NCBI GenBank assembly: GCA_028686345.1
Contig: JAQUCE010000010.1
Location: forward strand, 1 to 64,000
Source: Kiritimatiellia bacterium
Lineage (GTDB): Bacteria; Verrucomicrobiota; Kiritimatiellia; RFP12; UBA1067
Direction: 5' to 3'
Length of the DNA stretch: 64,000 nucleotides
Within the stretch, counting starts at the first letter, position 1, and the number at the start of each line of letters is the position of its first letter. The notes under the pieces were generated by a model that was given only the letters and a program-made list of their open reading frames with translations, did not search any database and was not told where the DNA came from. This document shows, piece after piece, positions 1-64,000 of this stretch. The position numbers and the translations under genes were made by a program.

Positions 1-72
1 GAATCGCAGCTGCTCCTTGAACAGGCCAAGCGTCGCGTTGAAGAGCTGATTGAGCAGGCGGTGCAAGGATGA
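1..72 (+). CDS. C-terminal fragment of an upstream gene (...ESQLLLEQAKRRVEELIEQAVQG*), possibly a type I R-M specificity subunit (HsdS)
   Basis: Open frame from window edge to TGA at 70-72, overlapping the RhuM ATG at 69; tail resembles some HsdS C-termini; RhuM genes often sit next to hsdS. Too short for certainty. Confidence 0.35.
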   Translation, partial: ESQLLLEQAKRRVEELIEQAVQG

Positions 73-1130
73 AGAAAAAACCAACATCACCCAATAACCC
101 CCCGTCAGACGGTGAAATCATTCTCTACACAACCGCTGACGGAAGACAGCGCATTGAAGTGCGCCTTGAAAATGAAACGGTCTGGCTTACTCAAAGGCTC
201 ATGGCCGATCTCTTTCAGACAACCACCGCAAATATAAACATTCACCTGAAAAATATCTTTGCCGAGGGAGAGTTGCAGGAAGATTCAGTTATTAAGGAAT
301 CCTTAATAACTGCCGCTGACGGCAAGCCCTACAAGACAAAGCTGTACCGGCTTGAAGTTATTATTGCGATCGGATTTAGGGTAAAATCTCACCGGGGCAC
401 TCAGTTTAGGCAGTGGGCAACCAAACGCCTGGCCGAATACATGGTCAAAGGTTTTACCATGGATGATGAGCGTCTTGCTGAACCCGGCGGCATTGATTAC
501 TTTGACGAACTTCTTGAACGCATCCGGGCCATCCGTGCCTCTGAAAAACGTTTTTATCAAAAAATACGTGATATTTATCAGACAAGTGTCGATTACGATC
601 CGAAAAACTCTATGACCCAGGAGTTCTTTGCGATCGTGCAGAATAAAATGATCTACGCGGCTTCCGGCAAAACAGCAGCTGAACTGATTGAAAGCAGGGC
701 CCACGCCGCTTTACCGAACATGGGGCTCACAACTTGGAAAGGCGCGGGGCGAGGGCGTGTTTTAACCAAGGCCGATGTAGTAATATCAAAAAATTATTTA
801 AGCCAGGATGAAGTATCAACCCTTGAATTGTTAGTGGGCCAATATCTCGATTTTGCCGAACTCCAGGCAAAGCGCAGAAAATCCATGACAATGAAGGAGT
901 GGATTGAAAAACTCGACTCTTTTTTACAGGTGAACGAACAGGAGATCCTCAGAAATGCCGGGAAAATATCGGCTAAAGTTGCAAAACAACTCGCTGAGGA
1001 TGAGTATGATAAGTTTGATGACAATCGCCGAAGCATTGAAGCTGATCAGGCTGACGAGGAACTTAAAAATGCAGTGAAAAAACTTGTCGAAGGGAAAGAT
1101 AAAGGAGGCAGGCATGAATCTGACAAATGA
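69..1130 (+). CDS. RhuM family protein (virulence RhuM / Fic-associated type)
   Basis: 353 aa; ETVWLTQRLMADLFQTTTANINIHLKNIFAEGEL...YRLEVIIAIGFRVKSHRGTQFRQWATKRLAEYMVKGFTMDDERL is characteristic of the RhuM family. Confidence 0.9.
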   Translation: MKKKPTSPNNPPSDGEIILYTTADGRQRIEVRLENETVWLTQRLMADLFQTTTANINIHLKNIFAEGELQEDSVIKESLITAADGKPYKTKLYRLEVIIAIGFRVKSHRGTQFRQWATKRLAEYMVKGFTMDDERLAEPGGIDYFDELLERIRAIRASEKRFYQKIRDIYQTSVDYDPKNSMTQEFFAIVQNKMIYAASGKTAAELIESRAHAALPNMGLTTWKGAGRGRVLTKADVVISKNYLSQDEVSTLELLVGQYLDFAELQAKRRKSMTMKEWIEKLDSFLQVNEQEILRNAGKISAKVAKQLAEDEYDKFDDNRRSIEADQADEELKNAVKKLVEGKDKGGRHESDK

Positions 1131-1305
1131 AGATAATCAACTCTTGCGCGAACTATGCAGTCAGCATGAAGTGAGTTTTGACAAAGTAGTTAAACTGCTC
1201 GCCGCTGTTCGAGAGTATGAATTCAAAGAGCGTCGCTTCGGCATATATGACACATTGCGTGAAATCCTCAAGACCAAAGAAACCGAAGAAGGAAAAGCGC
1301 AATGA
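1114..1305 (+). CDS. small DNA-modification-system-associated protein (63 aa)
   Basis: ATG at 1114 preceded by AAGGAGG; overlaps rhuM stop and the next ATG (ATGA at 1302); MNLTNEDNQLLRELCSQHEVSFDKVVKLLAAVREYEFKERRFGIYDTLREILK resembles the small protein found next to dndD-type genes. Confidence 0.6.
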   Translation: MNLTNEDNQLLRELCSQHEVSFDKVVKLLAAVREYEFKERRFGIYDTLREILKTKETEEGKAQ

Positions 1306-3290
1306 AACTTCGAAAACTGATTATTGAGAATTATAAATCATTTCAATTCCCTACAGAGATACAATTTCCAGATAACGAAAATGGTAAAAGCATTTTCTTG
1401 ATTGGCGGTATGAATGGGGCTGGAAAATCATCACTTCTGGAAGCCATCAATTTTTGTTTGTACGGTGCTAAGAATGAAGAGATCTTCAGGAACATCAATC
1501 GTAAGGAAAAGGCCCTTAATAACACTGCCGTTTCCTTTGAAATTGCACTTGAAGAAGATGATGGAGGAGAGTTAGTAGTCAAGCGTTCATGGACAGCCGG
1601 AACGATTGATGACCCGAAGGCAAAGGACTTAACCGAAAGATTGGTTGTTGTCAAAGATGGGAAGCGGGTTACTGTTCAAAACAAAGAGATCTGGCAAGAG
1701 TACATTCGCGCGGCAATCCCGCAGAGCATTACACAGTTTTTCTTCTTTGACGGTGAAAAAATACAGGAAATCGCATCCGATGATCATTCAGAGGTTCGCT
1801 TGCAGTCTTCGCTCGAGGCAGCTCTTGGTATTCAAAGTATAAATCGCCTTGCATCAGATATTGCTTACCTCAAACAGGAGGAGCGCAAGGGGTTTGTCGA
1901 TATAACGGATGCAGACCTTGAATTTAAAGAAAGCGAGCTAAAACGCGAAAAAAGCAAACTTGCAATCAAGCGAACAGAAAAAGATGAGGTCAAAGCCGAA
2001 ATAGATGCATTCACTGAGCAACAGGAAGATGCCAAAGTCCGCTTTCAGGCTATTTTCAATCAATCTCCCGAGTCAAAAGAAAAAATTCGTCAAAATGAAA
2101 AAAAGCGAATACAGCTCTCTAATCGATTGAGTCAATTGGAATCTGAAATAAAGATACTATGCGAATCTGTTTTGCCATTTGCGCTTGCCGGGAAATTTTT
2201 TGATGATATTCGACTTCAAATAGAGAGTGAAAGAACGACTGCACAGAGCGAGGCTATTCGTGAGCATTCAGCCGAGCTTGCAAAGAAAATTGTCCGTGTT
2301 GTAGAAGAGCCTGAACCAATCTTCAAAGAAAAGCTTTCTGCTGACAAGATGGCAGAACTTGAGAAGCGGATCGAAATCTTATTAAAAGATGGCAAGTCTA
2401 CTGGCATAGAAAAAATTCTCGGTCTTTCTGAGCGTGATGCCGCACGCGTATTGAATCAAATTGAGACTTTGGAAAAAAGCGACATATTTTTAATTGCGCC
2501 GCTTATTGAGGAGAAAAAAGAGCTTTGTATTCAGCTAAAAGACTTGGAATCTTCAGTTCGGAGCAAAGGAGCTTCGGAATCTGAGCAGGAACTTTTCGCG
2601 CAACTTCAAGAAATCATCGAGAGTAGTGCAATTCAAATAGGAAGAAAAACAGAACAGCTTCGTATTATAGAAGATGATCTTTTAGCTATTGATAACAGAA
2701 TCAAAGAGATAGAGTTGGAAATCGAGAGGTTGTATGAGAAGCACCATCTGTCAAAAGATAAAGCTGATTTTATTTCAGAGTGTAACGCTATATCGAATTT
2801 ATTGAATCAATTTGTAGTGAGGCTCAGGAAAAATAAAATTTATTTATTGCAAGAAAAGACGTTTGAAATGTATCGCTTGCTATCCAGTAAAGCGGGTTTG
2901 ATCAAAGATATTTTGATCGATGACAAAACTTATGAAATAAAAATTATTGACCGCTCCGGACATGAAATCAAGAAGTCAGGGCTTTCAGCGGGAGAAAAGG
3001 AAGTGTTTGCAATTTCTTTGCTATGGGGTCTTGCGCAGACGAGTCAGCTGAAACTGCCAATAATCATAGACACCCCACTTTCCAGACTTGATAGTATGCA
3101 CCGTGACAATATTGTAAACAATTACTTCCCTAATGCTGGTGAACAGGTTATTGTTCTTTCAACCGATACTGAAATCGACACAAACTACTATCGAAGCCTA
3201 AAGAGTCATCTTGCTGGCGCTGCAAAGCTTGAGTTCGATCATAAACAAGAGCTTACAACGGTTAAGACTGGTTATTTCTGGGAGGGTTAA
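1302..3290 (+). CDS. DndD-like SMC/ABC ATPase (DNA sulfur modification-type)
   Basis: Walker A GGMNGAGKSSLLEAINFCLYG, QFFFFDGEKIQEIA, central coiled coil, ABC signature LSAGEKEVFAISLLWGLAQ, Walker B LPIIIDTPLSRLD. Confidence 0.88.
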   Translation: MKLRKLIIENYKSFQFPTEIQFPDNENGKSIFLIGGMNGAGKSSLLEAINFCLYGAKNEEIFRNINRKEKALNNTAVSFEIALEEDDGGELVVKRSWTAGTIDDPKAKDLTERLVVVKDGKRVTVQNKEIWQEYIRAAIPQSITQFFFFDGEKIQEIASDDHSEVRLQSSLEAALGIQSINRLASDIAYLKQEERKGFVDITDADLEFKESELKREKSKLAIKRTEKDEVKAEIDAFTEQQEDAKVRFQAIFNQSPESKEKIRQNEKKRIQLSNRLSQLESEIKILCESVLPFALAGKFFDDIRLQIESERTTAQSEAIREHSAELAKKIVRVVEEPEPIFKEKLSADKMAELEKRIEILLKDGKSTGIEKILGLSERDAARVLNQIETLEKSDIFLIAPLIEEKKELCIQLKDLESSVRSKGASESEQELFAQLQEIIESSAIQIGRKTEQLRIIEDDLLAIDNRIKEIELEIERLYEKHHLSKDKADFISECNAISNLLNQFVVRLRKNKIYLLQEKTFEMYRLLSSKAGLIKDILIDDKTYEIKIIDRSGHEIKKSGLSAGEKEVFAISLLWGLAQTSQLKLPIIIDTPLSRLDSMHRDNIVNNYFPNAGEQVIVLSTDTEIDTNYYRSLKSHLAGAAKLEFDHKQELTTVKTGYFWEG

Positions 3291-3292
3291 CA

Positions 3293-4819
3293 ATGGCAGA
3301 CAGATTATATACAACAAGGGAGACCGATGAGATCCTAAGCGCGCTCCGGCTTGAAACTAAACTCGAAAAATACATTCTTGCTCGAATAGCCTTCTCTTTT
3401 TCATTAAGCGAGGATGGCAAAAGTGTTCCTATTTCATCTGACTTTAGCGGTGCAGAGATTAAAAGGCCAACCTTTGTTGGTCAGGATGAACTATTTATAA
3501 AAACGTTTATTCGGGATGTTTACAAAAAAAATGAAATAGAGGAAGATGAGTTTTATTCAAACAAATCAATTATAAAAAACCATATTGATAACGGGGCTCG
3601 CAAGCTAAAAAAGATGTTTGAAGAGTCAGGTAACAATGCTGACCTTCTAATTAAAAAACTTGTGGATAAGATCGAATTTAGAGGCAGAAGAGAGGTTCTA
3701 GGAAAGGGCTTTGAGATTCTCTTAGGTAAAGAATTATTGCAAAAAAATGATGTTTTCATGGATCTGAATAATACGGCAATTCATGCAAATTCACACTTAG
3801 CAATAATGGGAAAACCTGGTGTAGGTAAAACACAATTCCTTTTAAAGATTCTCACTGACATTCGGTTCCAGTCAAATTTCCAAACTAATTTTATCTATTT
3901 TGACTATAAGGGAGATGTCGCTGAGAATCAAAAGTTTTGTGAAATCGCAAAAGTTCAACCTTTTCGACTGCTGCAAGGAGCTCAAACGCTGCCGATCAAT
4001 CCATTCATTCTACCTTCTTATGATGAACAAACCATCAACATATCAGCTAGAGAAAAGGCCGAGAGTTTTGCCTCAATAAACTCAAAGCTTGGTGTTGTTC
4101 AGAAAGGCGCTATGACTGAAGCGATACGAGCTGCATATGCGATGCGGGCAAACTACGATAAACCATATCCGGATTTCAGAGATGTGTATCAAATTGCCAG
4201 TACCGCTTACGAAGAGGAAGGGAAGCGTGATGACAGCTTAATCGAAGTTCTTCGCGATCTATCTGATTTCAATCTTTTCTGGTCGCATGGCTCTGAATTG
4301 CCTCCTATCGAAAAATTAACCGACCGAACATTGCTAATTGATGTTCATGCAATGCCGGTTTTGAAAGAGCTTGTAGCCTATCTGGTAATTGAAAGACTAT
4401 ATAAAGAGATGTCGCTATTACCAGACAGCCCTATCAATGATAACAAGCGCACAATACGAACAATATTAGTCATTGATGAAGCTCATAATTATCTTGGACA
4501 AAAAAATATTTTCTTGCAAAGGATAATCCGAGAAGGGCGTTCAAAAGGCATTGTTGTTTTCTTTGCAAGTCAGTCCCCGAATGACTATCAGCAAAAGTTT
4601 TTTAATTTCCAAGAATTACTTGAATTTGCATATATGTTTCAATGTGAAGGGGTTTCCTCTTCCTCAATTCAAGATATTTTAGGCTGCAGTCCTAAAACGG
4701 CAAAGGATCTTCAAACTGAAGTGGCGCGGCTTGAACCGTGGCAAGTGATAAGTAGAAGTCAGGATAAAAAAGATGAGTTTGTTAAATTTACGGCAGAAGC
4801 ATTTTTTAAGAACTATTAG
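3293..4819 (+). CDS. DndE-like N-terminal domain fused to HerA/FtsK-like ATPase
   Basis: N-term RLYTTRETDEILSALRLETKLEKYILARIAFSFSLSE...DELFIKTFIRDVY...KNHIDNGARKLKK resembles DndE; Walker A MGKPGVGKTQFL, Walker B ILVIDEAHNYLG, RIIREGRSKGIVVFFASQSPND as in HerA-type ATPases. Confidence 0.75.
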   Translation: MADRLYTTRETDEILSALRLETKLEKYILARIAFSFSLSEDGKSVPISSDFSGAEIKRPTFVGQDELFIKTFIRDVYKKNEIEEDEFYSNKSIIKNHIDNGARKLKKMFEESGNNADLLIKKLVDKIEFRGRREVLGKGFEILLGKELLQKNDVFMDLNNTAIHANSHLAIMGKPGVGKTQFLLKILTDIRFQSNFQTNFIYFDYKGDVAENQKFCEIAKVQPFRLLQGAQTLPINPFILPSYDEQTINISAREKAESFASINSKLGVVQKGAMTEAIRAAYAMRANYDKPYPDFRDVYQIASTAYEEEGKRDDSLIEVLRDLSDFNLFWSHGSELPPIEKLTDRTLLIDVHAMPVLKELVAYLVIERLYKEMSLLPDSPINDNKRTIRTILVIDEAHNYLGQKNIFLQRIIREGRSKGIVVFFASQSPNDYQQKFFNFQELLEFAYMFQCEGVSSSSIQDILGCSPKTAKDLQTEVARLEPWQVISRSQDKKDEFVKFTAEAFFKNY

Positions 4820-4984
4820 ATAGAAGCTTGTGGGAGTTTAAATGAAATTTGTAGTACAGGCGTTAGCCTGATTCAAAGCGGGTTATTGAGACGTTACTGT
4901 AAAAGTGATAATGGAGTAGTGCAAGCATCTTGCGTGACACAGATAAAATTTCATTTATATTTGGAGTGAATAAAGCGTAAAATC

Positions 4985-5062
4985 GTGCTGGGATTTTGAC
5001 GCTTCGCGTCTCTATGTTGTTGCGTGCTGGGATTTTGACGCTTCGCGTCTCTATGTTGTTGC
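4985..5062. repeat. two perfect tandem copies of a 39-bp unit (GTGCTGGGATTTTGACGCTTCGCGTCTCTATGTTGTTGC)
   Basis: Read directly: 4985-5023 and 5024-5062. Confidence 0.95.
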
Positions 5063-5150
5063 GCATCAAATCTTTATCCGAAAAAAGAGCCTGTTTTCGG
5101 CCTTTAGAAGGCGATTTAGAGTGTGTTTTTGAGGTTTTAAGGGAGCTAGA
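5028..5150 (+). repeat. dispersed repeat R8, copy 1 (copy 2 inverted at ~55015-55150)
   Basis: TTTTGACGCTTCGCGTCTCTATGTTGTTGCGCATCAA...AAAAGAGCCTGTTTTCGGCCTTTAGAAGGCGATTTAGAGTGTGTTTTT closely matches the reverse complement of 55015-55150. Confidence 0.8.
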
Positions 5151-5497
5151 TCCACGCAGTAGCGCGGAGTGGAGAAATACGTGAGTGAAGGAGGCGTGTC
5201 TTTTGTGCGGTAGCAATGTAGGTCCGGCTTCCAGCCGGACATGGCCCGATGCAAGGGGATCCGTTGAAATCTGGCTTCGCCTTTGGTTGACGATGATGTG
5301 CTCATTCAAGCTGGAAGCGTGAAATGAAATTTCATCAACTTATGAAGATGGTTGTCTGAACTTCTTGTTTTTCATGACAAGAGTTGAAAGAATAGCAATG
5401 AAACGCCTATAAACGTTCGATAGGCAACTTTCAGTAAAGAACAACGATTTGTTTCTGCGGCCCGTAAGGGGCAAAACTTTAAAAAGGAAAGCAATTT

Positions 5498-6649
5498 ATG
5501 ATTTGCGGCATGGATATTCTTCTGGAACAGCACGGCGAGCTGCTGAAAGGGCGGCGGATCGGGCTGTTGAGTCATCAGGCAGCTTTGGTTGCAACAGGTG
5601 CAACCTCGGCCCAGGCACTGCGCAAGAGGGTGGGGCAATCGCTGGGGGCGCTCTTCGGTCCTGAACATGGCTTTATGGGGCAGGCGCTGGCCGGTGAGGA
5701 AACCTTCTCCACAATCCACCCGGAGTGGAAAATCCCGGTACACTCGCTCTACGGGGCGATGCGCGCGCCCTCGCCGGAGATGCTCCACGGCCTGGATCTA
5801 GTGATCTGCGACTTGCAGGATCTTGGGGTGCGTTGCTACACCTATCTCGCGACCATGGCCAATATGCTGCGAGCTTGCCGCGAAGCGGGGGTTGCGATGA
5901 TCGTGACTGACCGTCCCATTCCGCTGCCGTTGATTGTTGACGGAGCTATGCCCCACCCCGACTGCCTGAGTTTTGTGGCGCCCTGCAACCTGCCGATGGT
6001 TTACGGCATGACACCGGCTGAGACCGCGTTGTGGCTGAATCAGGATCACGGGGGAAGCGAGATGCTGCGGGTCATTCCCATGCAAGATTGGCAGCGTTCC
6101 TGCTCAGTGATGGGCGGGGAGCAGGGAGAGTTCATGCCGCCATCTCCGTCGATTCAAAGCCGCGAGAGTGCTCTGGCCTATCCTGTCGCGGTTTTCAGTG
6201 AGGCGCTGCCCGGTATTGATTGCGGGCGGGGCACCAATCTGGCCTTCCGTGTGATCGGGGCACCCTGGCTGGAGCCGGAGAAATTTTGTCAGCACCTAGC
6301 CAGTTTCAAGGTTAAGGGGGTGAGTTTCCACCCTTATCGTTATACTGCAGCGGTGCAACCCCTGGCCGGGCAAGAGCTGGGGGCGGTTCGCATCTCGGTC
6401 ACAGAGGCGGCGCTGTTCCATCCAATTGAGTGCTCTTTGCTGCTGCTGCGTGAACTGGCGGAGTGTTATGGGGAGCAAAGGGTATGGCAGCATCAAGGGG
6501 TCAGGAGCAAGTGGTTTGATCAGCTCTATGGCGATCCTCAGGTGCGTCTTCAGCTGCGGCAGGGGGTGGCGCTGAAAAAGATTTTCGCGGGGTGGCGGGA
6601 TGATCGGAGCGGGTTTATGGAGGAGCGTCAGCGGGCGTTGCTCTATTAG
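5498..6649 (+). CDS. DUF1343 / NamZ-like exo-beta-N-acetylmuramidase family protein
   Basis: GRRIGLLSHQAALVATG...LGALFGPEHGFMGQALAGEE...VHSLYGAMRAPSPEML...LVICDLQDLGVRCYTYLATM...MIVTDRPIPL is the DUF1343 signature series. Confidence 0.9.
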   Translation: MICGMDILLEQHGELLKGRRIGLLSHQAALVATGATSAQALRKRVGQSLGALFGPEHGFMGQALAGEETFSTIHPEWKIPVHSLYGAMRAPSPEMLHGLDLVICDLQDLGVRCYTYLATMANMLRACREAGVAMIVTDRPIPLPLIVDGAMPHPDCLSFVAPCNLPMVYGMTPAETALWLNQDHGGSEMLRVIPMQDWQRSCSVMGGEQGEFMPPSPSIQSRESALAYPVAVFSEALPGIDCGRGTNLAFRVIGAPWLEPEKFCQHLASFKVKGVSFHPYRYTAAVQPLAGQELGAVRISVTEAALFHPIECSLLLLRELAECYGEQRVWQHQGVRSKWFDQLYGDPQVRLQLRQGVALKKIFAGWRDDRSGFMEERQRALLY

Positions 6650-6710
6650 TCGCTTACCAAAGGGCAAGACAAACATATCCTTAAAAACATGTTGTCGGGG
6701 CTCTGCTCCC

Positions 6711-6797
6711 AATCCTAATCCCAATCTTAATCTCTTTTGACCAGTCACCGGCAGCCATTGTTTGATTAGGATTACGATTAGGATTGAGATTAGGATT
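6711..6797. repeat. imperfect inverted repeat of CCTAATCCCAATC / GATTAGGATT-type tracts
   Basis: CCAATCCTAATCCCAATCTTAATCTC ... GATTAGGATTACGATTAGGATTGAGATTAGGATT. Confidence 0.75.
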
Positions 6798-7120
6798 TCT
6801 TAGGGACAGGCACTGATTTTTCCTATGAATGAAAGCTAACAGCTTAGTTAATTTTTCGGTACATTTTTTTTTAACCACGAAAATCACGAAAAGCACGAAA
6901 GGGGTGCATAGTTGATTTAAACGTGACCTTACGCGAATGGGGCGTAGCAGGGATGAAATACCCTTATCCTTTCGCGGAGATTCGCGGGCAAAAAATTGGT
7001 TGCCTGCCTGTGCGTTGCACGCAGACAGGCGGCTATGCTGCGCTAGGTTCCTTGTGGTTTCAAAAATTAAAGTGCAATCGTTTTGACCCCCTATGTCCAG
7101 TGATATGGTTGGCAACCGGC

Positions 7121-7150
7121 GATGTCCGATTGGAAATCGGACCTACGTTG
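7121..7150. repeat. R4 hairpin repeat (TGTCCGATTGGAAATCGGACCTACGTTGC)
   Basis: Near-palindromic stem; related copies at 5218-5242, 14957-15010 and 53219-53250. Confidence 0.85.
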
Positions 7151-7164
7151 CTCACGCACTTCCG

Positions 7165-7372
7165 CATGTCGCGCGACTTGCAAGCTTAACTCAAGTTGAA
7201 ACTGTAGGGTTGGCTCTCAGAGCCAATCAAAGATCATGAAATCCCATGACGCGCCTTTGACGAACAGCCACCTGGCACCCACAAATTGCTTCATCCTCCT
7301 TCGCCAAGGCTACGGCGGACACGATAGAAGCAACCCTACACCCCATGGCGCGCCTTTCACGAACTAAATCAT
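7165..7372 (+). repeat. dispersed repeat R3 (~200 bp), copy 1
   Basis: CATGTCGCGCGACTTGCA...TTGAAACTGTAGGGTTGGCTCTCAGAGCCAA...AAGATCATGAAATCCCATGACGCGCCTTTGACGAACA...GAAGCAACCCTACACCCCATGGCGCGCC; related at 38728-38895 (inverted) and 52951-53190. Confidence 0.8.
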
Positions 7373-7395
7373 AACACGACCGACCATGCTGCGCG

Positions 7396-7470
7396 ACGAT
7401 GTTGGTGGACGATTGGGATCACGCGGGAAATCGTCCACCAGCATCGTCGCACAGCATCGTCAACCGATGC
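7396..7470 (+). repeat. dispersed repeat R2 with 17-bp arms, copy 1
   Basis: GATGTTGGTGGACGATT (7398-7414) / AATCGTCCACCAGCATC (7429-7445); related at 22741-22808, 38600-38705 and partial 21412-21446. Confidence 0.8.
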
Positions 7471-7748
7471 CGCTGGCAGAGCGACTGCTACACATGCGCT
7501 GCACTGCGGAGTGCAAGGGTTGTCGTTCGGTGTAGTAGCCGCTCTACGAGCGGCATTTTGCTACAGGCTCAGGACAAGCATGGTAGATTACGGCAATAAA
7601 ATTTAGCAGCGCGATATTTTTTGAGCGTGATTGGATGTCTGAAAATGAAGTACCTCAAGCTTCCAGCTTGAATGAAAATGTTCTCTGCAAGCAAGATGCT
7701 TGCACTACTCCATTATAAACTTTTAAGGTAACTACTCAACAACCTGCT

Positions 7749-10742
7749 TTAGAATGAATCCCAATACAACCGGTCAATTGCGTAAACATCCAGGGGCTCT
7801 GTATTCACATCAAACGCTTCATCCAGCACACCATAGCGCTTCAGCTCGCGAATATACTCAGGACGGGGCTTGAAGCCAGGCATATCAAAGCGTTTGACCT
7901 GATCCAGCCTCCCCTTGCCGCCCTTGATCATGGCCAGTAGAGTCTGGTAATCCGGGTCATCTTTGGCAGTAAAGACCGCTGCTTGGCTCGGCTCCTGGCG
8001 GCAGAGACCCAAACCGCCACTCTCTTTTGAAAGCGGGGCGCGCAGATAAAGCGATTTCTCCGGGGCGGTCAAATTGAACAGCACATGACGGTTGAAGCGT
8101 ATCCGCGGATCACTCATATCCGGCTGCCAGAAGCTGAGCCCATTCTCATCGCTCAGATACCGGGGTAGTTTCTTGAAATCTTTGTTGTGGCAGCTCCCGC
8201 AGCGTCTCTGATGCACTGGCTGGGCCGCCTGCGTGGCAGGCCAATCACGGTCATTGTTGAGTACCTGGTTGTTCTGCTGATAACCGCCAATGGAACCGCA
8301 TCCCAAAGCCGCGTAAGTGCCGGGATAGGGCGCGCTGGCATCCAGCCACAGAGCTACAGCTCTGAGATCCTCTGCCGAGACCTTCACGTCGTGATGCGAG
8401 CCATCCAGTTTATTCATCAAGGGGCTGCCCCCGCTCCCCAGCGCATACGGCGGATAATTACTACGCGCGTAATTACGACCGTCGGTAACCTGGCCCCAGG
8501 CAACCAAATGATAATAGCCCATGGAGAACATGGGCCCGTGATCCGGCGAAAGATCCACGCCCCCCTTGCGGTCATCCGGGTTGTGACAACGCACACAGGA
8601 TCGGTTCAGCACAGGCTGCACATGTTTCGGAAAGTCCGGCACATCAAAGCTGCGGTCGCCTGCATCTATCTCCGATGGCTGACGCAGCATGGCCTGTGCC
8701 AGGCCGCGTCCGCGTGAGTATGGTGTTGGCGCGCGGGTACGCTCCTCGTGGCAGCCGACACACCCCTGGTGCTCGCCAGGCATCACCTGGGTAAAGCTCT
8801 GCATCCGCTTGACAGCGCGACCCTGCTTGTCCAGCGCCACAAAGAAAACCGGACGCAGTGCCGGTACCTCAAAATTAGCTGATCCATCCTCCTCAACCGG
8901 CACAGTTCCCAGCACCCGCGGCAGAGTGAAGGTGCCGACATAGCTGAGCGGATCCATGCCCCCGGTGAAGTTGATGGGCTTGGGCAAGCTCTCCAGGATC
9001 ATCAGTTTTGTGATGGTGCCGCGCTGAACCTCCCGCATCTGCCGGCCCTCGTAAATGTCCTCCAGGAAAAGCACTCCGACTGCTTTAGAGGGATCTGTTT
9101 TATCAGCAATCACAGCCTCCCGTTCACGCGGCATTACAGGCCGCGGCTCATGCAGCTGACAATTTTTAAACTCCTCGGGCAGCTGATAAATTACACTCTC
9201 GGCCCCGGCATTGTTCATCACTACCAGCTCGCGCCCTTTAGCAACCATAAAAAGATCGTCGCTGAAGGCCCAGGGATCACGATAATCTCTGCCGCTGCTC
9301 ACACGTGTTAAGTTGCTCTTTTGGTCAGGGCCCTGTTTGGCGGAGACACGGGCCAGAAAGCCCCGATGCTCCTCCGCGCCATGGCCGGGCGAGTCAATCA
9401 TGATCACATCGGAGCTGCCTGGAATCGGCTTGGCATCAATGAAAAGACCGCCGGGGTGTTGGTTGCCAAAAAATACATTGTGCAGGGTTCCATCCGGGTT
9501 CATGGTCCAGAGGTGGTGATAATGGACCTGGCTGCGGTCAATATACTCCCAGCGCATGTAGAGCAGCCGCCCATCCGGTAATGGCCAGGGAGTGTTGTCC
9601 TGCTCAATGTTACTGGAGAGCATGCGGATGTTCTTCCCGCCAGCCCGCAACTCTTCAGCCGAAGGATCAAGATCACAGCGGTAAAGCGTGGCAACCTGCG
9701 TCAGCCAGCAGTTGACCCAGCGTTTGGCACGGCCGGAGCAGAAGGCGACTCCCCCGTCAGGCAGATAGCAGGGCTCAATATCATCATAGCCCCCTGCTGT
9801 TACCTGCCGCAACTGCGAGCCATCCAGATTAATCTCATAGAGGTGATAGTGCCCGTCGCCAGGCGGGCGCATGGAGAACAAAACACGTCCGCCATCATAG
9901 CTGACACAAGGATCACGCACCGTGCCACCCTCATCCTCAACCAGCAACCGCAATTTGCCTGTTTGAATGTTCCATACGCAGAGGCGCCCTTCGGTGCCAT
10001 AGGTCACCCGCTCCGGACCATCGCAATAATACCCGAAGTTGGCGTACCAATGCCCGTCATTGACATCATTGCGGGTGGCGAAAACAATCTCCTCCAAAGC
10101 TCCGTATTTACCGGCTCGCAGCTCCTGCGCGTATTCCCGGATATCGCGCACCACCAGCTCAGCGGGAAACACGGTGCAGAGCCGCACGCAGTCGTAGATC
10201 AACCAGCTCCCTTTGGTCAGTGCGATCTCAAGTTTATTCGCGCCTTTCAGAAACAGCGCTGGCTCAATCTCAAAGGTCGCGTGCGCTTTACGAATGCCGC
10301 GCTCCGCGCTGCCGGAAGCATCACCGGAGCCGTTCGGAGCACTTTGTTCACCAGCCGCATGGCCGTTAACACGGATCTGAATGACTGGATTTTTAAGGGA
10401 GTTGAGTTGCTCAATGATCAGGAAGAGCGGGGCGGACGGCTGCTCCGCCAGCTCAAAACAGAGCGTAAAGGGGTGACTTCGGCTGCCAGCCCAAACATCG
10501 TCAACGCTGGGGTGAATATAGGGCCAACTCTCGGCAACAGCCGATTGGCCGATCGTGAAAACAACCGGCTCTTTGATTTCAGCGGCGTATTGCTGCCACC
10601 CGGTTCCCTGTCCCAGCTTAAATTCTGCCGCAGACCCATCCGCTCGGCCGATTTTAAAAATCGTGTCCGGCAACGCCGCACAGGCCGACCAGGCGACGAT
10701 CAGCACAGCCGTCAAAATAATTTTGCGAGTTAAAAGCTTCAT
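7749..10742 (-). CDS. secreted beta-propeller protein with three c-type heme CxxCH motifs (HzsA-like / TolB-like PVC family)
   Basis: Signal peptide MKLLTRKIILTAVLIVAWSACAALP; TolB/WD-like GTEGRLCVWNIQTGKLRLLVEDEGGTVRDPCVSYDGGRVLFS; CVGCHEE, CVRCHNP, CGSCHNK motifs. Confidence 0.8.
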   Translation of the reverse strand: MKLLTRKIILTAVLIVAWSACAALPDTIFKIGRADGSAAEFKLGQGTGWQQYAAEIKEPVVFTIGQSAVAESWPYIHPSVDDVWAGSRSHPFTLCFELAEQPSAPLFLIIEQLNSLKNPVIQIRVNGHAAGEQSAPNGSGDASGSAERGIRKAHATFEIEPALFLKGANKLEIALTKGSWLIYDCVRLCTVFPAELVVRDIREYAQELRAGKYGALEEIVFATRNDVNDGHWYANFGYYCDGPERVTYGTEGRLCVWNIQTGKLRLLVEDEGGTVRDPCVSYDGGRVLFSMRPPGDGHYHLYEINLDGSQLRQVTAGGYDDIEPCYLPDGGVAFCSGRAKRWVNCWLTQVATLYRCDLDPSAEELRAGGKNIRMLSSNIEQDNTPWPLPDGRLLYMRWEYIDRSQVHYHHLWTMNPDGTLHNVFFGNQHPGGLFIDAKPIPGSSDVIMIDSPGHGAEEHRGFLARVSAKQGPDQKSNLTRVSSGRDYRDPWAFSDDLFMVAKGRELVVMNNAGAESVIYQLPEEFKNCQLHEPRPVMPREREAVIADKTDPSKAVGVLFLEDIYEGRQMREVQRGTITKLMILESLPKPINFTGGMDPLSYVGTFTLPRVLGTVPVEEDGSANFEVPALRPVFFVALDKQGRAVKRMQSFTQVMPGEHQGCVGCHEERTRAPTPYSRGRGLAQAMLRQPSEIDAGDRSFDVPDFPKHVQPVLNRSCVRCHNPDDRKGGVDLSPDHGPMFSMGYYHLVAWGQVTDGRNYARSNYPPYALGSGGSPLMNKLDGSHHDVKVSAEDLRAVALWLDASAPYPGTYAALGCGSIGGYQQNNQVLNNDRDWPATQAAQPVHQRRCGSCHNKDFKKLPRYLSDENGLSFWQPDMSDPRIRFNRHVLFNLTAPEKSLYLRAPLSKESGGLGLCRQEPSQAAVFTAKDDPDYQTLLAMIKGGKGRLDQVKRFDMPGFKPRPEYIRELKRYGVLDEAFDVNTEPLDVYAIDRLYWDSF

Positions 10743-11254
10743 GCAAATACCTCTTGCGAACAAAGTAATCAAGATCCACCCCCTTTGAAAACTACTGCGC
10801 TGCATGCAGATTTAAGGTTTCGATTGTTCCAGATTGAAGCAATAAGATAACAGAAAATTTGGATTAATAACAGCATGTATATGCATTTTAAGCTGGCCGT
10901 CAACTTGCCGGCGAAGTGAAAGTGTAGTGCAATGCCAGCCCAGATCACTGGACATAGAGGGCACGCTAGGTTGTTTTTGGGGTAGAAAAATAGATGGGTA
11001 GAAAAACGGGGTAGCGTTTTTTAGGTAAAAAATGGGGAACCCCGGGAGGGTGGAGCTCTGGCGCAGCTCTTTGTGATTAAAACAAACGGCAAAAGCACTA
11101 AATTTTTCACTTCTATGTCCAGTGGTCTGCAGCCATAGCTGCAAGGAACGCGACAAAACCGCCTCGCAGAATGAAAATTGCTGGTGCAGAGGTGCGAAGA
11201 ATCGCCAAAGTTTGCGACCTTTCTGGCCGATTATTGAGAAGTTATCTTGGTTTT

Positions 11255-11375
11255 CCCAAACGCGTAGCGTTTGTTGCTAAAGCAGCGGGCTCTTAATCAC
11301 AAACTTCCGGATGAGCGCGACGGCCTTCCGCACACCACACAAACTCTTTTGCTTACGGCGACTAGCTGCTTTAGT
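11255..11375. repeat. dispersed repeat R5, copy 1
   Basis: CCCAAACGCGTAGCGTTTGTTGCTAAAGCAGCGGGCTCTTAATCACAAACTTC...CACACAAACTCTTTTGCTTACGGCGAC; related at 38519-38600 and 58727-58853, partial at 37077-37115. Confidence 0.8.
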
Positions 11376-12861
11376 TCGGCACCGCATCACCACGGCGAAT
11401 AGTCAACGTCTTTTGATTGATCCAGGCCGCCTCGTCCCGCTCTCTATCGTAAGTCAGCACGCGGTGGGCACTGCCGGGTGCCGGGGGCACATCTTTCTTT
11501 GGCAGCCACAGACGGTGTTCGCGGATCAGCGCGGCACAGCGCTCATCACTCGCCAGATTTTTCCACTCATGCGGGTCTGCTTTCAGATCATAAAACTCCT
11601 CGCTGTCATCAGCATAGCGGATGTAGCGGTAGCGTTCGCTGCGCACCGCGTGGTTGCCTTGGTTATGCGATGTAACAGCCGGGCGGCGACCAGCCTCGGC
11701 ATCCTTGAGCTGCGGCACCAGCGAGAGCCCCTCTAAGGTGTGCTTCAGCGGCAATCCGCAAAGTTCAATCAAGGTGGGATACATATCGAGCAGCTCGGCT
11801 GGCTGCATACAGCGCTGGCCACCCTTAATTCCAGGGCCCGCAAAGATCAGAGGCACACGGGTGGATCGCTCCCAAAGGGTGTTCTTTCCGCTAATCCCCT
11901 TTTCACCCAGATGATAGCCATGGTCACCCCAGACAACCACAACGGTGTTATCCCAGCGTCCGCTCTGCTTTAGCGCTTCGATCAAGCGCCCGATCTGCGC
12001 ATCCACAAAGCTGGTGCAAGCCAGGTAGGAGCGCGCCAGATTGCGCCATTGGTTGTTTTCCTCCAGCCATTGCAGGCGCGGTTCAGGCAGCTCCCAGTGT
12101 AGATACCAGGCAAAACGCGGAACATCATCGCGATCGCTTTTCAGGGTCAATGGCAGCACTGAGTCATCATCCGGATAAAGATCAAACCATTTCTGGGTGG
12201 CATAGCAGGGCACATGCGGCAGGAAATAACCGACCGATAAAAACATAGACTCATCCGCCGGAGCCTGGGCCAGCTGCTCCACAGCCCAGGAGGTGATTTG
12301 ATAATCTCCCTTCTCCTCGTCCTTGTGGGGAAAGACACCCCAGTCCATCAGCGGATGGTCGCCCATCGGTGTCGGCGGAATCAGTTTTTTCGGCGGTTTG
12401 ACCCCAATCCCGCCTGCCGGTCCCCACACATCGAACTCTTTGAGGATCGGTGAATTTTTGCCGGGGCGCCCGCCATGAAAGATCTTACCCGTGCAATAGG
12501 TTTTATAGCCGCCCTGCTGAAAATACTGCGGCAGCGTGACTATCTCCTTCAACTCGGGAACATTGCGGAACCAAGGCGCCAACCCGTAAACGCCGGTGGT
12601 GGTTGAACGCAACCCGGTCATCAGCGAAGTGCGTGAGGGGTTGCAGAGCGGTGCCTGACAGTGCGCATTCAAAAAGAGCGTGCCTTGCTCCGCCAGCGCA
12701 TCCAAGTGCGGCGTTTTGGCCAGGGGGTGCCCTCCCATGCAGCCAATCCAGTCATTCTGATCGTCGATCGCGATAAAGAGGACGTTGGGTTTTGCCGGAG
12801 CGGCAGATGCTGGTAATGCGGCCAACATCGCCACAGCCAGGAACAAATATTTGTAATTCAT
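11371..12861 (-). CDS. secreted sulfatase (iduronate-2-sulfatase-like, Cys-type)
   Basis: Signal peptide; KPNVLFIAIDDQNDWIGCMGGHPLAKTPHLDALAEQG; CNPSR sulfatase C-x-P-S-R motif; VVVWGDHGYHLGEKG. Confidence 0.93.
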   Translation of the reverse strand: MNYKYLFLAVAMLAALPASAAPAKPNVLFIAIDDQNDWIGCMGGHPLAKTPHLDALAEQGTLFLNAHCQAPLCNPSRTSLMTGLRSTTTGVYGLAPWFRNVPELKEIVTLPQYFQQGGYKTYCTGKIFHGGRPGKNSPILKEFDVWGPAGGIGVKPPKKLIPPTPMGDHPLMDWGVFPHKDEEKGDYQITSWAVEQLAQAPADESMFLSVGYFLPHVPCYATQKWFDLYPDDDSVLPLTLKSDRDDVPRFAWYLHWELPEPRLQWLEENNQWRNLARSYLACTSFVDAQIGRLIEALKQSGRWDNTVVVVWGDHGYHLGEKGISGKNTLWERSTRVPLIFAGPGIKGGQRCMQPAELLDMYPTLIELCGLPLKHTLEGLSLVPQLKDAEAGRRPAVTSHNQGNHAVRSERYRYIRYADDSEEFYDLKADPHEWKNLASDERCAALIREHRLWLPKKDVPPAPGSAHRVLTYDRERDEAAWINQKTLTIRRGDAVPN

Positions 12862-12885
12862 CTCATCTTTCCTTCACTTATTGTC

Positions 12886-12950
12886 GGTCGCATAGCGGCC
12901 GACTTCCTCGGCAGCACAGGAGGTCAGTCGCTATGCGGCTGACTATCTCC
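12886..12950. repeat. R9 inverted repeat (GTCGCATAGCGGCCGACTTCC ... GGAGGTCAGTCGCTATGCGGCTGACT)
   Basis: Same architecture recurs at 52801-52890. Confidence 0.75.
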
Positions 12951-14674
12951 TACTGCACAATCTCCACGCCATCAGGCGCCTCAACTGTGCTTTTGATCTT
13001 GCCGTCCGCCCCTTTCTCATGGCGCACCTTAATCACACCATGCGGGGTAGGATAGCTGCCCTCAGCCCAGCTTAGGTCGCCCAGCTCGGGTTTGACCGCC
13101 ACCTTGGTGCAACCCGCTGCCAGCGGCTGGATGCCCAACACATGCGCGGTCAGCCAGGGAGCGGGCCCGGAGGCCCAGCCATGGCAGAAGCTGTGACGAA
13201 AACCAACGTAGCAGTAAGCGCCGTAATCGCCATGGATATCCTTTTTGCCCTCCACCGGAAGTTGGTCAATGCGGAAGGCGTTGTTGGTCCAGCTGACATT
13301 AAAATCCTCCCAGAAACTGGTGGCGCCCATGTCCAACATCGCGCCCCAGTAGTCGCGCACGGTGTTGATGCCACGCTGCACATCGCCGGCCTGCGCCATA
13401 GCCTCCAGCATATAATAGCCATAGAAGGTGGAGACCCCCACCGTGTCATTCTGCGAGAGCACCTCACGGTTAATCTCCTGCGCTGCCCGCAACCCGGAGA
13501 GCGCCAGCAGCGCGGCGGCCTGCTTGCTGCCGTGCGGCTCAGGGATATATTTGCGTAACCGCTCGGCTCCGACGGCGCACTGCGCCTGCAAGTCAGCATC
13601 GCCCAGTACCTGCGCCATGGCAATGCCGTTCTGATAGGTCATCACCATCAAAGCGTGCATGCCCGCGTCCACAGCAGGCTTGTTGGCCTGGGTTGGCCAA
13701 TCAAGGAAGCCGCTCGGCAGCGCACAGGCGTTGTTAGCTCCAATATGTTTGTCCAGGTTGGCGAAGAGCGCTTTGATGTAAGTGTGCTGCCCCTTGAGGT
13801 ATGCCAGATCTCCGCTGTAAAAATACCAGTCGTGCTGGCAGCGCAGCCACCAGAGGGTATAGGAGGGCATGTTATTCATCCACGCATCAGCCGCGGTGGT
13901 CTTGCGCATGTAATCCAACGACTCCGGCACCACACTCTGTGGGCCAAACACCGCCATGGTTGTCATCACCTCCGGGTGCATATCCCCCATCCAGACCAGC
14001 CGGTCGCGCTTGATGCCATCCCAGAGAAATTCCTGACAGCAGAGGTGCAGCGTGTACGCGGCTGTCTGCCAGATGCTGTTCAGCCGCTGATCGCTGCATT
14101 TAAAGGAGCCGAGATACGGCATATCGCGCATCAACGTGACAGCGCGGATGGACTCCAGGCTGAGCACCCCGGTTGAGATCAGATCAACCCGCGCGAAACG
14201 AAAGCCGCTGTTACCGATCTCGCGGGTGCCAAGCCAAGGCAGGTCAATGACACCATCGCGGATCGCATGGTCGTTGCAGGCACCCCGATCACCCAACTCG
14301 GCCATGGCCTCCGCGACTGACTCCCCGAAACGCACCCGCACCTTGACATTTTTACCGCTTGGGCCGCCAGAGGCCAGATGCACGCCGCCGTGCAGCTCGC
14401 GCCCGAAATCAACCAGTACCGATGCGGGCGCGCCTTTGTTCTCCATGCGGCAGCCGGAACCGGCCAGAAACACACCCTCCGGCACCTGTCCGTATTTTTC
14501 CGCCAGCAGGATTTCGGCATTGCTGACTGAGGATTGCGCACTGTTTTCAGAGCACCAAACAACACGTGTCGGCATAACAAAGGCGCGCACACGCGGATCA
14601 CGGGTTTCACCGGCTGTTACCGCAATGGCCGCACAGCACAAAACCGCAGCGGCACCAATCTTGATTTGATTCAT
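12950..14674 (-). CDS. alpha-L-rhamnosidase-like six-hairpin glycosidase (GH78-like), secreted
   Basis: Signal peptide; FKCSDQRLNSIWQTAAYTLHLCCQEFLWDGIKRDRLVWMGDMHPEVMTTMAVFG; C-terminal ASGPAPWLTAHVLGIQPLAAGCTKVAVKPELGDLSWAEGSYPTPHGVIKV. Confidence 0.88.
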   Translation of the reverse strand: MNQIKIGAAAVLCCAAIAVTAGETRDPRVRAFVMPTRVVWCSENSAQSSVSNAEILLAEKYGQVPEGVFLAGSGCRMENKGAPASVLVDFGRELHGGVHLASGGPSGKNVKVRVRFGESVAEAMAELGDRGACNDHAIRDGVIDLPWLGTREIGNSGFRFARVDLISTGVLSLESIRAVTLMRDMPYLGSFKCSDQRLNSIWQTAAYTLHLCCQEFLWDGIKRDRLVWMGDMHPEVMTTMAVFGPQSVVPESLDYMRKTTAADAWMNNMPSYTLWWLRCQHDWYFYSGDLAYLKGQHTYIKALFANLDKHIGANNACALPSGFLDWPTQANKPAVDAGMHALMVMTYQNGIAMAQVLGDADLQAQCAVGAERLRKYIPEPHGSKQAAALLALSGLRAAQEINREVLSQNDTVGVSTFYGYYMLEAMAQAGDVQRGINTVRDYWGAMLDMGATSFWEDFNVSWTNNAFRIDQLPVEGKKDIHGDYGAYCYVGFRHSFCHGWASGPAPWLTAHVLGIQPLAAGCTKVAVKPELGDLSWAEGSYPTPHGVIKVRHEKGADGKIKSTVEAPDGVEIVQ

Positions 14675-14956
14675 CTTTGTTCCTTTGTACTACTATCATT
14701 CATTTTCGCGTTTTTATGCAGGTTTTTTTAGCTCTCACAGAGGCACAGAGTTCTCAGAGTGTATACTTTTTCTCTCTCTGTCCTCTGCAACTCTGTGAGA
14801 GATAATTTATCAAGTAAATCCTGTTATCCTGTCAAAAAAGTTGTCTATCGGGCCTTATTGCGGCTTGTTTCGCAATCATCCACCGCATAGCGGCGGATAT
14901 ACTGTGTTGCTTTCAGTATGTCCGCCGCTATCGTCAACCGGAGGCGAAGCCGTCCA

Positions 14957-15010
14957 AGTAGGTCCGGTTTCCAACCGGACATGTCCGATTGGAAATCGGA
15001 CCTACGTTGC
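14957..15010. repeat. double R4 hairpin (GTAGGTCCGGTTTCCAACCGGACATGTCCGATTGGAAATCGGACCTACGTTG)
   Basis: Two adjacent stem-loops in mirrored order. Confidence 0.85.
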
Positions 15011-15166
15011 CCCGCGCCCTTTTCACTTTAGAACTTTAGAACTTTAGAACTTCTCCACTCCGCGCCCAGTGCGCGGATCTAGGCCCTTAGCCTAGCCAAG
15101 GGCTATGGCTTCGAAAGTCGCGCCCGACCAAAAAGAGCCGGGATAACCTCCTGCGTCAGCACTCTG

Positions 15167-16246
15167 TTACTGACTGACAACCGCGCCGAGCTTAAAGATA
15201 GGCAGAAACATGGCGATCACAATGGTGCCAATGATAGCGCCGAGGATGACCATTAAAAAAGGCTCCATCAACGAGGTCAAAGTAGCGAGGGTTGTCTCAA
15301 CCTCATCGTCATAGGTGTCGGCCACTGAATCCAGCATCTCATCAATCCGTCCGCTCTTCTCGCCAGCCGCGATCATGCGTACCATCAGCAGCGGCAGAAC
15401 CGTGTTGCCCTCCAGCGCGGTGCTCAGAGAGTTGCCCTGCTCCACCTCGACGCGGGCGCTCAGGAGCACCCTTTCAATAACCTTGTTGTTGAGCGATGTA
15501 GCCACAATCTGCATTGAATCAAGGATCGGCACGCCGCTGGAGAGCATCTGAGAGAAGAGCCGGCAGAAGCGCGCAACAGCAACCTTCAGAATTAACTCTC
15601 CGAAGATAGGAAGTTTAAGGATCATGTTGTCAAACTGATATCTCCCGTTCGTGCTGGCCTTCCAATAGCGGAAAGAGAAAATAACCGCAATAAACGCCAG
15701 CAGCACCACATACCACCTGGAGCGAATGAAATCGCTCATATTGACCAGCCCCTGAGTCAGCGCCGGAAGATCTTCGCCAAAGCCTTCAAACATCTCTTTG
15801 AACACCGGCACAACAAAGGTGATCAAGCCAAAGGCCATGATCAAAGCCAAGCTCAGGATCACAGCCGGGTAGGTCATCGCTGATTTAACTTTGCGCACTA
15901 GACGGGCGGAGGCATCCAGCATGAACGCCAGCCGCTTAAGCACATCAGCAAACTGGCCGCTGCGCTCGCCGGCGGCGACCATGTTGACGTACATGTCATC
16001 AAAGACGCTCGGGAAGCAGGCCAGCCCCTCAGAAAAAGGCTGGCCACTCTCGATACTTTCGCGCAAGGCCTTTAAAACGATTTTAAAGCCAGGGTGCTTG
16101 CACTGGTCCTCGATCGTTGAAATGGCCGCCAGGATCGACATGCCGGCGTGCAGCATGCTGGCGGTCTGTCTGGTAAATGGAATCAGCTCCTTTTTCTTCA
16201 GTGTTCCAATCCCTGTCACCCGGGTTTTTCTCTTAATTTTACTCAT
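15167..16246 (-). CDS. type II secretion/type IV pilus inner-membrane protein (GspF/PilC)
   Basis: FTRQTASMLHAGMSILAAISTIEDQ...FPSVFDDMYVNMVAAGERSGQ...LSTALEGNTVLPLLMVRMIAAGEKSGRIDEMLDSVADTYDDEVE. Start at MSKIKRKTRV. Confidence 0.93.
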   Translation of the reverse strand: MSKIKRKTRVTGIGTLKKKELIPFTRQTASMLHAGMSILAAISTIEDQCKHPGFKIVLKALRESIESGQPFSEGLACFPSVFDDMYVNMVAAGERSGQFADVLKRLAFMLDASARLVRKVKSAMTYPAVILSLALIMAFGLITFVVPVFKEMFEGFGEDLPALTQGLVNMSDFIRSRWYVVLLAFIAVIFSFRYWKASTNGRYQFDNMILKLPIFGELILKVAVARFCRLFSQMLSSGVPILDSMQIVATSLNNKVIERVLLSARVEVEQGNSLSTALEGNTVLPLLMVRMIAAGEKSGRIDEMLDSVADTYDDEVETTLATLTSLMEPFLMVILGAIIGTIVIAMFLPIFKLGAVVSQ

Positions 16247-16257
16247 CCATTTTTCCT

Positions 16258-17979
16258 TTACTCCCCGCCGGTCACCTCTAGCGCGGCCTGCAGGGAGGTG
16301 ATACCGCTCACCACTTTCAGCAACCCGCACTGCTTCAGCGAAACCATGCCCTCCTGGACCGCGATTTCACGCAACTCCGCAGTTGGCGTGCCTTTGACAA
16401 TCGCCTCCCGAATCTGCTCCGAAACAGGTAGAACCTCCATAATTGCCGCGCGCCCTTTGTAGCCAATGTGGTTGCATTTAGGGCAGCCGAGCGCGTTATA
16501 GATCAAGTGTCCCTCAAACATCTCGGGGTTAATGCGGTTGGCCACCAGTACCTTAGGGTCAGGCTCTAAAGCTTGTTTGCACAGGGGGCAGAGCTTGCGG
16601 TATAGACGCTGCGCCTGGGCCAGTATCAGCGACGACGCCATCAGAAAAGGGGGTACCTTCATATCAATCAGCCGCGCCATCACGCCTGCCGCGTCGTTGG
16701 TGTGCAGGGTGCTCAGCACCAGATGGCCGGTCAGTGCGGCCTTGACCGCGATATCAGCGGTCTCCTCATCGCGAATCTCGCCGACCAGTACAATGTCCGG
16801 GTCCTGGCGCAGCACAGAGCGCAGCACAGAGGCAAATGAGAGTCCGGTCTGTTGATTAACATGCACCTGGTTGACACCCTGAAGCTGGTACTCCACCGGA
16901 TCCTCAGCTGTGACAATATTCACATCCGGTTTATTCAAATCCTGCAAACAGGAGTAGAGCGTTGTGGTTTTGCCTGATCCTGTCGGCCCGGTGACCAGAA
17001 TGATGCCGTGGGGCTGTTCAATCGCATAGCGCATGGCTTCATAGGCAAAGTCGTCCAGTCCCAGGGCGGAGAGGCTGGGAGCCAGATTGGTTTTGTCCAG
17101 CGTACGCATGACAACTTTTTCGCCGTGGATGGTTGGCAGCACACTGACGCGGATGTCCACCTCTTTTTTGAGAGCCTTGATCTTAAAGCGTCCATCCTGT
17201 GGAACACGGCGCTCGGCGATATCAAGCTCGGCCATGATTTTTATTCTGGAAACGATCGCATTGTGCAGCGAGCGCGGCGGGCTGGGACGTTCAATCAGAG
17301 CACCGTCAATTCTATACCGCAGGCGCGAGGTTTTCTCCATGGCTTCAAAGTGAATGTCACTGGCATTGGTGCGCAGCGCTTCAATCAGCATCATGTTCAC
17401 CATGCGGATCACAGGGGCCTCATCCGCTGTTTCAAGCCTTTGGTCCAGACTGTCGTCTTTGTCGCTATCGAGGTTGCTGATCTCCACCTCGTTCTCCGGC
17501 GAGCGCATGATCGACTCCATCTCAATGCCCATGTCCTTGTCGCTCTTCTTCTCTGAGCGGCTGAGCGCTGCCATTACCTCTGTTTCCCTTGCGACCAATG
17601 GTATGATTTTTAATTTGAGGCGCTGGGCCATATCCTCCTGCGCCAGCAGATCAAAGGGGTCGCCAAAGGCAACAGTGATGACCTCTCCCAGCTTCATTAA
17701 AGGCGCGGCTTTGAGTTTTTTCCAGAACTTCAAGGGCACAAGTTCCAGCAATGCAGGCGGCAGCACCAGAGTCTCCGGCAGCGTGATCGGCCGTGTCTGA
17801 AAGTATTCGGCCATCGCCAAAGTCAGCTTGGCTTGGTCAATAGCAGGATTCTGAGCAAGGTATTTCTCCAGCGAAACTCCGCTGGTGCTGCCCAGGGAGC
17901 TTTGGAGCTGCTCCGCTGTTAAAACACCGCGGGCCAGAAGTATATTTTCAAAGTTAACGCGTTTGCTGATGCGTGGCAT
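16258..17979 (-). CDS. type II/IV secretion ATPase (GspE/PilB) with N-terminal MshEN-like domain
   Basis: Walker A VTGPTGSGKTTTLYS, TAEDPVEYQLQGVNQVHVNQQTGLSFASVLRSVLRQDPDIVLVGEIRDEETADIAVKAALTGHLVLSTLHTND, CPLCKQ..CPKCN zinc motif. Confidence 0.95.
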   Translation of the reverse strand: MPRISKRVNFENILLARGVLTAEQLQSSLGSTSGVSLEKYLAQNPAIDQAKLTLAMAEYFQTRPITLPETLVLPPALLELVPLKFWKKLKAAPLMKLGEVITVAFGDPFDLLAQEDMAQRLKLKIIPLVARETEVMAALSRSEKKSDKDMGIEMESIMRSPENEVEISNLDSDKDDSLDQRLETADEAPVIRMVNMMLIEALRTNASDIHFEAMEKTSRLRYRIDGALIERPSPPRSLHNAIVSRIKIMAELDIAERRVPQDGRFKIKALKKEVDIRVSVLPTIHGEKVVMRTLDKTNLAPSLSALGLDDFAYEAMRYAIEQPHGIILVTGPTGSGKTTTLYSCLQDLNKPDVNIVTAEDPVEYQLQGVNQVHVNQQTGLSFASVLRSVLRQDPDIVLVGEIRDEETADIAVKAALTGHLVLSTLHTNDAAGVMARLIDMKVPPFLMASSLILAQAQRLYRKLCPLCKQALEPDPKVLVANRINPEMFEGHLIYNALGCPKCNHIGYKGRAAIMEVLPVSEQIREAIVKGTPTAELREIAVQEGMVSLKQCGLLKVVSGITSLQAALEVTGGE

Positions 17980-18180
17980 AAGAGATCTCTCTAGGGATGT
18001 AACCTGTCACTCGGGTCGGGGCCGCGATCGGATTCGGTATCTAAAAAAGTATTCGGTTGCAATTTTAGCAAACTTCTTTATGAAAACCAATCACCTTAAC
18101 AAGGTAACCTCTCAATAACCGGCGAGATAACAAATGACACGCTTCCGGCTTCAGGCTTCGCTTTCACGCCGTAACAGGGA

Positions 18181-18296
18181 AGCGTGAACAACAAACAGCC
18201 GGCCTGTAAGGTTTGTTGTTCAGCCTTTCCGTGTCCGGCGTAGCTGCGAAGCGCGAAGACGGAAGGCTGCTCCAGGGCGGTTTGTTGAGATGTGAC
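18181..18296 (-). repeat. dispersed repeat R6, copy 1 (inverted copy at 58578-58690)
   Basis: Reverse complement shares GAGCAGCCTTCCGTCTTCGCGCTTCGCAGCTACGCCGGACACGGAAAGGCTGAACAACAA with 58597-58655. Confidence 0.9.
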
Positions 18297-18358
18297 ACTA
18301 AAGTGATAGCGGAGTAGTGCAAGCATCTTGCTTGCAGTTAAAAAACATGCTGCCGCTG

Positions 18359-19144
18359 CTAATATTGCATGGCCTGTGTTTTACCTCCATGTCTCCTGCG
18401 ATATGCGGATGGAGTAACCCCCGTTAACTTGGTGAATGTGCGTGAGAAGTGGCTGTGATCATAAAATCCGCACTCCTGGGCAATACGGGCAATGGTCCAA
18501 TTTGTCTGCTCAAGCTCACGGCAGGCGGACCGAACGCGCACGCGCAGGAGATATTCATGCGGACTGTAACCCAGTACCTTTCTGAAATTCCGCTCTAACT
18601 GACTCGCGGAAATATTGCAAAGGCGCGCGAGTTCCTTTGTTGTAAGATTTTCCCCGTAGTCCTGCTGCATCTTCTGGATGGCCTTATAGAGATTGCCGAG
18701 AGAGGAGGCACTTGATTCCTTGTCCGCAAGCAGCTTGTAAAAGCCACCAATGCCGATCACGGCCCCGTTTTTATCCTTTATAGGAAACTTGCTGTAGAGA
18801 ATCATGTTGCTTGAGCCAGCATCCTCCGGCGCCGGGGCAATTTCATTGACGATGGGCATGCCGGTTTGCATTACCTGCCGATCACCCTCAAGATACATGC
18901 GCACTCTCTCTTTTGACCAGAAATCATCATCAGTCAACCCGGATGGATCTTTTTCCCGGGTAATGCGGCAGTTCTCCTCAAGACGACGATTCTGCATCAT
19001 GAAGCGCCCTTGCCGGTCTTTGATAAAAAAAGCTTGATCTGGCAGGAGCTCACCGAGCTGCCGGGTAACCTCCATCCAGTCAACACTATCAAGAAATGAT
19101 TGTTTGCCTTGATTATCCTTCATGCGGCTTATATACACCAACAT
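18359..19144 (-). CDS. AraC-family transcriptional regulator with N-terminal PAS-like sensor domain
   Basis: PAS-like FFIKDRQGRFMMQNRRLEENCRIT...IKDKNGAVIGIGGFYK; C-terminal HTH LARLCNISASQLERNFRKVLGYSPHEYLLRVRVRSACRELEQTNWTIARIAQECGFYDHSHFSRTFTKLTGVTPSAYR. Confidence 0.92.
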   Translation of the reverse strand: MLVYISRMKDNQGKQSFLDSVDWMEVTRQLGELLPDQAFFIKDRQGRFMMQNRRLEENCRITREKDPSGLTDDDFWSKERVRMYLEGDRQVMQTGMPIVNEIAPAPEDAGSSNMILYSKFPIKDKNGAVIGIGGFYKLLADKESSASSLGNLYKAIQKMQQDYGENLTTKELARLCNISASQLERNFRKVLGYSPHEYLLRVRVRSACRELEQTNWTIARIAQECGFYDHSHFSRTFTKLTGVTPSAYRRRHGGKTQAMQY

Positions 19145-19244
19145 GAATGTGTTTTACAAGATATATCTTTCATAAGAGACTATAATACTCTTAATTCAAT
19201 TGTTAATTTTTTTGAAGTTGGAATTGTTGAAGAGGAGGTTTTAA

Positions 19245-19940
19245 ATGAATTATCGATTAAAGCGAGGCGGGCTCTGTTGTTTCGTGGCCATAGCCGGCTG
19301 CGTGTTGCTGGGGCTAACAACGGTCGCCGCGGAAAAGAGTATTTTTAACGGCAGGGATCTGACTGGCTGGGATGGCGCGCCTGGGTGGTGGTATGTTGAG
19401 GATGGAGCACTCACAGCGGAGAGCACACCCGACAAACCGTGCAAAGCCGCTAACTATCTGATCTGGAGCGGAGGGCAGCCAGAGAATTTTGAGCTGAAGA
19501 CCGAGTTCAAATTGAGCGCAGAGGCGAACTCCGGGGTGCAGATCCGCTCGCAGGCGCTACCAAAGTGGGATACCAGCGGCTATCAGGCGGATATGACCGG
19601 TGACGGCAATCTGGTCGGGTTTGTCTATGAGCATAAGCGTGGATTGATCGCGGGACGCGGTGAGAAGGTCACGATCGCGGCGGATGGCAAAAAAGAGGTC
19701 TCAAGCATCGGCAAGCCGGAGGAGCTGATCAAGCATTTCAAAAAAAACGCGTGGAACACCTACCATATCATCTGCCGCGGCCCTGAGATCACACTGTACG
19801 TCAACGACGTGCTGATGTGCCAGTTCACGGATCATGACGCACGCCACGCTGCTGCCAAAGGGGTGATCGGCCTGCAGATGCACCCCGGCCCGCCCATGAA
19901 GGTCCAATTCCGTAATATGACCTTAAAGACGCTGCCGTAG
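19245..19940 (+). CDS. DUF1080 (3-keto-disaccharide hydrolase) domain protein, secreted
   Basis: SIFNGRDLTGWDGAPGWWYVEDGALTAES...NFELKTEFKLSAEANSGVQIRSQ; RBS GAGGAGG before ATG. Confidence 0.92.
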   Translation: MNYRLKRGGLCCFVAIAGCVLLGLTTVAAEKSIFNGRDLTGWDGAPGWWYVEDGALTAESTPDKPCKAANYLIWSGGQPENFELKTEFKLSAEANSGVQIRSQALPKWDTSGYQADMTGDGNLVGFVYEHKRGLIAGRGEKVTIAADGKKEVSSIGKPEELIKHFKKNAWNTYHIICRGPEITLYVNDVLMCQFTDHDARHAAAKGVIGLQMHPGPPMKVQFRNMTLKTLP

Positions 19941-20065
19941 TCGGCGGTCGTAAGCAAAGTCACCGAGTCACCATGTCAAAGTTTCCCTCAAAGAAAAACG
20001 CATATGGAAAACCAGGAAGAACTGTTTTTTAACAACACCAGGCAAGGATAAAAAAGGAGCATAAG

Positions 20066-21400
20066 ATGAAGAAGGCAATCGAACAGGTAACCGGCTTCGG
20101 CACGTCAAGCCGGCGAACTTTTCTTAAGCGGAGTGTTGGAGCTGGCAGTGCGCTGGCGCTGCCCTATTTTATTCCGGCATCCGCGCTCGGGAAGGACGGC
20201 GCGGTTGCGCCGAGCGAGCGGATCGTGATGGGCGTGATCGGCGTCGGCGGGCGCGGCATCACTGATACGCGCTGGATGCTGAGCCAGAAAGATCTGCACT
20301 TTGTCGCGATTTGCGATGTTCAGAAGCGCTGGCGCGATCAGGCCAAGTCAGAGGTGGATGCCCGCTATGGCAACACGGATTGCGCAGCCTACCGCGATTT
20401 CCGCCAGCTGCTGGAGCGCAAAGAGATCGATGCGGTTGTGATTGCCACTGGCGACCGCTGGCATGCGCTGGCTTCGATTCTGTCCATGCAGGCGGGCAAG
20501 GATGTTTACTGCGAGAAGCCCGGCTGCCGGACAATTGACGAGGGACAGGCGCTGGTTAAGTGTTACAAAAGCACGGGGCGTATCTTCCAAACCGGCGCCC
20601 AGCGGGTCAGCGAGAAAAACTTTGTCTTTGCCGGAGAGCTGCTGCGTCAAGGTCGTTTGGGCAAGGTTGAAACAGTGCGCGCCCACCTCGGGTTCCTGCC
20701 TGCCTGGCCGCGGGTCAATGCGGTGCTGCCGGCCGTGCCTCAGCCGCCGGTTGATGAGCTGGACTGGGACATGTGGCTGGGCCCTGCCCCCTGGCGCGAC
20801 TACAACCCTGAGTTCTTAAAGCCATGGCCAGTGCCGGGATGGTACACGCAGTATGATTTCGCGGCAGGTATCGCGCAATGGGGCTCGCACACGATTCTGC
20901 AGTGTCAGATGGATCTTGGACTTGCGGACACCTCCGCGGTTGAGTATGAGTATCCGACAGCTGGACTCAAGGAGGGCATGACCATTCATTTTGCGAACAA
21001 GGTGAAGCTGATCGCCCAGATCGATGGCTGGCGCGGCTCCTGCGGTGTCCGCTACGAAGGCAGCGAGGGCTGGGTGGCTGCGGCGGACGGCTACGAGCGC
21101 CCGGATCTCTCGGACCCCGCGCTGTTCAGTGACTACCGGAAACTGGTCGATGGGTATGCGGAGCGCACAGGCCGTCCGTTTAACCATATTCGTGATTTTG
21201 TGGATTGTGTGAAATCGCGGCGCCCGGCTGTGACCGATGCCGTGGTGGCGCACCGCACCATGACCACCAATCTGATCATGGACATCTGCCTGGATTTAAA
21301 GCGCAGCTTGAAATGGGATCCAGTCAAAGAGGAGTTCATCGGAGATGACGAGGCCAACGCCCTGCGCACACGCGTGATGCGGGAACCGTTTCGCATTTGA
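20066..21400 (+). CDS. Gfo/Idh/MocA family oxidoreductase with Tat-like signal
   Basis: SSRRTFLKRSVGAGSALALPYFIPASALG; IVMGVIGVGGRGITDTRWML...DAVVIATGDRWHALASILSMQAGKDVYCEKPGCRT. Confidence 0.93.
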   Translation: MKKAIEQVTGFGTSSRRTFLKRSVGAGSALALPYFIPASALGKDGAVAPSERIVMGVIGVGGRGITDTRWMLSQKDLHFVAICDVQKRWRDQAKSEVDARYGNTDCAAYRDFRQLLERKEIDAVVIATGDRWHALASILSMQAGKDVYCEKPGCRTIDEGQALVKCYKSTGRIFQTGAQRVSEKNFVFAGELLRQGRLGKVETVRAHLGFLPAWPRVNAVLPAVPQPPVDELDWDMWLGPAPWRDYNPEFLKPWPVPGWYTQYDFAAGIAQWGSHTILQCQMDLGLADTSAVEYEYPTAGLKEGMTIHFANKVKLIAQIDGWRGSCGVRYEGSEGWVAAADGYERPDLSDPALFSDYRKLVDGYAERTGRPFNHIRDFVDCVKSRRPAVTDAVVAHRTMTTNLIMDICLDLKRSLKWDPVKEEFIGDDEANALRTRVMREPFRI

Positions 21401-21791
21401 GGTTCGCCAATCATCCACCAACATCGTCGCACAGCATCGTCCACCGAAGCTGTAGGGCGCGGGCCGCTTTTAGGGGATAGGGGTTAGGGAGCTGGAGGGG
21501 ATAGGGGTACGTGATTTTCTGGTCGCAGCTGTAGGGCGCGGGCCGTGACCGCGCCGGTAAAGCGACAGTGTGGCGCAATTCTGGCCGCAGGCTTTGTCGC
21601 AAACTTTGTCGAAGCTGTCAGGCGGGCGGCAAGAGTGCACAAAGCTGTTTTTTTGGGGTAGAAAAATAGAGTGATCGGGAAGTATGCAGCAGCATGGTAG
21701 CTTTTCACTTTATAATTATCCTCCCGCCGTACGCCTATTTTTCTTGTTTTTTACACCGGAAATTGAGATGTTAATCACACAAGGAGCTTTT

Positions 21792-22649
21792 ATGAAAGAG
21801 AACGACCCCAAAATCGTCGAGGCAATTGAATTTTTTGAGGCTATACTCGAGAGTATGCCCGACGATAGAACCAGCCTGGAGTTTCTGGCAGTGGCTTACG
21901 ATCAGGTAGGAGCAATGGATAAGCGCCGTCGCTGCCTGATCGCGCTGATAGGTGCTCTCCTGAACGACCGGGATTTCGAGAAGGTGAAAACAATTGCCAG
22001 GTACTTAAAAGCTTTTCCTGATGACAGCGGGGCGTGCGCGGCTGTGGCACGGGCAGAGCAGGCCCTTGCGCAAGAGAGCTTCGACAAGCTCCAAAGGGTG
22101 CAGCCGCAATATGAAGAGATGCCATTTGAGGCAGAGGACGATGGATCGCTGAGTATTCCAGATCCGGTGATCAAGGTCCACGCCTACTCCAGAGCGGCAC
22201 TGGCTGCCGAGATGGATCTGGTGTGGATGTTAAAAGACAAAGGGATTGTATCCAAGGAGGTCAGTGAAGAGCTGATTCACGAGCTGAGTGAATTCCCGGT
22301 TGTTGACAAGCCGCAACTGATCTCTGCCATGGCTTTTCTGGATGACAAATATCCGGAGTGCACCGAGAGCGTGATGTGTGAGTTGCAGCGTCTCAGCAAC
22401 ATGCCCGCCATACCACTCGAATTATTTGATTATGAGGGTTTGGTGCTCACAGGCATTGCCACCGCTTATCTGCATGTCCGCGGAGTGGTGCCGTTCGCGA
22501 GATTGGCCGAGGATTTCCTGATTGGCGTGATGAATCCATTGGACACAGAACTGCAGGCGGATGTTGCATCCCGGCTGGGTGCGACCTGCCATTTTTTCCT
22601 CGCCCATCCGCGGGCGTGCCAGCAGATTCTGGCCAGCAAGTTTACCTGA
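21792..22649 (+). CDS. TPR-like protein with C-terminal MshEN/GspE-N-like domain
   Basis: RBS AAGGAG before ATG 21792; N-terminal helical repeats EFFEAILESMPDDRTSLEFLAVAYDQVGAMDKRRR; C-terminal MPAIPLELFDYEGLVLTGIATAYLHVRGVVPFARLAEDFLIGVMNPLDTELQADVASRLGATCHFFLAHPRACQQIL resembles MshEN. Confidence 0.6.
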   Translation: MKENDPKIVEAIEFFEAILESMPDDRTSLEFLAVAYDQVGAMDKRRRCLIALIGALLNDRDFEKVKTIARYLKAFPDDSGACAAVARAEQALAQESFDKLQRVQPQYEEMPFEAEDDGSLSIPDPVIKVHAYSRAALAAEMDLVWMLKDKGIVSKEVSEELIHELSEFPVVDKPQLISAMAFLDDKYPECTESVMCELQRLSNMPAIPLELFDYEGLVLTGIATAYLHVRGVVPFARLAEDFLIGVMNPLDTELQADVASRLGATCHFFLAHPRACQQILASKFT

Positions 22650-22659
22650 TGCCGCAAAC

Positions 22660-22717
22660 AGTCGCTTAGGCGACTGGAAAAAACAATTAATTGTTCTTTC
22701 CAGAAAATTGTCGATCG
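22660..22717 (+). repeat. dispersed palindromic repeat R1, copy 1
   Basis: AGTCGCTTAGGCGACTGGAAAAAACAATTAATTGTTCTTTCCAGAAAATTGTCGATCG; related at 38894-38951 (inverted) and 58314-58371. Confidence 0.92.
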
Positions 22718-22740
22718 TAGCCTGTAGAGCACTTGCGCCT

Positions 22741-22808
22741 GTTGCAGCATGCCGCTCGCAGAGCGGCATCGGTTGACGATGCTGTGCGGCGATGTTGGCT
22801 GACGATTG
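22741..22808. repeat. R2 repeat, copy 2
   Basis: GCCGCTCGCAGAGCGGCATCGGTTGACGATGCTGTGCGGCGATGTTGGCTGACGATT. Confidence 0.8.
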
Positions 22809-22892
22809 GTGGGCTTAGGGACAGGCACTGATTGGGAGGGAAACTAATTGTGCCAGTTGCGTCTTGGGACAAAGCACACTCTTTGCGTGTGT

Positions 22893-23945
22893 TTATTTGA
22901 GCTCTTCGGCGAGAAGTTCGCTGTAGGAAGGGGCCGGGGTGTCGGCGGGCAGTGCTAGGCGCAATTGTTCGTAGAGTTGCTGTGCCTCTTTTTTTTGGTT
23001 TGCTTTGTCCAGCTCCCGCACGGCCACAGCGAGAAAACGAAGATAGACAGTGCGCATATTCCGGCTGGGAAAAAGCTGCAGCGTTTCGCGCATGTAAGCG
23101 GCGGTGGGGATGGCAAGGGCATGATTGGGAGCCGTTTTCCAGATTTTTGCTTCAAGATCACCGATGAACCGCCCGTTGAAGGTCATCAACATCAAGGGTT
23201 GGTAGAGGGCGCGGCGGCCCAGCATGTTCTCATTGCCAGTGGCGTAGAAGCTGCCTTGCTTAGCCCAGTAAAGCGCGTGGGTCTCCGCCATGCGCCAGTC
23301 CAGAACACAAAACTCGCGCTCCAGCTTTAACATCAGTTCTGCATCCAGCTTGAGCTCTTTGAGTTTAAGCCGGTTTTCCGGGGTATCATGTAAGGCACCG
23401 CTCTCATCCAGCAACGGAGTCATGGTGGTTGCAAGATCTAATTTGTAGCTCAAATTGGCGCTGTCCAGATCAGAGCCAATCTTGTTTTGATAGAGCCAAG
23501 CCAGCTCCCGGAAAATTTTTGGCTCGCGGGGGTTGAAGCGCAGGGCATCGTCACGCAGAATGGAGATGCCGTTTTTGACCCAGCGCAGGCGATCCTCCGG
23601 CCGCTCCATCATAACACAGATATTATAAGCCAGGTTCCAGGCGTTGTATGTCCAGGCCTCGGTGGCATGCGGATCAAGCAGTGTGATCCACTCCGCCAGT
23701 TGCACCACCTCTGTAAAGCGCCCTTCGTCCTGTAAACGGTTGATGCGGAACCAAAGCGCCTCGGAGACAATTCCGCGGAAACCTCCCAGCCCTACCATAA
23801 TGAAATTCAGGGCTGGCGGGGCGTCAGCGTTGTAGCCCTGGTGCGCCTGCTCCAGCCGGGTGCGCCGTGTCTCGCTCAGCCGCCCGCTCTGCCAGGCGGC
23901 CAGCAGTACAAGCAAAGCTATAATGATGGTCATTTTTATCCGCAT
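22893..23945 (-). CDS. conserved hypothetical TPR-like protein with N-terminal TM anchor
   Basis: MTIIIALLVLLAAWQSGRL; VQLAEWITLLDPHATEAWTYNAWNLAYNI...LRFNPREPKIFRELAWLYQNKIG. Confidence 0.6.
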   Translation of the reverse strand: MRIKMTIIIALLVLLAAWQSGRLSETRRTRLEQAHQGYNADAPPALNFIMVGLGGFRGIVSEALWFRINRLQDEGRFTEVVQLAEWITLLDPHATEAWTYNAWNLAYNICVMMERPEDRLRWVKNGISILRDDALRFNPREPKIFRELAWLYQNKIGSDLDSANLSYKLDLATTMTPLLDESGALHDTPENRLKLKELKLDAELMLKLEREFCVLDWRMAETHALYWAKQGSFYATGNENMLGRRALYQPLMLMTFNGRFIGDLEAKIWKTAPNHALAIPTAAYMRETLQLFPSRNMRTVYLRFLAVAVRELDKANQKKEAQQLYEQLRLALPADTPAPSYSELLAEELK

Positions 23946-23988
23946 GTGGGTATTATGACAAAAAAATCTAAAAAAATCAAAACCACTG

Positions 23989-24026
23989 TTGACAAAAATA
24001 CCAACATTTGGTTATATTGCCAAATG
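23989..24026 (+). promoter_or_regulatory. promoter with overlapping ArsR-type operator
   Basis: -35 TTGACA (23989-23994), 17-nt spacer, -10-like TTATAT (24012-24017); palindrome CATTTGG-N8-CCAAATG (24005-24026) covers the -10; arsR-type gene starts at 24065. Confidence 0.75.
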
Positions 24027-24064
24027 AACAACAGACAGAAAGAGTGCGCACCGCGGAGGATACG

Positions 24065-24394
24065 ATGAAACAGAGCGAGAAAGCACTGTTACGGGCCAAA
24101 GCCAAGGTACTGAAGGCGCTGGCCCATCCCACGCGTTTGTGGATGGTTGAGAAGCTCACGGACGGCGAGAGGTGCGTGTGCGAGTTTGTTGATCGAGTGG
24201 ATGTTGATTTCTCGACGATCTCCAGGCATCTTACCATTCTCAGGCAGGCTGGCATTGTAAGCTCTGACAAGCGCGGCAAGCAGGTCTTTTACACGCTGAA
24301 GGTTCCTTGCGTGAATAATTTCATGCACTGTATCGAGGCGGTGATCGAATCGCAGGCTAGGGATCAGCAGGCTTTGTCGCGAACTTTGTCGTAA
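24065..24394 (+). CDS. ArsR/SmtB-family transcriptional regulator
   Basis: LRAKAKVLKALAHPTRLWMVEKLTDGERCVCEFVDRVDVDFSTISRHLTILRQAGIVSSDKRGKQVFYTL; CVC metalloid-binding motif. Confidence 0.92.
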   Translation: MKQSEKALLRAKAKVLKALAHPTRLWMVEKLTDGERCVCEFVDRVDVDFSTISRHLTILRQAGIVSSDKRGKQVFYTLKVPCVNNFMHCIEAVIESQARDQQALSRTLS

Positions 24395-24668
24395 GCTTTG
24401 TTATTTGTTTCGACAAGGTTTGCGACAAAGTTCGCGACTGGGAGAAAAAGCACATGGGAAATACCTTAAATCATGCGAGTTATAGGCAAGCCCGCCGCGG
24501 GGCGCGCCCCGAAAAAGCGAGCAGGCAGCTCGAAGGTCCGTTGAATCGGAGTCAGAGTCGGTAGCGGAACCGGGGTCGACCTCGTACGCCTTTCGACACC
24601 GATACCGACCCCGAGTTACAGACACGAAACTGCGATAAAATGGCCGGGTTACAGGCAAGGAGAGTGAT

Positions 24669-25970
24669 ATGAACTGGAGAGCTGAGTGGAAAAAACTGGC
24701 AGCCATCACCGGAGTATTTCTAGCGTTCTTTTATCTGCCGGTTGGGCGAGCACGTTTTGATAATGCCGTGATGGAGGCGCTCCATCTGGCTAAGTGGTAC
24801 GCGCAGGAGCATGTATTGCTGTGCCTGATTCCCGCATTTTTTATTGCAGGAGCGATTGCAGTCTTTGTCAGCCAAGCGTCGGTTATGAAGTACCTTGGGG
24901 CCAAGGCCAATAAAGTTCTGGCCTATGGGGTTGCCGCAATTTCCGGGACTATCTTGGCGGTCTGCTCCTGCACGGTGCTGCCGCTTTTTGCCGGAATTTA
25001 CCGCATGGGGGCGGGGCTCGGGCCTGCCACGGCTTTTCTCTACTCCGGTCCGGCCATCAATGTGTTAGCCATCGTGCTGACAGCCCGGGTGCTTGGGATA
25101 GAGCTTGGGATTGCGCGTGCCGTTGGCGCTATAGTATTCAGCGTAGTTATTGGTTTGCTGATGCACCTGATTTTCCGTAAGGAGGAGCAGGAAAAAGCCG
25201 CGGCGCAGATGTTGCTGCCTGATGAGGAGGTATCCCGCCCCCTCTGGCAGAACGGGCTTTATTTCTTTTCAATGGTCGGCATTCTAGTTTTTGCCAACTG
25301 GGGCAAGCCAGATGTTACGACCGGGTTGTGGGCGGCCATCTACGCTGCTAAGTGGATTGTTACTGCCGGGTTTGCCGCTGCGCTGGGCGTGATGTTGGTG
25401 TTGTGGTTTAAGATCACATGGTGGAAGGTCGCGCTAACGGCTGCTCCGGTAGTTGCGCTGGCGATGATCTTTCCTGAACAACCGCTAGTGGCCTTTACCG
25501 CCGGTGTGATCGGGTTGTCAGCTTTCACCAGCACTGATCCAGGCGAGGCAGGCGAATGGTTTTCCTCCTCGTGGGGTTTTGCACTGCAGATCCTGCCGTT
25601 GCTGCTGTTCGGCGTGTTGGTTGCCGGGGCGCTGCTCGGTCGCGTCGGACACGAAGGGCTGATTCCCTCCGAGTGGGTTGCAAGCGCGGTGGGCGGCAAT
25701 TCTCTGCGGGCTAATTTTTTCTCCTCGTTTGCCGGTGCTTTTATGTACTTCGCAACACTGACTGAGGTGCCGATTCTTCAAGGGCTGATTGGAAACGGTA
25801 TGGGTAAAGGGCCGGCGCTGGCGCTGTTGTTGTCCGGCCCGGCCTTGAGCCTGCCAAACATGCTGGTGATCCGCAGCGTGCTAGGAACCAAAAAAACTAT
25901 CGTATTTGTCTCTCTCGTGATTGTGATGGCAACTATCAGCGGCATAATTTTCGGGGCGTTTTTTGGATAA
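24669..25970 (+). CDS. DUF318/ArsP-like permease
   Basis: Multi-TM; FFIAGAIAVFVSQASVMKYLGAKANKVLAYGVAAISGTILAVCSCTVLPLFAGIYRMGAGLGPATAFLYSGPAINVLAIVLTARVLG; second half LPNMLVIRSVLGTKKTIVFVSLV. Confidence 0.88.
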   Translation: MNWRAEWKKLAAITGVFLAFFYLPVGRARFDNAVMEALHLAKWYAQEHVLLCLIPAFFIAGAIAVFVSQASVMKYLGAKANKVLAYGVAAISGTILAVCSCTVLPLFAGIYRMGAGLGPATAFLYSGPAINVLAIVLTARVLGIELGIARAVGAIVFSVVIGLLMHLIFRKEEQEKAAAQMLLPDEEVSRPLWQNGLYFFSMVGILVFANWGKPDVTTGLWAAIYAAKWIVTAGFAAALGVMLVLWFKITWWKVALTAAPVVALAMIFPEQPLVAFTAGVIGLSAFTSTDPGEAGEWFSSSWGFALQILPLLLFGVLVAGALLGRVGHEGLIPSEWVASAVGGNSLRANFFSSFAGAFMYFATLTEVPILQGLIGNGMGKGPALALLLSGPALSLPNMLVIRSVLGTKKTIVFVSLVIVMATISGIIFGAFFG

Positions 25971-25990
25971 ATAAGTATCGGAGGATAAAA

Positions 25991-26221
25991 ATGAAGATTC
26001 AAGTTTTGGGCACTGGGTGCCCCAAATGCAAGAAACTGGCGGATGCCGTGGATGCGGCTGCCAAAGAACTCCAGTTAGATTACGAGCTGGAAAAAGTGAC
26101 TGATATCAATCAGATCATGGCGTATGGCGTGATGATGACTCCCGCTCTGGCGGTTGACGGGAGCGTCAAGATGGTCGGCAAGGTGCCTTCAATTGAGGAG
26201 ATCAAGAGGTTGCTTGTGTAA
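25991..26221 (+). CDS. small redox-active thioredoxin-like protein (CPKC)
   Basis: MKIQVLGTGCPKCKKLADAVDAAAKELQLDYELEKVTDINQIMAYGVMMTPALAVDGSVKMVGKVPSIEEIKRLL. Confidence 0.92.
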   Translation: MKIQVLGTGCPKCKKLADAVDAAAKELQLDYELEKVTDINQIMAYGVMMTPALAVDGSVKMVGKVPSIEEIKRLLV

Positions 26222-26283
26222 TTCGAGGGTTGGATGGGTTGGATGGGAGGGATGGGAAGGATGTTTCAGAGAGGAAGAGATGT

Positions 26284-26739
26284 ATGAAAAAAAATGTTAA
26301 ATTGTTCACGTTGTTAATATTGGCACTCGGCCTCAGTGTTTTTAGCGGCTGCAGCAAGGAGAGCGGCGCAAATGAGGGAGGAAAGGCAACCGCGCTTCCG
26401 CGATTGTTGGACCTTGGAGCGCATAAGTGCAGTGCCTGTCAAAAAATGACACCCATTCTCGATGAGCTGACAAGAGAATACAAGGGTGTGCTTGAGGTTG
26501 AATTTATTGATGTCTGGCAGAGTGAGAACAAAGAGCGCGCCATGACATACAAGATCGAAACGATTCCCACTCAGATATTCTTTGCGGCAGACGGCAAAGA
26601 GCTTTGGCGGCACGTGGGCTTTATCTCCAAAGAGGAGATATTGGCGAAGTGGAAGGAGCTGGGCTACGATTTCAAGGAGCCTGCCGGCGGCGGGAGTCCT
26701 GCCAGCAGCAGTGCCGGGTCAATGGCGAACGAAAGGTGA
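26284..26739 (+). CDS. thioredoxin-fold lipoprotein (CSAC), candidate ArsE-like
   Basis: Lipobox LSVFSGC; LDLGAHKCSACQKMTPILDELTREYKGVLEVEFIDVWQSENKERAMTYKIETIPTQIFFAADGKELWRHVGF. Confidence 0.8.
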   Translation: MKKNVKLFTLLILALGLSVFSGCSKESGANEGGKATALPRLLDLGAHKCSACQKMTPILDELTREYKGVLEVEFIDVWQSENKERAMTYKIETIPTQIFFAADGKELWRHVGFISKEEILAKWKELGYDFKEPAGGGSPASSSAGSMANER

Positions 26740-26745
26740 GACACT

Positions 26746-27216
26746 ATGGAGCGCGCTAAAAAAACTCTGACACATGCGCTGATTGCTTTTGTTCTGATCA
26801 GCATCGGCTTTGCAATCGGCAAGCACTCAGCCCGAAGTGACCGCTCCCTTGCAGATCCCTTGATCGAGCAGGGTGATTATCTGGCTGTTTATTATATGCA
26901 CTCCACCTTTCGTTGTGTCACCTGCAGCACCATTGAAAAGATGACCCTGGCTTTGCTTAACAAATCTTACGTTCAGGAGTTGGCGGATGGAAGGGTCAGG
27001 TGGCGGGATGTTGATTTTCAGGAGCACGAGGCGCTGGCGCAGCAGTTTAAGATTATATCCAGTTGTGTTGTGGTGGCTCAGATTAAAAACGGGGCGGTGG
27101 CCGACTACAAGCGTCTGGACGAGGTTTGGACACTGCTGAACAAGCCTGCGGAGTTTGATAAATACATCGGGGGTGCCATCAACGCATATCTTGACCGCAC
27201 TGGAGATCGATCATGA
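26746..27216 (+). CDS. ArsF-like (nitrophenyl compound nitroreductase subunit ArsF family)
   Basis: YLAVYYMHSTFRCVTCSTIEKMTLALLNKSYVQELADGRVRWRDVDFQEHEALAQQFKIISSCVVVAQIKNG; immediately precedes the ArsG-like gene. Confidence 0.75.
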   Translation: MERAKKTLTHALIAFVLISIGFAIGKHSARSDRSLADPLIEQGDYLAVYYMHSTFRCVTCSTIEKMTLALLNKSYVQELADGRVRWRDVDFQEHEALAQQFKIISSCVVVAQIKNGAVADYKRLDEVWTLLNKPAEFDKYIGGAINAYLDRTGDRS

Positions 27217-27902
27217 GCGGCGTATCAATCCTTTCGGCACTCTGGCTGGGTATTCTGACAGCGGTCAGCCCCTGCCCGCTGGCTACAAACATAGCCGCAA
27301 TCTCCTTTATCGGGCGGAAGGCGGGGAGAAAAAACGAGGTGGTCGGCTCGGGCCTGCTCTACGCGCTGGGCCGGACCATGGCGTATGTTACTCTGGGAGC
27401 CGTGATCACTGCGGGTGTGTTGAGCAGTGCGGGGAGTTCGCGTTTTTTTCAGAGATATTTGAATGAGGCGCTTGGCCCAATCCTGATTATTCTGGGGCTT
27501 GTGTTGCTGGGCTGGATCGGCTCTGGAGCGTCGCTGAGTTTGGGTGCGGCAGGGTTGCAGGACAAGGCCCGGGCAGGTGGGATCATATGGGCTGTTCCGC
27601 TGGGCGCGCTTTTCGCACTATCGTTCTGCCCTGTCTCAGCGGGTCTGTTTTTCGGCGGCTTATTGCCAATGGCTTTGAAGCAGCACTCTGTTTTTATTCT
27701 GCCGATTGCCTATGGCATCGGAACTTCGCTGCCTGTGGTTCTCTTTGCTTTGATCATGGCGTTCGCGTCGAATTATGTGGGCCGGGTTTTCAACAAGCTG
27801 ACGCAGATTGAGTTCTGGGTGCGTTACCTGGCGGGCGCGGCTTTTATTGTGGCAGGCATTTACTATTGCCTGACACAGATTTATGGAATGTCGTTTGTTT
27901 AA
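27213..27902 (+). CDS. ArsG/CcdA-like transporter (DsbD-TM family)
   Basis: SALWLGILTAVSPCPLATNIAAISFIGRKAGRKNEVVGSGLLYALGRTMAYVTLGAVI...ALSFCPVSAGLFFGGLLPMAL; ATGA overlap with upstream gene. Confidence 0.78.
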   Translation: MSGVSILSALWLGILTAVSPCPLATNIAAISFIGRKAGRKNEVVGSGLLYALGRTMAYVTLGAVITAGVLSSAGSSRFFQRYLNEALGPILIILGLVLLGWIGSGASLSLGAAGLQDKARAGGIIWAVPLGALFALSFCPVSAGLFFGGLLPMALKQHSVFILPIAYGIGTSLPVVLFALIMAFASNYVGRVFNKLTQIEFWVRYLAGAAFIVAGIYYCLTQIYGMSFV

Positions 27903-29203
27903 GCAAGCGACCATGGGGCGCGCATCGGAGGCGTCAGCATCTGATTGGCCTCATCGTCATTGACAAACTGTTCTTTCAGCGGATCCCACTCCAGCCGTCG
28001 CTGCAATTGCATGGAGATCATGTTGACCAGGCAGGCGCAGCAACTGCGGTGACCGACCTCGATTGGGGCGAACAGTTCAGCTTTGCCCTTGATGCCATCA
28101 ATAAAATTCTGGCTGTGCGCCCAACTGCGTCCAACCTTGATTTTAAACTCTTTCGCATCCATCTTCAGCAGTTTCTCATGTGAGGCTTCAAGTGTGCCCT
28201 CATGGATGCGCAGGAAGAGCCAGCCCTCGTCTCCGACAAATTTTACACCGCGCGGGTTAGCGGTGGTGCCGCCGTATAATTTCACACCATTGGCATAGGT
28301 GTTGGTAAAACCGAACTGCATCGGCGCGTTATAAACACCATTCTTATTGTCCCATCCGCGGGCCTCCACCTCAATCGGGCCTGAGGTGTCGCTGTTGTTG
28401 CCGAACTGGGCAAGGTCAATTACATGGGCGCCGCGATCAGACATTTCACCGCAGCCGAAGCTGAGGTTAAAGCGCCATCCAAAAGAGTCCAGCCCCTCAT
28501 AGTAGGGAATCCGCGGTGTGTGGCCCAACCAGAAATTCCAGTCAAGGCCTTTAGGAACCGCCAGCTCGGCAGGCACGCTGCCGCGACGCTTACGTATCTG
28601 CTGGTGGTGACCCTCGGTGGTGGGCAGGTTGATCTGCATCTCCCGCAGATTGCCGATATACCCGTTGCGGATCAGCTCAACGCAGTAGCGGGCCTGGTCG
28701 CGTGAGCGCTCATGGCTGCCGGTCTGGAGTTTGACACCAGATGCCGCGACTGCATCGCGCAAGGCCTTGCTCTCGCCAATGGAGTTGCAGAGCGGTTTTT
28801 CGCAGTAGATATGCTTGCCCGCCTTGGCTGCGGCGATGCCGACCAAGCTATGCCAGTGATCCGGGGTGGCCACAATCACCGCGTCGAGCTCCTTGTTCTG
28901 CAGCAACTCCCGGAAGTCGGCGTAGCTCCTGCACTCCTTGTTCTCATGGATATTGTTGATCAGCTCGACACCCTTATCCCGGCGCAGGGTATCCACATCA
29001 CAGACCGCCGTGACCGTGGCCTCTTCAAGATTGCTGAAATGCTGTGCCAGCCAGCGTCCGCGTCCGCCGCTGCCGATCAGCCCCATCCGGATGCGTTCAT
29101 TAGCGCCAAAGGCATGCTGTGGAATAATCGTCGGGAATGCGATAGCGGCGGCCGTGGCGGTTACAGTTGATTTCAGAAAAATGCGACGCGTGGTTTTTGA
29201 CAT
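27899..29203 (-). CDS. Gfo/Idh/MocA family oxidoreductase with Tat-like signal
   Basis: TTRRIFLKSTVTATAAAIAFPTIIPQHAFG; IRMGLIGSGGRGRWLAQHF...DAVIVATPDHWHSLVGIAAAKAGKHIYCEKPLCNSIGE. Confidence 0.93.
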   Translation of the reverse strand: MSKTTRRIFLKSTVTATAAAIAFPTIIPQHAFGANERIRMGLIGSGGRGRWLAQHFSNLEEATVTAVCDVDTLRRDKGVELINNIHENKECRSYADFRELLQNKELDAVIVATPDHWHSLVGIAAAKAGKHIYCEKPLCNSIGESKALRDAVAASGVKLQTGSHERSRDQARYCVELIRNGYIGNLREMQINLPTTEGHHQQIRKRRGSVPAELAVPKGLDWNFWLGHTPRIPYYEGLDSFGWRFNLSFGCGEMSDRGAHVIDLAQFGNNSDTSGPIEVEARGWDNKNGVYNAPMQFGFTNTYANGVKLYGGTTANPRGVKFVGDEGWLFLRIHEGTLEASHEKLLKMDAKEFKIKVGRSWAHSQNFIDGIKGKAELFAPIEVGHRSCCACLVNMISMQLQRRLEWDPLKEQFVNDDEANQMLTPPMRAPWSLA

Positions 29204-29440
29204 TAAGGCCTCCAGTTAAACTCAATAAAAACAATGTAAAAGCATAGGAGTTTTACGGCGGTAAGTCAAGGCCCGCAAACCGTAATTTTTACGGCCAGGC
29301 TGTAAAGCCGCACGCTAAAGTTTGCTGTTCAGGCTTTAGCCTGATTTAATTTAAATCCGGCCATTGCAAGTCATTAGTGGTAATTCAAGGCAAAATATTC
29401 TATTATTAAATCTCAATCAAATTTTCAGGAAATTTTTCAA

Positions 29441-31018
29441 ATGACATCTTTAGACTGGTATGATTTTAGTGATGCCACTGTTGGGCTTTTGTTCGGCATG
29501 GCAGGTGTGCTGGGCGGTTACGCCCTGCGCGGCCTGGTGGGTCGGTGGCAGGCGGATGCGATTGAGAAACGGGCGAAGCTGGTGCTGGATGAGGCGGATA
29601 TTGAGGTTAAGAACAAACTCAAAGAGGCTGACATTCTGGCGCGCGCAGAGGTGGTGAAGGCGCGTGAGGAGTTTGAGAAAAGCACCAAGGCGCGCCGCGG
29701 TGAGTTGCTGGAAATCGCCAACCGGCTGACCGCACGTGAGGAAAAGCTGGATAAACGCAGCGTTGCCTTGGATGAAAAAGAGCAGCAGCTTGAGACCAAT
29801 ACGGAGAAGTACCGTGTGGAGTCGGAGCGGTTGCACCAGGAGCAGAAGAGCGTTCAACGGAAGCGCACCGAAGCGGATGACCAGTTGCAGAATCTGGCAG
29901 GCATGACCCATGATCAGGCCCGCCGGGAGCTGTATGTGAAGGCTGAGAACGAGGTGCGCGGTGAATCCGGCAATCTGATCCGCCGAGTGCAGGAGGAGAC
30001 CAAAGAGAGCGCCGACCGCGAGGCCGCCCGGATTGTCGCCATGGCGGTGCAGCGCTACTCCACCGCGCACGCCAGCGAGATCATGACCAGCTCGGTGGCA
30101 CTGGAGAGCGATGAGATCAAGGGGCGCATCATCGGGCGCGAAGGACGCAATATCCGAGCTTTGGAAGCGCTGACAGGTGTCTCGCTGCTGGTGGACGACA
30201 CCCCGGAGATGGTCGTGATCTCCGGTTTTGACCCCATCCGGCGGGCGATTGCCAAAAGGTCGCTGGAGCTGCTGGTGGCGGATGGGCGCATCCATCCGCA
30301 GAGGATCGAAGATGTGGTGGCGAGTGTCACTGAGGATATCAATCAAAGTATTTTCGCGGCTGGTGAGACCGCTGCCTTTGAAGCCAATGTGCAGGGCGTG
30401 CCAGTGGAGGTTTTGCGCTGCATGGGGCGGTTGAAGTTCCGGAGCAGTTACACGCAGAATGTGCTGCAGCACTCGGTTGAGGTTGCCCATTTGATGGGGC
30501 TGATGGCCTCTGAGTTGGGACAGGACCCTGTGCTGGCACGGCGGATAGGGTTCTTTCATGACATCGGCAAGGCGCTGGACCATACAGTGGAGGGGCCGCA
30601 CGCCCTGATCGGCGCTGAGTTCCTGCGCAAGAACGGCGAGCAGGAGGAGGTTGTAAACGGTGTGGCCGCGCATCACAATGAGGTGCCTGCCGAAGGGATA
30701 CTGGCGGTGCTGTGCTCAGCGGCGGATGCGATTTCCAGCTCACGCCCCGGCGCGCGTTCGGAGACCCTCGGTACTTACGTGCAGCGGCTGGAGAAGCTGG
30801 AGTCCATTGCCAACGCCTTTGACGGTGTTAAGAGTTCTTTCGCAATCCAGGCGGGTCGTGAGATCCGCGTGATAGTTGACCCGGCAGAGGTGACGGACAG
30901 TGAGGCAATGGTGATGGCGCGTGAGATCTGCTCGCAGATCTCATCCGGGGTGAAGTTCCCCGGCCAGATACGGGTAGTGGTGGTACGCGAAACCCGCAGC
31001 GTGGACTACGCGAGATGA
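29441..31018 (+). CDS. rny: ribonuclease Y
   Basis: N-terminal TM, long coiled coil, KH domain GRIIGREGRNIRALEALTGVSLLVDDTPEMVVISGFDPIRR, HD domain RIGFFHDIGKALDH. Confidence 0.97.
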   Translation: MTSLDWYDFSDATVGLLFGMAGVLGGYALRGLVGRWQADAIEKRAKLVLDEADIEVKNKLKEADILARAEVVKAREEFEKSTKARRGELLEIANRLTAREEKLDKRSVALDEKEQQLETNTEKYRVESERLHQEQKSVQRKRTEADDQLQNLAGMTHDQARRELYVKAENEVRGESGNLIRRVQEETKESADREAARIVAMAVQRYSTAHASEIMTSSVALESDEIKGRIIGREGRNIRALEALTGVSLLVDDTPEMVVISGFDPIRRAIAKRSLELLVADGRIHPQRIEDVVASVTEDINQSIFAAGETAAFEANVQGVPVEVLRCMGRLKFRSSYTQNVLQHSVEVAHLMGLMASELGQDPVLARRIGFFHDIGKALDHTVEGPHALIGAEFLRKNGEQEEVVNGVAAHHNEVPAEGILAVLCSAADAISSSRPGARSETLGTYVQRLEKLESIANAFDGVKSSFAIQAGREIRVIVDPAEVTDSEAMVMAREICSQISSGVKFPGQIRVVVVRETRSVDYAR

Positions 31019-31025
31019 GGATTTT

Positions 31026-31814
31026 ATGAAGATACTGATGGTAGGTGATATTGTGGGCAGCCCGGGGCGGCGGGTTTTTAATGCGGTTGTGAAAAAGCTG
31101 CGCCGCGCCGGTGAGGCGCACCTGGTGGTCGCCAATGCGGAGAATGCCGCGGCTGGTAATGGTATCACCCCGGCACTGGCTAAAGAGCTGTTCGACAGCG
31201 GCGCTGATGTTCTGACCATGGGCGATCATATCTGGGGCCAGCGGGAGCTTGAGGGTTCAATCCAGCAGATCAAAAATCTGATTCGGCCCTTGAATGTGGC
31301 CGATGGGGTTCCAGGGCAGGGGTGCGTCATCTTGCAGAGCGCATTTGGTCCGATTGCGGTGGTGAATTTACAGGGTCGCGTTTTCATGAATCCGATTGAT
31401 TGCCCTTTTAAAGCCATGGATGCATTGCTTAACACCCTCCCCAGAAATCTCCCGATCCTGGTGGACTTTCACGCTGAAGCAACCTCTGAAAAGATTGCCA
31501 TGGGATATTATCTTGATGGCCGGGTGGCAGCGGTGGTCGGAACTCACACACATGTGCAGACCAGCGACGCGACCATCCTGCCAAAAGGCACAGCTTATAT
31601 GACCGATCTGGGCATGACCGGCCCGGTGCACTCGGTTTTGGGCCGCGATGTGACACCCGTGCTAAAAAGATTTACCACCGGCATGCCCGCCCGTTTTGAT
31701 GTGGCCAAGGGGCCGGCCCTGCTCGAAGGGGCGATCATTGATATTGACCGGGAAACATCAAGGCCAATTTCGATTAAAGCCTGCCGATTCTTTGAGGAGG
31801 AGACCGGGGTATAG
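31026..31814 (+). CDS. TIGR00282/YmdB-type metallophosphoesterase
   Basis: MKILMVGDIVGSPGRRVFNAVVKKLRR...VVANAENAAAGNGIT...VDFHAEATSEKIAMGYYLDGRVAAVVGTHTHVQTSDATILPKGTAYMTDLGMTGP. Confidence 0.96.
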   Translation: MKILMVGDIVGSPGRRVFNAVVKKLRRAGEAHLVVANAENAAAGNGITPALAKELFDSGADVLTMGDHIWGQRELEGSIQQIKNLIRPLNVADGVPGQGCVILQSAFGPIAVVNLQGRVFMNPIDCPFKAMDALLNTLPRNLPILVDFHAEATSEKIAMGYYLDGRVAAVVGTHTHVQTSDATILPKGTAYMTDLGMTGPVHSVLGRDVTPVLKRFTTGMPARFDVAKGPALLEGAIIDIDRETSRPISIKACRFFEEETGV

Positions 31815-32071
31815 GGTATAAGGCGGGGTAACTCGAAGGTCAACTGCACCGGAGTTGGGGCCAGGACGCAATGTCACCAGGCCGCCAGGTCATTGGGTCG
31901 CAGCGTAAGGAGCGTGCCGGCCGGGCGACTAGCGCATCGAAGCTGCAGGGCGCGGGCCGTGAACGCGCCGCCCGAACGACAATAATGAGCGAAAAGGATC
32001 GACAAAGTTCACGGCAACGATAAAAAACAGATGGAAAACACCTTAAACCATAAGAAGTTATAGACAAGACG

Positions 32072-33448
32072 ATGGACGAAACAGTACAGATATTCTCAAT
32101 TTCAGCGCTAACCCGCAAAATCAAAGGTGTTCTGACCACTGAGATCGGACAGGTTTGGGTGGAGGGCGAGATCTCCAACCTCAAGCAGTACTCCTCCGGG
32201 CACACCTACTTTGTTTTGAAGGATCAAACCGCGCAGCTCAACGCAGTCCTCTTTGCCAATGCTCGGTCAGCGCTTGTGCACACCGACTTTTTGAAAGATG
32301 GCCAGCGGGTGCGGGCAGCAGGGATGATATCGGTTTTTGAAACTCGCGGTCAGTACCAGTTGGTGGTGCGCACGATCGAGTCGGCTGGCATTGGGGCCTT
32401 AATGGAGCTTTATGAGGCACTTAAGAAAAAGCTGCGCGATGAGGGGCTGTTTGAAAATATCCATAAAAAACCGCTGCCACTGCTCCCGCAACGCATCGGG
32501 GTGGTGACATCGCCGACCGGCGCGGTGATCCATGATATGCTGAATGTCCTTGAGCGCCGCTTTCCAAATATGCAGGTGCTGCTGCTTCCTGTCAAAGTCC
32601 AGGGCGAGGGGGCGGCAGAGTCAATTGCCCGAGCCATTGAGTGGCTCAATCTCAACTGCGCGCCAGGCTCTCCCCGGGCGGTGGATGTGATGATTGTGGG
32701 ACGAGGCGGCGGCAGCCTCGAGGATTTGTGGGCCTTTAACGAGGAGATTGTGGCGCGCGCGGTCTTTGCCTCCAGGATTCCTGTGATCTCTGCGGTAGGA
32801 CATGAGGTTGATTTCACCCTGACCGATTTTGTGGCTGACCTGCGCGCTCCGACTCCCTCCGCTGCCGCGGAGTTGGTGGTTTTGCCGAAATCTGAATTTG
32901 AAGGGCGAATCGCGCAGCGGAGCGCTGATCTGCGCCGCCTGCTCCTGCAGCAGCACAAACTGCTGGCCCAGCGGCTGGCGCAGCTGACCAGCGCCGCGGT
33001 GCTCAAGCGCCCGGAGCAGGTGGTGGAGAAATATGCGCAGAAGGTTGACTATCTGGAGATGCGTTTACAGCATGCAGTGGTCCAGCGGACAGCGGCTGCC
33101 CGGCTTCGAGCAGAGCAGCTCTTCAGCCGGATGGGGCTCGTGCGGGAGCGTAGAGTCGCGGAGCTGAGAGCGCGGCTGGCAGGCGGCCGGCAGCGCATGG
33201 GCATGGGCGCAGCGACTCTGCTGGCGCACAGTAAGGGCCGGGTTGAGACACTGCGCCGTCAATTGATGCTGCTGGGTCCTCTGAAGGTTTTAGAGCGGGG
33301 ATACTCCCTGACACGGGGGGCTGACGGCGCTTTAATCAGGTCAGTGGACGATGTGGCTCCAGGCGCTGCGGTTTTGACGCAGGTTGTTGATGGAGTGATC
33401 CATTCAAAGGTTGATAAAAATTGTGAGAGGAGTGCGGGCGATGAGTGA
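32072..33448 (+). CDS. xseA: exodeoxyribonuclease VII large subunit
   Basis: VWVEGEISNLKQYSSGHTYFVLKDQTAQLNAVLF...RIGVVTSPTGAVIHDMLNVLERRFP...DVMIVGRGGGSLEDLWAFNEEIVARAVFASRIPVISAVGHEVDFTLTDFVADLRAPTPSAAAE. Confidence 0.98.
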   Translation: MDETVQIFSISALTRKIKGVLTTEIGQVWVEGEISNLKQYSSGHTYFVLKDQTAQLNAVLFANARSALVHTDFLKDGQRVRAAGMISVFETRGQYQLVVRTIESAGIGALMELYEALKKKLRDEGLFENIHKKPLPLLPQRIGVVTSPTGAVIHDMLNVLERRFPNMQVLLLPVKVQGEGAAESIARAIEWLNLNCAPGSPRAVDVMIVGRGGGSLEDLWAFNEEIVARAVFASRIPVISAVGHEVDFTLTDFVADLRAPTPSAAAELVVLPKSEFEGRIAQRSADLRRLLLQQHKLLAQRLAQLTSAAVLKRPEQVVEKYAQKVDYLEMRLQHAVVQRTAAARLRAEQLFSRMGLVRERRVAELRARLAGGRQRMGMGAATLLAHSKGRVETLRRQLMLLGPLKVLERGYSLTRGADGALIRSVDDVAPGAAVLTQVVDGVIHSKVDKNCERSAGDE

Positions 33449-33677
33449 TAAAAAGATGAGTTTTGAGGAGTCGTTGAAACGTCTGGATAAGATTGTGCAG
33501 GAGATGGAGTCCGGTGAGATGGAGCTGGATGCCATGATCAGCGCCTTTGAGGAGGGGCAGCTTCTGTTAAAAGCCTGTACAGCCAAGCTGAACGAGGTGG
33601 AGAAGAAGATTGAAAAGGTGGTAAAGGGCGCGGATGGAGAGTTGACGACCGCGCCTTTTGAGAGTGCCGAGCAGTAG
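33441..33677 (+). CDS. xseB: exodeoxyribonuclease VII small subunit
   Basis: MSFEESLKRLDKIVQEMESGEMELDAMISAFEEGQLLLKACTAKLNEVEKKIEKV; overlaps xseA end. Confidence 0.95.
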   Translation: MSDKKMSFEESLKRLDKIVQEMESGEMELDAMISAFEEGQLLLKACTAKLNEVEKKIEKVVKGADGELTTAPFESAEQ

Positions 33678-33696
33678 GGGCGAATAATATTCGCCC
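33678..33696 (+). terminator. hairpin GGGCGAATAATATTCGCCC after xseB
   Basis: Perfect 8-bp stem with short T-rich tail; U-tract weak. Confidence 0.4.
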
Positions 33697-33730
33697 TCTT
33701 TGCTGTGAACAAGAAACCAAAGAGGATCGA

Positions 33731-34570
33731 ATGGCAATAAAAGTTAATGGAATAGAGATCTCTGCTGACGCAGTGGAGCAGGAAACAGCGCGTTTGAAGC
33801 CGGATTATGAGCGCTATATCACTGCGAATGGCGGTGAGCCGGATGATGTTCAGCTGCGGGAGTGGGCTACGGAGAATCTGGTGGAAAAGGAGCTCTTGCG
33901 ACAGGAGGCGGTGCGTTCGCAGGACGAGCCCGACGAAAAAAAGGTGGCTGCCTGGCTGGAGGAAAACCGCGCTGTTTTCGGGGATGAGCTCTCCGGGGAG
34001 GAGCAACGGGTGCGCTGTGCTGAGGATATCAAAATCCGATCGCTGGTGAAATCGGTGCGCAAGTCGGTGCCGCGGCCCACTGATGCTGAGCTGCAGCATG
34101 AGTATGATAAGAACCCTGAGCGTTTCACAGTGCCGGAATCACTGAGGGTTGCGCATATCTGCCGGGTGCTGTACCCAGGGGTTGACAAAGCGAGGAGCTA
34201 CATCGATCTGCTGGATTTGAAAAAACGGGTGGAAAACCTTGAGATCGAGTGGACAGAGGCTGTCCAGCTTTCAGAGACCTTTCACCGCGATTTCGGGATC
34301 TTCGACACTGTGATGCGCGGGATGCTTCCGATGGAGATTGAAGAAAAGCTTTTCTCGCTGGAGCGCGGGCAGATCACTGATGTGATTGAGCTGGAATCCG
34401 GGACATTGCACCTCTTTAAAGTCTTGGTCAAACGGGAGCCTGAGCTGATCCCCTTTGCGGATGTGCGCGAGGAACTCTCATCGCTGATGTTCGCTGAGGC
34501 GGCTGAAAATGCGCTGAATGAGATGCTTGACGCTCTCAAAGCTAAGGCAGCTATCAGTACAACCAAATGA
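33731..34570 (+). CDS. SurA/PpiC-like peptidylprolyl isomerase-type protein
   Basis: PTDAELQHEYDKNPERFTVPESLRVAHICRVL...FGIFDTVMRGMLPMEIEEKLFSLERGQITDVIELESGTLHLFKVLVKREPELIPFADVREEL. Confidence 0.8.
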   Translation: MAIKVNGIEISADAVEQETARLKPDYERYITANGGEPDDVQLREWATENLVEKELLRQEAVRSQDEPDEKKVAAWLEENRAVFGDELSGEEQRVRCAEDIKIRSLVKSVRKSVPRPTDAELQHEYDKNPERFTVPESLRVAHICRVLYPGVDKARSYIDLLDLKKRVENLEIEWTEAVQLSETFHRDFGIFDTVMRGMLPMEIEEKLFSLERGQITDVIELESGTLHLFKVLVKREPELIPFADVREELSSLMFAEAAENALNEMLDALKAKAAISTTK

Positions 34571-34579
34571 GGTTGTAGC

Positions 34580-35026
34580 GTGAAGATTTGTCAATCAACT
34601 GTACCAAAGGCGGTTTTGCTCGCTCTTGCCGGCGGCCTCTGGATGTGCGTCAGTGCCATGCTCCTGTCACTGGCCGGAGGGTGGTTGCGCGAGTGCTCCG
34701 TCAGTGAGCGATTTGTTTTCTGTGGCGCGGGCGTGACCGTGGCGCTGTTGATCTATCACCTTGCCTTTGTCAGGATTGTTGAAAAAAATTTGAAAAGAAT
34801 CCTTGTTGGTGAAAATCAGCGCTGCCTCTTTTCCTTCATGCCATGGAGCAGCTATCTGGTGATACCCGTCATGATCACACTGGGGGTTGTTTTGCGGCAT
34901 TCATCCCTGCCCAAACGATATTTGGCCTCGCTGTATATCGGTGTTGGCTTGGCACTGCTGTGGTCGAGTATGCGGTACCTGAGAGTCTTTATCAGAGAAC
35001 ACCGCGGAACAGCGCGGAGGGGTTAA
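34580..35026 (+). CDS. hypothetical membrane protein
   Basis: Several hydrophobic stretches; no recognised family. Confidence 0.5.
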   Translation: MKICQSTVPKAVLLALAGGLWMCVSAMLLSLAGGWLRECSVSERFVFCGAGVTVALLIYHLAFVRIVEKNLKRILVGENQRCLFSFMPWSSYLVIPVMITLGVVLRHSSLPKRYLASLYIGVGLALLWSSMRYLRVFIREHRGTARRG

Positions 35027-35131
35027 GCGCATTGAAAGTGATAATAAGTGGTCTCTGCTTGCAGATGAAATTTTTAGTCAAGTTGGAGCTGTTTTAAACA
35101 CAGCTGCCAGCGCCAAGAAAGGTTTGACGAG

Positions 35132-35461
35132 ATGAATTTTCATTTATATCAGGGAAATTCTTTGGAAGCCCTTGCAATCCAATTGGCAACGCTCCTGAAA
35201 ACCAATCCAGCGGCTGCAGGTGCGCCCGACCCTTTTGCAGCCGAGACAATTGTTATCCCCAACCAAGGTCTGGCCCGCTGGCTCAGCTTGAAGATTGCCG
35301 AAACCAATGACCTCTGTCCAGCCATTGATTTTCCCTGCCCCGGCGCGTTCCTTTACCGCTATGTCTTCAACCCCATGGTGGATGGCACCGAGCCTGTAAC
35401 CGCTGAGGAGGCTGACCTCCCTTTCGCGCCAGCCACAGTGCAATGGCACCTGTTGAAATAG
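35132..35461 (+). pseudogene. N-terminal remnant of recC (exodeoxyribonuclease V gamma chain)
   Basis: MNFHLYQGNSLEALAIQLATLLKTNPAAAGAPDPFAAETIVIPNQGLARWLSLKIAETNDLCPAIDFPCPGAFLYRYVF is RecC N-terminus-like; ORF ends after ~109 aa. Confidence 0.8.
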
Positions 35462-35714
35462 TCACCAAGCACAATGAAGCCAAGTTGCTGCAGCAACAGC
35501 TGCGGCCTCACCTGCCGCACTGGCTATCTCAAAACAGCATGACAAAGAGGCGCTCTCCCCCTCCGAATTCATTACCGTAAAAATGGAGGCTGGCTCTGAG
35601 TCACCCTTTGGCGCAGCTGAAACGATCACCACAACTAAACTTTCACAGGAGGAACTCGGCGCCCAAAAACCGAAATTCAACTACAGCGCAGGCGGCGAAA
35701 AACCGACCCTTGAC

Positions 35715-36997
35715 GAGCCTTTGGAGCCACTGAACTTCCCTCTGACCTGCTAACTCAGCTTGGCAGCGATGCCTGTGCTGTTTCCAGAGTAGGCGATGGA
35801 GCTTTCAAGCCGCTGATATTGGAGCGAGACCGGATCTACCTGCAACGATACTGGGTCTATGAAAACCAGTGCGCCGAGCAACTGCGTATGCGAGCCGGGA
35901 TTGCGCCGGGAGCCACGCTGGACAGGGCCGCGATCCGCAGCTGCACCAAGCTTGATCTGGACCATGATCAGATCACGGCAATCCAGAGGGCGTTCGCCAA
36001 CCGCCTCTGCATCATCACCGACAGCCCAGGCACAGGCAAGACTACCGTTGTCAGCGTGGTGCTGACCGCCCTGCTGAAGCAGAACCCAAACATGGCCATC
36101 CACCTTTGCGCCCCGACTGGCAAGGCGCAGGCACGGCTCAAAGAGGCCATGCAGGAGCAGATTAAAGGCTCTCTCAAGCTTGCGGATGATGACGATCTGC
36201 GCACTAAATTGGAAAAACTGGAAACCTCAACAATCCACCGCTTACTCAAATTCAACCCCGGCTCGCGTCAATTCACCTATCATGCGGGCAACCCTATCAT
36301 AGCCGACCTTCTGATTGTAGATGAAGTCTCGATGGTTGCGCTGCCGCTCATGGTCAAGCTGCTGTCAGCTTTGCCCGACACCTACGCGGCCTGCGAACAG
36401 AAACTGACAAGTTATCTGGAGGGGCACTCCTTCCGCAATTATCTGGCCGCCACGCATGCAGAGGCGGCCCACACACATTTCGACACCTTCCGCATCCTTT
36501 GCGCAACACGGCAAGGGCCTTGCGGCGTTGAGCATATCAATCAATGTGTGCATAATTTACTCAACATTAAAACCTATGGGCATGGACATCCAATTATGGT
36601 GACTGTCAATGATTACACCCATCGGCTCTTCAACGGAGATAGTGGCATCTGCCTGCGCGATCAGGAGACAGACTCTGTCAAGGTCTGGTTCTCCGACTAT
36701 GAGAGCCCCGATGAATACCGCTCCTTCAGCATTGGTGAGCTGCCTGCGCACACCCCGGTCTTTGCTATGACCGTGCACAAGGCTCAGGGTTCGGGGTTCG
36801 ACGAAGTACTGTTACTACTGCCGCCGCAGGAGAATCGAGTTCTCACCCGCGAACTGATCTACACCGGCGTGACCCGTGCCAAGAAAAAATGCACCCTCTG
36901 GGCAAACAAATCTATCTTTGCCGGTGCCATAGCCCGCCCCACTATCCGCATGTCGGCGCTCCCGGGGACGTGCGCGTTAGCGAATCTAGTCGCCTAA
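35715..36997 (+). pseudogene. recD remnant (exodeoxyribonuclease V alpha chain) with internal deletions
   Basis: LPSDLLTQLGSDACAVSRVG...PLILERDRIYLQRYWVYE; DHDQITAIQRAFANRLCIITDSPGTGKTTVVSVVL; LLIVDEVSMVALPLMVKLLSALPD then jump to YAACEQKLTSYLEG; FAMTVHKAQGSGFDEVLLLLP...LTRELIYTGVTRAKKK. Confidence 0.8.
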
Positions 36998-37007
36998 GCA
37001 ACTAAGA

Positions 37008-37050
37008 ATAATTCGGCTACGCCGAATTATATGATTCCGCCACGCGGAAT
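37008..37050. terminator. two adjacent perfect stem-loops (ATAATTCGGC-TAC-GCCGAATTAT; ATTCCGC-CAC-GCGGAAT)
   Basis: Read directly; downstream of the recD remnant. Confidence 0.5.
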
Positions 37051-37172
37051 AGCGCTGTAGGAGTTTAAGTTTTCAGCCTGGACGAAGACCTACCGCACAT
37101 CACACAAACCCTTTTGGCGTGCCTTTAACGAATTTTTTTGACAGGGGCGCGTTTTTTTGCGATAAGGATTCC

Positions 37173-38519
37173 ATGACCTCATCGCCTTTGTATCTCGGTT
37201 CTGTGGTGGTTGCCGCAGTATTTGTTCTGCTCGCTCTGATTATCAAGTGGAAGATGCAGCCTTTCATCGCCCTGCTGCTGGTGAGCATGGTGACTGCGCT
37301 GGCAGCAGGCATGCCGCCGGCAACGGTGATGCAGTGTATGGAAAGGGGGATGGGCGGCACACTGGGATTCATCGCGGTTGTGGTTGGATTGGGGGCCATG
37401 TTCGGTCAACTGCTGGAGATCTCCGGCGGCGCGGAGCGGCTGACCCTCTCTCTGCTGCGGGTCTTTGGTCAGAGGCGGGCCACCTGGGCCATGACACTGG
37501 CGGGCTTTCTGGTGGCAATACCGGTCTTCTTTGATGTGGGCTTTATTATTCTGGTGCCGCTGGTCTACTCGCTCTCACGCGAGACCAAAAAATCGCTGCT
37601 CCACTACGGCATTCCTCTGCTGGCGGGCCTGGCTGTGACCCATGCCTTTGTGCCTCCGACACCCGGGCCGATTGCAGTCGCGCAACTGGTGGGAGCTGAT
37701 CTGGGGCGGGTGATCCTGTTTGGTATCATTATCGGGTTGCCCTGCGCCATTCTCGCCGGTCCGGTTTTTGCGCCCTGGATTGCGCGGCGCATCCATGCCA
37801 CGATCCCGGATTATATGGAGAGCGATGATTCCCGCGCAAGCTGGCAGGAGCAAGAGCTGCCAGGTTTCGGCTTGGTCTTCGGCCTGGTGCTGCTACCGCT
37901 CTTTTTGATTGTGCTCAACACTGTTTCAACTGCACTGCTGCCTGCGGAAAGCCAAGCCCGCCTGGTTTTTGCCTTTATCGGCCACCCATTCTTTGCGTTG
38001 ACGGCTGCCACGCTGCTGGCATTCAGACTGCTGGGCACCTGTCGCGGCCTGACCCGCGAAAAGGTGAATGAGGTGGCCACATCAGCGCTGGCGCCGGCTG
38101 GCATCATCATCCTGGTGACAGGAGCGGGCGGTGTTTTCAAACAAGTGCTGATCGACAGCGGTGCGGGCGAGGCATTGGCGCAGGGGCTTGCGGGAACCGG
38201 GCTCCATCCAGTGTGGGCTGCCTTCCTGATTGCTCTGGTGGTACGCACAGTTGCGGGCTCCGCCACCGTGGCAATGCTGACAGCCGGCGGGATCATTGCC
38301 CCTCTGCTGGCACAGACAGAGGTTGAGCCCGCCCTGCTGGTCATTGCTATCGCCTCAGGGGCCACGGCTGTTTCGCATGTGAACGACAGCGGCTTCTGGC
38401 TGGTCAACCGCTACTTTGGGCTGACCACCAAGCAGACACTCCAATCCTGGACTGTCATGGAATCAATTATCGGAGTCACCGGCGCCACGCTGGCATGGCT
38501 AATCAGCATGGTGATGTGA
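37173..38519 (+). CDS. GntP-family gluconate:H+ symporter-like permease
   Basis: GFIAVVVGLGAMFGQLLEISGGAERLTLSLLRVFGQRRATWAMTLAGFLVAIPVFFDVGFIILVPLVYSLSRETKKSLLHYGIPLLAGLAVTHAFVPPTPGPIAVAQLVGADLGRVILFG. Confidence 0.95.
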   Translation: MTSSPLYLGSVVVAAVFVLLALIIKWKMQPFIALLLVSMVTALAAGMPPATVMQCMERGMGGTLGFIAVVVGLGAMFGQLLEISGGAERLTLSLLRVFGQRRATWAMTLAGFLVAIPVFFDVGFIILVPLVYSLSRETKKSLLHYGIPLLAGLAVTHAFVPPTPGPIAVAQLVGADLGRVILFGIIIGLPCAILAGPVFAPWIARRIHATIPDYMESDDSRASWQEQELPGFGLVFGLVLLPLFLIVLNTVSTALLPAESQARLVFAFIGHPFFALTAATLLAFRLLGTCRGLTREKVNEVATSALAPAGIIILVTGAGGVFKQVLIDSGAGEALAQGLAGTGLHPVWAAFLIALVVRTVAGSATVAMLTAGGIIAPLLAQTEVEPALLVIAIASGATAVSHVNDSGFWLVNRYFGLTTKQTLQSWTVMESIIGVTGATLAWLISMVM

Positions 38520-38599
38520 GGCAGCAGGCTCTTAATCACAAACTTCTGCATGATAGCGACGACCTCCCTCACATACATAAACTCTTTCGGTTGCGGCGA

Positions 38600-38705
38600 C
38601 GATGCTGGTTGACGATTTTCAAGGGCGGGGTTTTCAATCGTCGGCCAACATCGTCGCACAACATCGTCAACCGATGCCGCTCTGCGAGCGGCATACTGCA
38701 ACAGG
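38600..38705. repeat. R2 repeat, copy 3
   Basis: GATGCTGGTTGACGATT (38601-38617) / AATCGTCGGCCAACATC (38636-38652) plus CCGATGCCGCTCTGCGAGCGGCAT. Confidence 0.85.
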
Positions 38706-38727
38706 CTCTTGAAAGGCGCTCCCCGGG

Positions 38728-38895
38728 GTGTAGGGTTGCTTCTCAGAAGCAATTGGCTGCCGCCGGGCGATTGTTCGTCAAAGGCGCGCCTCGGGGTTTC
38801 ATAATCTTTGTTTGGCTCTGAGAGCCAACACTACAGTTTCAACTTGGATGAAGCTTGCATGTCACACGGCAGGCGCAAGTGCGCGAATGCGCTCG
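38728..38895 (-). repeat. R3 repeat, copy 2
   Basis: Contains GGGTTGCTTCTCAGAAGCAATTGG...TTCGTCAAAGGCGCGCC...TTTGGCTCTGAGAGCCAACACTACAGTTTCAACTTG. Confidence 0.75.
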
Positions 38896-38951
38896 AGAGA
38901 CAACTTTTTGGAAAGAACAATTAATTGTTTTTTCCAGTCGCCTAAGCGACT
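38894..38951 (-). repeat. R1 palindromic repeat, copy 2
   Basis: CGAGAGACAACTTTTTGGAAAGAACAATTAATTGTTTTTTCCAGTCGCCTAAGCGACT. Confidence 0.92.
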
Positions 38952-38997
38952 AAGTTTTTCACGTCTATGTTCAGTGGTTTGCTATGGGGTGCTGGTG

Positions 38998-41900
38998 CTA
39001 GCGCACAATGAAAAGCATACCGATTGCGCCTACGCTGAGATCACCCTCGCCGGTTATCCATTCAGAGTTGAAGGCATTATAGTAGCCGGATTTCATCTTT
39101 TGCCCATCGACATAGAGACTCCCCGCTGCCTGCCTGGCGGCCCCAGCGTCGTTAACTTTGAGCATTGCGCCATTATTGATGCGGATGATCGTCGACTTAT
39201 CCGTTGCAAGGCCTGAGATATCTGTGAGCCCGTTGTTCGCCGTCAGCCGGGAGAATGCTTCACCTTGCATGATCAACACGCCAGGGCCATCTTTGGTCAT
39301 GGAATAGGTTCCGGTGATGGAAGCGAGATAATTGGTTGTCGAAGCACCGACATCCACCGCATTGGCACCGGCAAGCATGGTTTCTGCAAACTTCAATTGT
39401 CCGCCATTAGATGAGCTCAGCTGGAGTTTGGCATCAATCCCGAAGGTACCGGTTGTAATGAGAAAAGGCGCGCCAGCCGAATCGGGCGTATCAAGCATGA
39501 CCGTTTGTGCGGTTGCAGCAGGGAGCTGCAGCTCCTGCAAGACCAGGCGCTCATCCATGACCGGCTCTGACCGGTCATAGGAGATACTCCAGTTGCTGAC
39601 CCAGAGATCAGCAGTTTCTCCGCCAGTCGCGCTCGTCATGGAGGGGTGCGCGTAGTTGCTCTGCGCCTGTGCAGGGATATCAACATCTGTGAAGGTGTAG
39701 GTTCCGGTGATGGTTGAATCAGCGAGATCAGTCATTATCACAGTGACGGTTTTGGTGGCGTAGTTATATCTCACAATGGTGTCAATCGAGCGGTTCCGCA
39801 GTTCAATACAGCTCTGAGCAGAGCCCGCTGTGCTGCCGTTGATTCCGAGACTCAGCCGGCATTCATTATAGATGGAAAACATTATCGCCACGCTCTTGCT
39901 GATGCCATAGGTTGTACCCCGATACCCCAGTGATCCTCCCAAGTCACCGATTGCAAGCGGACCACGCGGATCATTGTGGAATACGAGTGCCCACCCATCA
40001 GCGACGGCGTTAGCAGAGGTGACGCGAAATCCCACAGTAAAATCTTTCGCGACATTGACGCGGCGTTTGCAGGCGATAGCTCCCTTGTAGCTCGCCGTTG
40101 TTCTGCAGATTTTAACACGGCTGTAGGGATCAAAGGTGTTATCTTCCGCGTATCCGATCCACTCTGTACGATTGGCCAGGAAACTGAGCGGTTCGTCGTT
40201 GATCCGCCGCAGCATCAACCCGCCATCGCTCAGACGGATCGTCGAGTTGGTGGGATAATAGTCCAGATCGCCCAGCAGCGCCAAAGGCGCATTGCCCTGC
40301 TTTGTGAGAATTCCGCTGCCATCGTAGCGGTCAAATGCCAGATACGGCGCGCTGTCAATTGGCGGGTGCGCATCAGCTCCTTCTTCAAAAGTAAAGGAGG
40401 TGATTAAGTTTTCAGCCCACGACCCGCCCACACGTCCGCTAAAACCAACGTAAGCCTTTCCATCGGCGGCTGTTGTCAGGTGTTGAGGCTCCACCCCGGT
40501 TACATACCGTTCCAAGACATTCTCGCCCTGCACGGTGCGGACAGTCACCGTCTTTGCGGCAGGGTTATACGAGAGCGTCATGAGCGCGGTTTTGGATGTC
40601 GTGTTGTTGAAAACAAGCGGTGTAAACGGGTTAGCAAGCGCTGTTACCAGATTTGCAGGCTGGCGTTCGATCTCGAGTTTTCTGTTGTTCTTATAGTAGT
40701 TCCAGCGTGTTGACCAGATGCCGCCGTCGGTGACACTCCACGCCGAATTGTAAGTCTTTGCGCCTTGATTTTTAACAGAGAAGCTTAAGTCAAGGCCGAC
40801 ATTCTGCAAGGTGAAGGTCACCCAGTCTGCGGGATCGGTCGATGTTATGCCAATGTCAAAACTGAAGGTTGCCTTCCAGGCATTTGTCACACTCAGGCGT
40901 TCCTTCAGAAAGGCGGCGCCATTACGGTCGCCAGCGGGATAAGAGAGGCGTAGCGCTCCGTTGGGACGCCACTCCGCGTTCCCGTTCAGTTGCCATGCCG
41001 ATTGAGTCGGCACCAGATCAGGGGCGACATCCTCGTAGGCAGGCAGCTCGCTGGAGGAGCTGACTGTAATCGAAGAATCGGTTTCATACGAGAGGGTTGC
41101 CAGACCGAAGCCCTTCTGCGTGGTCGTGCCATTGACCTGTACACGGATATTCCCGTTGGCGGCAGCAACCAAAGTTCCGCTGTATTGACCATAGAACTGA
41201 TGCGAAGCTTTGGTGGAGCCATTATCGAAGACAAAATCATTAATCAGCAGGTGTGCGGTGCTTCCGCCAGTGCCCGCTGTTATACCAACATACGCCCTGG
41301 ATGTTTTGGTGATGTCAGCCAAGTTGACCCCGCTCTTGGTGAAGCTCTCCTTGCGTCCGTCGGCGCGCTTGAGTGTGATTGTAATGGCATTGCTGCCATC
41401 GTAACTCAACGTAATATAGGTTTTCATCGGCATCCCGTCACGCAGCGACATGCTATAAAGGGTTCCGAGCTCTGTAAACTCACCGCCAACACCATCCCCT
41501 CTGCCAAACTTAACTTTGGTAGGCCGGCTGTAGAAATCAAATCCGATTGCGATGGAGTTTGTCAGACCAGTTGCCCCTGCATACCCCAGCTGATGACCGG
41601 ATGCTCCGAGGGCCGTTATGCCGCGTGCATCATTGTGTATGACAAAGGCGAAGCCATCGGCGACAATGGCGCTTCCCATCAAGGTGAAGGAGGCTGTCCA
41701 GGCATTCGTAATCGACTGCTTCTCTTTTAGCATCACACCGCCGGTTTGACTGCCAGCCGTCGTGACGATTTGCATCCAGCCGTCACTCCGAGCAAGCGAT
41801 GCGCCGGCGCCTATACTTTGAAAGCTAGTTTTAGGCCACGAAAGTCCGAAGGGAAAGAGGGCAAGAGAGCCGGCAACCGTGGGTTGTTCGATCCGCTTAT

Positions 41901-44900
41901 TGTGAAAGACACTGCCATAGGCTGTTTCAAGCAAACCGCCGTTCATCGTAATGCTTGAGAGCGGCGTGGCGCTGGGTGCATATGCGTTATAGACCGGCCC
42001 GTAGAGATAAAGCGAGCCAGCGTTTATATTCACATCAATTGCAGCTGGACGGATGCCGAGCAGACCTGGCCCCTTTTTTGTGAAGATCGTGTCAGTTGCA
42101 GTCACTGGAACAAGGACGGCATCTAAACTCGCCCAATAGTCATTACTCGCACACATGCCATCCGGCCCAACATTGATCTGCGGCATTTTATGGAACCACT
42201 GCTGGATGCTGTTGATCCTGCGCGTGGTCAGGGTCGCGCCGTCAAACTCTACGTAGCCCTGGTTGAAATCATTCAGGTTGGCTGTGTCGTTGATGGTGTT
42301 ATTGCCTGTACTCTCGGTTTCCAGGGAGGAGTTGCCGCTCAAAATCAGCTTGCCCGCACGGTGAACAGAGAGGTTGTTCGCGCGTAGAATGCTGTTTGTC
42401 ACGGTAAACAGTGCCTGGCCCCCAGGTGTCTTGGCAATCAAAATGCCATCGCCACCCAAAGCCTGATTGTTTTCCATAACACTGTTGTTTGACATGTTCA
42501 CGATGGAGTAGCCGCCCTTATCTTCGTTGATCAGCGCGGAGTAATTCATGCTCATATACCCATTGTCGATCGTCAGCTTAGGCGTTCCATAGTAGTTGAG
42601 CTGCCCGTCAGCATAAGATAATACAACTCCGTGATCTGTCGTAAACCTGCCACCGTTGATAATAACGAGCTCCGGACTCTGAGGCGCTGTTGTCGTGCCG
42701 GTGCCGCGCCCGACGGTAGTCCAGTTTCCTCCGACAACATTGACTGTGCTGCCATCGACAATCATCTTCGGCGAGCCAGGGTACTTTGTTCCAATGTAAA
42801 CATTCGCCCCCGAGCGAATCGTACTAACCTGGCCGGCTCCGCCATTGAACAGGAGTATGCCGTCTTCTACAACAAAGCTTCCATAGGATACTCCTTGATC
42901 CACTGTTCCGTCAGCTGTATAGCCAGGGGTTGTGCCGCCTGCCACCCCTCTTCCATTGAGAGTCTGAGCTTGATCATAGATCAGCTCAACCCTCCCTGAC
43001 CCGCGCTTAATAACAGGCCTGTATTCGGGAATATCGATCTTTCCCGAGATGGTCAAGGTTGCTGCGGCATCCGTCACATCGATAATTCCATAACGGCTGT
43101 GTTCTGCGGATGAGGTGATGCCCTTTGAAATCTCAGCATCCTCTGAACCGGTATAGCGCAGGGAGCCTTCGCCAAGCAGCACAGTGCTGCTGGCGCCCAG
43201 CGCCGCAACCCGGTCAAACTCGATTGTCCCATAGCTGTTGGTCAACGGCCCGGTAAAGGTGTTGTTGCCCGTCAACCGAGTTGTACCGCCAACATGGGTT
43301 ATGCCGCCACTGCCCGAGATATCCCCTGCAAGCACCAGTGAGTGTCCACTCTTTGATCGCGTAGTTGTCCGCCCTTCAAGCGCTAAAGGCGCACTCACGG
43401 TGTTAGTGTATGCCAACGAGCGAAGCACGCCCCCGGAGGCTAACGTGACCTCGTTTCCTGAAATCCGGGTAACAGCATCACCGAGCAGTATTGACTGCAC
43501 CACCAAACCTGTCAGATCATTGGTGACAGCCTCGCCGCCGTCGCTGAAATCAGCCGTCTTATCCGCGCCATCAGGAATGGTGCCACTCCAGTTCCCGGCT
43601 TCACTCCAGTTACCGCCGCCAGGACCATGCCACACGCTGGATGTTCCCGGCAGATAATCGCTCACCTCTGATTTAAAGATATCGTAAATATCAGCCGCGC
43701 TTTTAGCGCCTGTGGTTACACGCAACTGGCCCACATAGCCCTTAAACGGAGATAGGAACCCGGTGTTCTCCCCGGCTAATTTGGTCGCGCCGAGCACAGC
43801 AAGTGTATCTGAACTGATATTGAGATACGAGAGATACTGCTCGTTCACCTTTACGCCATTGACATAGACGCGCTCAACGCGGCTTGCGTCGCGGGTAAAC
43901 ACAAGATGCTGCCACTGCTCTGGTGGCGGTACAAAAGGCCCCCATCTTAAATTGCCTGTATGATGCTCCAGGGCATTGCCAAGCGTTGCGTCATAACGAA
44001 ATTCCATCAGCGAATTCTGAATGCCTGTCCTGCGGGTCCAGCTGAAATAATCAGCGGTATTCGTAAGGCTTGTCCGCAACACCCAGCTCTCAACCGTCCA
44101 CGTTGTGTTCGGACCAGTCAGTGAATCAGGAATCGTCATGTCGCCCGCCATTACGGTGTTCGATGTGCCATCAAAGTAAAACGCCGGCGCACCCTGATAA
44201 TTTTCAACATATTTCGTGCCCGCACCACTTGCCCAGTTGGTGAAAACACCACCCAGCGTGCCTTGGTTGGCGAGGGAGGTCATCGCGAAACCATCCGCAA
44301 CGCCGGTCACGTCAGCGGCTCTGACCTCCACCAGCTTTGTGCCAGCTGTCGCGACGCTATGATACTGAGCGTGCTCCTCTTGATAATTCGAGATCACCTG
44401 CTCCGCTGTTAATGTTCCGGAGTGAACACGCACCGCGCCAAGATAACCGTTAAACGCAATGTTGTCAAAATCGCTCCCTGCCGTGTTCAGCGTGGAACCA
44501 AGAACCATGCTGCCGCCGCCGTCAATATTCAGATTGCTGCAATCCATGGTGTTCACCAGATAACCATCGCAATAGACGCGCTGGAGCTTATCGGTGCCAC
44601 GCGTGATCGCAACATGATGCCACATGGCGCCGGACGGCTTGGTTCCCCAGGGAAAATTAAATCCACTCCCATAATGCTCCACGCAGTTTCCATCGCTCCC
44701 GTATCGAAACTCAATCAGCACACCCGACGCGCTGCGGCGCTTGGTCCAAGCCATATATTCGTAGCTGCCGGAGCTGAGGTTCGGCTGCATGATCCACACC
44801 TCCATGGACCACACCCCGTTTTGACCTGCAAAACCCGCGGGTGTGCTCGGGCCCACCAGCGCACTGTTGACTGTGCCGTCAAAATAGATTGCCTGCGCTC

Positions 44901-45126
44901 CTTCGACATTGGCCTGGTAAATGGCATTTGTCAGTGTTTTGCCGGCCATGGTGGAAAAATGGCCGAACGATTCATTTCGGTTCGTCCACCTCCCCACTTG
45001 CCCGCCATCACCAAGTGCTGCCATGTCCCGGGCCTGCAAATCCACATAAAGAGTTCCAGCGGATTCAATAGCATGACCTGCACTTACCAACCACGCGCTA
45101 ACCAACACAGCACATAACTTTTTCAT
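38998..45126 (-). CDS. giant secreted protein: two LamG-like domains, beta-strand-repeat passenger and L-type-lectin-like domains
   Basis: Signal MKKLCAVLVSAWLVSAGHA; LamG-like GQNGVWSMEVWIMQPNLSSGSYEYMAWTKRR and TTWTVESWVLRTSL; LRYTGSEDAEISKGITSS; lectin-like IVADGFAFVIHNDARGITALGASGHQLGYAGATGLTNSIAIGFDFYS and AVADGWALVFHNDPRGPLAIGDLGGSLGYRG. Confidence 0.85.
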   Translation of the reverse strand: MKKLCAVLVSAWLVSAGHAIESAGTLYVDLQARDMAALGDGGQVGRWTNRNESFGHFSTMAGKTLTNAIYQANVEGAQAIYFDGTVNSALVGPSTPAGFAGQNGVWSMEVWIMQPNLSSGSYEYMAWTKRRSASGVLIEFRYGSDGNCVEHYGSGFNFPWGTKPSGAMWHHVAITRGTDKLQRVYCDGYLVNTMDCSNLNIDGGGSMVLGSTLNTAGSDFDNIAFNGYLGAVRVHSGTLTAEQVISNYQEEHAQYHSVATAGTKLVEVRAADVTGVADGFAMTSLANQGTLGGVFTNWASGAGTKYVENYQGAPAFYFDGTSNTVMAGDMTIPDSLTGPNTTWTVESWVLRTSLTNTADYFSWTRRTGIQNSLMEFRYDATLGNALEHHTGNLRWGPFVPPPEQWQHLVFTRDASRVERVYVNGVKVNEQYLSYLNISSDTLAVLGATKLAGENTGFLSPFKGYVGQLRVTTGAKSAADIYDIFKSEVSDYLPGTSSVWHGPGGGNWSEAGNWSGTIPDGADKTADFSDGGEAVTNDLTGLVVQSILLGDAVTRISGNEVTLASGGVLRSLAYTNTVSAPLALEGRTTTRSKSGHSLVLAGDISGSGGITHVGGTTRLTGNNTFTGPLTNSYGTIEFDRVAALGASSTVLLGEGSLRYTGSEDAEISKGITSSAEHSRYGIIDVTDAAATLTISGKIDIPEYRPVIKRGSGRVELIYDQAQTLNGRGVAGGTTPGYTADGTVDQGVSYGSFVVEDGILLFNGGAGQVSTIRSGANVYIGTKYPGSPKMIVDGSTVNVVGGNWTTVGRGTGTTTAPQSPELVIINGGRFTTDHGVVLSYADGQLNYYGTPKLTIDNGYMSMNYSALINEDKGGYSIVNMSNNSVMENNQALGGDGILIAKTPGGQALFTVTNSILRANNLSVHRAGKLILSGNSSLETESTGNNTINDTANLNDFNQGYVEFDGATLTTRRINSIQQWFHKMPQINVGPDGMCASNDYWASLDAVLVPVTATDTIFTKKGPGLLGIRPAAIDVNINAGSLYLYGPVYNAYAPSATPLSSITMNGGLLETAYGSVFHNKRIEQPTVAGSLALFPFGLSWPKTSFQSIGAGASLARSDGWMQIVTTAGSQTGGVMLKEKQSITNAWTASFTLMGSAIVADGFAFVIHNDARGITALGASGHQLGYAGATGLTNSIAIGFDFYSRPTKVKFGRGDGVGGEFTELGTLYSMSLRDGMPMKTYITLSYDGSNAITITLKRADGRKESFTKSGVNLADITKTSRAYVGITAGTGGSTAHLLINDFVFDNGSTKASHQFYGQYSGTLVAAANGNIRVQVNGTTTQKGFGLATLSYETDSSITVSSSSELPAYEDVAPDLVPTQSAWQLNGNAEWRPNGALRLSYPAGDRNGAAFLKERLSVTNAWKATFSFDIGITSTDPADWVTFTLQNVGLDLSFSVKNQGAKTYNSAWSVTDGGIWSTRWNYYKNNRKLEIERQPANLVTALANPFTPLVFNNTTSKTALMTLSYNPAAKTVTVRTVQGENVLERYVTGVEPQHLTTAADGKAYVGFSGRVGGSWAENLITSFTFEEGADAHPPIDSAPYLAFDRYDGSGILTKQGNAPLALLGDLDYYPTNSTIRLSDGGLMLRRINDEPLSFLANRTEWIGYAEDNTFDPYSRVKICRTTASYKGAIACKRRVNVAKDFTVGFRVTSANAVADGWALVFHNDPRGPLAIGDLGGSLGYRGTTYGISKSVAIMFSIYNECRLSLGINGSTAGSAQSCIELRNRSIDTIVRYNYATKTVTVIMTDLADSTITGTYTFTDVDIPAQAQSNYAHPSMTSATGGETADLWVSNWSISYDRSEPVMDERLVLQELQLPAATAQTVMLDTPDSAGAPFLITTGTFGIDAKLQLSSSNGGQLKFAETMLAGANAVDVGASTTNYLASITGTYSMTKDGPGVLIMQGEAFSRLTANNGLTDISGLATDKSTIIRINNGAMLKVNDAGAARQAAGSLYVDGQKMKSGYYNAFNSEWITGEGDLSVGAIGMLFIVR

Positions 45127-45245
45127 AGCATCTACCCTTGTTTGTCTGTAACTGTTCACGTTTTACGAGCAGGAGCCCTGGAACCCGCCTGTTGTGCACG
45201 AATTCGTAAAGGAGCTGCCGTACTCCAAAAGTATACATAACACCA

Positions 45246-45383
45246 TTCAAGGGTAACCTCGCTTCGCTCGGTGACTTTTTGAAGGATGATTCGCGAAGTT
45301 ACAGCCCTGTATATTTCAAGGGTAACCTCGCTTCGCTCGGTGACTTTTTGAAGGATGATTCGCGAAGTTACAGCCCTGTATAT
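45246..45383. repeat. two perfect tandem copies of a 69-bp unit
   Basis: TTCAAGGGTAACCTCGCTTCGCTCGGTGACTTTTTGAAGGATGATTCGCGAAGTTACAGCCCTGTATAT at 45246-45314 and 45315-45383. Confidence 0.95.
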
Positions 45384-45486
45384 TTACTCAGTAAACCGAG
45401 CGCAGCTACCATCCTACGAACTGCGGACAACTTTACAGCAAAGCATAATCATATGTCAAGACTATTTTTTAAATAATTGTTAAACA

Positions 45487-46767
45487 TTAAATTGGCAGGA
45501 GCATCTGCACAAACCTAGGTTGTGAGTCTGTTTTTGCTGGCGAGGAGCAGGGTGGTAGAGACGGCCCCGCCCGGATGTGGTAGATAAACCCCTTGTTCTT
45601 ATCCCAGATGCAAATGAGTTCAAGATCTGTTGATCCGCAACGTTTACAGCGCAAAGGCACCTTCCCGACAGTATTGTCAATTGCTTGTTTACTGGGCATC
45701 CCATAGCGTTTTGAGAAATATTTGGCGGTGGATTCCGCCCTGCGAACAAGCTTTGCTAGAACATTACGCAGACGATCATAGATTTTCCGACGCACCGGTC
45801 GTGCGTAGATCCCATAATAACGCACCATACGAAAGCCTTTAGGTGGTAGATTTTGGATCATCCGTTCGATAAATTGCACCGCCGAAACCTTCTCGCAAAC
45901 TTGGCCGCGCCGATGGTCTTCATAACGATAACTCACATTCTTACCATCGTAATTAACAATCCTGCGCAGAGAAATAGGAGGGCTGCTTACATATTTACAG
46001 AGATAACCAATCAAACGTTCGACTGCACCTTTTTCCGGCATGCAGTTGCAATCAAAGCCTGATGGGTATTTTTTGAACATGGAGCCCAGCGTTGTATTCC
46101 AATATTTTTGATTCTTTGATCCACGGATAGCTTTCTTTAGCCCCATAATTACATGATATTGCCAAATCTTTCGTAGTTTTCGTGTATCAAAGTAAGTGAC
46201 ATTCCTCCACTTCTCATCCTTATCGACTCCACCCTCACTGACAATAAAATGCAGATGCGGATTTTGATTTCCTGACCGACCATGCAGTTGCATCACGGCT
46301 ATCAGGCCAACACGAATCTTCAACTTGGGGCGCCAACCCTCGATTAAGGACTTGATTGCCGCAGCTCCGGCATCAACGAATGCTTTCATGAATTTAGCAT
46401 CAGACAACACCAATGGACGCAACACCTGTGGAATCGTCAAAACGACCTGCCGATGTACGACCCCCTCAAACAGAACTGATCGAACTTGTTCAAGCCAATC
46501 GTCAACCGCGGATTTAACACACCTCAAACACAAGCGACTTTTACATGTGAAGCCAACTTTCCGTGTCGCACCGCAGGAAAGGCATTGATACTCGTAATAT
46601 CCTTCGCGAATATTACCGCAGGAGAGCATTCGCTCTACATTCTCGTACCAATAATTCGGTGGATGGCGACCCTGCTTATCTATGTAATAGTCAGTGAAAG
46701 CATTCCAATGCTCAGCAAATATCCTTTGCCAAACATTAAGCTCTGCAAATGAACGTTCAGTAACCAT
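45487..46767 (-). mobile_element. IS91-family (Y2 HUH) transposase
   Basis: YYEYQCLSCGATRKVGFTCKSRLCLRC zinc motif; HFIVSEGG HUH-type region (NQNPHLHFIVSEGG); YLCKYVSSPPISLRRI; MVRYYGIYARPVRRKIYDRLR. Confidence 0.9.
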
Positions 46768-46800
46768 GAAAAACTATGAAATACTCGATTTTTTTCGTAA

Positions 46801-46840
46801 AAATGGCGAATAGGTTCTAAAAATGGCGAATAGGTTCCAA
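46801..46840. repeat. 20-bp tandem duplication AAATGGCGAATAGGTTC[T/C]AA x2
   Basis: Read directly; followed by hairpin GCATGTAAAAAACATGC (46841-46857). Confidence 0.9.
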
Positions 46841-46887
46841 GCATGTAAAAAACATGCACCAAAACGCAACTATCTTACATAAAAACT

Positions 46888-46941
46888 TAAAAAGAAAAAG
46901 CAAATAAACAAAATTAAAAAGAAAAAGCAAATAAACAAAAT
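46888..46941. repeat. 27-bp tandem duplication TAAAAAGAAAAAGCAAATAAACAAAAT x2
   Basis: Read directly. Confidence 0.9.
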
Positions 46942-47063
46942 TAAAGCTTGACTCAGTATTTTAGCTGGCGTGTTACAGGTTCTCTTCCGAGGTTACCCTT
47001 GGCCTCGGTTTTTTCAAAAGGCAAGCAGATTGTGCAACTCCATTATCAATTTTACGGTTTCCC

Positions 47064-48602
47064 TTAATTTCGGCTCCAGGGCAGAGCATTCCACCATACT
47101 TCATTCGCATGGTTCTGTTGCACAGCACCGGGGGTTGAGCGCCCTTTTTCAACATAAGAGCGCAGAATTTTTGTCAGCTCTGCTATCATTTCGGGATGCC
47201 CTTCAATCTGGTTGTCGCTCTCTTTGGGATCAGCGGCAAGGTTATAGAGTTGCCATTTCGGCAGACCCTGCTTTAAAGCCTCGCCATCCTTGGGCAGACT
47301 CCAGCCGCCGGAGCCGGCGCAGTACAGGAGTTTCCAATCACCTCGGCGCACAACAAAAGCTCCGGATATAGAGTGGCAGATCACTGCTTCATGCAACGGT
47401 GTCTCAAGCGTTGCATCTTTGAACACCGGCATCAGGCTCACACTGTCTTCCGCCGCTGTTTCAGGGAGTTTGACCCCAACGGCATCGGCGCAGGTGGCCA
47501 TAATATCCACCAGCGAGATGATCTGAGCTGATTTTGTGCCGGCTTTAATCTGCCCTGGCCAGCGCGCGACAAACGGCACGCGGTGTCCACCTTCAAATGC
47601 ATCCGCCTTGTTGCCTCGCCAATGATTTTGCAGCTCCGCATTGTTGGCTCTGAGTTTAGCAAAGTTAGCTTCCCCAGGAGCCGTCCCATTATCGGCAGTG
47701 AAAATAACCAGTGTGTTAGCTGCAATGCCGCTGATTTCAATCGCCTTCAGTACCTGACCGACGCACCAGTCGGTCTCCATAATAAAGTCCGCATAGTCGC
47801 TGATACCGCTTTTACCTGCAAACTCCTTAGAGGGTGCGATAGGAGAGTGCGGCGATGTCAGAGGAAAGTAGAGAAAAAAAGGCTCTTTGTCTTTCGCGGA
47901 GTTAGTAATATATTCAACTGATTTCTCGGTGATCTTCGGCAGCACCGCTTCCAGGCTCCACCCCTCAACGCCAATGCCATTATTGGAGTAGTAGTGCTTT
48001 TCAAAGGTGAGATCCGTAGCGGGCACACCGAGCATCCTGCCATTTTCAATCCAGACAAAGGGAGGCCAGTTGGGAACATCATCGCCAAAATAGTAATCAA
48101 AGCCGCACCCGGCAGGGCCGCCCTCCACCTTTCCCGTAAAATCAATCTCCTGCTGTTTGCTGGTGAATCCGCCGCCCTTTTTCGGCCAATTCCAGCCCAG
48201 ATGCCATTTTCCAATACAGGCGGTCTGATAGCCGGCCCCCTTCAGCATACCAGGCAGGGTCAGGCGCCCCTCTTCAATCAGCGGACGCTCCCACTTGCCC
48301 ACGATTCCACGTTTTAGACGGCTTCGCCAGGAGTATCTGCCTGTTAGAACACCGTAACGGGTGGGAGTGCAGACTGCGGAGCCGGAGTGCGCATCGCTGA
48401 AGGTTATCCCCTCCTTGATCAGCGAATCAATATACGGGGTGGGAATTCCGCTTTTATCATTCAGTGCCGCAACTGAATCAATGCCCATGTCATCAGCTAA
48501 AATCAAAACAATATTTGGCTTCGCTGCATGCATGGTTCCGCAAAAAATCAGAGCTGCCATGAAGAGCATCTTATTAAGCATATATTTCACTTGTAATTCC
48601 AT
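47064..48602 (-). CDS. secreted arylsulfatase-like sulfatase (Cys-type)
   Basis: KPNIVLILADDMGIDSVAALND...FSDAHSGSAVCTPTRYGVLTGRYSWRSRL (C-x-P-x-R); YQTACIGKWHLGW; VIFTADNGTAPGEANF. Confidence 0.95.
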   Translation of the reverse strand: MELQVKYMLNKMLFMAALIFCGTMHAAKPNIVLILADDMGIDSVAALNDKSGIPTPYIDSLIKEGITFSDAHSGSAVCTPTRYGVLTGRYSWRSRLKRGIVGKWERPLIEEGRLTLPGMLKGAGYQTACIGKWHLGWNWPKKGGGFTSKQQEIDFTGKVEGGPAGCGFDYYFGDDVPNWPPFVWIENGRMLGVPATDLTFEKHYYSNNGIGVEGWSLEAVLPKITEKSVEYITNSAKDKEPFFLYFPLTSPHSPIAPSKEFAGKSGISDYADFIMETDWCVGQVLKAIEISGIAANTLVIFTADNGTAPGEANFAKLRANNAELQNHWRGNKADAFEGGHRVPFVARWPGQIKAGTKSAQIISLVDIMATCADAVGVKLPETAAEDSVSLMPVFKDATLETPLHEAVICHSISGAFVVRRGDWKLLYCAGSGGWSLPKDGEALKQGLPKWQLYNLAADPKESDNQIEGHPEMIAELTKILRSYVEKGRSTPGAVQQNHANEVWWNALPWSRN

Positions 48603-48854
48603 AAAAGCAAATCCTCGCAAAAAAACTTAAATCATATCATGCCATATAGCCTTAGGTAGTGCAAGCACATTAACGGGAGCAATTCTAATTAGACCGCGCC
48701 ACTGTTCAGAGGACACGCTAAAGCGTGAACAACATACGGTTTTCGGGGTATGTAGTTCACGCTTTGCGTGTCTTCGGCTATAATTAGAATTGCTGGCGGT
48801 TGCATAAATGACGGTTAGGTGATAGAATATTGTTGTCTTAAATGGAGATCAACT

Positions 48855-49778
48855 ATGAGGGCTAAAATCAGACAATTTGTCAGTTTTGACTGGGCCATGA
48901 AGAAGTTATTGCGCAGTAAGGCGAACTTTGGCGTACTGAACGGCTTTTTATCGGAGTTGTTGGAGGATGATATAACAATTACGGAGCTGCTGGAGAGCGA
49001 GGGTGGCCGCGAATATGCCCTTGATAAGGCCAACAGAGTTGATTTTCTGGTGAAGGATTCAACCGGCAAACGGATCATCATCGAGATTCAGTATAAAGAT
49101 GAGGCCGATTACTTTCATCGGATGGCCTTTGGTGTCAGTAAATTGATTGCCTCGTCAATTAATAAGGGTCAGATCTACGCCGACATTGACCAGGTCATCT
49201 CCGTTAACCTTGTCTATTTCGAGCTGGGCCAAGGCACTGATTATGTTTACTGCGGCCAGACAACCTTCCGTGGGCGGCATGACAAAGATCTGCTGGATTT
49301 GAATGATAAGCAGAAAAAGGTACTCGGACTTGAATCCATCAATGAAATCTTTCCCACCTTTTATATTCTGCGCATCAACGAATTTAATGATTTGGCTAAG
49401 ACAGGGTTGGATCAGTGGATCTACTTTCTGAAAAACGAGGCGTTACCGAAAGAAATCACAGCCAAAGGTTTGCGCGAAGCCAAGGAAAAGCTGGATATAA
49501 TGAAGCTCAGTGCAACGGAGAGAGCTGCCTATGATGAGTACCAGGAGCAGCTGCGAATCGAAGCCAGCGAGATCGAGTTCAGTATCAAGCGGGCTGAAGT
49601 AGCGGAGGAGGCCTTAAAGGAGGAGCGTCATCAGAAGGAAGAGGCTCTAAAAAGAGAGAGAGAGGAGCGTCATCAGAAGGAAGAGGCTCTAAAAAGAGAG
49701 AGAGAGGAGCGTCGTCAGAAGGACGACGCTTTTAAGCTGATTAAGGAACTTGAAGCGCAGTTGAAAAACAAGTCTTGA
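48855..49778 (+). CDS. Rpn family recombination-promoting nuclease/putative transposase (PD-(D/E)XK)
   Basis: FVSFDWAMKKLLRSKANFGVLNGFLSELLEDDITITELLESEGGREYALDKANRVDFLVKDSTGKRIIIEIQYKDEADYFHRMAFGVSKL; C-terminal 14-aa repeats EERHQKEEALKRER. Confidence 0.9.
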   Translation: MRAKIRQFVSFDWAMKKLLRSKANFGVLNGFLSELLEDDITITELLESEGGREYALDKANRVDFLVKDSTGKRIIIEIQYKDEADYFHRMAFGVSKLIASSINKGQIYADIDQVISVNLVYFELGQGTDYVYCGQTTFRGRHDKDLLDLNDKQKKVLGLESINEIFPTFYILRINEFNDLAKTGLDQWIYFLKNEALPKEITAKGLREAKEKLDIMKLSATERAAYDEYQEQLRIEASEIEFSIKRAEVAEEALKEERHQKEEALKREREERHQKEEALKREREERRQKDDAFKLIKELEAQLKNKS

Positions 49779-50369
49779 AAAATACTGTCATTGAACGAGT
49801 ATGACAGTGCCTACTAATAACGGCTTTACCGACTCGAAAAAGACGATATTGTCTAAAGCCAGATCCGAACATAGATAAGCATCTAGATCCACGCCGCCTG
49901 TAATCCGCAGTAAAACAGGGCCATAATGCGGCGTGAACATTCCGGTTGACATCAATTTATTTTCACCGTCTAATTATCAGATTGCCGGACTGTTAAGTCC
50001 GATAGCCTGCTAGTCATTCGAGACCAATACCGATGCCGACCCCGACTCCGATGTTGCCACGCACCTCTTGCCTATAACTCGATTATCGGTTTTAAATTTA
50101 TCGCCGCAAAAAGGCGCAAAAATAGTTGCTGTATAAAGTTCTGCGTATTTTGCGCCTTTTTGCGGCCAAAGATAGCAACGCAACAACGTTTAGTAGGAGC
50201 AGACAATATGCCGATTAGGGACAGGCACTGATTTCCTCATCGTTTTTTCGCAGCGAGGCTGCGCGGCGGGCTTGCCGCTAACCACTTGCCGCTTGCCACT
50301 AACCACTTGCCAATAGCCACTTGCCACTCGCCACTCGCCATGCGTCTGCGCGGGCAACCCTTGCCCGCC

Positions 50370-52670
50370 TTACTCCACGCGCAGCAGCTCAAGCTTATCA
50401 ATGTAAAGTGCCTGGATGTTTGATTTTGCGCCGCCTTGTAGGTCAAACCGGCCAGGGCCGATCCAGAAGTAGTGCGCTGTTTCCGGCACCCATTCCGCCA
50501 CATCGTACCATTGGTAGCCCTCACCGACCTCCGATGTTTTGGCTTCAATGCCGCCGCAAGAGCGTTTGTTGGCCCCATCGTAGATGCCAGCCCAGAAGGC
50601 CTCGCCCTCCTGCCCAGGTGTCTTCTCAACCCGTACACGCATACGTATACGGTATTTTTGGCCTTCATCAAAAGCGACTCCTCTGAAAGGCAATGTTGTG
50701 CACCACTCGTAATGGGTGTTGTAAAGCTTCATGGCCGAGCCATCCTCGGCCAGCGGGTCAGCGACTGTGTCGCCCCATTTACCGCGATTACCCAGCGACA
50801 ACACGGTGTCCTCAATTATGGCGTGATCCGAGGGTGGCGGCAGGGGCTGCGGGTTCGACAGCACTCGCCAGCCAGCGAGTATTTTATCGTGTGTGGGCAT
50901 GCCCTCTGAGAGGCGGATATCCTTGGCCTCTTCGAAGCGTGACACCAGCGCGGACGCAATCGTCTGCTGCGCGGCTGGCGGCACAAAACGTTCCACATTA
51001 CGGGCGGCCCACACCACAATCGCGTCGTGCTTGGCATTGCGGGTTAGCCAGGCATGCAGCACTGGAATAGCGCTCATGCGCACATTGTAGGAGTGTGCGG
51101 GCGAATCCTTGACCGCGTCCTCTGCCTTTTGCCACAGCGCAACTGCCTGCTCTAAAAACTCATCCGACAAGGCGCTGCTGGAAATATTATCAAAAATACG
51201 CAACGGCTGCTGGGCGGGATTCGGATAGAAGGTATGCACCTCGTTAAAGTACGAGCGTACAACGGGCGCGGCTTTGCCATAGTATCCGTTAAGGAAATCG
51301 GTCAGCAAATCTTCAAACGCCAACTCCGGATTCCACAGCCAGCGCGCCAGCAGCCAGGCCTTCAGCTCAGCGAAGTCGCCATGCCGCCCCTGATAGGCAC
51401 CCTGTTCAAAGAGTCCTACCACATGGTTGTCGCGGAAAAAACGCACGTTGCCCTGCAAGGCCCGCACATTCGGGAACGGGCTGGTGTAGTTCCTGAAGTT
51501 CGTGGTGTAGTCCCAGATGTAAAGCTTATCGGTAATTGCGCTCCATCCTTGTATCTCCTCAACGAATTTAAGATTTTCCCTGAAAGGGCTTTGATCCAGC
51601 GACTGCGAGAAATCACACTCAATGGTACACAGCCGAGGCACAACATTGTGGCGCGGGCGCACGGTCTTGGGTGGTTTGCGCGTGTACTGGTAGGCCAGCG
51701 TCTCAATCCAAATATCAGGGTACTCTTGTTCCACAGCGGCGGCTACCCGGTTGACGAACTCGATCATCGTGCCGGCGTGTGACTCCTCACGGTCGTCAAT
51801 TGCCTTGCAGGCCGGACAGGTGCAGAAATTGTACCAATCGTTCTGGCTGACGCTGAAGAGCTTGGCGGTCGGGTCTTTGCGGATGCCGGCCAGCAGGCTT
51901 TCAATCGCGATTTTCAACACATCAGGGTTGGTCAGGCATAACTGCGTGTGCTCTTTGACTCGTTGGCCCTTGATTTCGCTGAAATACTCGGGGTGTGTAT
52001 CAAAATACTTATCCGGTGAGCAAAGCGTATTAAAGGTGTGCACAAAGAACCCATTGCCAAAGCGGATCTTGCCGCCGTGTTTTTCCGACAGGCGCATGGC
52101 GTTGCCATTGGATTTATTGCGCGCGGCAAAGTCGCCGTCAAACATATCGAACCAAAACGGTTCGCGCAGGGCAAAGGCCGGCCTCTGAGTCTCATCGAGC
52201 AGCAGCATCTCAAAGCTGTCGCGTTGCGGAATAAAGCTGTGCCAAGAGGAGTACCAGCGGCACCCTCCAAAGCGCTCTAAGCTCTCGTATACACCGTAGA
52301 GCGTGCCGCGCTGCGGGCCGCCGATGATCAGCAGGTGCGGCGGCTTTACAACAATGCGGAATCCGTCCGGGCCCAGGCCCTGAATATCAACCTGTGTGCC
52401 GAGGGCTGCGGCAGTGTGGCGCGTTGCTCCCAGCAAGACGGCTTGCGCCGGCAAAGGGCCTTCGTCTGTGGCAATCGGCAGCATAACCCCGGTCATTTCC
52501 GCAGTAAAGCGCTGAAACTCCTCGGCCGCGTAGATCTGCGATGGCGAGGCATCTGCAGCCCGGATAATCGTGTAATTGGCGGGTTGTCCGCGCACGGCAA
52601 GCAGTATCGCTTGCGCACAGGCGAGGTGAGCCGCCAGCAGAGATATGATCAGTAACGCAGGTGTTTTCAT
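50370..52670 (-). CDS. DUF4838 domain-containing secreted protein
   Basis: YAAEEFQRFTAEMTGVMLPIATDE...GTLYGVYESLERFGGCRWYSSWHSFIPQ...SVSQNDWYNFCTCPACKAIDDREESHAGTMIEFVNRVAAAVEQEYPDIWIETLAYQYTRKPPKTVRP. Confidence 0.88.
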   Translation of the reverse strand: MKTPALLIISLLAAHLACAQAILLAVRGQPANYTIIRAADASPSQIYAAEEFQRFTAEMTGVMLPIATDEGPLPAQAVLLGATRHTAAALGTQVDIQGLGPDGFRIVVKPPHLLIIGGPQRGTLYGVYESLERFGGCRWYSSWHSFIPQRDSFEMLLLDETQRPAFALREPFWFDMFDGDFAARNKSNGNAMRLSEKHGGKIRFGNGFFVHTFNTLCSPDKYFDTHPEYFSEIKGQRVKEHTQLCLTNPDVLKIAIESLLAGIRKDPTAKLFSVSQNDWYNFCTCPACKAIDDREESHAGTMIEFVNRVAAAVEQEYPDIWIETLAYQYTRKPPKTVRPRHNVVPRLCTIECDFSQSLDQSPFRENLKFVEEIQGWSAITDKLYIWDYTTNFRNYTSPFPNVRALQGNVRFFRDNHVVGLFEQGAYQGRHGDFAELKAWLLARWLWNPELAFEDLLTDFLNGYYGKAAPVVRSYFNEVHTFYPNPAQQPLRIFDNISSSALSDEFLEQAVALWQKAEDAVKDSPAHSYNVRMSAIPVLHAWLTRNAKHDAIVVWAARNVERFVPPAAQQTIASALVSRFEEAKDIRLSEGMPTHDKILAGWRVLSNPQPLPPPSDHAIIEDTVLSLGNRGKWGDTVADPLAEDGSAMKLYNTHYEWCTTLPFRGVAFDEGQKYRIRMRVRVEKTPGQEGEAFWAGIYDGANKRSCGGIEAKTSEVGEGYQWYDVAEWVPETAHYFWIGPGRFDLQGGAKSNIQALYIDKLELLRVE

Positions 52671-52800
52671 TTTAATGCTTTCTTGTTTTTCACCTCTAAG
52701 ATTTTTCACCTCAAAAACAACGCAACGCGTTCATTGCACTCCAACAAAGTTAGCGACAAAGTCTACGCTTGCGCTGCAAGGTCGTTCGCGGGGCGACGGC

Positions 52801-52890
52801 AGTCGCCCGCATAGCGGACGACTTCCTTGCTTCGCGCCTTGCCAAATAGAGTAAGCGCGGGAGGAGGTCAGTCGCTATGCGGCTGACTAT
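52801..52890. repeat. R9 inverted repeat, copy 2
   Basis: AGTCGCCCGCATAGCGGACGACTTCC ... GGAGGTCAGTCGCTATGCGGCTGACTAT. Confidence 0.75.
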
Positions 52891-52950
52891 ACCACGCACC
52901 CTGATGGCTCGAATGCCGTCCGCAGTTACCCACGCCTTCCTTGCTTCGCG

Positions 52951-53190
52951 CATGTCGCGCGACTTGCAGGTTTCATCACAGTGGCAACGTGTAGGGTTGG
53001 CGGCCCTTGTCCGGCATAGTTCCGCAATGCCACGGCGTAGCCCCGCTTGCGGGCGAAGCCGGGGTGCGGGACGACGACGGATGAGCCAAACAAAGATCAT
53101 GAAACCCTTTGGTGCGCCTTTGGCGAACAAACACCTGGCAACCGCTAATTGCTTCTGAGAAGCAACCCTACATCCCATGGCGCGCCCTTC
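52951..53190 (+). repeat. R3 repeat, copy 3
   Basis: CATGTCGCGCGACTTGCAGG...GTGTAGGGTTGG...AAAGATCATGAAACCCTTTGGTGCGCCTTTGGCGAACAAACACCTGGCAACCGCTAATTGCTTCTGAGAAGCAACCCTACATCCCATGGCGCGCC. Confidence 0.8.
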
Positions 53191-53318
53191 ACGAGCCTGT
53201 GGCGAAGCCGACCGTCTGTTGTTCCGATTGGAAATCGGAGCTACGTTGCTCGCGCACAGAAAGTGTGACTTCTTTACTCGCGCACTTCTCCACTCCGCGC
53301 CCGGCGCGGAGCTAACCC

Positions 53319-54119
53319 CTACCGTTGTTTTTTATAGACCTCCATGGCGGCTGGGAGCTGCTCGCGCAGTGCCTGCATGCGGTTGGCATCGTTGGGATGC
53401 GTTGAGAGCATATCAAGCGGTGATCCGCTGCTGCCGCCGCCGGCCGCGGCGCGCTCCCAGATCCGCACCGCAGCCTGCGGGTCATAGCCGGCTTTGGCCA
53501 TGTACATCATACCAACGCGGTCAGCCTCATACTCATCGCGTCGCGAGTAATGCGTGACTACCAAGCCCTCATAGGCGATAAACGCGCCTCCCAGCGCCAG
53601 TGCCGCTGTGTTGCTCTCTCTGCTCTTGGCAACTGCGGCGGCCACAGCCAGCGACCCGCCGAGCAGCATATTGCTGGTCATGGCTTTAGCTGAGTGACGG
53701 CAGTTCACATGCGCAATCTCATGCGCAATCACTGCGGCAATCTCATCGTCGCTCTTGGCCAACCCGTTTTTAGGATGCCACAGCCCTTCAAACACAATGA
53801 TCTTGCCGCCCGGGGCCGCCATGGCATTCACCACAGGCGTTGAGTATATATCGACCTCATAGGGCAGGTTCGGGTTATCCGAAACAGCCGCAATCCGATT
53901 GACCATGTTCTGAATCTTGCGCACCTGAGCCGGGTTGGCATTGCGCGGCACCCCTTGCTGACTCATACTGGCGCGGGTCTCGCTTAAAACCTGGTTGCCG
54001 AGCCGCACCTCTTCATCCTCAGAAAAAAGATATCTTGAGGTCTGCTCGACAAACGAGCTATAGGTTGCGCACCCAGTCAGGGTCAACAAAAAAATCAGAT
54101 TTAGCAGGGTGTTTTTCAT
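53319..54119 (-). CDS. M48-family metallopeptidase lipoprotein
   Basis: Lipobox LTLTGC; IAAVIAHEIAHVNCRHSAKAM (HExxH); SRRDEYEADRVGMMYMAKAGYDPQAAVRIWERAA; LSTHPNDANRMQAL. Confidence 0.94.
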   Translation of the reverse strand: MKNTLLNLIFLLTLTGCATYSSFVEQTSRYLFSEDEEVRLGNQVLSETRASMSQQGVPRNANPAQVRKIQNMVNRIAAVSDNPNLPYEVDIYSTPVVNAMAAPGGKIIVFEGLWHPKNGLAKSDDEIAAVIAHEIAHVNCRHSAKAMTSNMLLGGSLAVAAAVAKSRESNTAALALGGAFIAYEGLVVTHYSRRDEYEADRVGMMYMAKAGYDPQAAVRIWERAAAGGGSSGSPLDMLSTHPNDANRMQALREQLPAAMEVYKKQR

Positions 54120-54160
54120 TATGGACGTTTTCAAATTAAGTGAACACTTAGGATACAGAA

Positions 54161-54865
54161 CTACCTGGCCAGCTCTTCGAGCTTGGCCTTCACCGCCTCT
54201 GCCCAAATAGCATAGCCCTTCTCATTCGGATGCAGCAGGTCAGGCATGACCTCCTTAGAGAGCGTCTTGCCATCCTCTTCAAGAAGTTTCTGATTGATAT
54301 CCAGGAAGAAGACGCGCTGATTATCCGCCAGCTTCGCGATCATCGCATTCACCTTGTCATTACGAACACGCGGTTGATCTGTATCATTGGCACTGCGCGG
54401 AAAGATCGCAAGCAGGAGAATTTTGGTGTCAGGGGCCTGCTCCTTCATCTTCTCCAGGATGACCTTGATGCCCTCAAAGGTGTCCTCCGGGCTCTCTTTC
54501 TCCACAGGCCGATGTCCTGTGTTGTTAGTGCCGATCATCAGCATTGCAACCTTTGCACCCACCTTCTTCCAGTTGACGTTGTCAATGACCCAGATCGTAT
54601 GCTCGGTGCGGTCGCCGCTGGTGGCGACATTTAGAATCTTTTTATCGGCAAAATGTTGAGCATAAACACTCTTACCCTTACCTTCCCAACCATGCGTAAT
54701 CGAGTCGCCCATAAAAACGTAATCATACTCATTGCTTTGCGACGCTGCAAAGCGCTGCTGGATGCGGCTGTTGATCTTCGGCAACGGGCTGGTTGAAACC
54801 TCACTGGCTACCACTGCGTTCGCCATTAAAAAAATTGTTATCAAAACGAAACTGTAACTTTTCAC
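54161..54865 (-). CDS. SGNH/GDSL hydrolase (PAF-acetylhydrolase-like), secreted
   Basis: YDYVFMGDSITHGWEGKGKSVY...VAMLMIGTNNTGHRPVEKESPEDTFEGIKVILEKMKEQAPDTKILLLAIFPR...PDLLHPNEKGYAIWAEAVKAKL. Confidence 0.93.
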   Translation of the reverse strand: MKSYSFVLITIFLMANAVVASEVSTSPLPKINSRIQQRFAASQSNEYDYVFMGDSITHGWEGKGKSVYAQHFADKKILNVATSGDRTEHTIWVIDNVNWKKVGAKVAMLMIGTNNTGHRPVEKESPEDTFEGIKVILEKMKEQAPDTKILLLAIFPRSANDTDQPRVRNDKVNAMIAKLADNQRVFFLDINQKLLEEDGKTLSKEVMPDLLHPNEKGYAIWAEAVKAKLEELAR

Positions 54866-55014
54866 ATGAACCTTCTTGTCTTTGAGTTAATTTAAAACGG
54901 TTCAGGTAATCGCCGGCAGCGGGTACCTGAATGAATTGGCATCTGCCAATCTCATTTAGCAACACTTAGTTTACCCGTCCCCGCCATGAAACGCAACTGC
55001 AAAAACCTGTACAC

Positions 55015-55150
55015 AAATTCCGTTCCTTTGTGGATTACGATTAAAAACACACTCGAAATCGCCTTCATAGGGCTAAAACGGGCTCTTTTAGCAGCTAACA
55101 ACTTGATGCACAACAACATCCAGAGACGAAGCGTCAACGAAATCCATTTT
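55015..55150 (-). repeat. R8 repeat, copy 2
   Basis: Reverse complement TTTCGTTGACGCTTCGTCTCTGGATGTTGTTGTGCATCAAG...AAAAGAGCCCGTTTTAGCCCTATGAAGGCGATTTCGAGTGTGTTTTTAATCG. Confidence 0.8.
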
Positions 55151-55234
55151 TTCGCTTTTTCCTGTTGCAACCCAACGCTGATTGAGGTATTGTTACTCCT
55201 GTTTACCACAATAAGCGCAAACGGAGATTTGGAT

Positions 55235-55669
55235 ATGTCAGGAATAGTCAGTGTCAGCGAAGCGGCATCAATTGCCTTTCACACCGCTTTTTATCTTGCG
55301 AGCAGCGGTAAGCAGTTGGTTCGCAATCAGGAGCTGGCTGACGAACTGCATGTGTCGCAGGAGCATCTTGCTAAGATCATACAGCGTATGGCGCGTGCCG
55401 GCGTGGTTAAAACTGTGCGTGGCCCCAAAGGCGGGTGTTGTCTCACGGAGCAAGGCAAAGCATCCTCGTTGCTGCAGATTTATGAGGCTGTTGAAGGTCC
55501 CTACAACAAACTGGGATGTTTGCTGCAGCAGAAGATCTGCAGTGACGAATGCTGTCTGCTAGGCGGTTTGCTACAGAAAATGAGCAATGAAATTTACCGG
55601 CAACTAAAAACAACAACGCTGGCGGATATGACCACCGCCTCAAAAAAACTCTTAAAGGAAGCGAAATGA
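55235..55669 (+). CDS. Rrf2-family transcriptional regulator
   Basis: SEAASIAFHTAFYLASSGKQLVRNQELADELHVSQEHLAKIIQRMARAGVVKTVRGPKGGCCL...LGCLLQQKICSDECCLLGGLLQ. Confidence 0.92.
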   Translation: MSGIVSVSEAASIAFHTAFYLASSGKQLVRNQELADELHVSQEHLAKIIQRMARAGVVKTVRGPKGGCCLTEQGKASSLLQIYEAVEGPYNKLGCLLQQKICSDECCLLGGLLQKMSNEIYRQLKTTTLADMTTASKKLLKEAK

Positions 55670-56379
55670 TAAAACGTAAAATAATCGAGATCGACCAAGA
55701 AAAATGCAATGGCTGCGGGCAGTGCGTGACCGCCTGCCACGAAGGGGCCATTGAGTTGGTGAACGGCAAAGCGCAGTTGGTGAACGATATATACTGTGAT
55801 GGCCTGGGAGATTGCATTGGTGAGTGCCCGGTCGACGCCATCAAGATTATCGAGAGGGTGGCAGGAGCTTTTGACGAGGCAGCGGTTGCCGCCCGCGTCC
55901 AGGCCAATGCCGCCGCTACTCCACCTGCGGGCGGTTGCCCAGGCATGCAAAGCTTCGCATTCAACGCAAAGGCGTCATCGCCCGCTGCTGAACCTCAATC
56001 AGGTGGTGCCTCCGCGCTTACGCAGTGGCCAATCCAGTTGCATCTGGTGCCAGTTCAGGCCCCTTTCTGGCATAATGCCGATATTTTAATCGCAGCCGAC
56101 TGCGTGGCAGTGGCCTACCCTGATCTACACGCCGGGCTGCTCAAAGGCCGCAGCATTGCCCTAGCCTGCCCTAAGCTGGATGATACCTCCGCCTATGTGG
56201 GGAAACTGACCGCTATTTTCAAGGAGAACGCGGTGAAAAGCGTGGTCGTGGCGCGCATGGTTGTGCCATGCTGCTCACGTCTGGCTGGTATGGCGGAGGC
56301 CGCCTTGCAGGCCAGCGGTAAGAAGATCCCCTGTAAGACAATTACTATCAACCTTGACGGAACCATCAAGGAGGCGTAG
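55666..56379 (+). CDS. 4Fe-4S ferredoxin-type protein with C-terminal extension
   Basis: CNGCGQCVTACHEGAIELVNGKAQLVNDIYCDGLGDCIGECPVDAI; ATGA overlap with Rrf2 gene. Confidence 0.92.
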   Translation: MIKRKIIEIDQEKCNGCGQCVTACHEGAIELVNGKAQLVNDIYCDGLGDCIGECPVDAIKIIERVAGAFDEAAVAARVQANAAATPPAGGCPGMQSFAFNAKASSPAAEPQSGGASALTQWPIQLHLVPVQAPFWHNADILIAADCVAVAYPDLHAGLLKGRSIALACPKLDDTSAYVGKLTAIFKENAVKSVVVARMVVPCCSRLAGMAEAALQASGKKIPCKTITINLDGTIKEA

Positions 56380-56539
56380 AGGATGGGGAATGAGGTATAG
56401 GGGTCTGATTGAATTTTTGAAGAGATAACAACTACAACTAACAAAAAGCATTCGCCGTGGGAAAGGTGCAGCAGGGGATCTCTTCCCTGTGCGCCATGCC
56501 CTCTGCGCTATGCTACACAACAGAAAAAGGAAAAACATC

Positions 56540-58171
56540 ATGTTTTGCTACCAATGTGAACAAACCAGCGCCGGAACCGGCTGCACTGTCGTCGGAGTAT
56601 GTGGAAAAAACAAGGAGACCTCAGATCTTCAGGATCTGACCCTCTATCTTGCGGAGGGCATCAGCTCAATTGCACATGCCTTGCGCGCCAAGGGGGTAAA
56701 AGACAATGCGCTGGACAGAAGCGTAGTCGAAGCGCTCTTTACAACTGTCACGAACGTCAACTTTGATCCTGTGCGGCTGCGTGCCATAATTGCAAAGCAA
56801 GGCGCGCTGAAAAAAGAGGCACTAGTCAAGCTTCAGGCAACCGGGGCGGATATCACCAAGCTCCCGGCAGCGGCCAATTTCAACCCCGCGAGCGATCCTG
56901 AGGAGCTGCTGGTACAGGCCAGAACAGTTTCGATCCTCAAGCGCAAGCAGGAGCTGGGCGCTGATGTGACCGGCCTGCAGGAACTGCTGATGTATGGTCT
57001 TAAAGGCGCGGCAGCTTACGCCGATCACGCCGCGATTCTGGGTCATGAGGATGATGCGGTTTACGCCTATTTTCATGAGGCCCTCGCTTATCTTGCGACC
57101 AACCCGACCGATGTCGGCGAGCTGACAGCCGCCTGTCTGAAGTGCGGTGAGGTCAACCTGCGTGTGATGGAGCTGCTGGATGCGGCCAACACCGGGGCCT
57201 ATGGGCATCCTGAACCGACTCAGGTCAAAATCACAGCCACGGTCGGCAAGGCTATCCTGGTCAGCGGCCATGATCTCAAGGATCTGGAAGAGCTGCTCAA
57301 ACAGACCGCAGGCAAGGGAATCAACATCTACACCCACGGTGAGATGCTGCCGGCTCTGGCCTATCCTGGTTTGAAGAAGTACCCTCATCTGGTTGGCAAC
57401 TACGGCGGCGCGTGGCAGGATCAGGGCAAGGAGTTTGCCGCTTTCCCGGGCGCGATCCTGATGACGACCAACTGCATCCAGAAGCCCCGCGAGAGCTACA
57501 ACGCCCGCATCTTTACCTGCGGGCTGGTGGCCTGGCCGGGAGTCACGCATATCGCTGACCGCAACTTTGCCCCAGTGATTGACGCTGCTCTGGCGGCCGA
57601 GGGTTTTGCCGCGACCGAAGAGGAGAAAACCATCACAATCGGCTTTGGCCGCAATGCGGTTCTGAGCGTGGCAGGCACTGTGATTGACGCAGTTAAGGCT
57701 GGCGCAATCAAACACTTCTTCCTGGTAGGAGGTTGCGATGGCGCTAAGTCCGGGCGTAACTACTACACCGACCTGGCACAGCAGATTCCGCAGGACTGCG
57801 TGATCCTGACCCTGGCGTGCGGCAAGTACCGCTTCAACAAGCTGGAGTTCGGCGACATTGGCGGCATTCCGCGTTTGCTGGATATTGGACAGTGCAACGA
57901 TGCCTACAGCGCGATCAAGATCGCCTTGGCGCTGGCCGACGCATTTGAGGTGGGGGTCAATGACCTGCCGCTCAGCCTGATCCTCTCCTGGTACGAGCAG
58001 AAAGCAGTTGTCATTCTGTTGACCCTCCTGCATCTGGGAATCAAAGGCATCCGCCTGGGACCAACGCTGCCGGCCTTTATTACGCCTGCAGTGTTGAACG
58101 TTCTGGTCGAGAACTTCGCCATTGCGCCGGTCACAACCGCGGAGCAGGATCTTAAAGCGATCCTCGGCTAA
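56540..58171 (+). CDS. hcp: hydroxylamine reductase / hybrid cluster protein
   Basis: MFCYQCEQTSAGTGCTVVGVCGKNKETSDLQDLTLYLAEGIS; YGHPEPTQVKITATVGKAILVSGHDLKDLEELLKQTAGKGINIYTHGEMLPALAYPGLKKYPHLVGNYGGAWQDQ; VGGCDGAKSGRNYYTDLAQQIPQDCVILTLACGKYRFN. Confidence 0.98.
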   Translation: MFCYQCEQTSAGTGCTVVGVCGKNKETSDLQDLTLYLAEGISSIAHALRAKGVKDNALDRSVVEALFTTVTNVNFDPVRLRAIIAKQGALKKEALVKLQATGADITKLPAAANFNPASDPEELLVQARTVSILKRKQELGADVTGLQELLMYGLKGAAAYADHAAILGHEDDAVYAYFHEALAYLATNPTDVGELTAACLKCGEVNLRVMELLDAANTGAYGHPEPTQVKITATVGKAILVSGHDLKDLEELLKQTAGKGINIYTHGEMLPALAYPGLKKYPHLVGNYGGAWQDQGKEFAAFPGAILMTTNCIQKPRESYNARIFTCGLVAWPGVTHIADRNFAPVIDAALAAEGFAATEEEKTITIGFGRNAVLSVAGTVIDAVKAGAIKHFFLVGGCDGAKSGRNYYTDLAQQIPQDCVILTLACGKYRFNKLEFGDIGGIPRLLDIGQCNDAYSAIKIALALADAFEVGVNDLPLSLILSWYEQKAVVILLTLLHLGIKGIRLGPTLPAFITPAVLNVLVENFAIAPVTTAEQDLKAILG

Positions 58172-58198
58172 AACAGCACTTACCAACAACAAAAACAA

Positions 58199-58234
58199 AA
58201 ACCGTAGCGTCCGACGGGACGCTGCGGTTTTTTT
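58199..58234 (+). terminator. rho-independent terminator after hcp
   Basis: AAACCGTAGCGTCC-GACG-GGACGCTGCGGTTTTTTTT. Confidence 0.9.
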
Positions 58235-58313
58235 AGTGAAAAACACAGGGGCAGGAAAACAGGGCAGCAGCACCCGGCCATCACCGGGAGGGGCGCCGTC
58301 GGCCTGTCAGCAT

Positions 58314-58371
58314 AGTCGCTTAGGCGACTAGAAAAAACTATTAATTGTTCTTTCCAAAAAGTTGTCTATCG
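58314..58371 (+). repeat. R1 palindromic repeat, copy 3
   Basis: AGTCGCTTAGGCGACTAGAAAAAACTATTAATTGTTCTTTCCAAAAAGTTGTCTATCG. Confidence 0.92.
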
Positions 58372-58577
58372 GGCCTGTAGCGTACTTGCGCCTGTCGCGC
58401 GACTTGCAGATTTCATTAAAGTTGAAATGTACCGAACGACAACCCTTGCACTCCGCAGTGCAGCGCATGTGTGTAGTCGCTCTGCGAGCGACATTGGTTG
58501 CCGATGCGTTGCTCCCGCACAAAAGGCTCCATCTCTTTAACTCGCGCACTCGCGCACTTTAACACTCGTTACAATAA

Positions 58578-58690
58578 CGTCTCAACAACCTGCTTTAGAG
58601 CAGCCTTCCGTCTTCGCGCTTCGCAGCTACGCCGGACACGGAAAGGCTGAACAACAAGCCTTACATGGCAGCCGTTTGTTGTTCACGCTT
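58578..58690 (+). repeat. R6 repeat, copy 2
   Basis: See 18181-18296. Confidence 0.9.
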
Positions 58691-58726
58691 CAGCGTTTGG
58701 CCGGTTATTGTACTGTTCCCTTGCTT

Positions 58727-58853
58727 GCCCCAAACGCGCAGCGTTTGTTTCTAAAGCAGCGGGCTCTTAACCATTAACATTTCAATGAGGGCGAAAACTT
58801 TTAGCACATCACACAAGCTCTTTTGGTTGCGGCGACTCGATGCTTTAGAATAT
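58727..58853. repeat. R5 repeat, copy 3
   Basis: CCCCAAACGCGCAGCGTTTGTTTCTAAAGCAGCGGGCTCTTAACC...ACACAAGCTCTTTTGGTTGCGGCGACTCGATGCTTTAG. Confidence 0.8.
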
Positions 58854-58906
58854 GAGCGTTTGCTACCATGTCCATCAATGCCATCTGCTCAATTACTTAG
58901 CTGATA

Positions 58907-59851
58907 CTAGAATCGGCAGTTCAGCTGCAGGGGGTCGGGATTGAGATAGTACTGACCCAGCAGATATGAGTTCTCGTAGATAACCGCATAATGCCGCAGC
59001 AGCACCAGAGGCGCTAGCAATGGATAGAGCTCATCATAATAACCTGCGATGATGCGGTGCAGCTCCTCTTTCTCGATCGCGGTCAGATCCTTTTTGAAAT
59101 ATCCGCTGATATGCTGGAGAGCGTTAGTATGTTTTTTTCGGGTTGCAGGGGTGCTGAGCGCCTGCATTAACTCCGAACAATAAGTCGCGGCAACTGCTTT
59201 GACGTTGGTTGATGGGGCTGCGAGGAGCCGACCGAGCCTGGAGACCGCCGCGGGGTTGTGCGCCATGATGTTATATTTAAACGCGGCGTGGAAATCCGTC
59301 AGAGCTTTCATTTTCAAACGCGGTTGTGCACAAAGCTCCTGCAAGCGGGCAAAGGCGCAGACCTTATCGATAAAGCACTCACGCAGGGCCGGGTCATTCA
59401 AGCGCCCCTCCTCTTCCACCGGAGTGTCGGGAAAGCGCTTGACATAGGCCGCCGCAAAAATACCGGTTCCCTGTTTAATCGGCGCCACGCCCGGCCCTTG
59501 ATAGACCTTCACCCGGTAGAGCCCGGAGCTGGGAGACTTACTCTTGAAGATAAAACCGCACAGCTCCTCCCGGGCCAGGGCTTTCAGCCTGGGTGCAATC
59601 CAGCGCTTCATCTGCGGCGTAATATCCTGGCCGGTTTTAACTGTTATCAGCTGCGGGTTCGTGACATCTCCCACCAGCCGCATCGCTTCACGCGGGGTGG
59701 AAAGACCGCACTCCGACTCCGGACAAACCGGTGTGTACTCCACAAACTTTCCCAGCTTGTCCATCAGAAAGGAGTCGCGCTGAGCCTGCCCGTCGTAACG
59801 CACCTTCTCGCCGGTTAAACATGTACTGATACCAATCTTAATCTTCTTCAC
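58907..59851 (-). CDS. DUF523 + DUF1722 two-domain protein
   Basis: IGISTCLTGEKVRYDGQAQRDSFLMDKLGKFVEYTPVCPESECGLSTPREAMRLVGD; DUF1722-like KALTDFHAAFKYNIMAHNPAAVSRLGRLLA; GTG start with GGAGG RBS. Confidence 0.9.
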   Translation of the reverse strand: MKKIKIGISTCLTGEKVRYDGQAQRDSFLMDKLGKFVEYTPVCPESECGLSTPREAMRLVGDVTNPQLITVKTGQDITPQMKRWIAPRLKALAREELCGFIFKSKSPSSGLYRVKVYQGPGVAPIKQGTGIFAAAYVKRFPDTPVEEEGRLNDPALRECFIDKVCAFARLQELCAQPRLKMKALTDFHAAFKYNIMAHNPAAVSRLGRLLAAPSTNVKAVAATYCSELMQALSTPATRKKHTNALQHISGYFKKDLTAIEKEELHRIIAGYYDELYPLLAPLVLLRHYAVIYENSYLLGQYYLNPDPLQLNCRF

Positions 59852-60074
59852 TCTGCCTCCTGAATATCTGAGTTGCAACTGATCATCATTTTACTACAGA
59901 GTGGATATAGTTCATAGCATACACTTTACTCATGCTAAATTGTAATTAGAATGCATCATGTTCCTTTTGTTTTCACTGAATGTGCCTCATAAAACAAGAG
60001 GCACTGCCATTTGTACCGGGATCACACGCGATGCAAAAAGGCGGGCACGGACATCTTAGTTCCATGGGCCAGTT

Positions 60075-60530
60075 GGGGAGCGCGAAGCCACAACCAATCT
60101 CGGGTTGGCCATTGAAAGCGCGCTGCAAGGGATCGAACAGGCCAACCAGCAATTTCTCTACGGTATCTTCGGTGATGCGCAGTGGAGCAATAAAAACAAG
60201 CCCGATCATAAAAAAGGCAGGGTGCATTTTGTCGATACCTCTGACCAAATCCGGGTCGGTCGTGCCCAGAACTTTTTAGAGCCCAGCCATGTGCAGCAGA
60301 TTTATGAGTGTCTCACACGCTACGAAGATGTGGCAAATTATGTGAAAGTTGTCGAGCTTGGCGAGCTGAAAGAGAACGATTATAATCTCAACACTCCGCT
60401 CTATGTCGAAAAAATCATCGAAGACAACTTGCCGTCAGTGGAAGAGGCGCTGGCTGACTTGAAAACAGCTTGGGATGAAAGCCTGAAGGCTGAGGAGAGG
60501 TTTAAGGCAATTCTGGCTAGGTTTGTGTAA
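60075..60530 (+). pseudogene. type I restriction-modification M subunit (HsdM) remnant with internal deletion
   Basis: QANQQFLYGIFGDAQWSNKNK joined to KGRVHFVDTSDQIRVGRAQNFLEPSHVQQIYECLTRYEDVANYVKVVELGELKENDYNLNTPLYVE; the intervening methyltransferase core is absent. Confidence 0.75.
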
Positions 60531-60622
60531 TGAAGGTGTTCTATCTCGCTTCGCTCGCCTACGACCATTTTCAGGTTGAGATTCAGCATCAATGAACGGA
60601 GCGAAAAGCTTGTGAGGGAAAA

Positions 60623-61201
60623 ATGAAGAGTAACATGGATTTAAAACAGCATTCGCAAGCTCAGCAATATGCGTTAAAAGCACTCAAAACCTACGGCGCA
60701 TTTGCCGAGACATGGCTTGGCCAACTCGATGACTTAGCCGCGCGCCCCAACCGCAAAGAGTATAGCCCAGTCGCCGCCGCAGCAGCGGCTCGAACCATTC
60801 GCGAAGCTGTGCAGCATCGTGAACAGCAAAAAGAACGCTGTTGCCAAAAGTGCGGTAAGCAGGTAGCCTTCCACGAGTTTGAGCGATCCATGCGCCTTTT
60901 TCAGCGCATCTATTGCGGCAAGTGCTTTGATGAAACCTGCGTCAAACGTCGCAACAGGGAAACCGGCGTGGAGGAGAAGAAAGACATCAAAACAGTCGAT
61001 GGCACCCTTGTTCAGTCAACCGGTGAAAAAATGATTGCCAATTGGCTCGCCAATGCGCGGCTCGAATATCGTTACGACGGGTGCCTGCGTATTATGGATG
61101 GCTTTCAAATTCGCCCCGATTTTTATCTGCCCCAATTCGATGTGTTTATCGAATACTGGGGGATGGATACGCTGCGCGTTTGGGGAAATACCGTAAGGTA
61201 A
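60623..61201 (+). pseudogene. zinc-ribbon/PD-(D/E)XK-like nuclease-domain protein, probably frameshifted at 3' end
   Basis: CCQKCGKQVAFHEFERSMRLFQRIYCGKC; VQSTGEKMIANWLANARLEYRYDGCLRIMDGFQIRPDFYLPQFDVFIEYWG; after the G5 run the +1 frame continues GDGYAARLGKYRKVNNFY. Confidence 0.55.
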
Positions 61202-61210
61202 ATAATTTTT

Positions 61211-62251
61211 ACTGGGTATGCAGTTGACTCAACCAACCACAACATGTAGTATGATTGACCATGAGCAAGTATCCCATCAGCATGGCTGAACTGGACAAGC
61301 GGTTCGACACGCGGGAAGCCTGCCTAAGCTATCTCGCGGAACTTAGGTGGCCTGCGGGGTTTATCTGCCCACATTGTGCGTCACGCAAAGCGTGGCATAT
61401 GAGCAACGGACTAATGCTTTGCAGCAATTGTCGTTATCAGCAGTCCATTCTCGCCGGTACAATATTCCAAAACACACACATTCCTTTGCAGACGTGGTTT
61501 CGAGCGATGTGGCTCCTCTGTGCTAATAAAAACGGAATGAGCGCTCAGAATCTCCAACGCTTGCTCGGGTTGCGAAGCTACAACACAGCATGGCTTTGTC
61601 TCCACAAGCTGCGGCGGGCCATGGTTAGACCTGGCAGGGAGCGTCTTTCCGGTATCGTGGAGGTGGACGAGGCTTATCTCGGCGGCCCACAGGAAGGGAA
61701 ACGAGGACGCGGGGAGTTTGGCAAGGAACTTGTCTTTGTTGCCGCAGAGATTCGAGGGAAAAAGATAGGTAGAATCAGACTTCGTTGTATTCCAGATGTG
61801 TCAGGCAACACACTGGAACTATCCGTAACTGAAGAAATCCAAAAAGGAGCAGTCATTAAGTCGGACGGCTGGTCCGGTTACAGCGGGATCAAGAGCCTTG
61901 GGTATGGCCACGAGGTTGCAATCAAGGGAGATGGCGAACTTGCGGCGATTGTCTTGCCCCGATGCCATCTGGTTGTCAGCCTGCTGAAACGGTGGATTCT
62001 AGGAACATTGCAGGGCAACGTTGGCAAAGGACATCTTCAAGACTACTTGAATGAGTTTACGTTTAGGTTCAACCGGAGAAGTTCAAAGTCTCGCGGTTTG
62101 CTTTTTTACAGATTGGCGGAGCTGGCGGTTGCCACAGCCCCCAACCCTAGGTCTACGATCATACCGCAACACGGCCCGGAGGATGATTGAGCCATCTGCA
62201 CATCTTCAACACCTAGATGTAGTATGAGGTTGAGTCAACTGCATACCCAGT
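61211..62251 (+). mobile_element. complete IS1595-family insertion sequence with 24-bp perfect IRs and 9-bp TSD
   Basis: Left ACTGGGTATGCAGTTGACTCAACC; right end is its exact reverse complement; ATAATTTTT at 61202-61210 and 62252-62260. Confidence 0.95.
61261..62190 (+). CDS. IS1595-family transposase
   Basis: CLSYLAELRWPAGFICPHCASRKAWHMSNGLMLCSNCRYQQSILAGTIFQNTHIPLQTWFRAMWLL...GIVEVDEAYLGGP...IKSDGWSGYSGI. Confidence 0.95.
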   Translation: MSKYPISMAELDKRFDTREACLSYLAELRWPAGFICPHCASRKAWHMSNGLMLCSNCRYQQSILAGTIFQNTHIPLQTWFRAMWLLCANKNGMSAQNLQRLLGLRSYNTAWLCLHKLRRAMVRPGRERLSGIVEVDEAYLGGPQEGKRGRGEFGKELVFVAAEIRGKKIGRIRLRCIPDVSGNTLELSVTEEIQKGAVIKSDGWSGYSGIKSLGYGHEVAIKGDGELAAIVLPRCHLVVSLLKRWILGTLQGNVGKGHLQDYLNEFTFRFNRRSSKSRGLLFYRLAELAVATAPNPRSTIIPQHGPEDD

Positions 62252-62479
62252 ATAATTTTTATGTTTGAATGATAGATGATTTACGGTTGGCGCGATTGGT
62301 AACGTGCGGATTTCATCTCCTGCTTCAGGTGATAGCGTTTCGGTGTTTCGGCAATGTTTCGGTAATTGTATCGCCGAAACACATAGTTCACATACTGCAC
62401 CGGGTACACCGAAAACTGCTTCTGGGCACAAAAAAGCCTGTATTCATTGGGTTAAACCAACAGATACAGGCTTAAAAAA

Positions 62480-62556
62480 TGGTCGGAGCGGAGAGATTTG
62501 AACTCTCGACCTTTTGCACCCCAAGCAAACGCGCTACCAGGCTGCGCCACGCCCCG
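62480..62556 (-). tRNA. tRNA-Pro (anticodon GGG), CCA encoded
   Basis: CGGGGCGTGGCGCAGCCTGGTAGCGCGTTTGCTTGGGGTGCAAAAGGTCGAGAGTTCAAATCTCTCCGCTCCGACCA folds as cloverleaf; loop TTGGGGT. Confidence 0.95.
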
Positions 62557-62660
62557 ACAAAAATTCTTTTAAGTTAAGGTTCTGCAAAGTATATCAATTT
62601 GAGCATAGTGCCGTCAACTGCTTTTGTCGGCACATTTTGCGCTCTCTCATTTGGCATCAC

Positions 62661-63224
62661 TTACGAGCGGACGCGGTCGGCGTATTCGCCGGTGCGCGTG
62701 TCAATGCGGATGATATCGCCGGCGTTGACAAAGAGCGGCACCTGGAGGCTGTATCCACTCTCAATTTGCGCGGGCTTCATAACTTTACCCGCCGCGGTGT
62801 TGCCCTTGGCTCCCACATCGCAGTTGTCGACCTTGCGCTCGATCAGATTGGGCAGTTCAAGTTCAATGACCTTGTCGTTGTAGAAGAGAGCCTCCACTGC
62901 CATATCATCCTGTAAGAAAAATTTATTCTGGCCCAAGACATCATCATCAACTATGACCTCTTCAAAATCTTCATTCATAAAGATGTAATGGCCGCTGTTT
63001 TCGTAGGAAAAGCGGATAGTTTTTTGTTCCAGCACGGGCTTCTCAAACTTATCGTTGGAGCGGTAGCTGCGGTTCATGGTGGTGCCGGTCAGCATGTTTT
63101 TGAGTTTACAGTTATAGATTGCCTGGCCCTTGCCAGGCTTACTGAAATCAAATTCAGTGATGATGTAAGGCGAGCCCTCGACCTCAATCTTGAGCCCTTT
63201 TTTTAAATCTGAAGCAGTGTACAT
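62661..63224 (-). CDS. efp: translation elongation factor P
   Basis: MYTASDLKKGLKIEVEGSPYIITEFDFSKPGKGQAIYNCKLKNMLTGTTMNRSYRSNDKFEKP; DVGAKGNTAAGKVMKPAQIESGYSLQVPLFVNAGDIIRIDTRTGEY. Confidence 0.97.
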   Translation of the reverse strand: MYTASDLKKGLKIEVEGSPYIITEFDFSKPGKGQAIYNCKLKNMLTGTTMNRSYRSNDKFEKPVLEQKTIRFSYENSGHYIFMNEDFEEVIVDDDVLGQNKFFLQDDMAVEALFYNDKVIELELPNLIERKVDNCDVGAKGNTAAGKVMKPAQIESGYSLQVPLFVNAGDIIRIDTRTGEYADRVRS

Positions 63225-63294
63225 TCTCTTTCTCCTATTTACTGATAGCGCGTAAAAGATACAAATTTGCGGGGTGCTTTGTCAAGTGGATAGA

Positions 63295-63999
63295 TTATTT
63301 GAATGGATCATAAAGGCGGCCTTTGTTGCGCTGACGCATCCAGAAACCGGTGAAATCCTCTTGCAGCTTTTTTGTGTCAATGTTGTAGAAGGCCTCTGTG
63401 GTGGCATTGGTGCCGTTTTTGGAGGCTTTGAGGGCGGCCAGATATTTGTCAAGGATCTGCGCATAGGGGTTGGAGCGCTCAAGTGGCGCCCCTTTACGCA
63501 GATAGTAGATCAGCGCCCATGCAGTGGTGTAGTTCAGCGAGCGCTGCTCTTCAGCTTTACTGTAAAAAACATCGTAGTCCATGGTCAGCAGGGCGGGAAT
63601 GTGCTTGGCTGCTGCGTCCAGGTTGGACAGCAGGTGCTGCACACGGCTGTTTTCCGGGATTTTAACTGCCCCCTGACGGTCAATTTGCGCGGCCTCAAAG
63701 AAGCAGGCGTGGCCCTCGTTGTACCAGGGCGGGCTGGTGATCATAGAGGTGGCGAAAAAGAGGTACTGATGAAAACCCTCATGCTGAATGATCTCGATAG
63801 TCTTGGCGTGATCGCGGCCCTGCGAGAGAATCACCAGTTCGCGCTGCATGGGGGACCAGAGTCCGCTCGACCACTCGAGGCTCTCGCCCACATACTGTTT
63901 ATAACCCTCCTGGGTTTCGAAGATGCGTACCACATTGGCATCAGTCAGCGGCTCAAAGGGCGGAATCAACTTCGCGTAAGCGCCCCGCAGGTGCGGCAT
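63295..63999 (-). CDS. DUF1570-like putative metallopeptidase (N-terminus beyond window)
   Basis: VILSQGRDHAKTIEIIQHEGFHQYLFFATSMITSPPWYNEGHACFFEAAQ (HEGFH zinc-like motif); frame open at window edge. Confidence 0.65.
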   Translation of the reverse strand: MPHLRGAYAKLIPPFEPLTDANVVRIFETQEGYKQYVGESLEWSSGLWSPMQRELVILSQGRDHAKTIEIIQHEGFHQYLFFATSMITSPPWYNEGHACFFEAAQIDRQGAVKIPENSRVQHLLSNLDAAAKHIPALLTMDYDVFYSKAEEQRSLNYTTAWALIYYLRKGAPLERSNPYAQILDKYLAALKASKNGTNATTEAFYNIDTKKLQEDFTGFWMRQRNKGRLYDPFK

Positions 64000-64000
64000 A

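Follow-up and report, generated by a model that had tools for sequence, protein, structure and literature searches.

The function of DndD and DndE outside sulfur chemistry is debated. In a 64,000-nucleotide stretch of Kiritimatiellia DNA (the window), a DndE domain is fused to a HerA/FtsK-type ATPase, and the fusion gene adjoins one for DndD. The initial annotation was right about the DndE domain, the ATPase and the DndD partner, but it overlooked that these belong to a methylation operon without phosphorothioate (PT) chemistry (Table 1). We conclude that the operon is most likely of a DNA-methylating restriction type, not one for the sulfur modification suggested by its Dnd names.

Table 1. 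Genes of the operon, in window coordinates unless contig C190 of the same genome is named.
Feature	Position	Strand	Evidence or remark
HSDR_N + N6-methyltransferase, 909 aa	C190 (L097) 1426-4155	minus	HSDR_N_2 1.6e-21, N6_Mtase 8e-35
HsdS, 461 aa	C190 (L097) 56-1441	minus	Methylase_S 1.7e-6
hsdS 3' end (LLEQAKRRVEELIEQAVQG-stop)	1..68	+	remainder on contig C190
RhuM family protein, 353 aa	69..1130	+	PF13310 7e-107
Sp-DndD small protein, 63 aa	1114..1305	+	PF20306 1.3e-12
DndD, Rad50/SMC-like ABC ATPase, 662 aa	1302..3290	+	TIGR03185
DndE-HerA fusion, 508 aa	3293..4819	+	PF08870, DndH HMM, 7ES4, DndE structures, AF2 models

Domains and structure of the fusion protein

The fusion starts with an ATG 2 nt past the DndD stop and is laid out as a DndE domain (residues 4-110), a linker (~111-140) and a HerA/FtsK ATPase (141-508). 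That residues ~1-110 are DndE, as first proposed, was borne out by Pfam, which placed PF08870 at residues 4-110 (E 2.6e-14, 53.9 bits vs. a cut-off of 25). NCBIfam TIGR03184 also matched (5e-11), but at 43 bits it stayed below its equivalog cut-off of 71.85. A structural check on residues 1-121 (AlphaFold model with pLDDT 96.1 and pTM 0.90) did not refute this assignment, as the 17 top PDB matches were all DndE (7X4E, 4LRV, 5WTU; E 9e-5 to 1e-2) and the first non-DndE match had an E of about 1. The same DndE structures, 7X4E, 5WTU and 4LRV, were retrieved at 6e-6 to 2e-4 with a profile made from 34 fusion relatives.

The reading of the C-terminal part as a HerA/FtsK ATPase also held. Residues ~140-508 matched DndH HMMs at 2.8e-41, aligning only with positions 1292-1712 of the 1715 in the DndH profile, which is its C-terminal HerA part. 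The best PDB match of this ATPase was the DptH C-domain 7ES4, both by phmmer (3.8e-22) and in a separate Foldseek search of the ATPase half (7e-25, TMt 0.88). Its motifs are intact, with Walker A residues G173, G176, G178, K179 and T180 and Walker B residues I394-D395-E396, plus R413 and Q427, conserved at 96-100% among 56 full-length relatives. The AlphaFold model of the full-length fusion (pLDDT 89.7, pTM 0.71) has two domains, and a short linker at 130-137 is disordered in it. The proposed partner, the adjacent DndD, was identified above its equivalog cut-off (TIGR03185, 365 bits vs. 245.85), and its Walker A/B and signature motifs are conserved in 46 relatives.

DNA binding by the DndE domain of the fusion is plausible because the basic residues R19 and K23 are retained. 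R19 is present in 51 of 56 relatives and aligns with E. coli K20; position 23 is lysine or arginine in 51 of 56, and K23 aligns with the site where published lysine mutants bound DNA more strongly. For the recognition of nicks or ends proposed initially, which would be a further property, the comparison is with N. bangense DndE: its residues responsible for binding nicked DNA, R19 and K23, align with S16 and L/F20 of the fusion, and the fusion's own R19 and K23 sit at positions neighbouring these.

Gene content of the operon and its relatives

The window starts where its contig (C182) does, and the missing upstream genes turned up at the end of C190 when relatives of those genes were used as queries against the same genome. 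The end of C190 and the window start overlap by 127 identical bp. The operon thus joined runs from the HSDR_N-methyltransferase through HsdS, RhuM, Sp-DndD and DndD to DndE-HerA. In the methyltransferase, the nuclease residues D119, E136 and K138 are 97-100% conserved (34 methyltransferases); the DPxCGS and NPPF motifs are conserved too, and the modified base would be m6A, judging by the family and the NPPF motif. A gene for a UvrD-type (SF1) helicase lies 1.3 kb upstream; it was not identified as a member of the conserved operon. At the other end, a short tandem duplication lies between DndE-HerA and the next gene (4863-5309), where a minus-strand ORF repeats ARNNIETRSVKIP.

RhuM, found in 18 loci, occupies an optional accessory slot between HsdS and Sp-DndD, which in other loci holds a DUF1016/YhcG nuclease, a Macro-domain protein or putative reader proteins of ~210 aa. 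Sp-DndD resembles the C-terminal tail of DndC (TIGR03183 positions 395-446, 1.4e-5; PADLOC DndC 5e-8) and is likely a DndD docking piece. The similarity covers the final ~55 residues of DndC, as though a docking tail had become its own gene.

A scan of genome contigs yielded 79 loci, mostly with a fusion of 508 or 509 aa; their record titles name Pseudomonadota, Bacillota, Bacteroidota, Desulfobacterota, Cloacimonadota, Chloroflexi, Nitrospirae and other groups. Cultured carriers include Halalkalibacter oceani 214.1.1, Bowmanella sp. JS7-9 and Methylotuvimicrobium buryatense 5G. Because nearly identical proteins of 508 aa (63-85% identity) are spread over many phyla, the fusion pattern is not due to chance. 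Among 388 genomes of the window's phylum, relatives of the fusion were found only in its own genome; plasmids and phages gave only 24-28% matches, mainly to the HerA part, and E. coli gave no DNA match. A DndD gene accompanied 54 of the 56 full-length relatives. Other neighbours were counted in the 40 relatives for which 7.5 kb or more of upstream sequence was available, where a ~900-aa methyltransferase was present in 30, upstream and on the same strand every time, and an HsdS-size partner in 31. Across whole genomes, the methyltransferase was found in 36 of 44 carriers.

These genes also co-varied. Mean identity over 27 complete loci was 77% for HerA and for the methyltransferase core, 68% for DndD and 59% for DndE, vs. 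29% for HsdS. Pairwise identities of HerA correlated with those of DndD at r=0.96, of the methyltransferase at 0.87 and of HsdS at 0.43. Identity matrices of DndE, HerA, DndD and the methyltransferase correlated at r 0.77-0.96, and at 0.37-0.45 with HsdS, with and without the outlier L061. The low HsdS mean beside that of HerA and the methyltransferase core indicates that specificity is swapped at HsdS. HsdS is exchanged while the other genes move as a unit, the pattern that a target-setting role of HsdS would produce.

Either half of the operon was also found without the other. Seven genomes of the window's phylum contain a related, shorter methyltransferase (~670-800 aa, 44-47% identity), with HSDR_N and N6_Mtase domains in all three that were run through Pfam. 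It is followed by an HsdS-size gene in all seven (recognised by Pfam in one of two checked), and neither DndD nor HsdR was evident near it in these genomes. Therefore, the two-gene unit can exist by itself, with the motor as an add-on; the most parsimonious history is the acquisition of an ATPase module by a restriction unit that was already self-sufficient with its two genes. Conversely, the cluster of methyltransferase and HsdS was absent from 7 of the 40 neighbourhoods. Sp-DndD, DndD and DndE-HerA occur with no methyltransferase nearby at L057, L062, L025 and L077, so the nuclease-methylase is either not always required or located elsewhere. At L039 (4556-8006), DndD and DndE-HerA adjoin an unrelated type II restriction-modification pair, a PF01555 methylase and a TdeIII endonuclease. 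The pair at L077 (7545-11194) is distant (29% identity) and lies beside BatA/BatD-type genes; DndE was not found by Pfam in its fusion, yet the N-terminus aligns.

At L057 and L062, a ~210-aa protein is encoded in two or three copies. This family shares an N-terminal motif, LrEIaKAIEqLEK.GvPVPdeLR.LK, in a region without a Pfam name, and its C-termini are swappable (RAMA, Mrr_N-like or other helix-turn-helix-like). These proteins may be a modular family of modification readers. They lie at L057:3824-5750, L062:6725-7984, L031:5962-8009 and L005:5988-6617 and 10349-10984; none was seen in the window.

Proposed mechanism and alternatives

What was observed are the domains, the intactness of the catalytic motifs, the order of the genes, their co-variation and the absence of PT genes. 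Our best explanation, held with moderate confidence, is that the operon encodes a restriction system based on methylation, with a DndD/DndE-HerA motor working for the two-gene nuclease-methylase/HsdS unit. HsdS would select the DNA sequence, the methyltransferase would mark that sequence on self DNA, and the fused HSDR_N PD-(D/E)xK domain would be the nuclease of this restriction-modification unit. Sp-DndD, DndD and DndE-HerA would form an add-on ATPase module with DndE-HerA as its motor subunit. The Rad50/SMC-like DndD and the DndE domain would hold DNA and load or position the HerA-type ring, which would scan or pull unmethylated DNA, leading to cutting by the nuclease. Self-marking via methylation is well supported. 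How the motor acts is our inference, as are the formation of a complex, the assembly of the ring, its translocation, the cutting step and gating of the motor by methylation.

A broader version of this explanation is more tentative, and we would put it somewhat short of probable. DndD and DndE-HerA, with an Sp-DndD detached from DndC, would be a portable motor that plugs into unrelated restriction-modification units (HSDR_N-methylase/HsdS or the TdeIII pair) or modification readers, without sulfur chemistry. If so, the module would stand in for the helicase motor found in type I restriction enzymes, and DndD and DndE would basically be parts for handling DNA, not enzymes of phosphorothioation. 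Since one ATPase module is naturally paired with several kinds of restriction unit, the roles of DndD and DndE can be tested apart from sulfur chemistry.

Methylation could also be the self mark of a BREX- or SMC-like blocking system, in which DndD/DndE-HerA stops or clamps invader DNA uncut or triggers growth arrest and HSDR_N is secondary. The methyltransferase-free versions with repeated ~210-aa genes (RAMA/Mrr_N-type C-termini) indicate that the ATPase module has a role without the HSDR_N nuclease. Still, we consider blocking unlikely, as the nuclease residues are strongly conserved in the methyltransferases and the L039 version, too, has a restriction endonuclease. More doubtful is the idea that two systems, a two-gene restriction-modification unit and a DndD/DndE-HerA defence of its own kind, lie next to each other independently and simply co-travel. 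It could account for the occurrence of either half alone, but not readily for the order and strand fixed in 30 of 30 loci, the close spacing of the genes, identities that co-vary across phyla (r=0.87) or the distinct clade formed by DndD-linked methyltransferases (60-100% identity inside, 44-47% to unlinked relatives).

A PT system, in which DndE sees nicks and the motor travels along DNA, was rejected as very improbable. In its favour, DndD exceeds its equivalog cut-off, the DndE fold is confirmed and Rakesh et al. 2024 (PMC10853773) class the fusion under PT-modification systems, but the window's genome has no full-length DndC (its sole DndC-profile match is Sp-DndD, at positions 387-446), DndC occurs in just 4 of 44 carrier genomes above the cut-off and one near it, unlinked to the operon and in none of the fetched neighbourhoods, and the modification slot is filled by the methyltransferase and HsdS. 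With methyltransferase neighbours and no sulfur enzymes, the gene name "DNA sulfur modification protein" is probably wrong for function in these operons, and software that infers PT systems from just DndD or DndE would predict too many.

Comparison with known systems

The initial annotation had left room for the fusion being already well characterised, and a prior computational description does exist. The fusion is not new, because Rakesh, Aravind and Krishnan 2024 (PMC10853773, section 22) described computationally a DndE-HerA fusion beside DndD, with a "clade-3" HerA/FtsK, and filed it as a subset of PT-modification systems; no experimental study was found in the literature searched. The architecture and DndD neighbour are the same here, and the window's fusion appears to belong to this clade-3. 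By contrast with that account, modification here is encoded by genes for HsdS and an N6-type methyltransferase, and PT genes are absent; the only methylases mentioned in that paper's main text are cytosine methylases, in connection with the CxC clade. The methyltransferase link of DndE-HerA/DndD may have had earlier notice in the literature.

The closest HerA domain by HMM and structure is that of DndH/DptH from DndFGH. However, DndH is ~1700 aa long and carries numerous N-terminal domains, among them a nuclease of its own, whereas the HerA domain here is joined to DndE only, and neither the DndH N-terminal domains nor its REase was found in the fusion. The methylation-associated defence system (MADS, PADLOC mad1-8), whose eight genes include a kinase, likewise combines a HerA-like ATPase with a methyltransferase and an S subunit. 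Its mad2, mad5 and mad8 models match operon genes, though more weakly than other families do, and the mad8 match is without DndE, unlike the fusion; a mad7 search of the window's genome, run without a positive control, gave no match. PbeABCD/CxC-DndE systems also pair an ABC ATPase with DndE, but as described in PMC10853773 their DndE is stand-alone and accompanied by an HKD nuclease-SF2 helicase protein.

Finally, the operon resembles type I restriction-modification in its HsdM-type (N6-type) methyltransferase, its HsdS and its HSDR_N nuclease domain. It differs in that no SF2 gene, and hence no HsdR with an SF2 translocase, is present in the operon, and the nuclease is instead fused to the methyltransferase. 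The role of the type I motor would here be taken by DndD and DndE-HerA.
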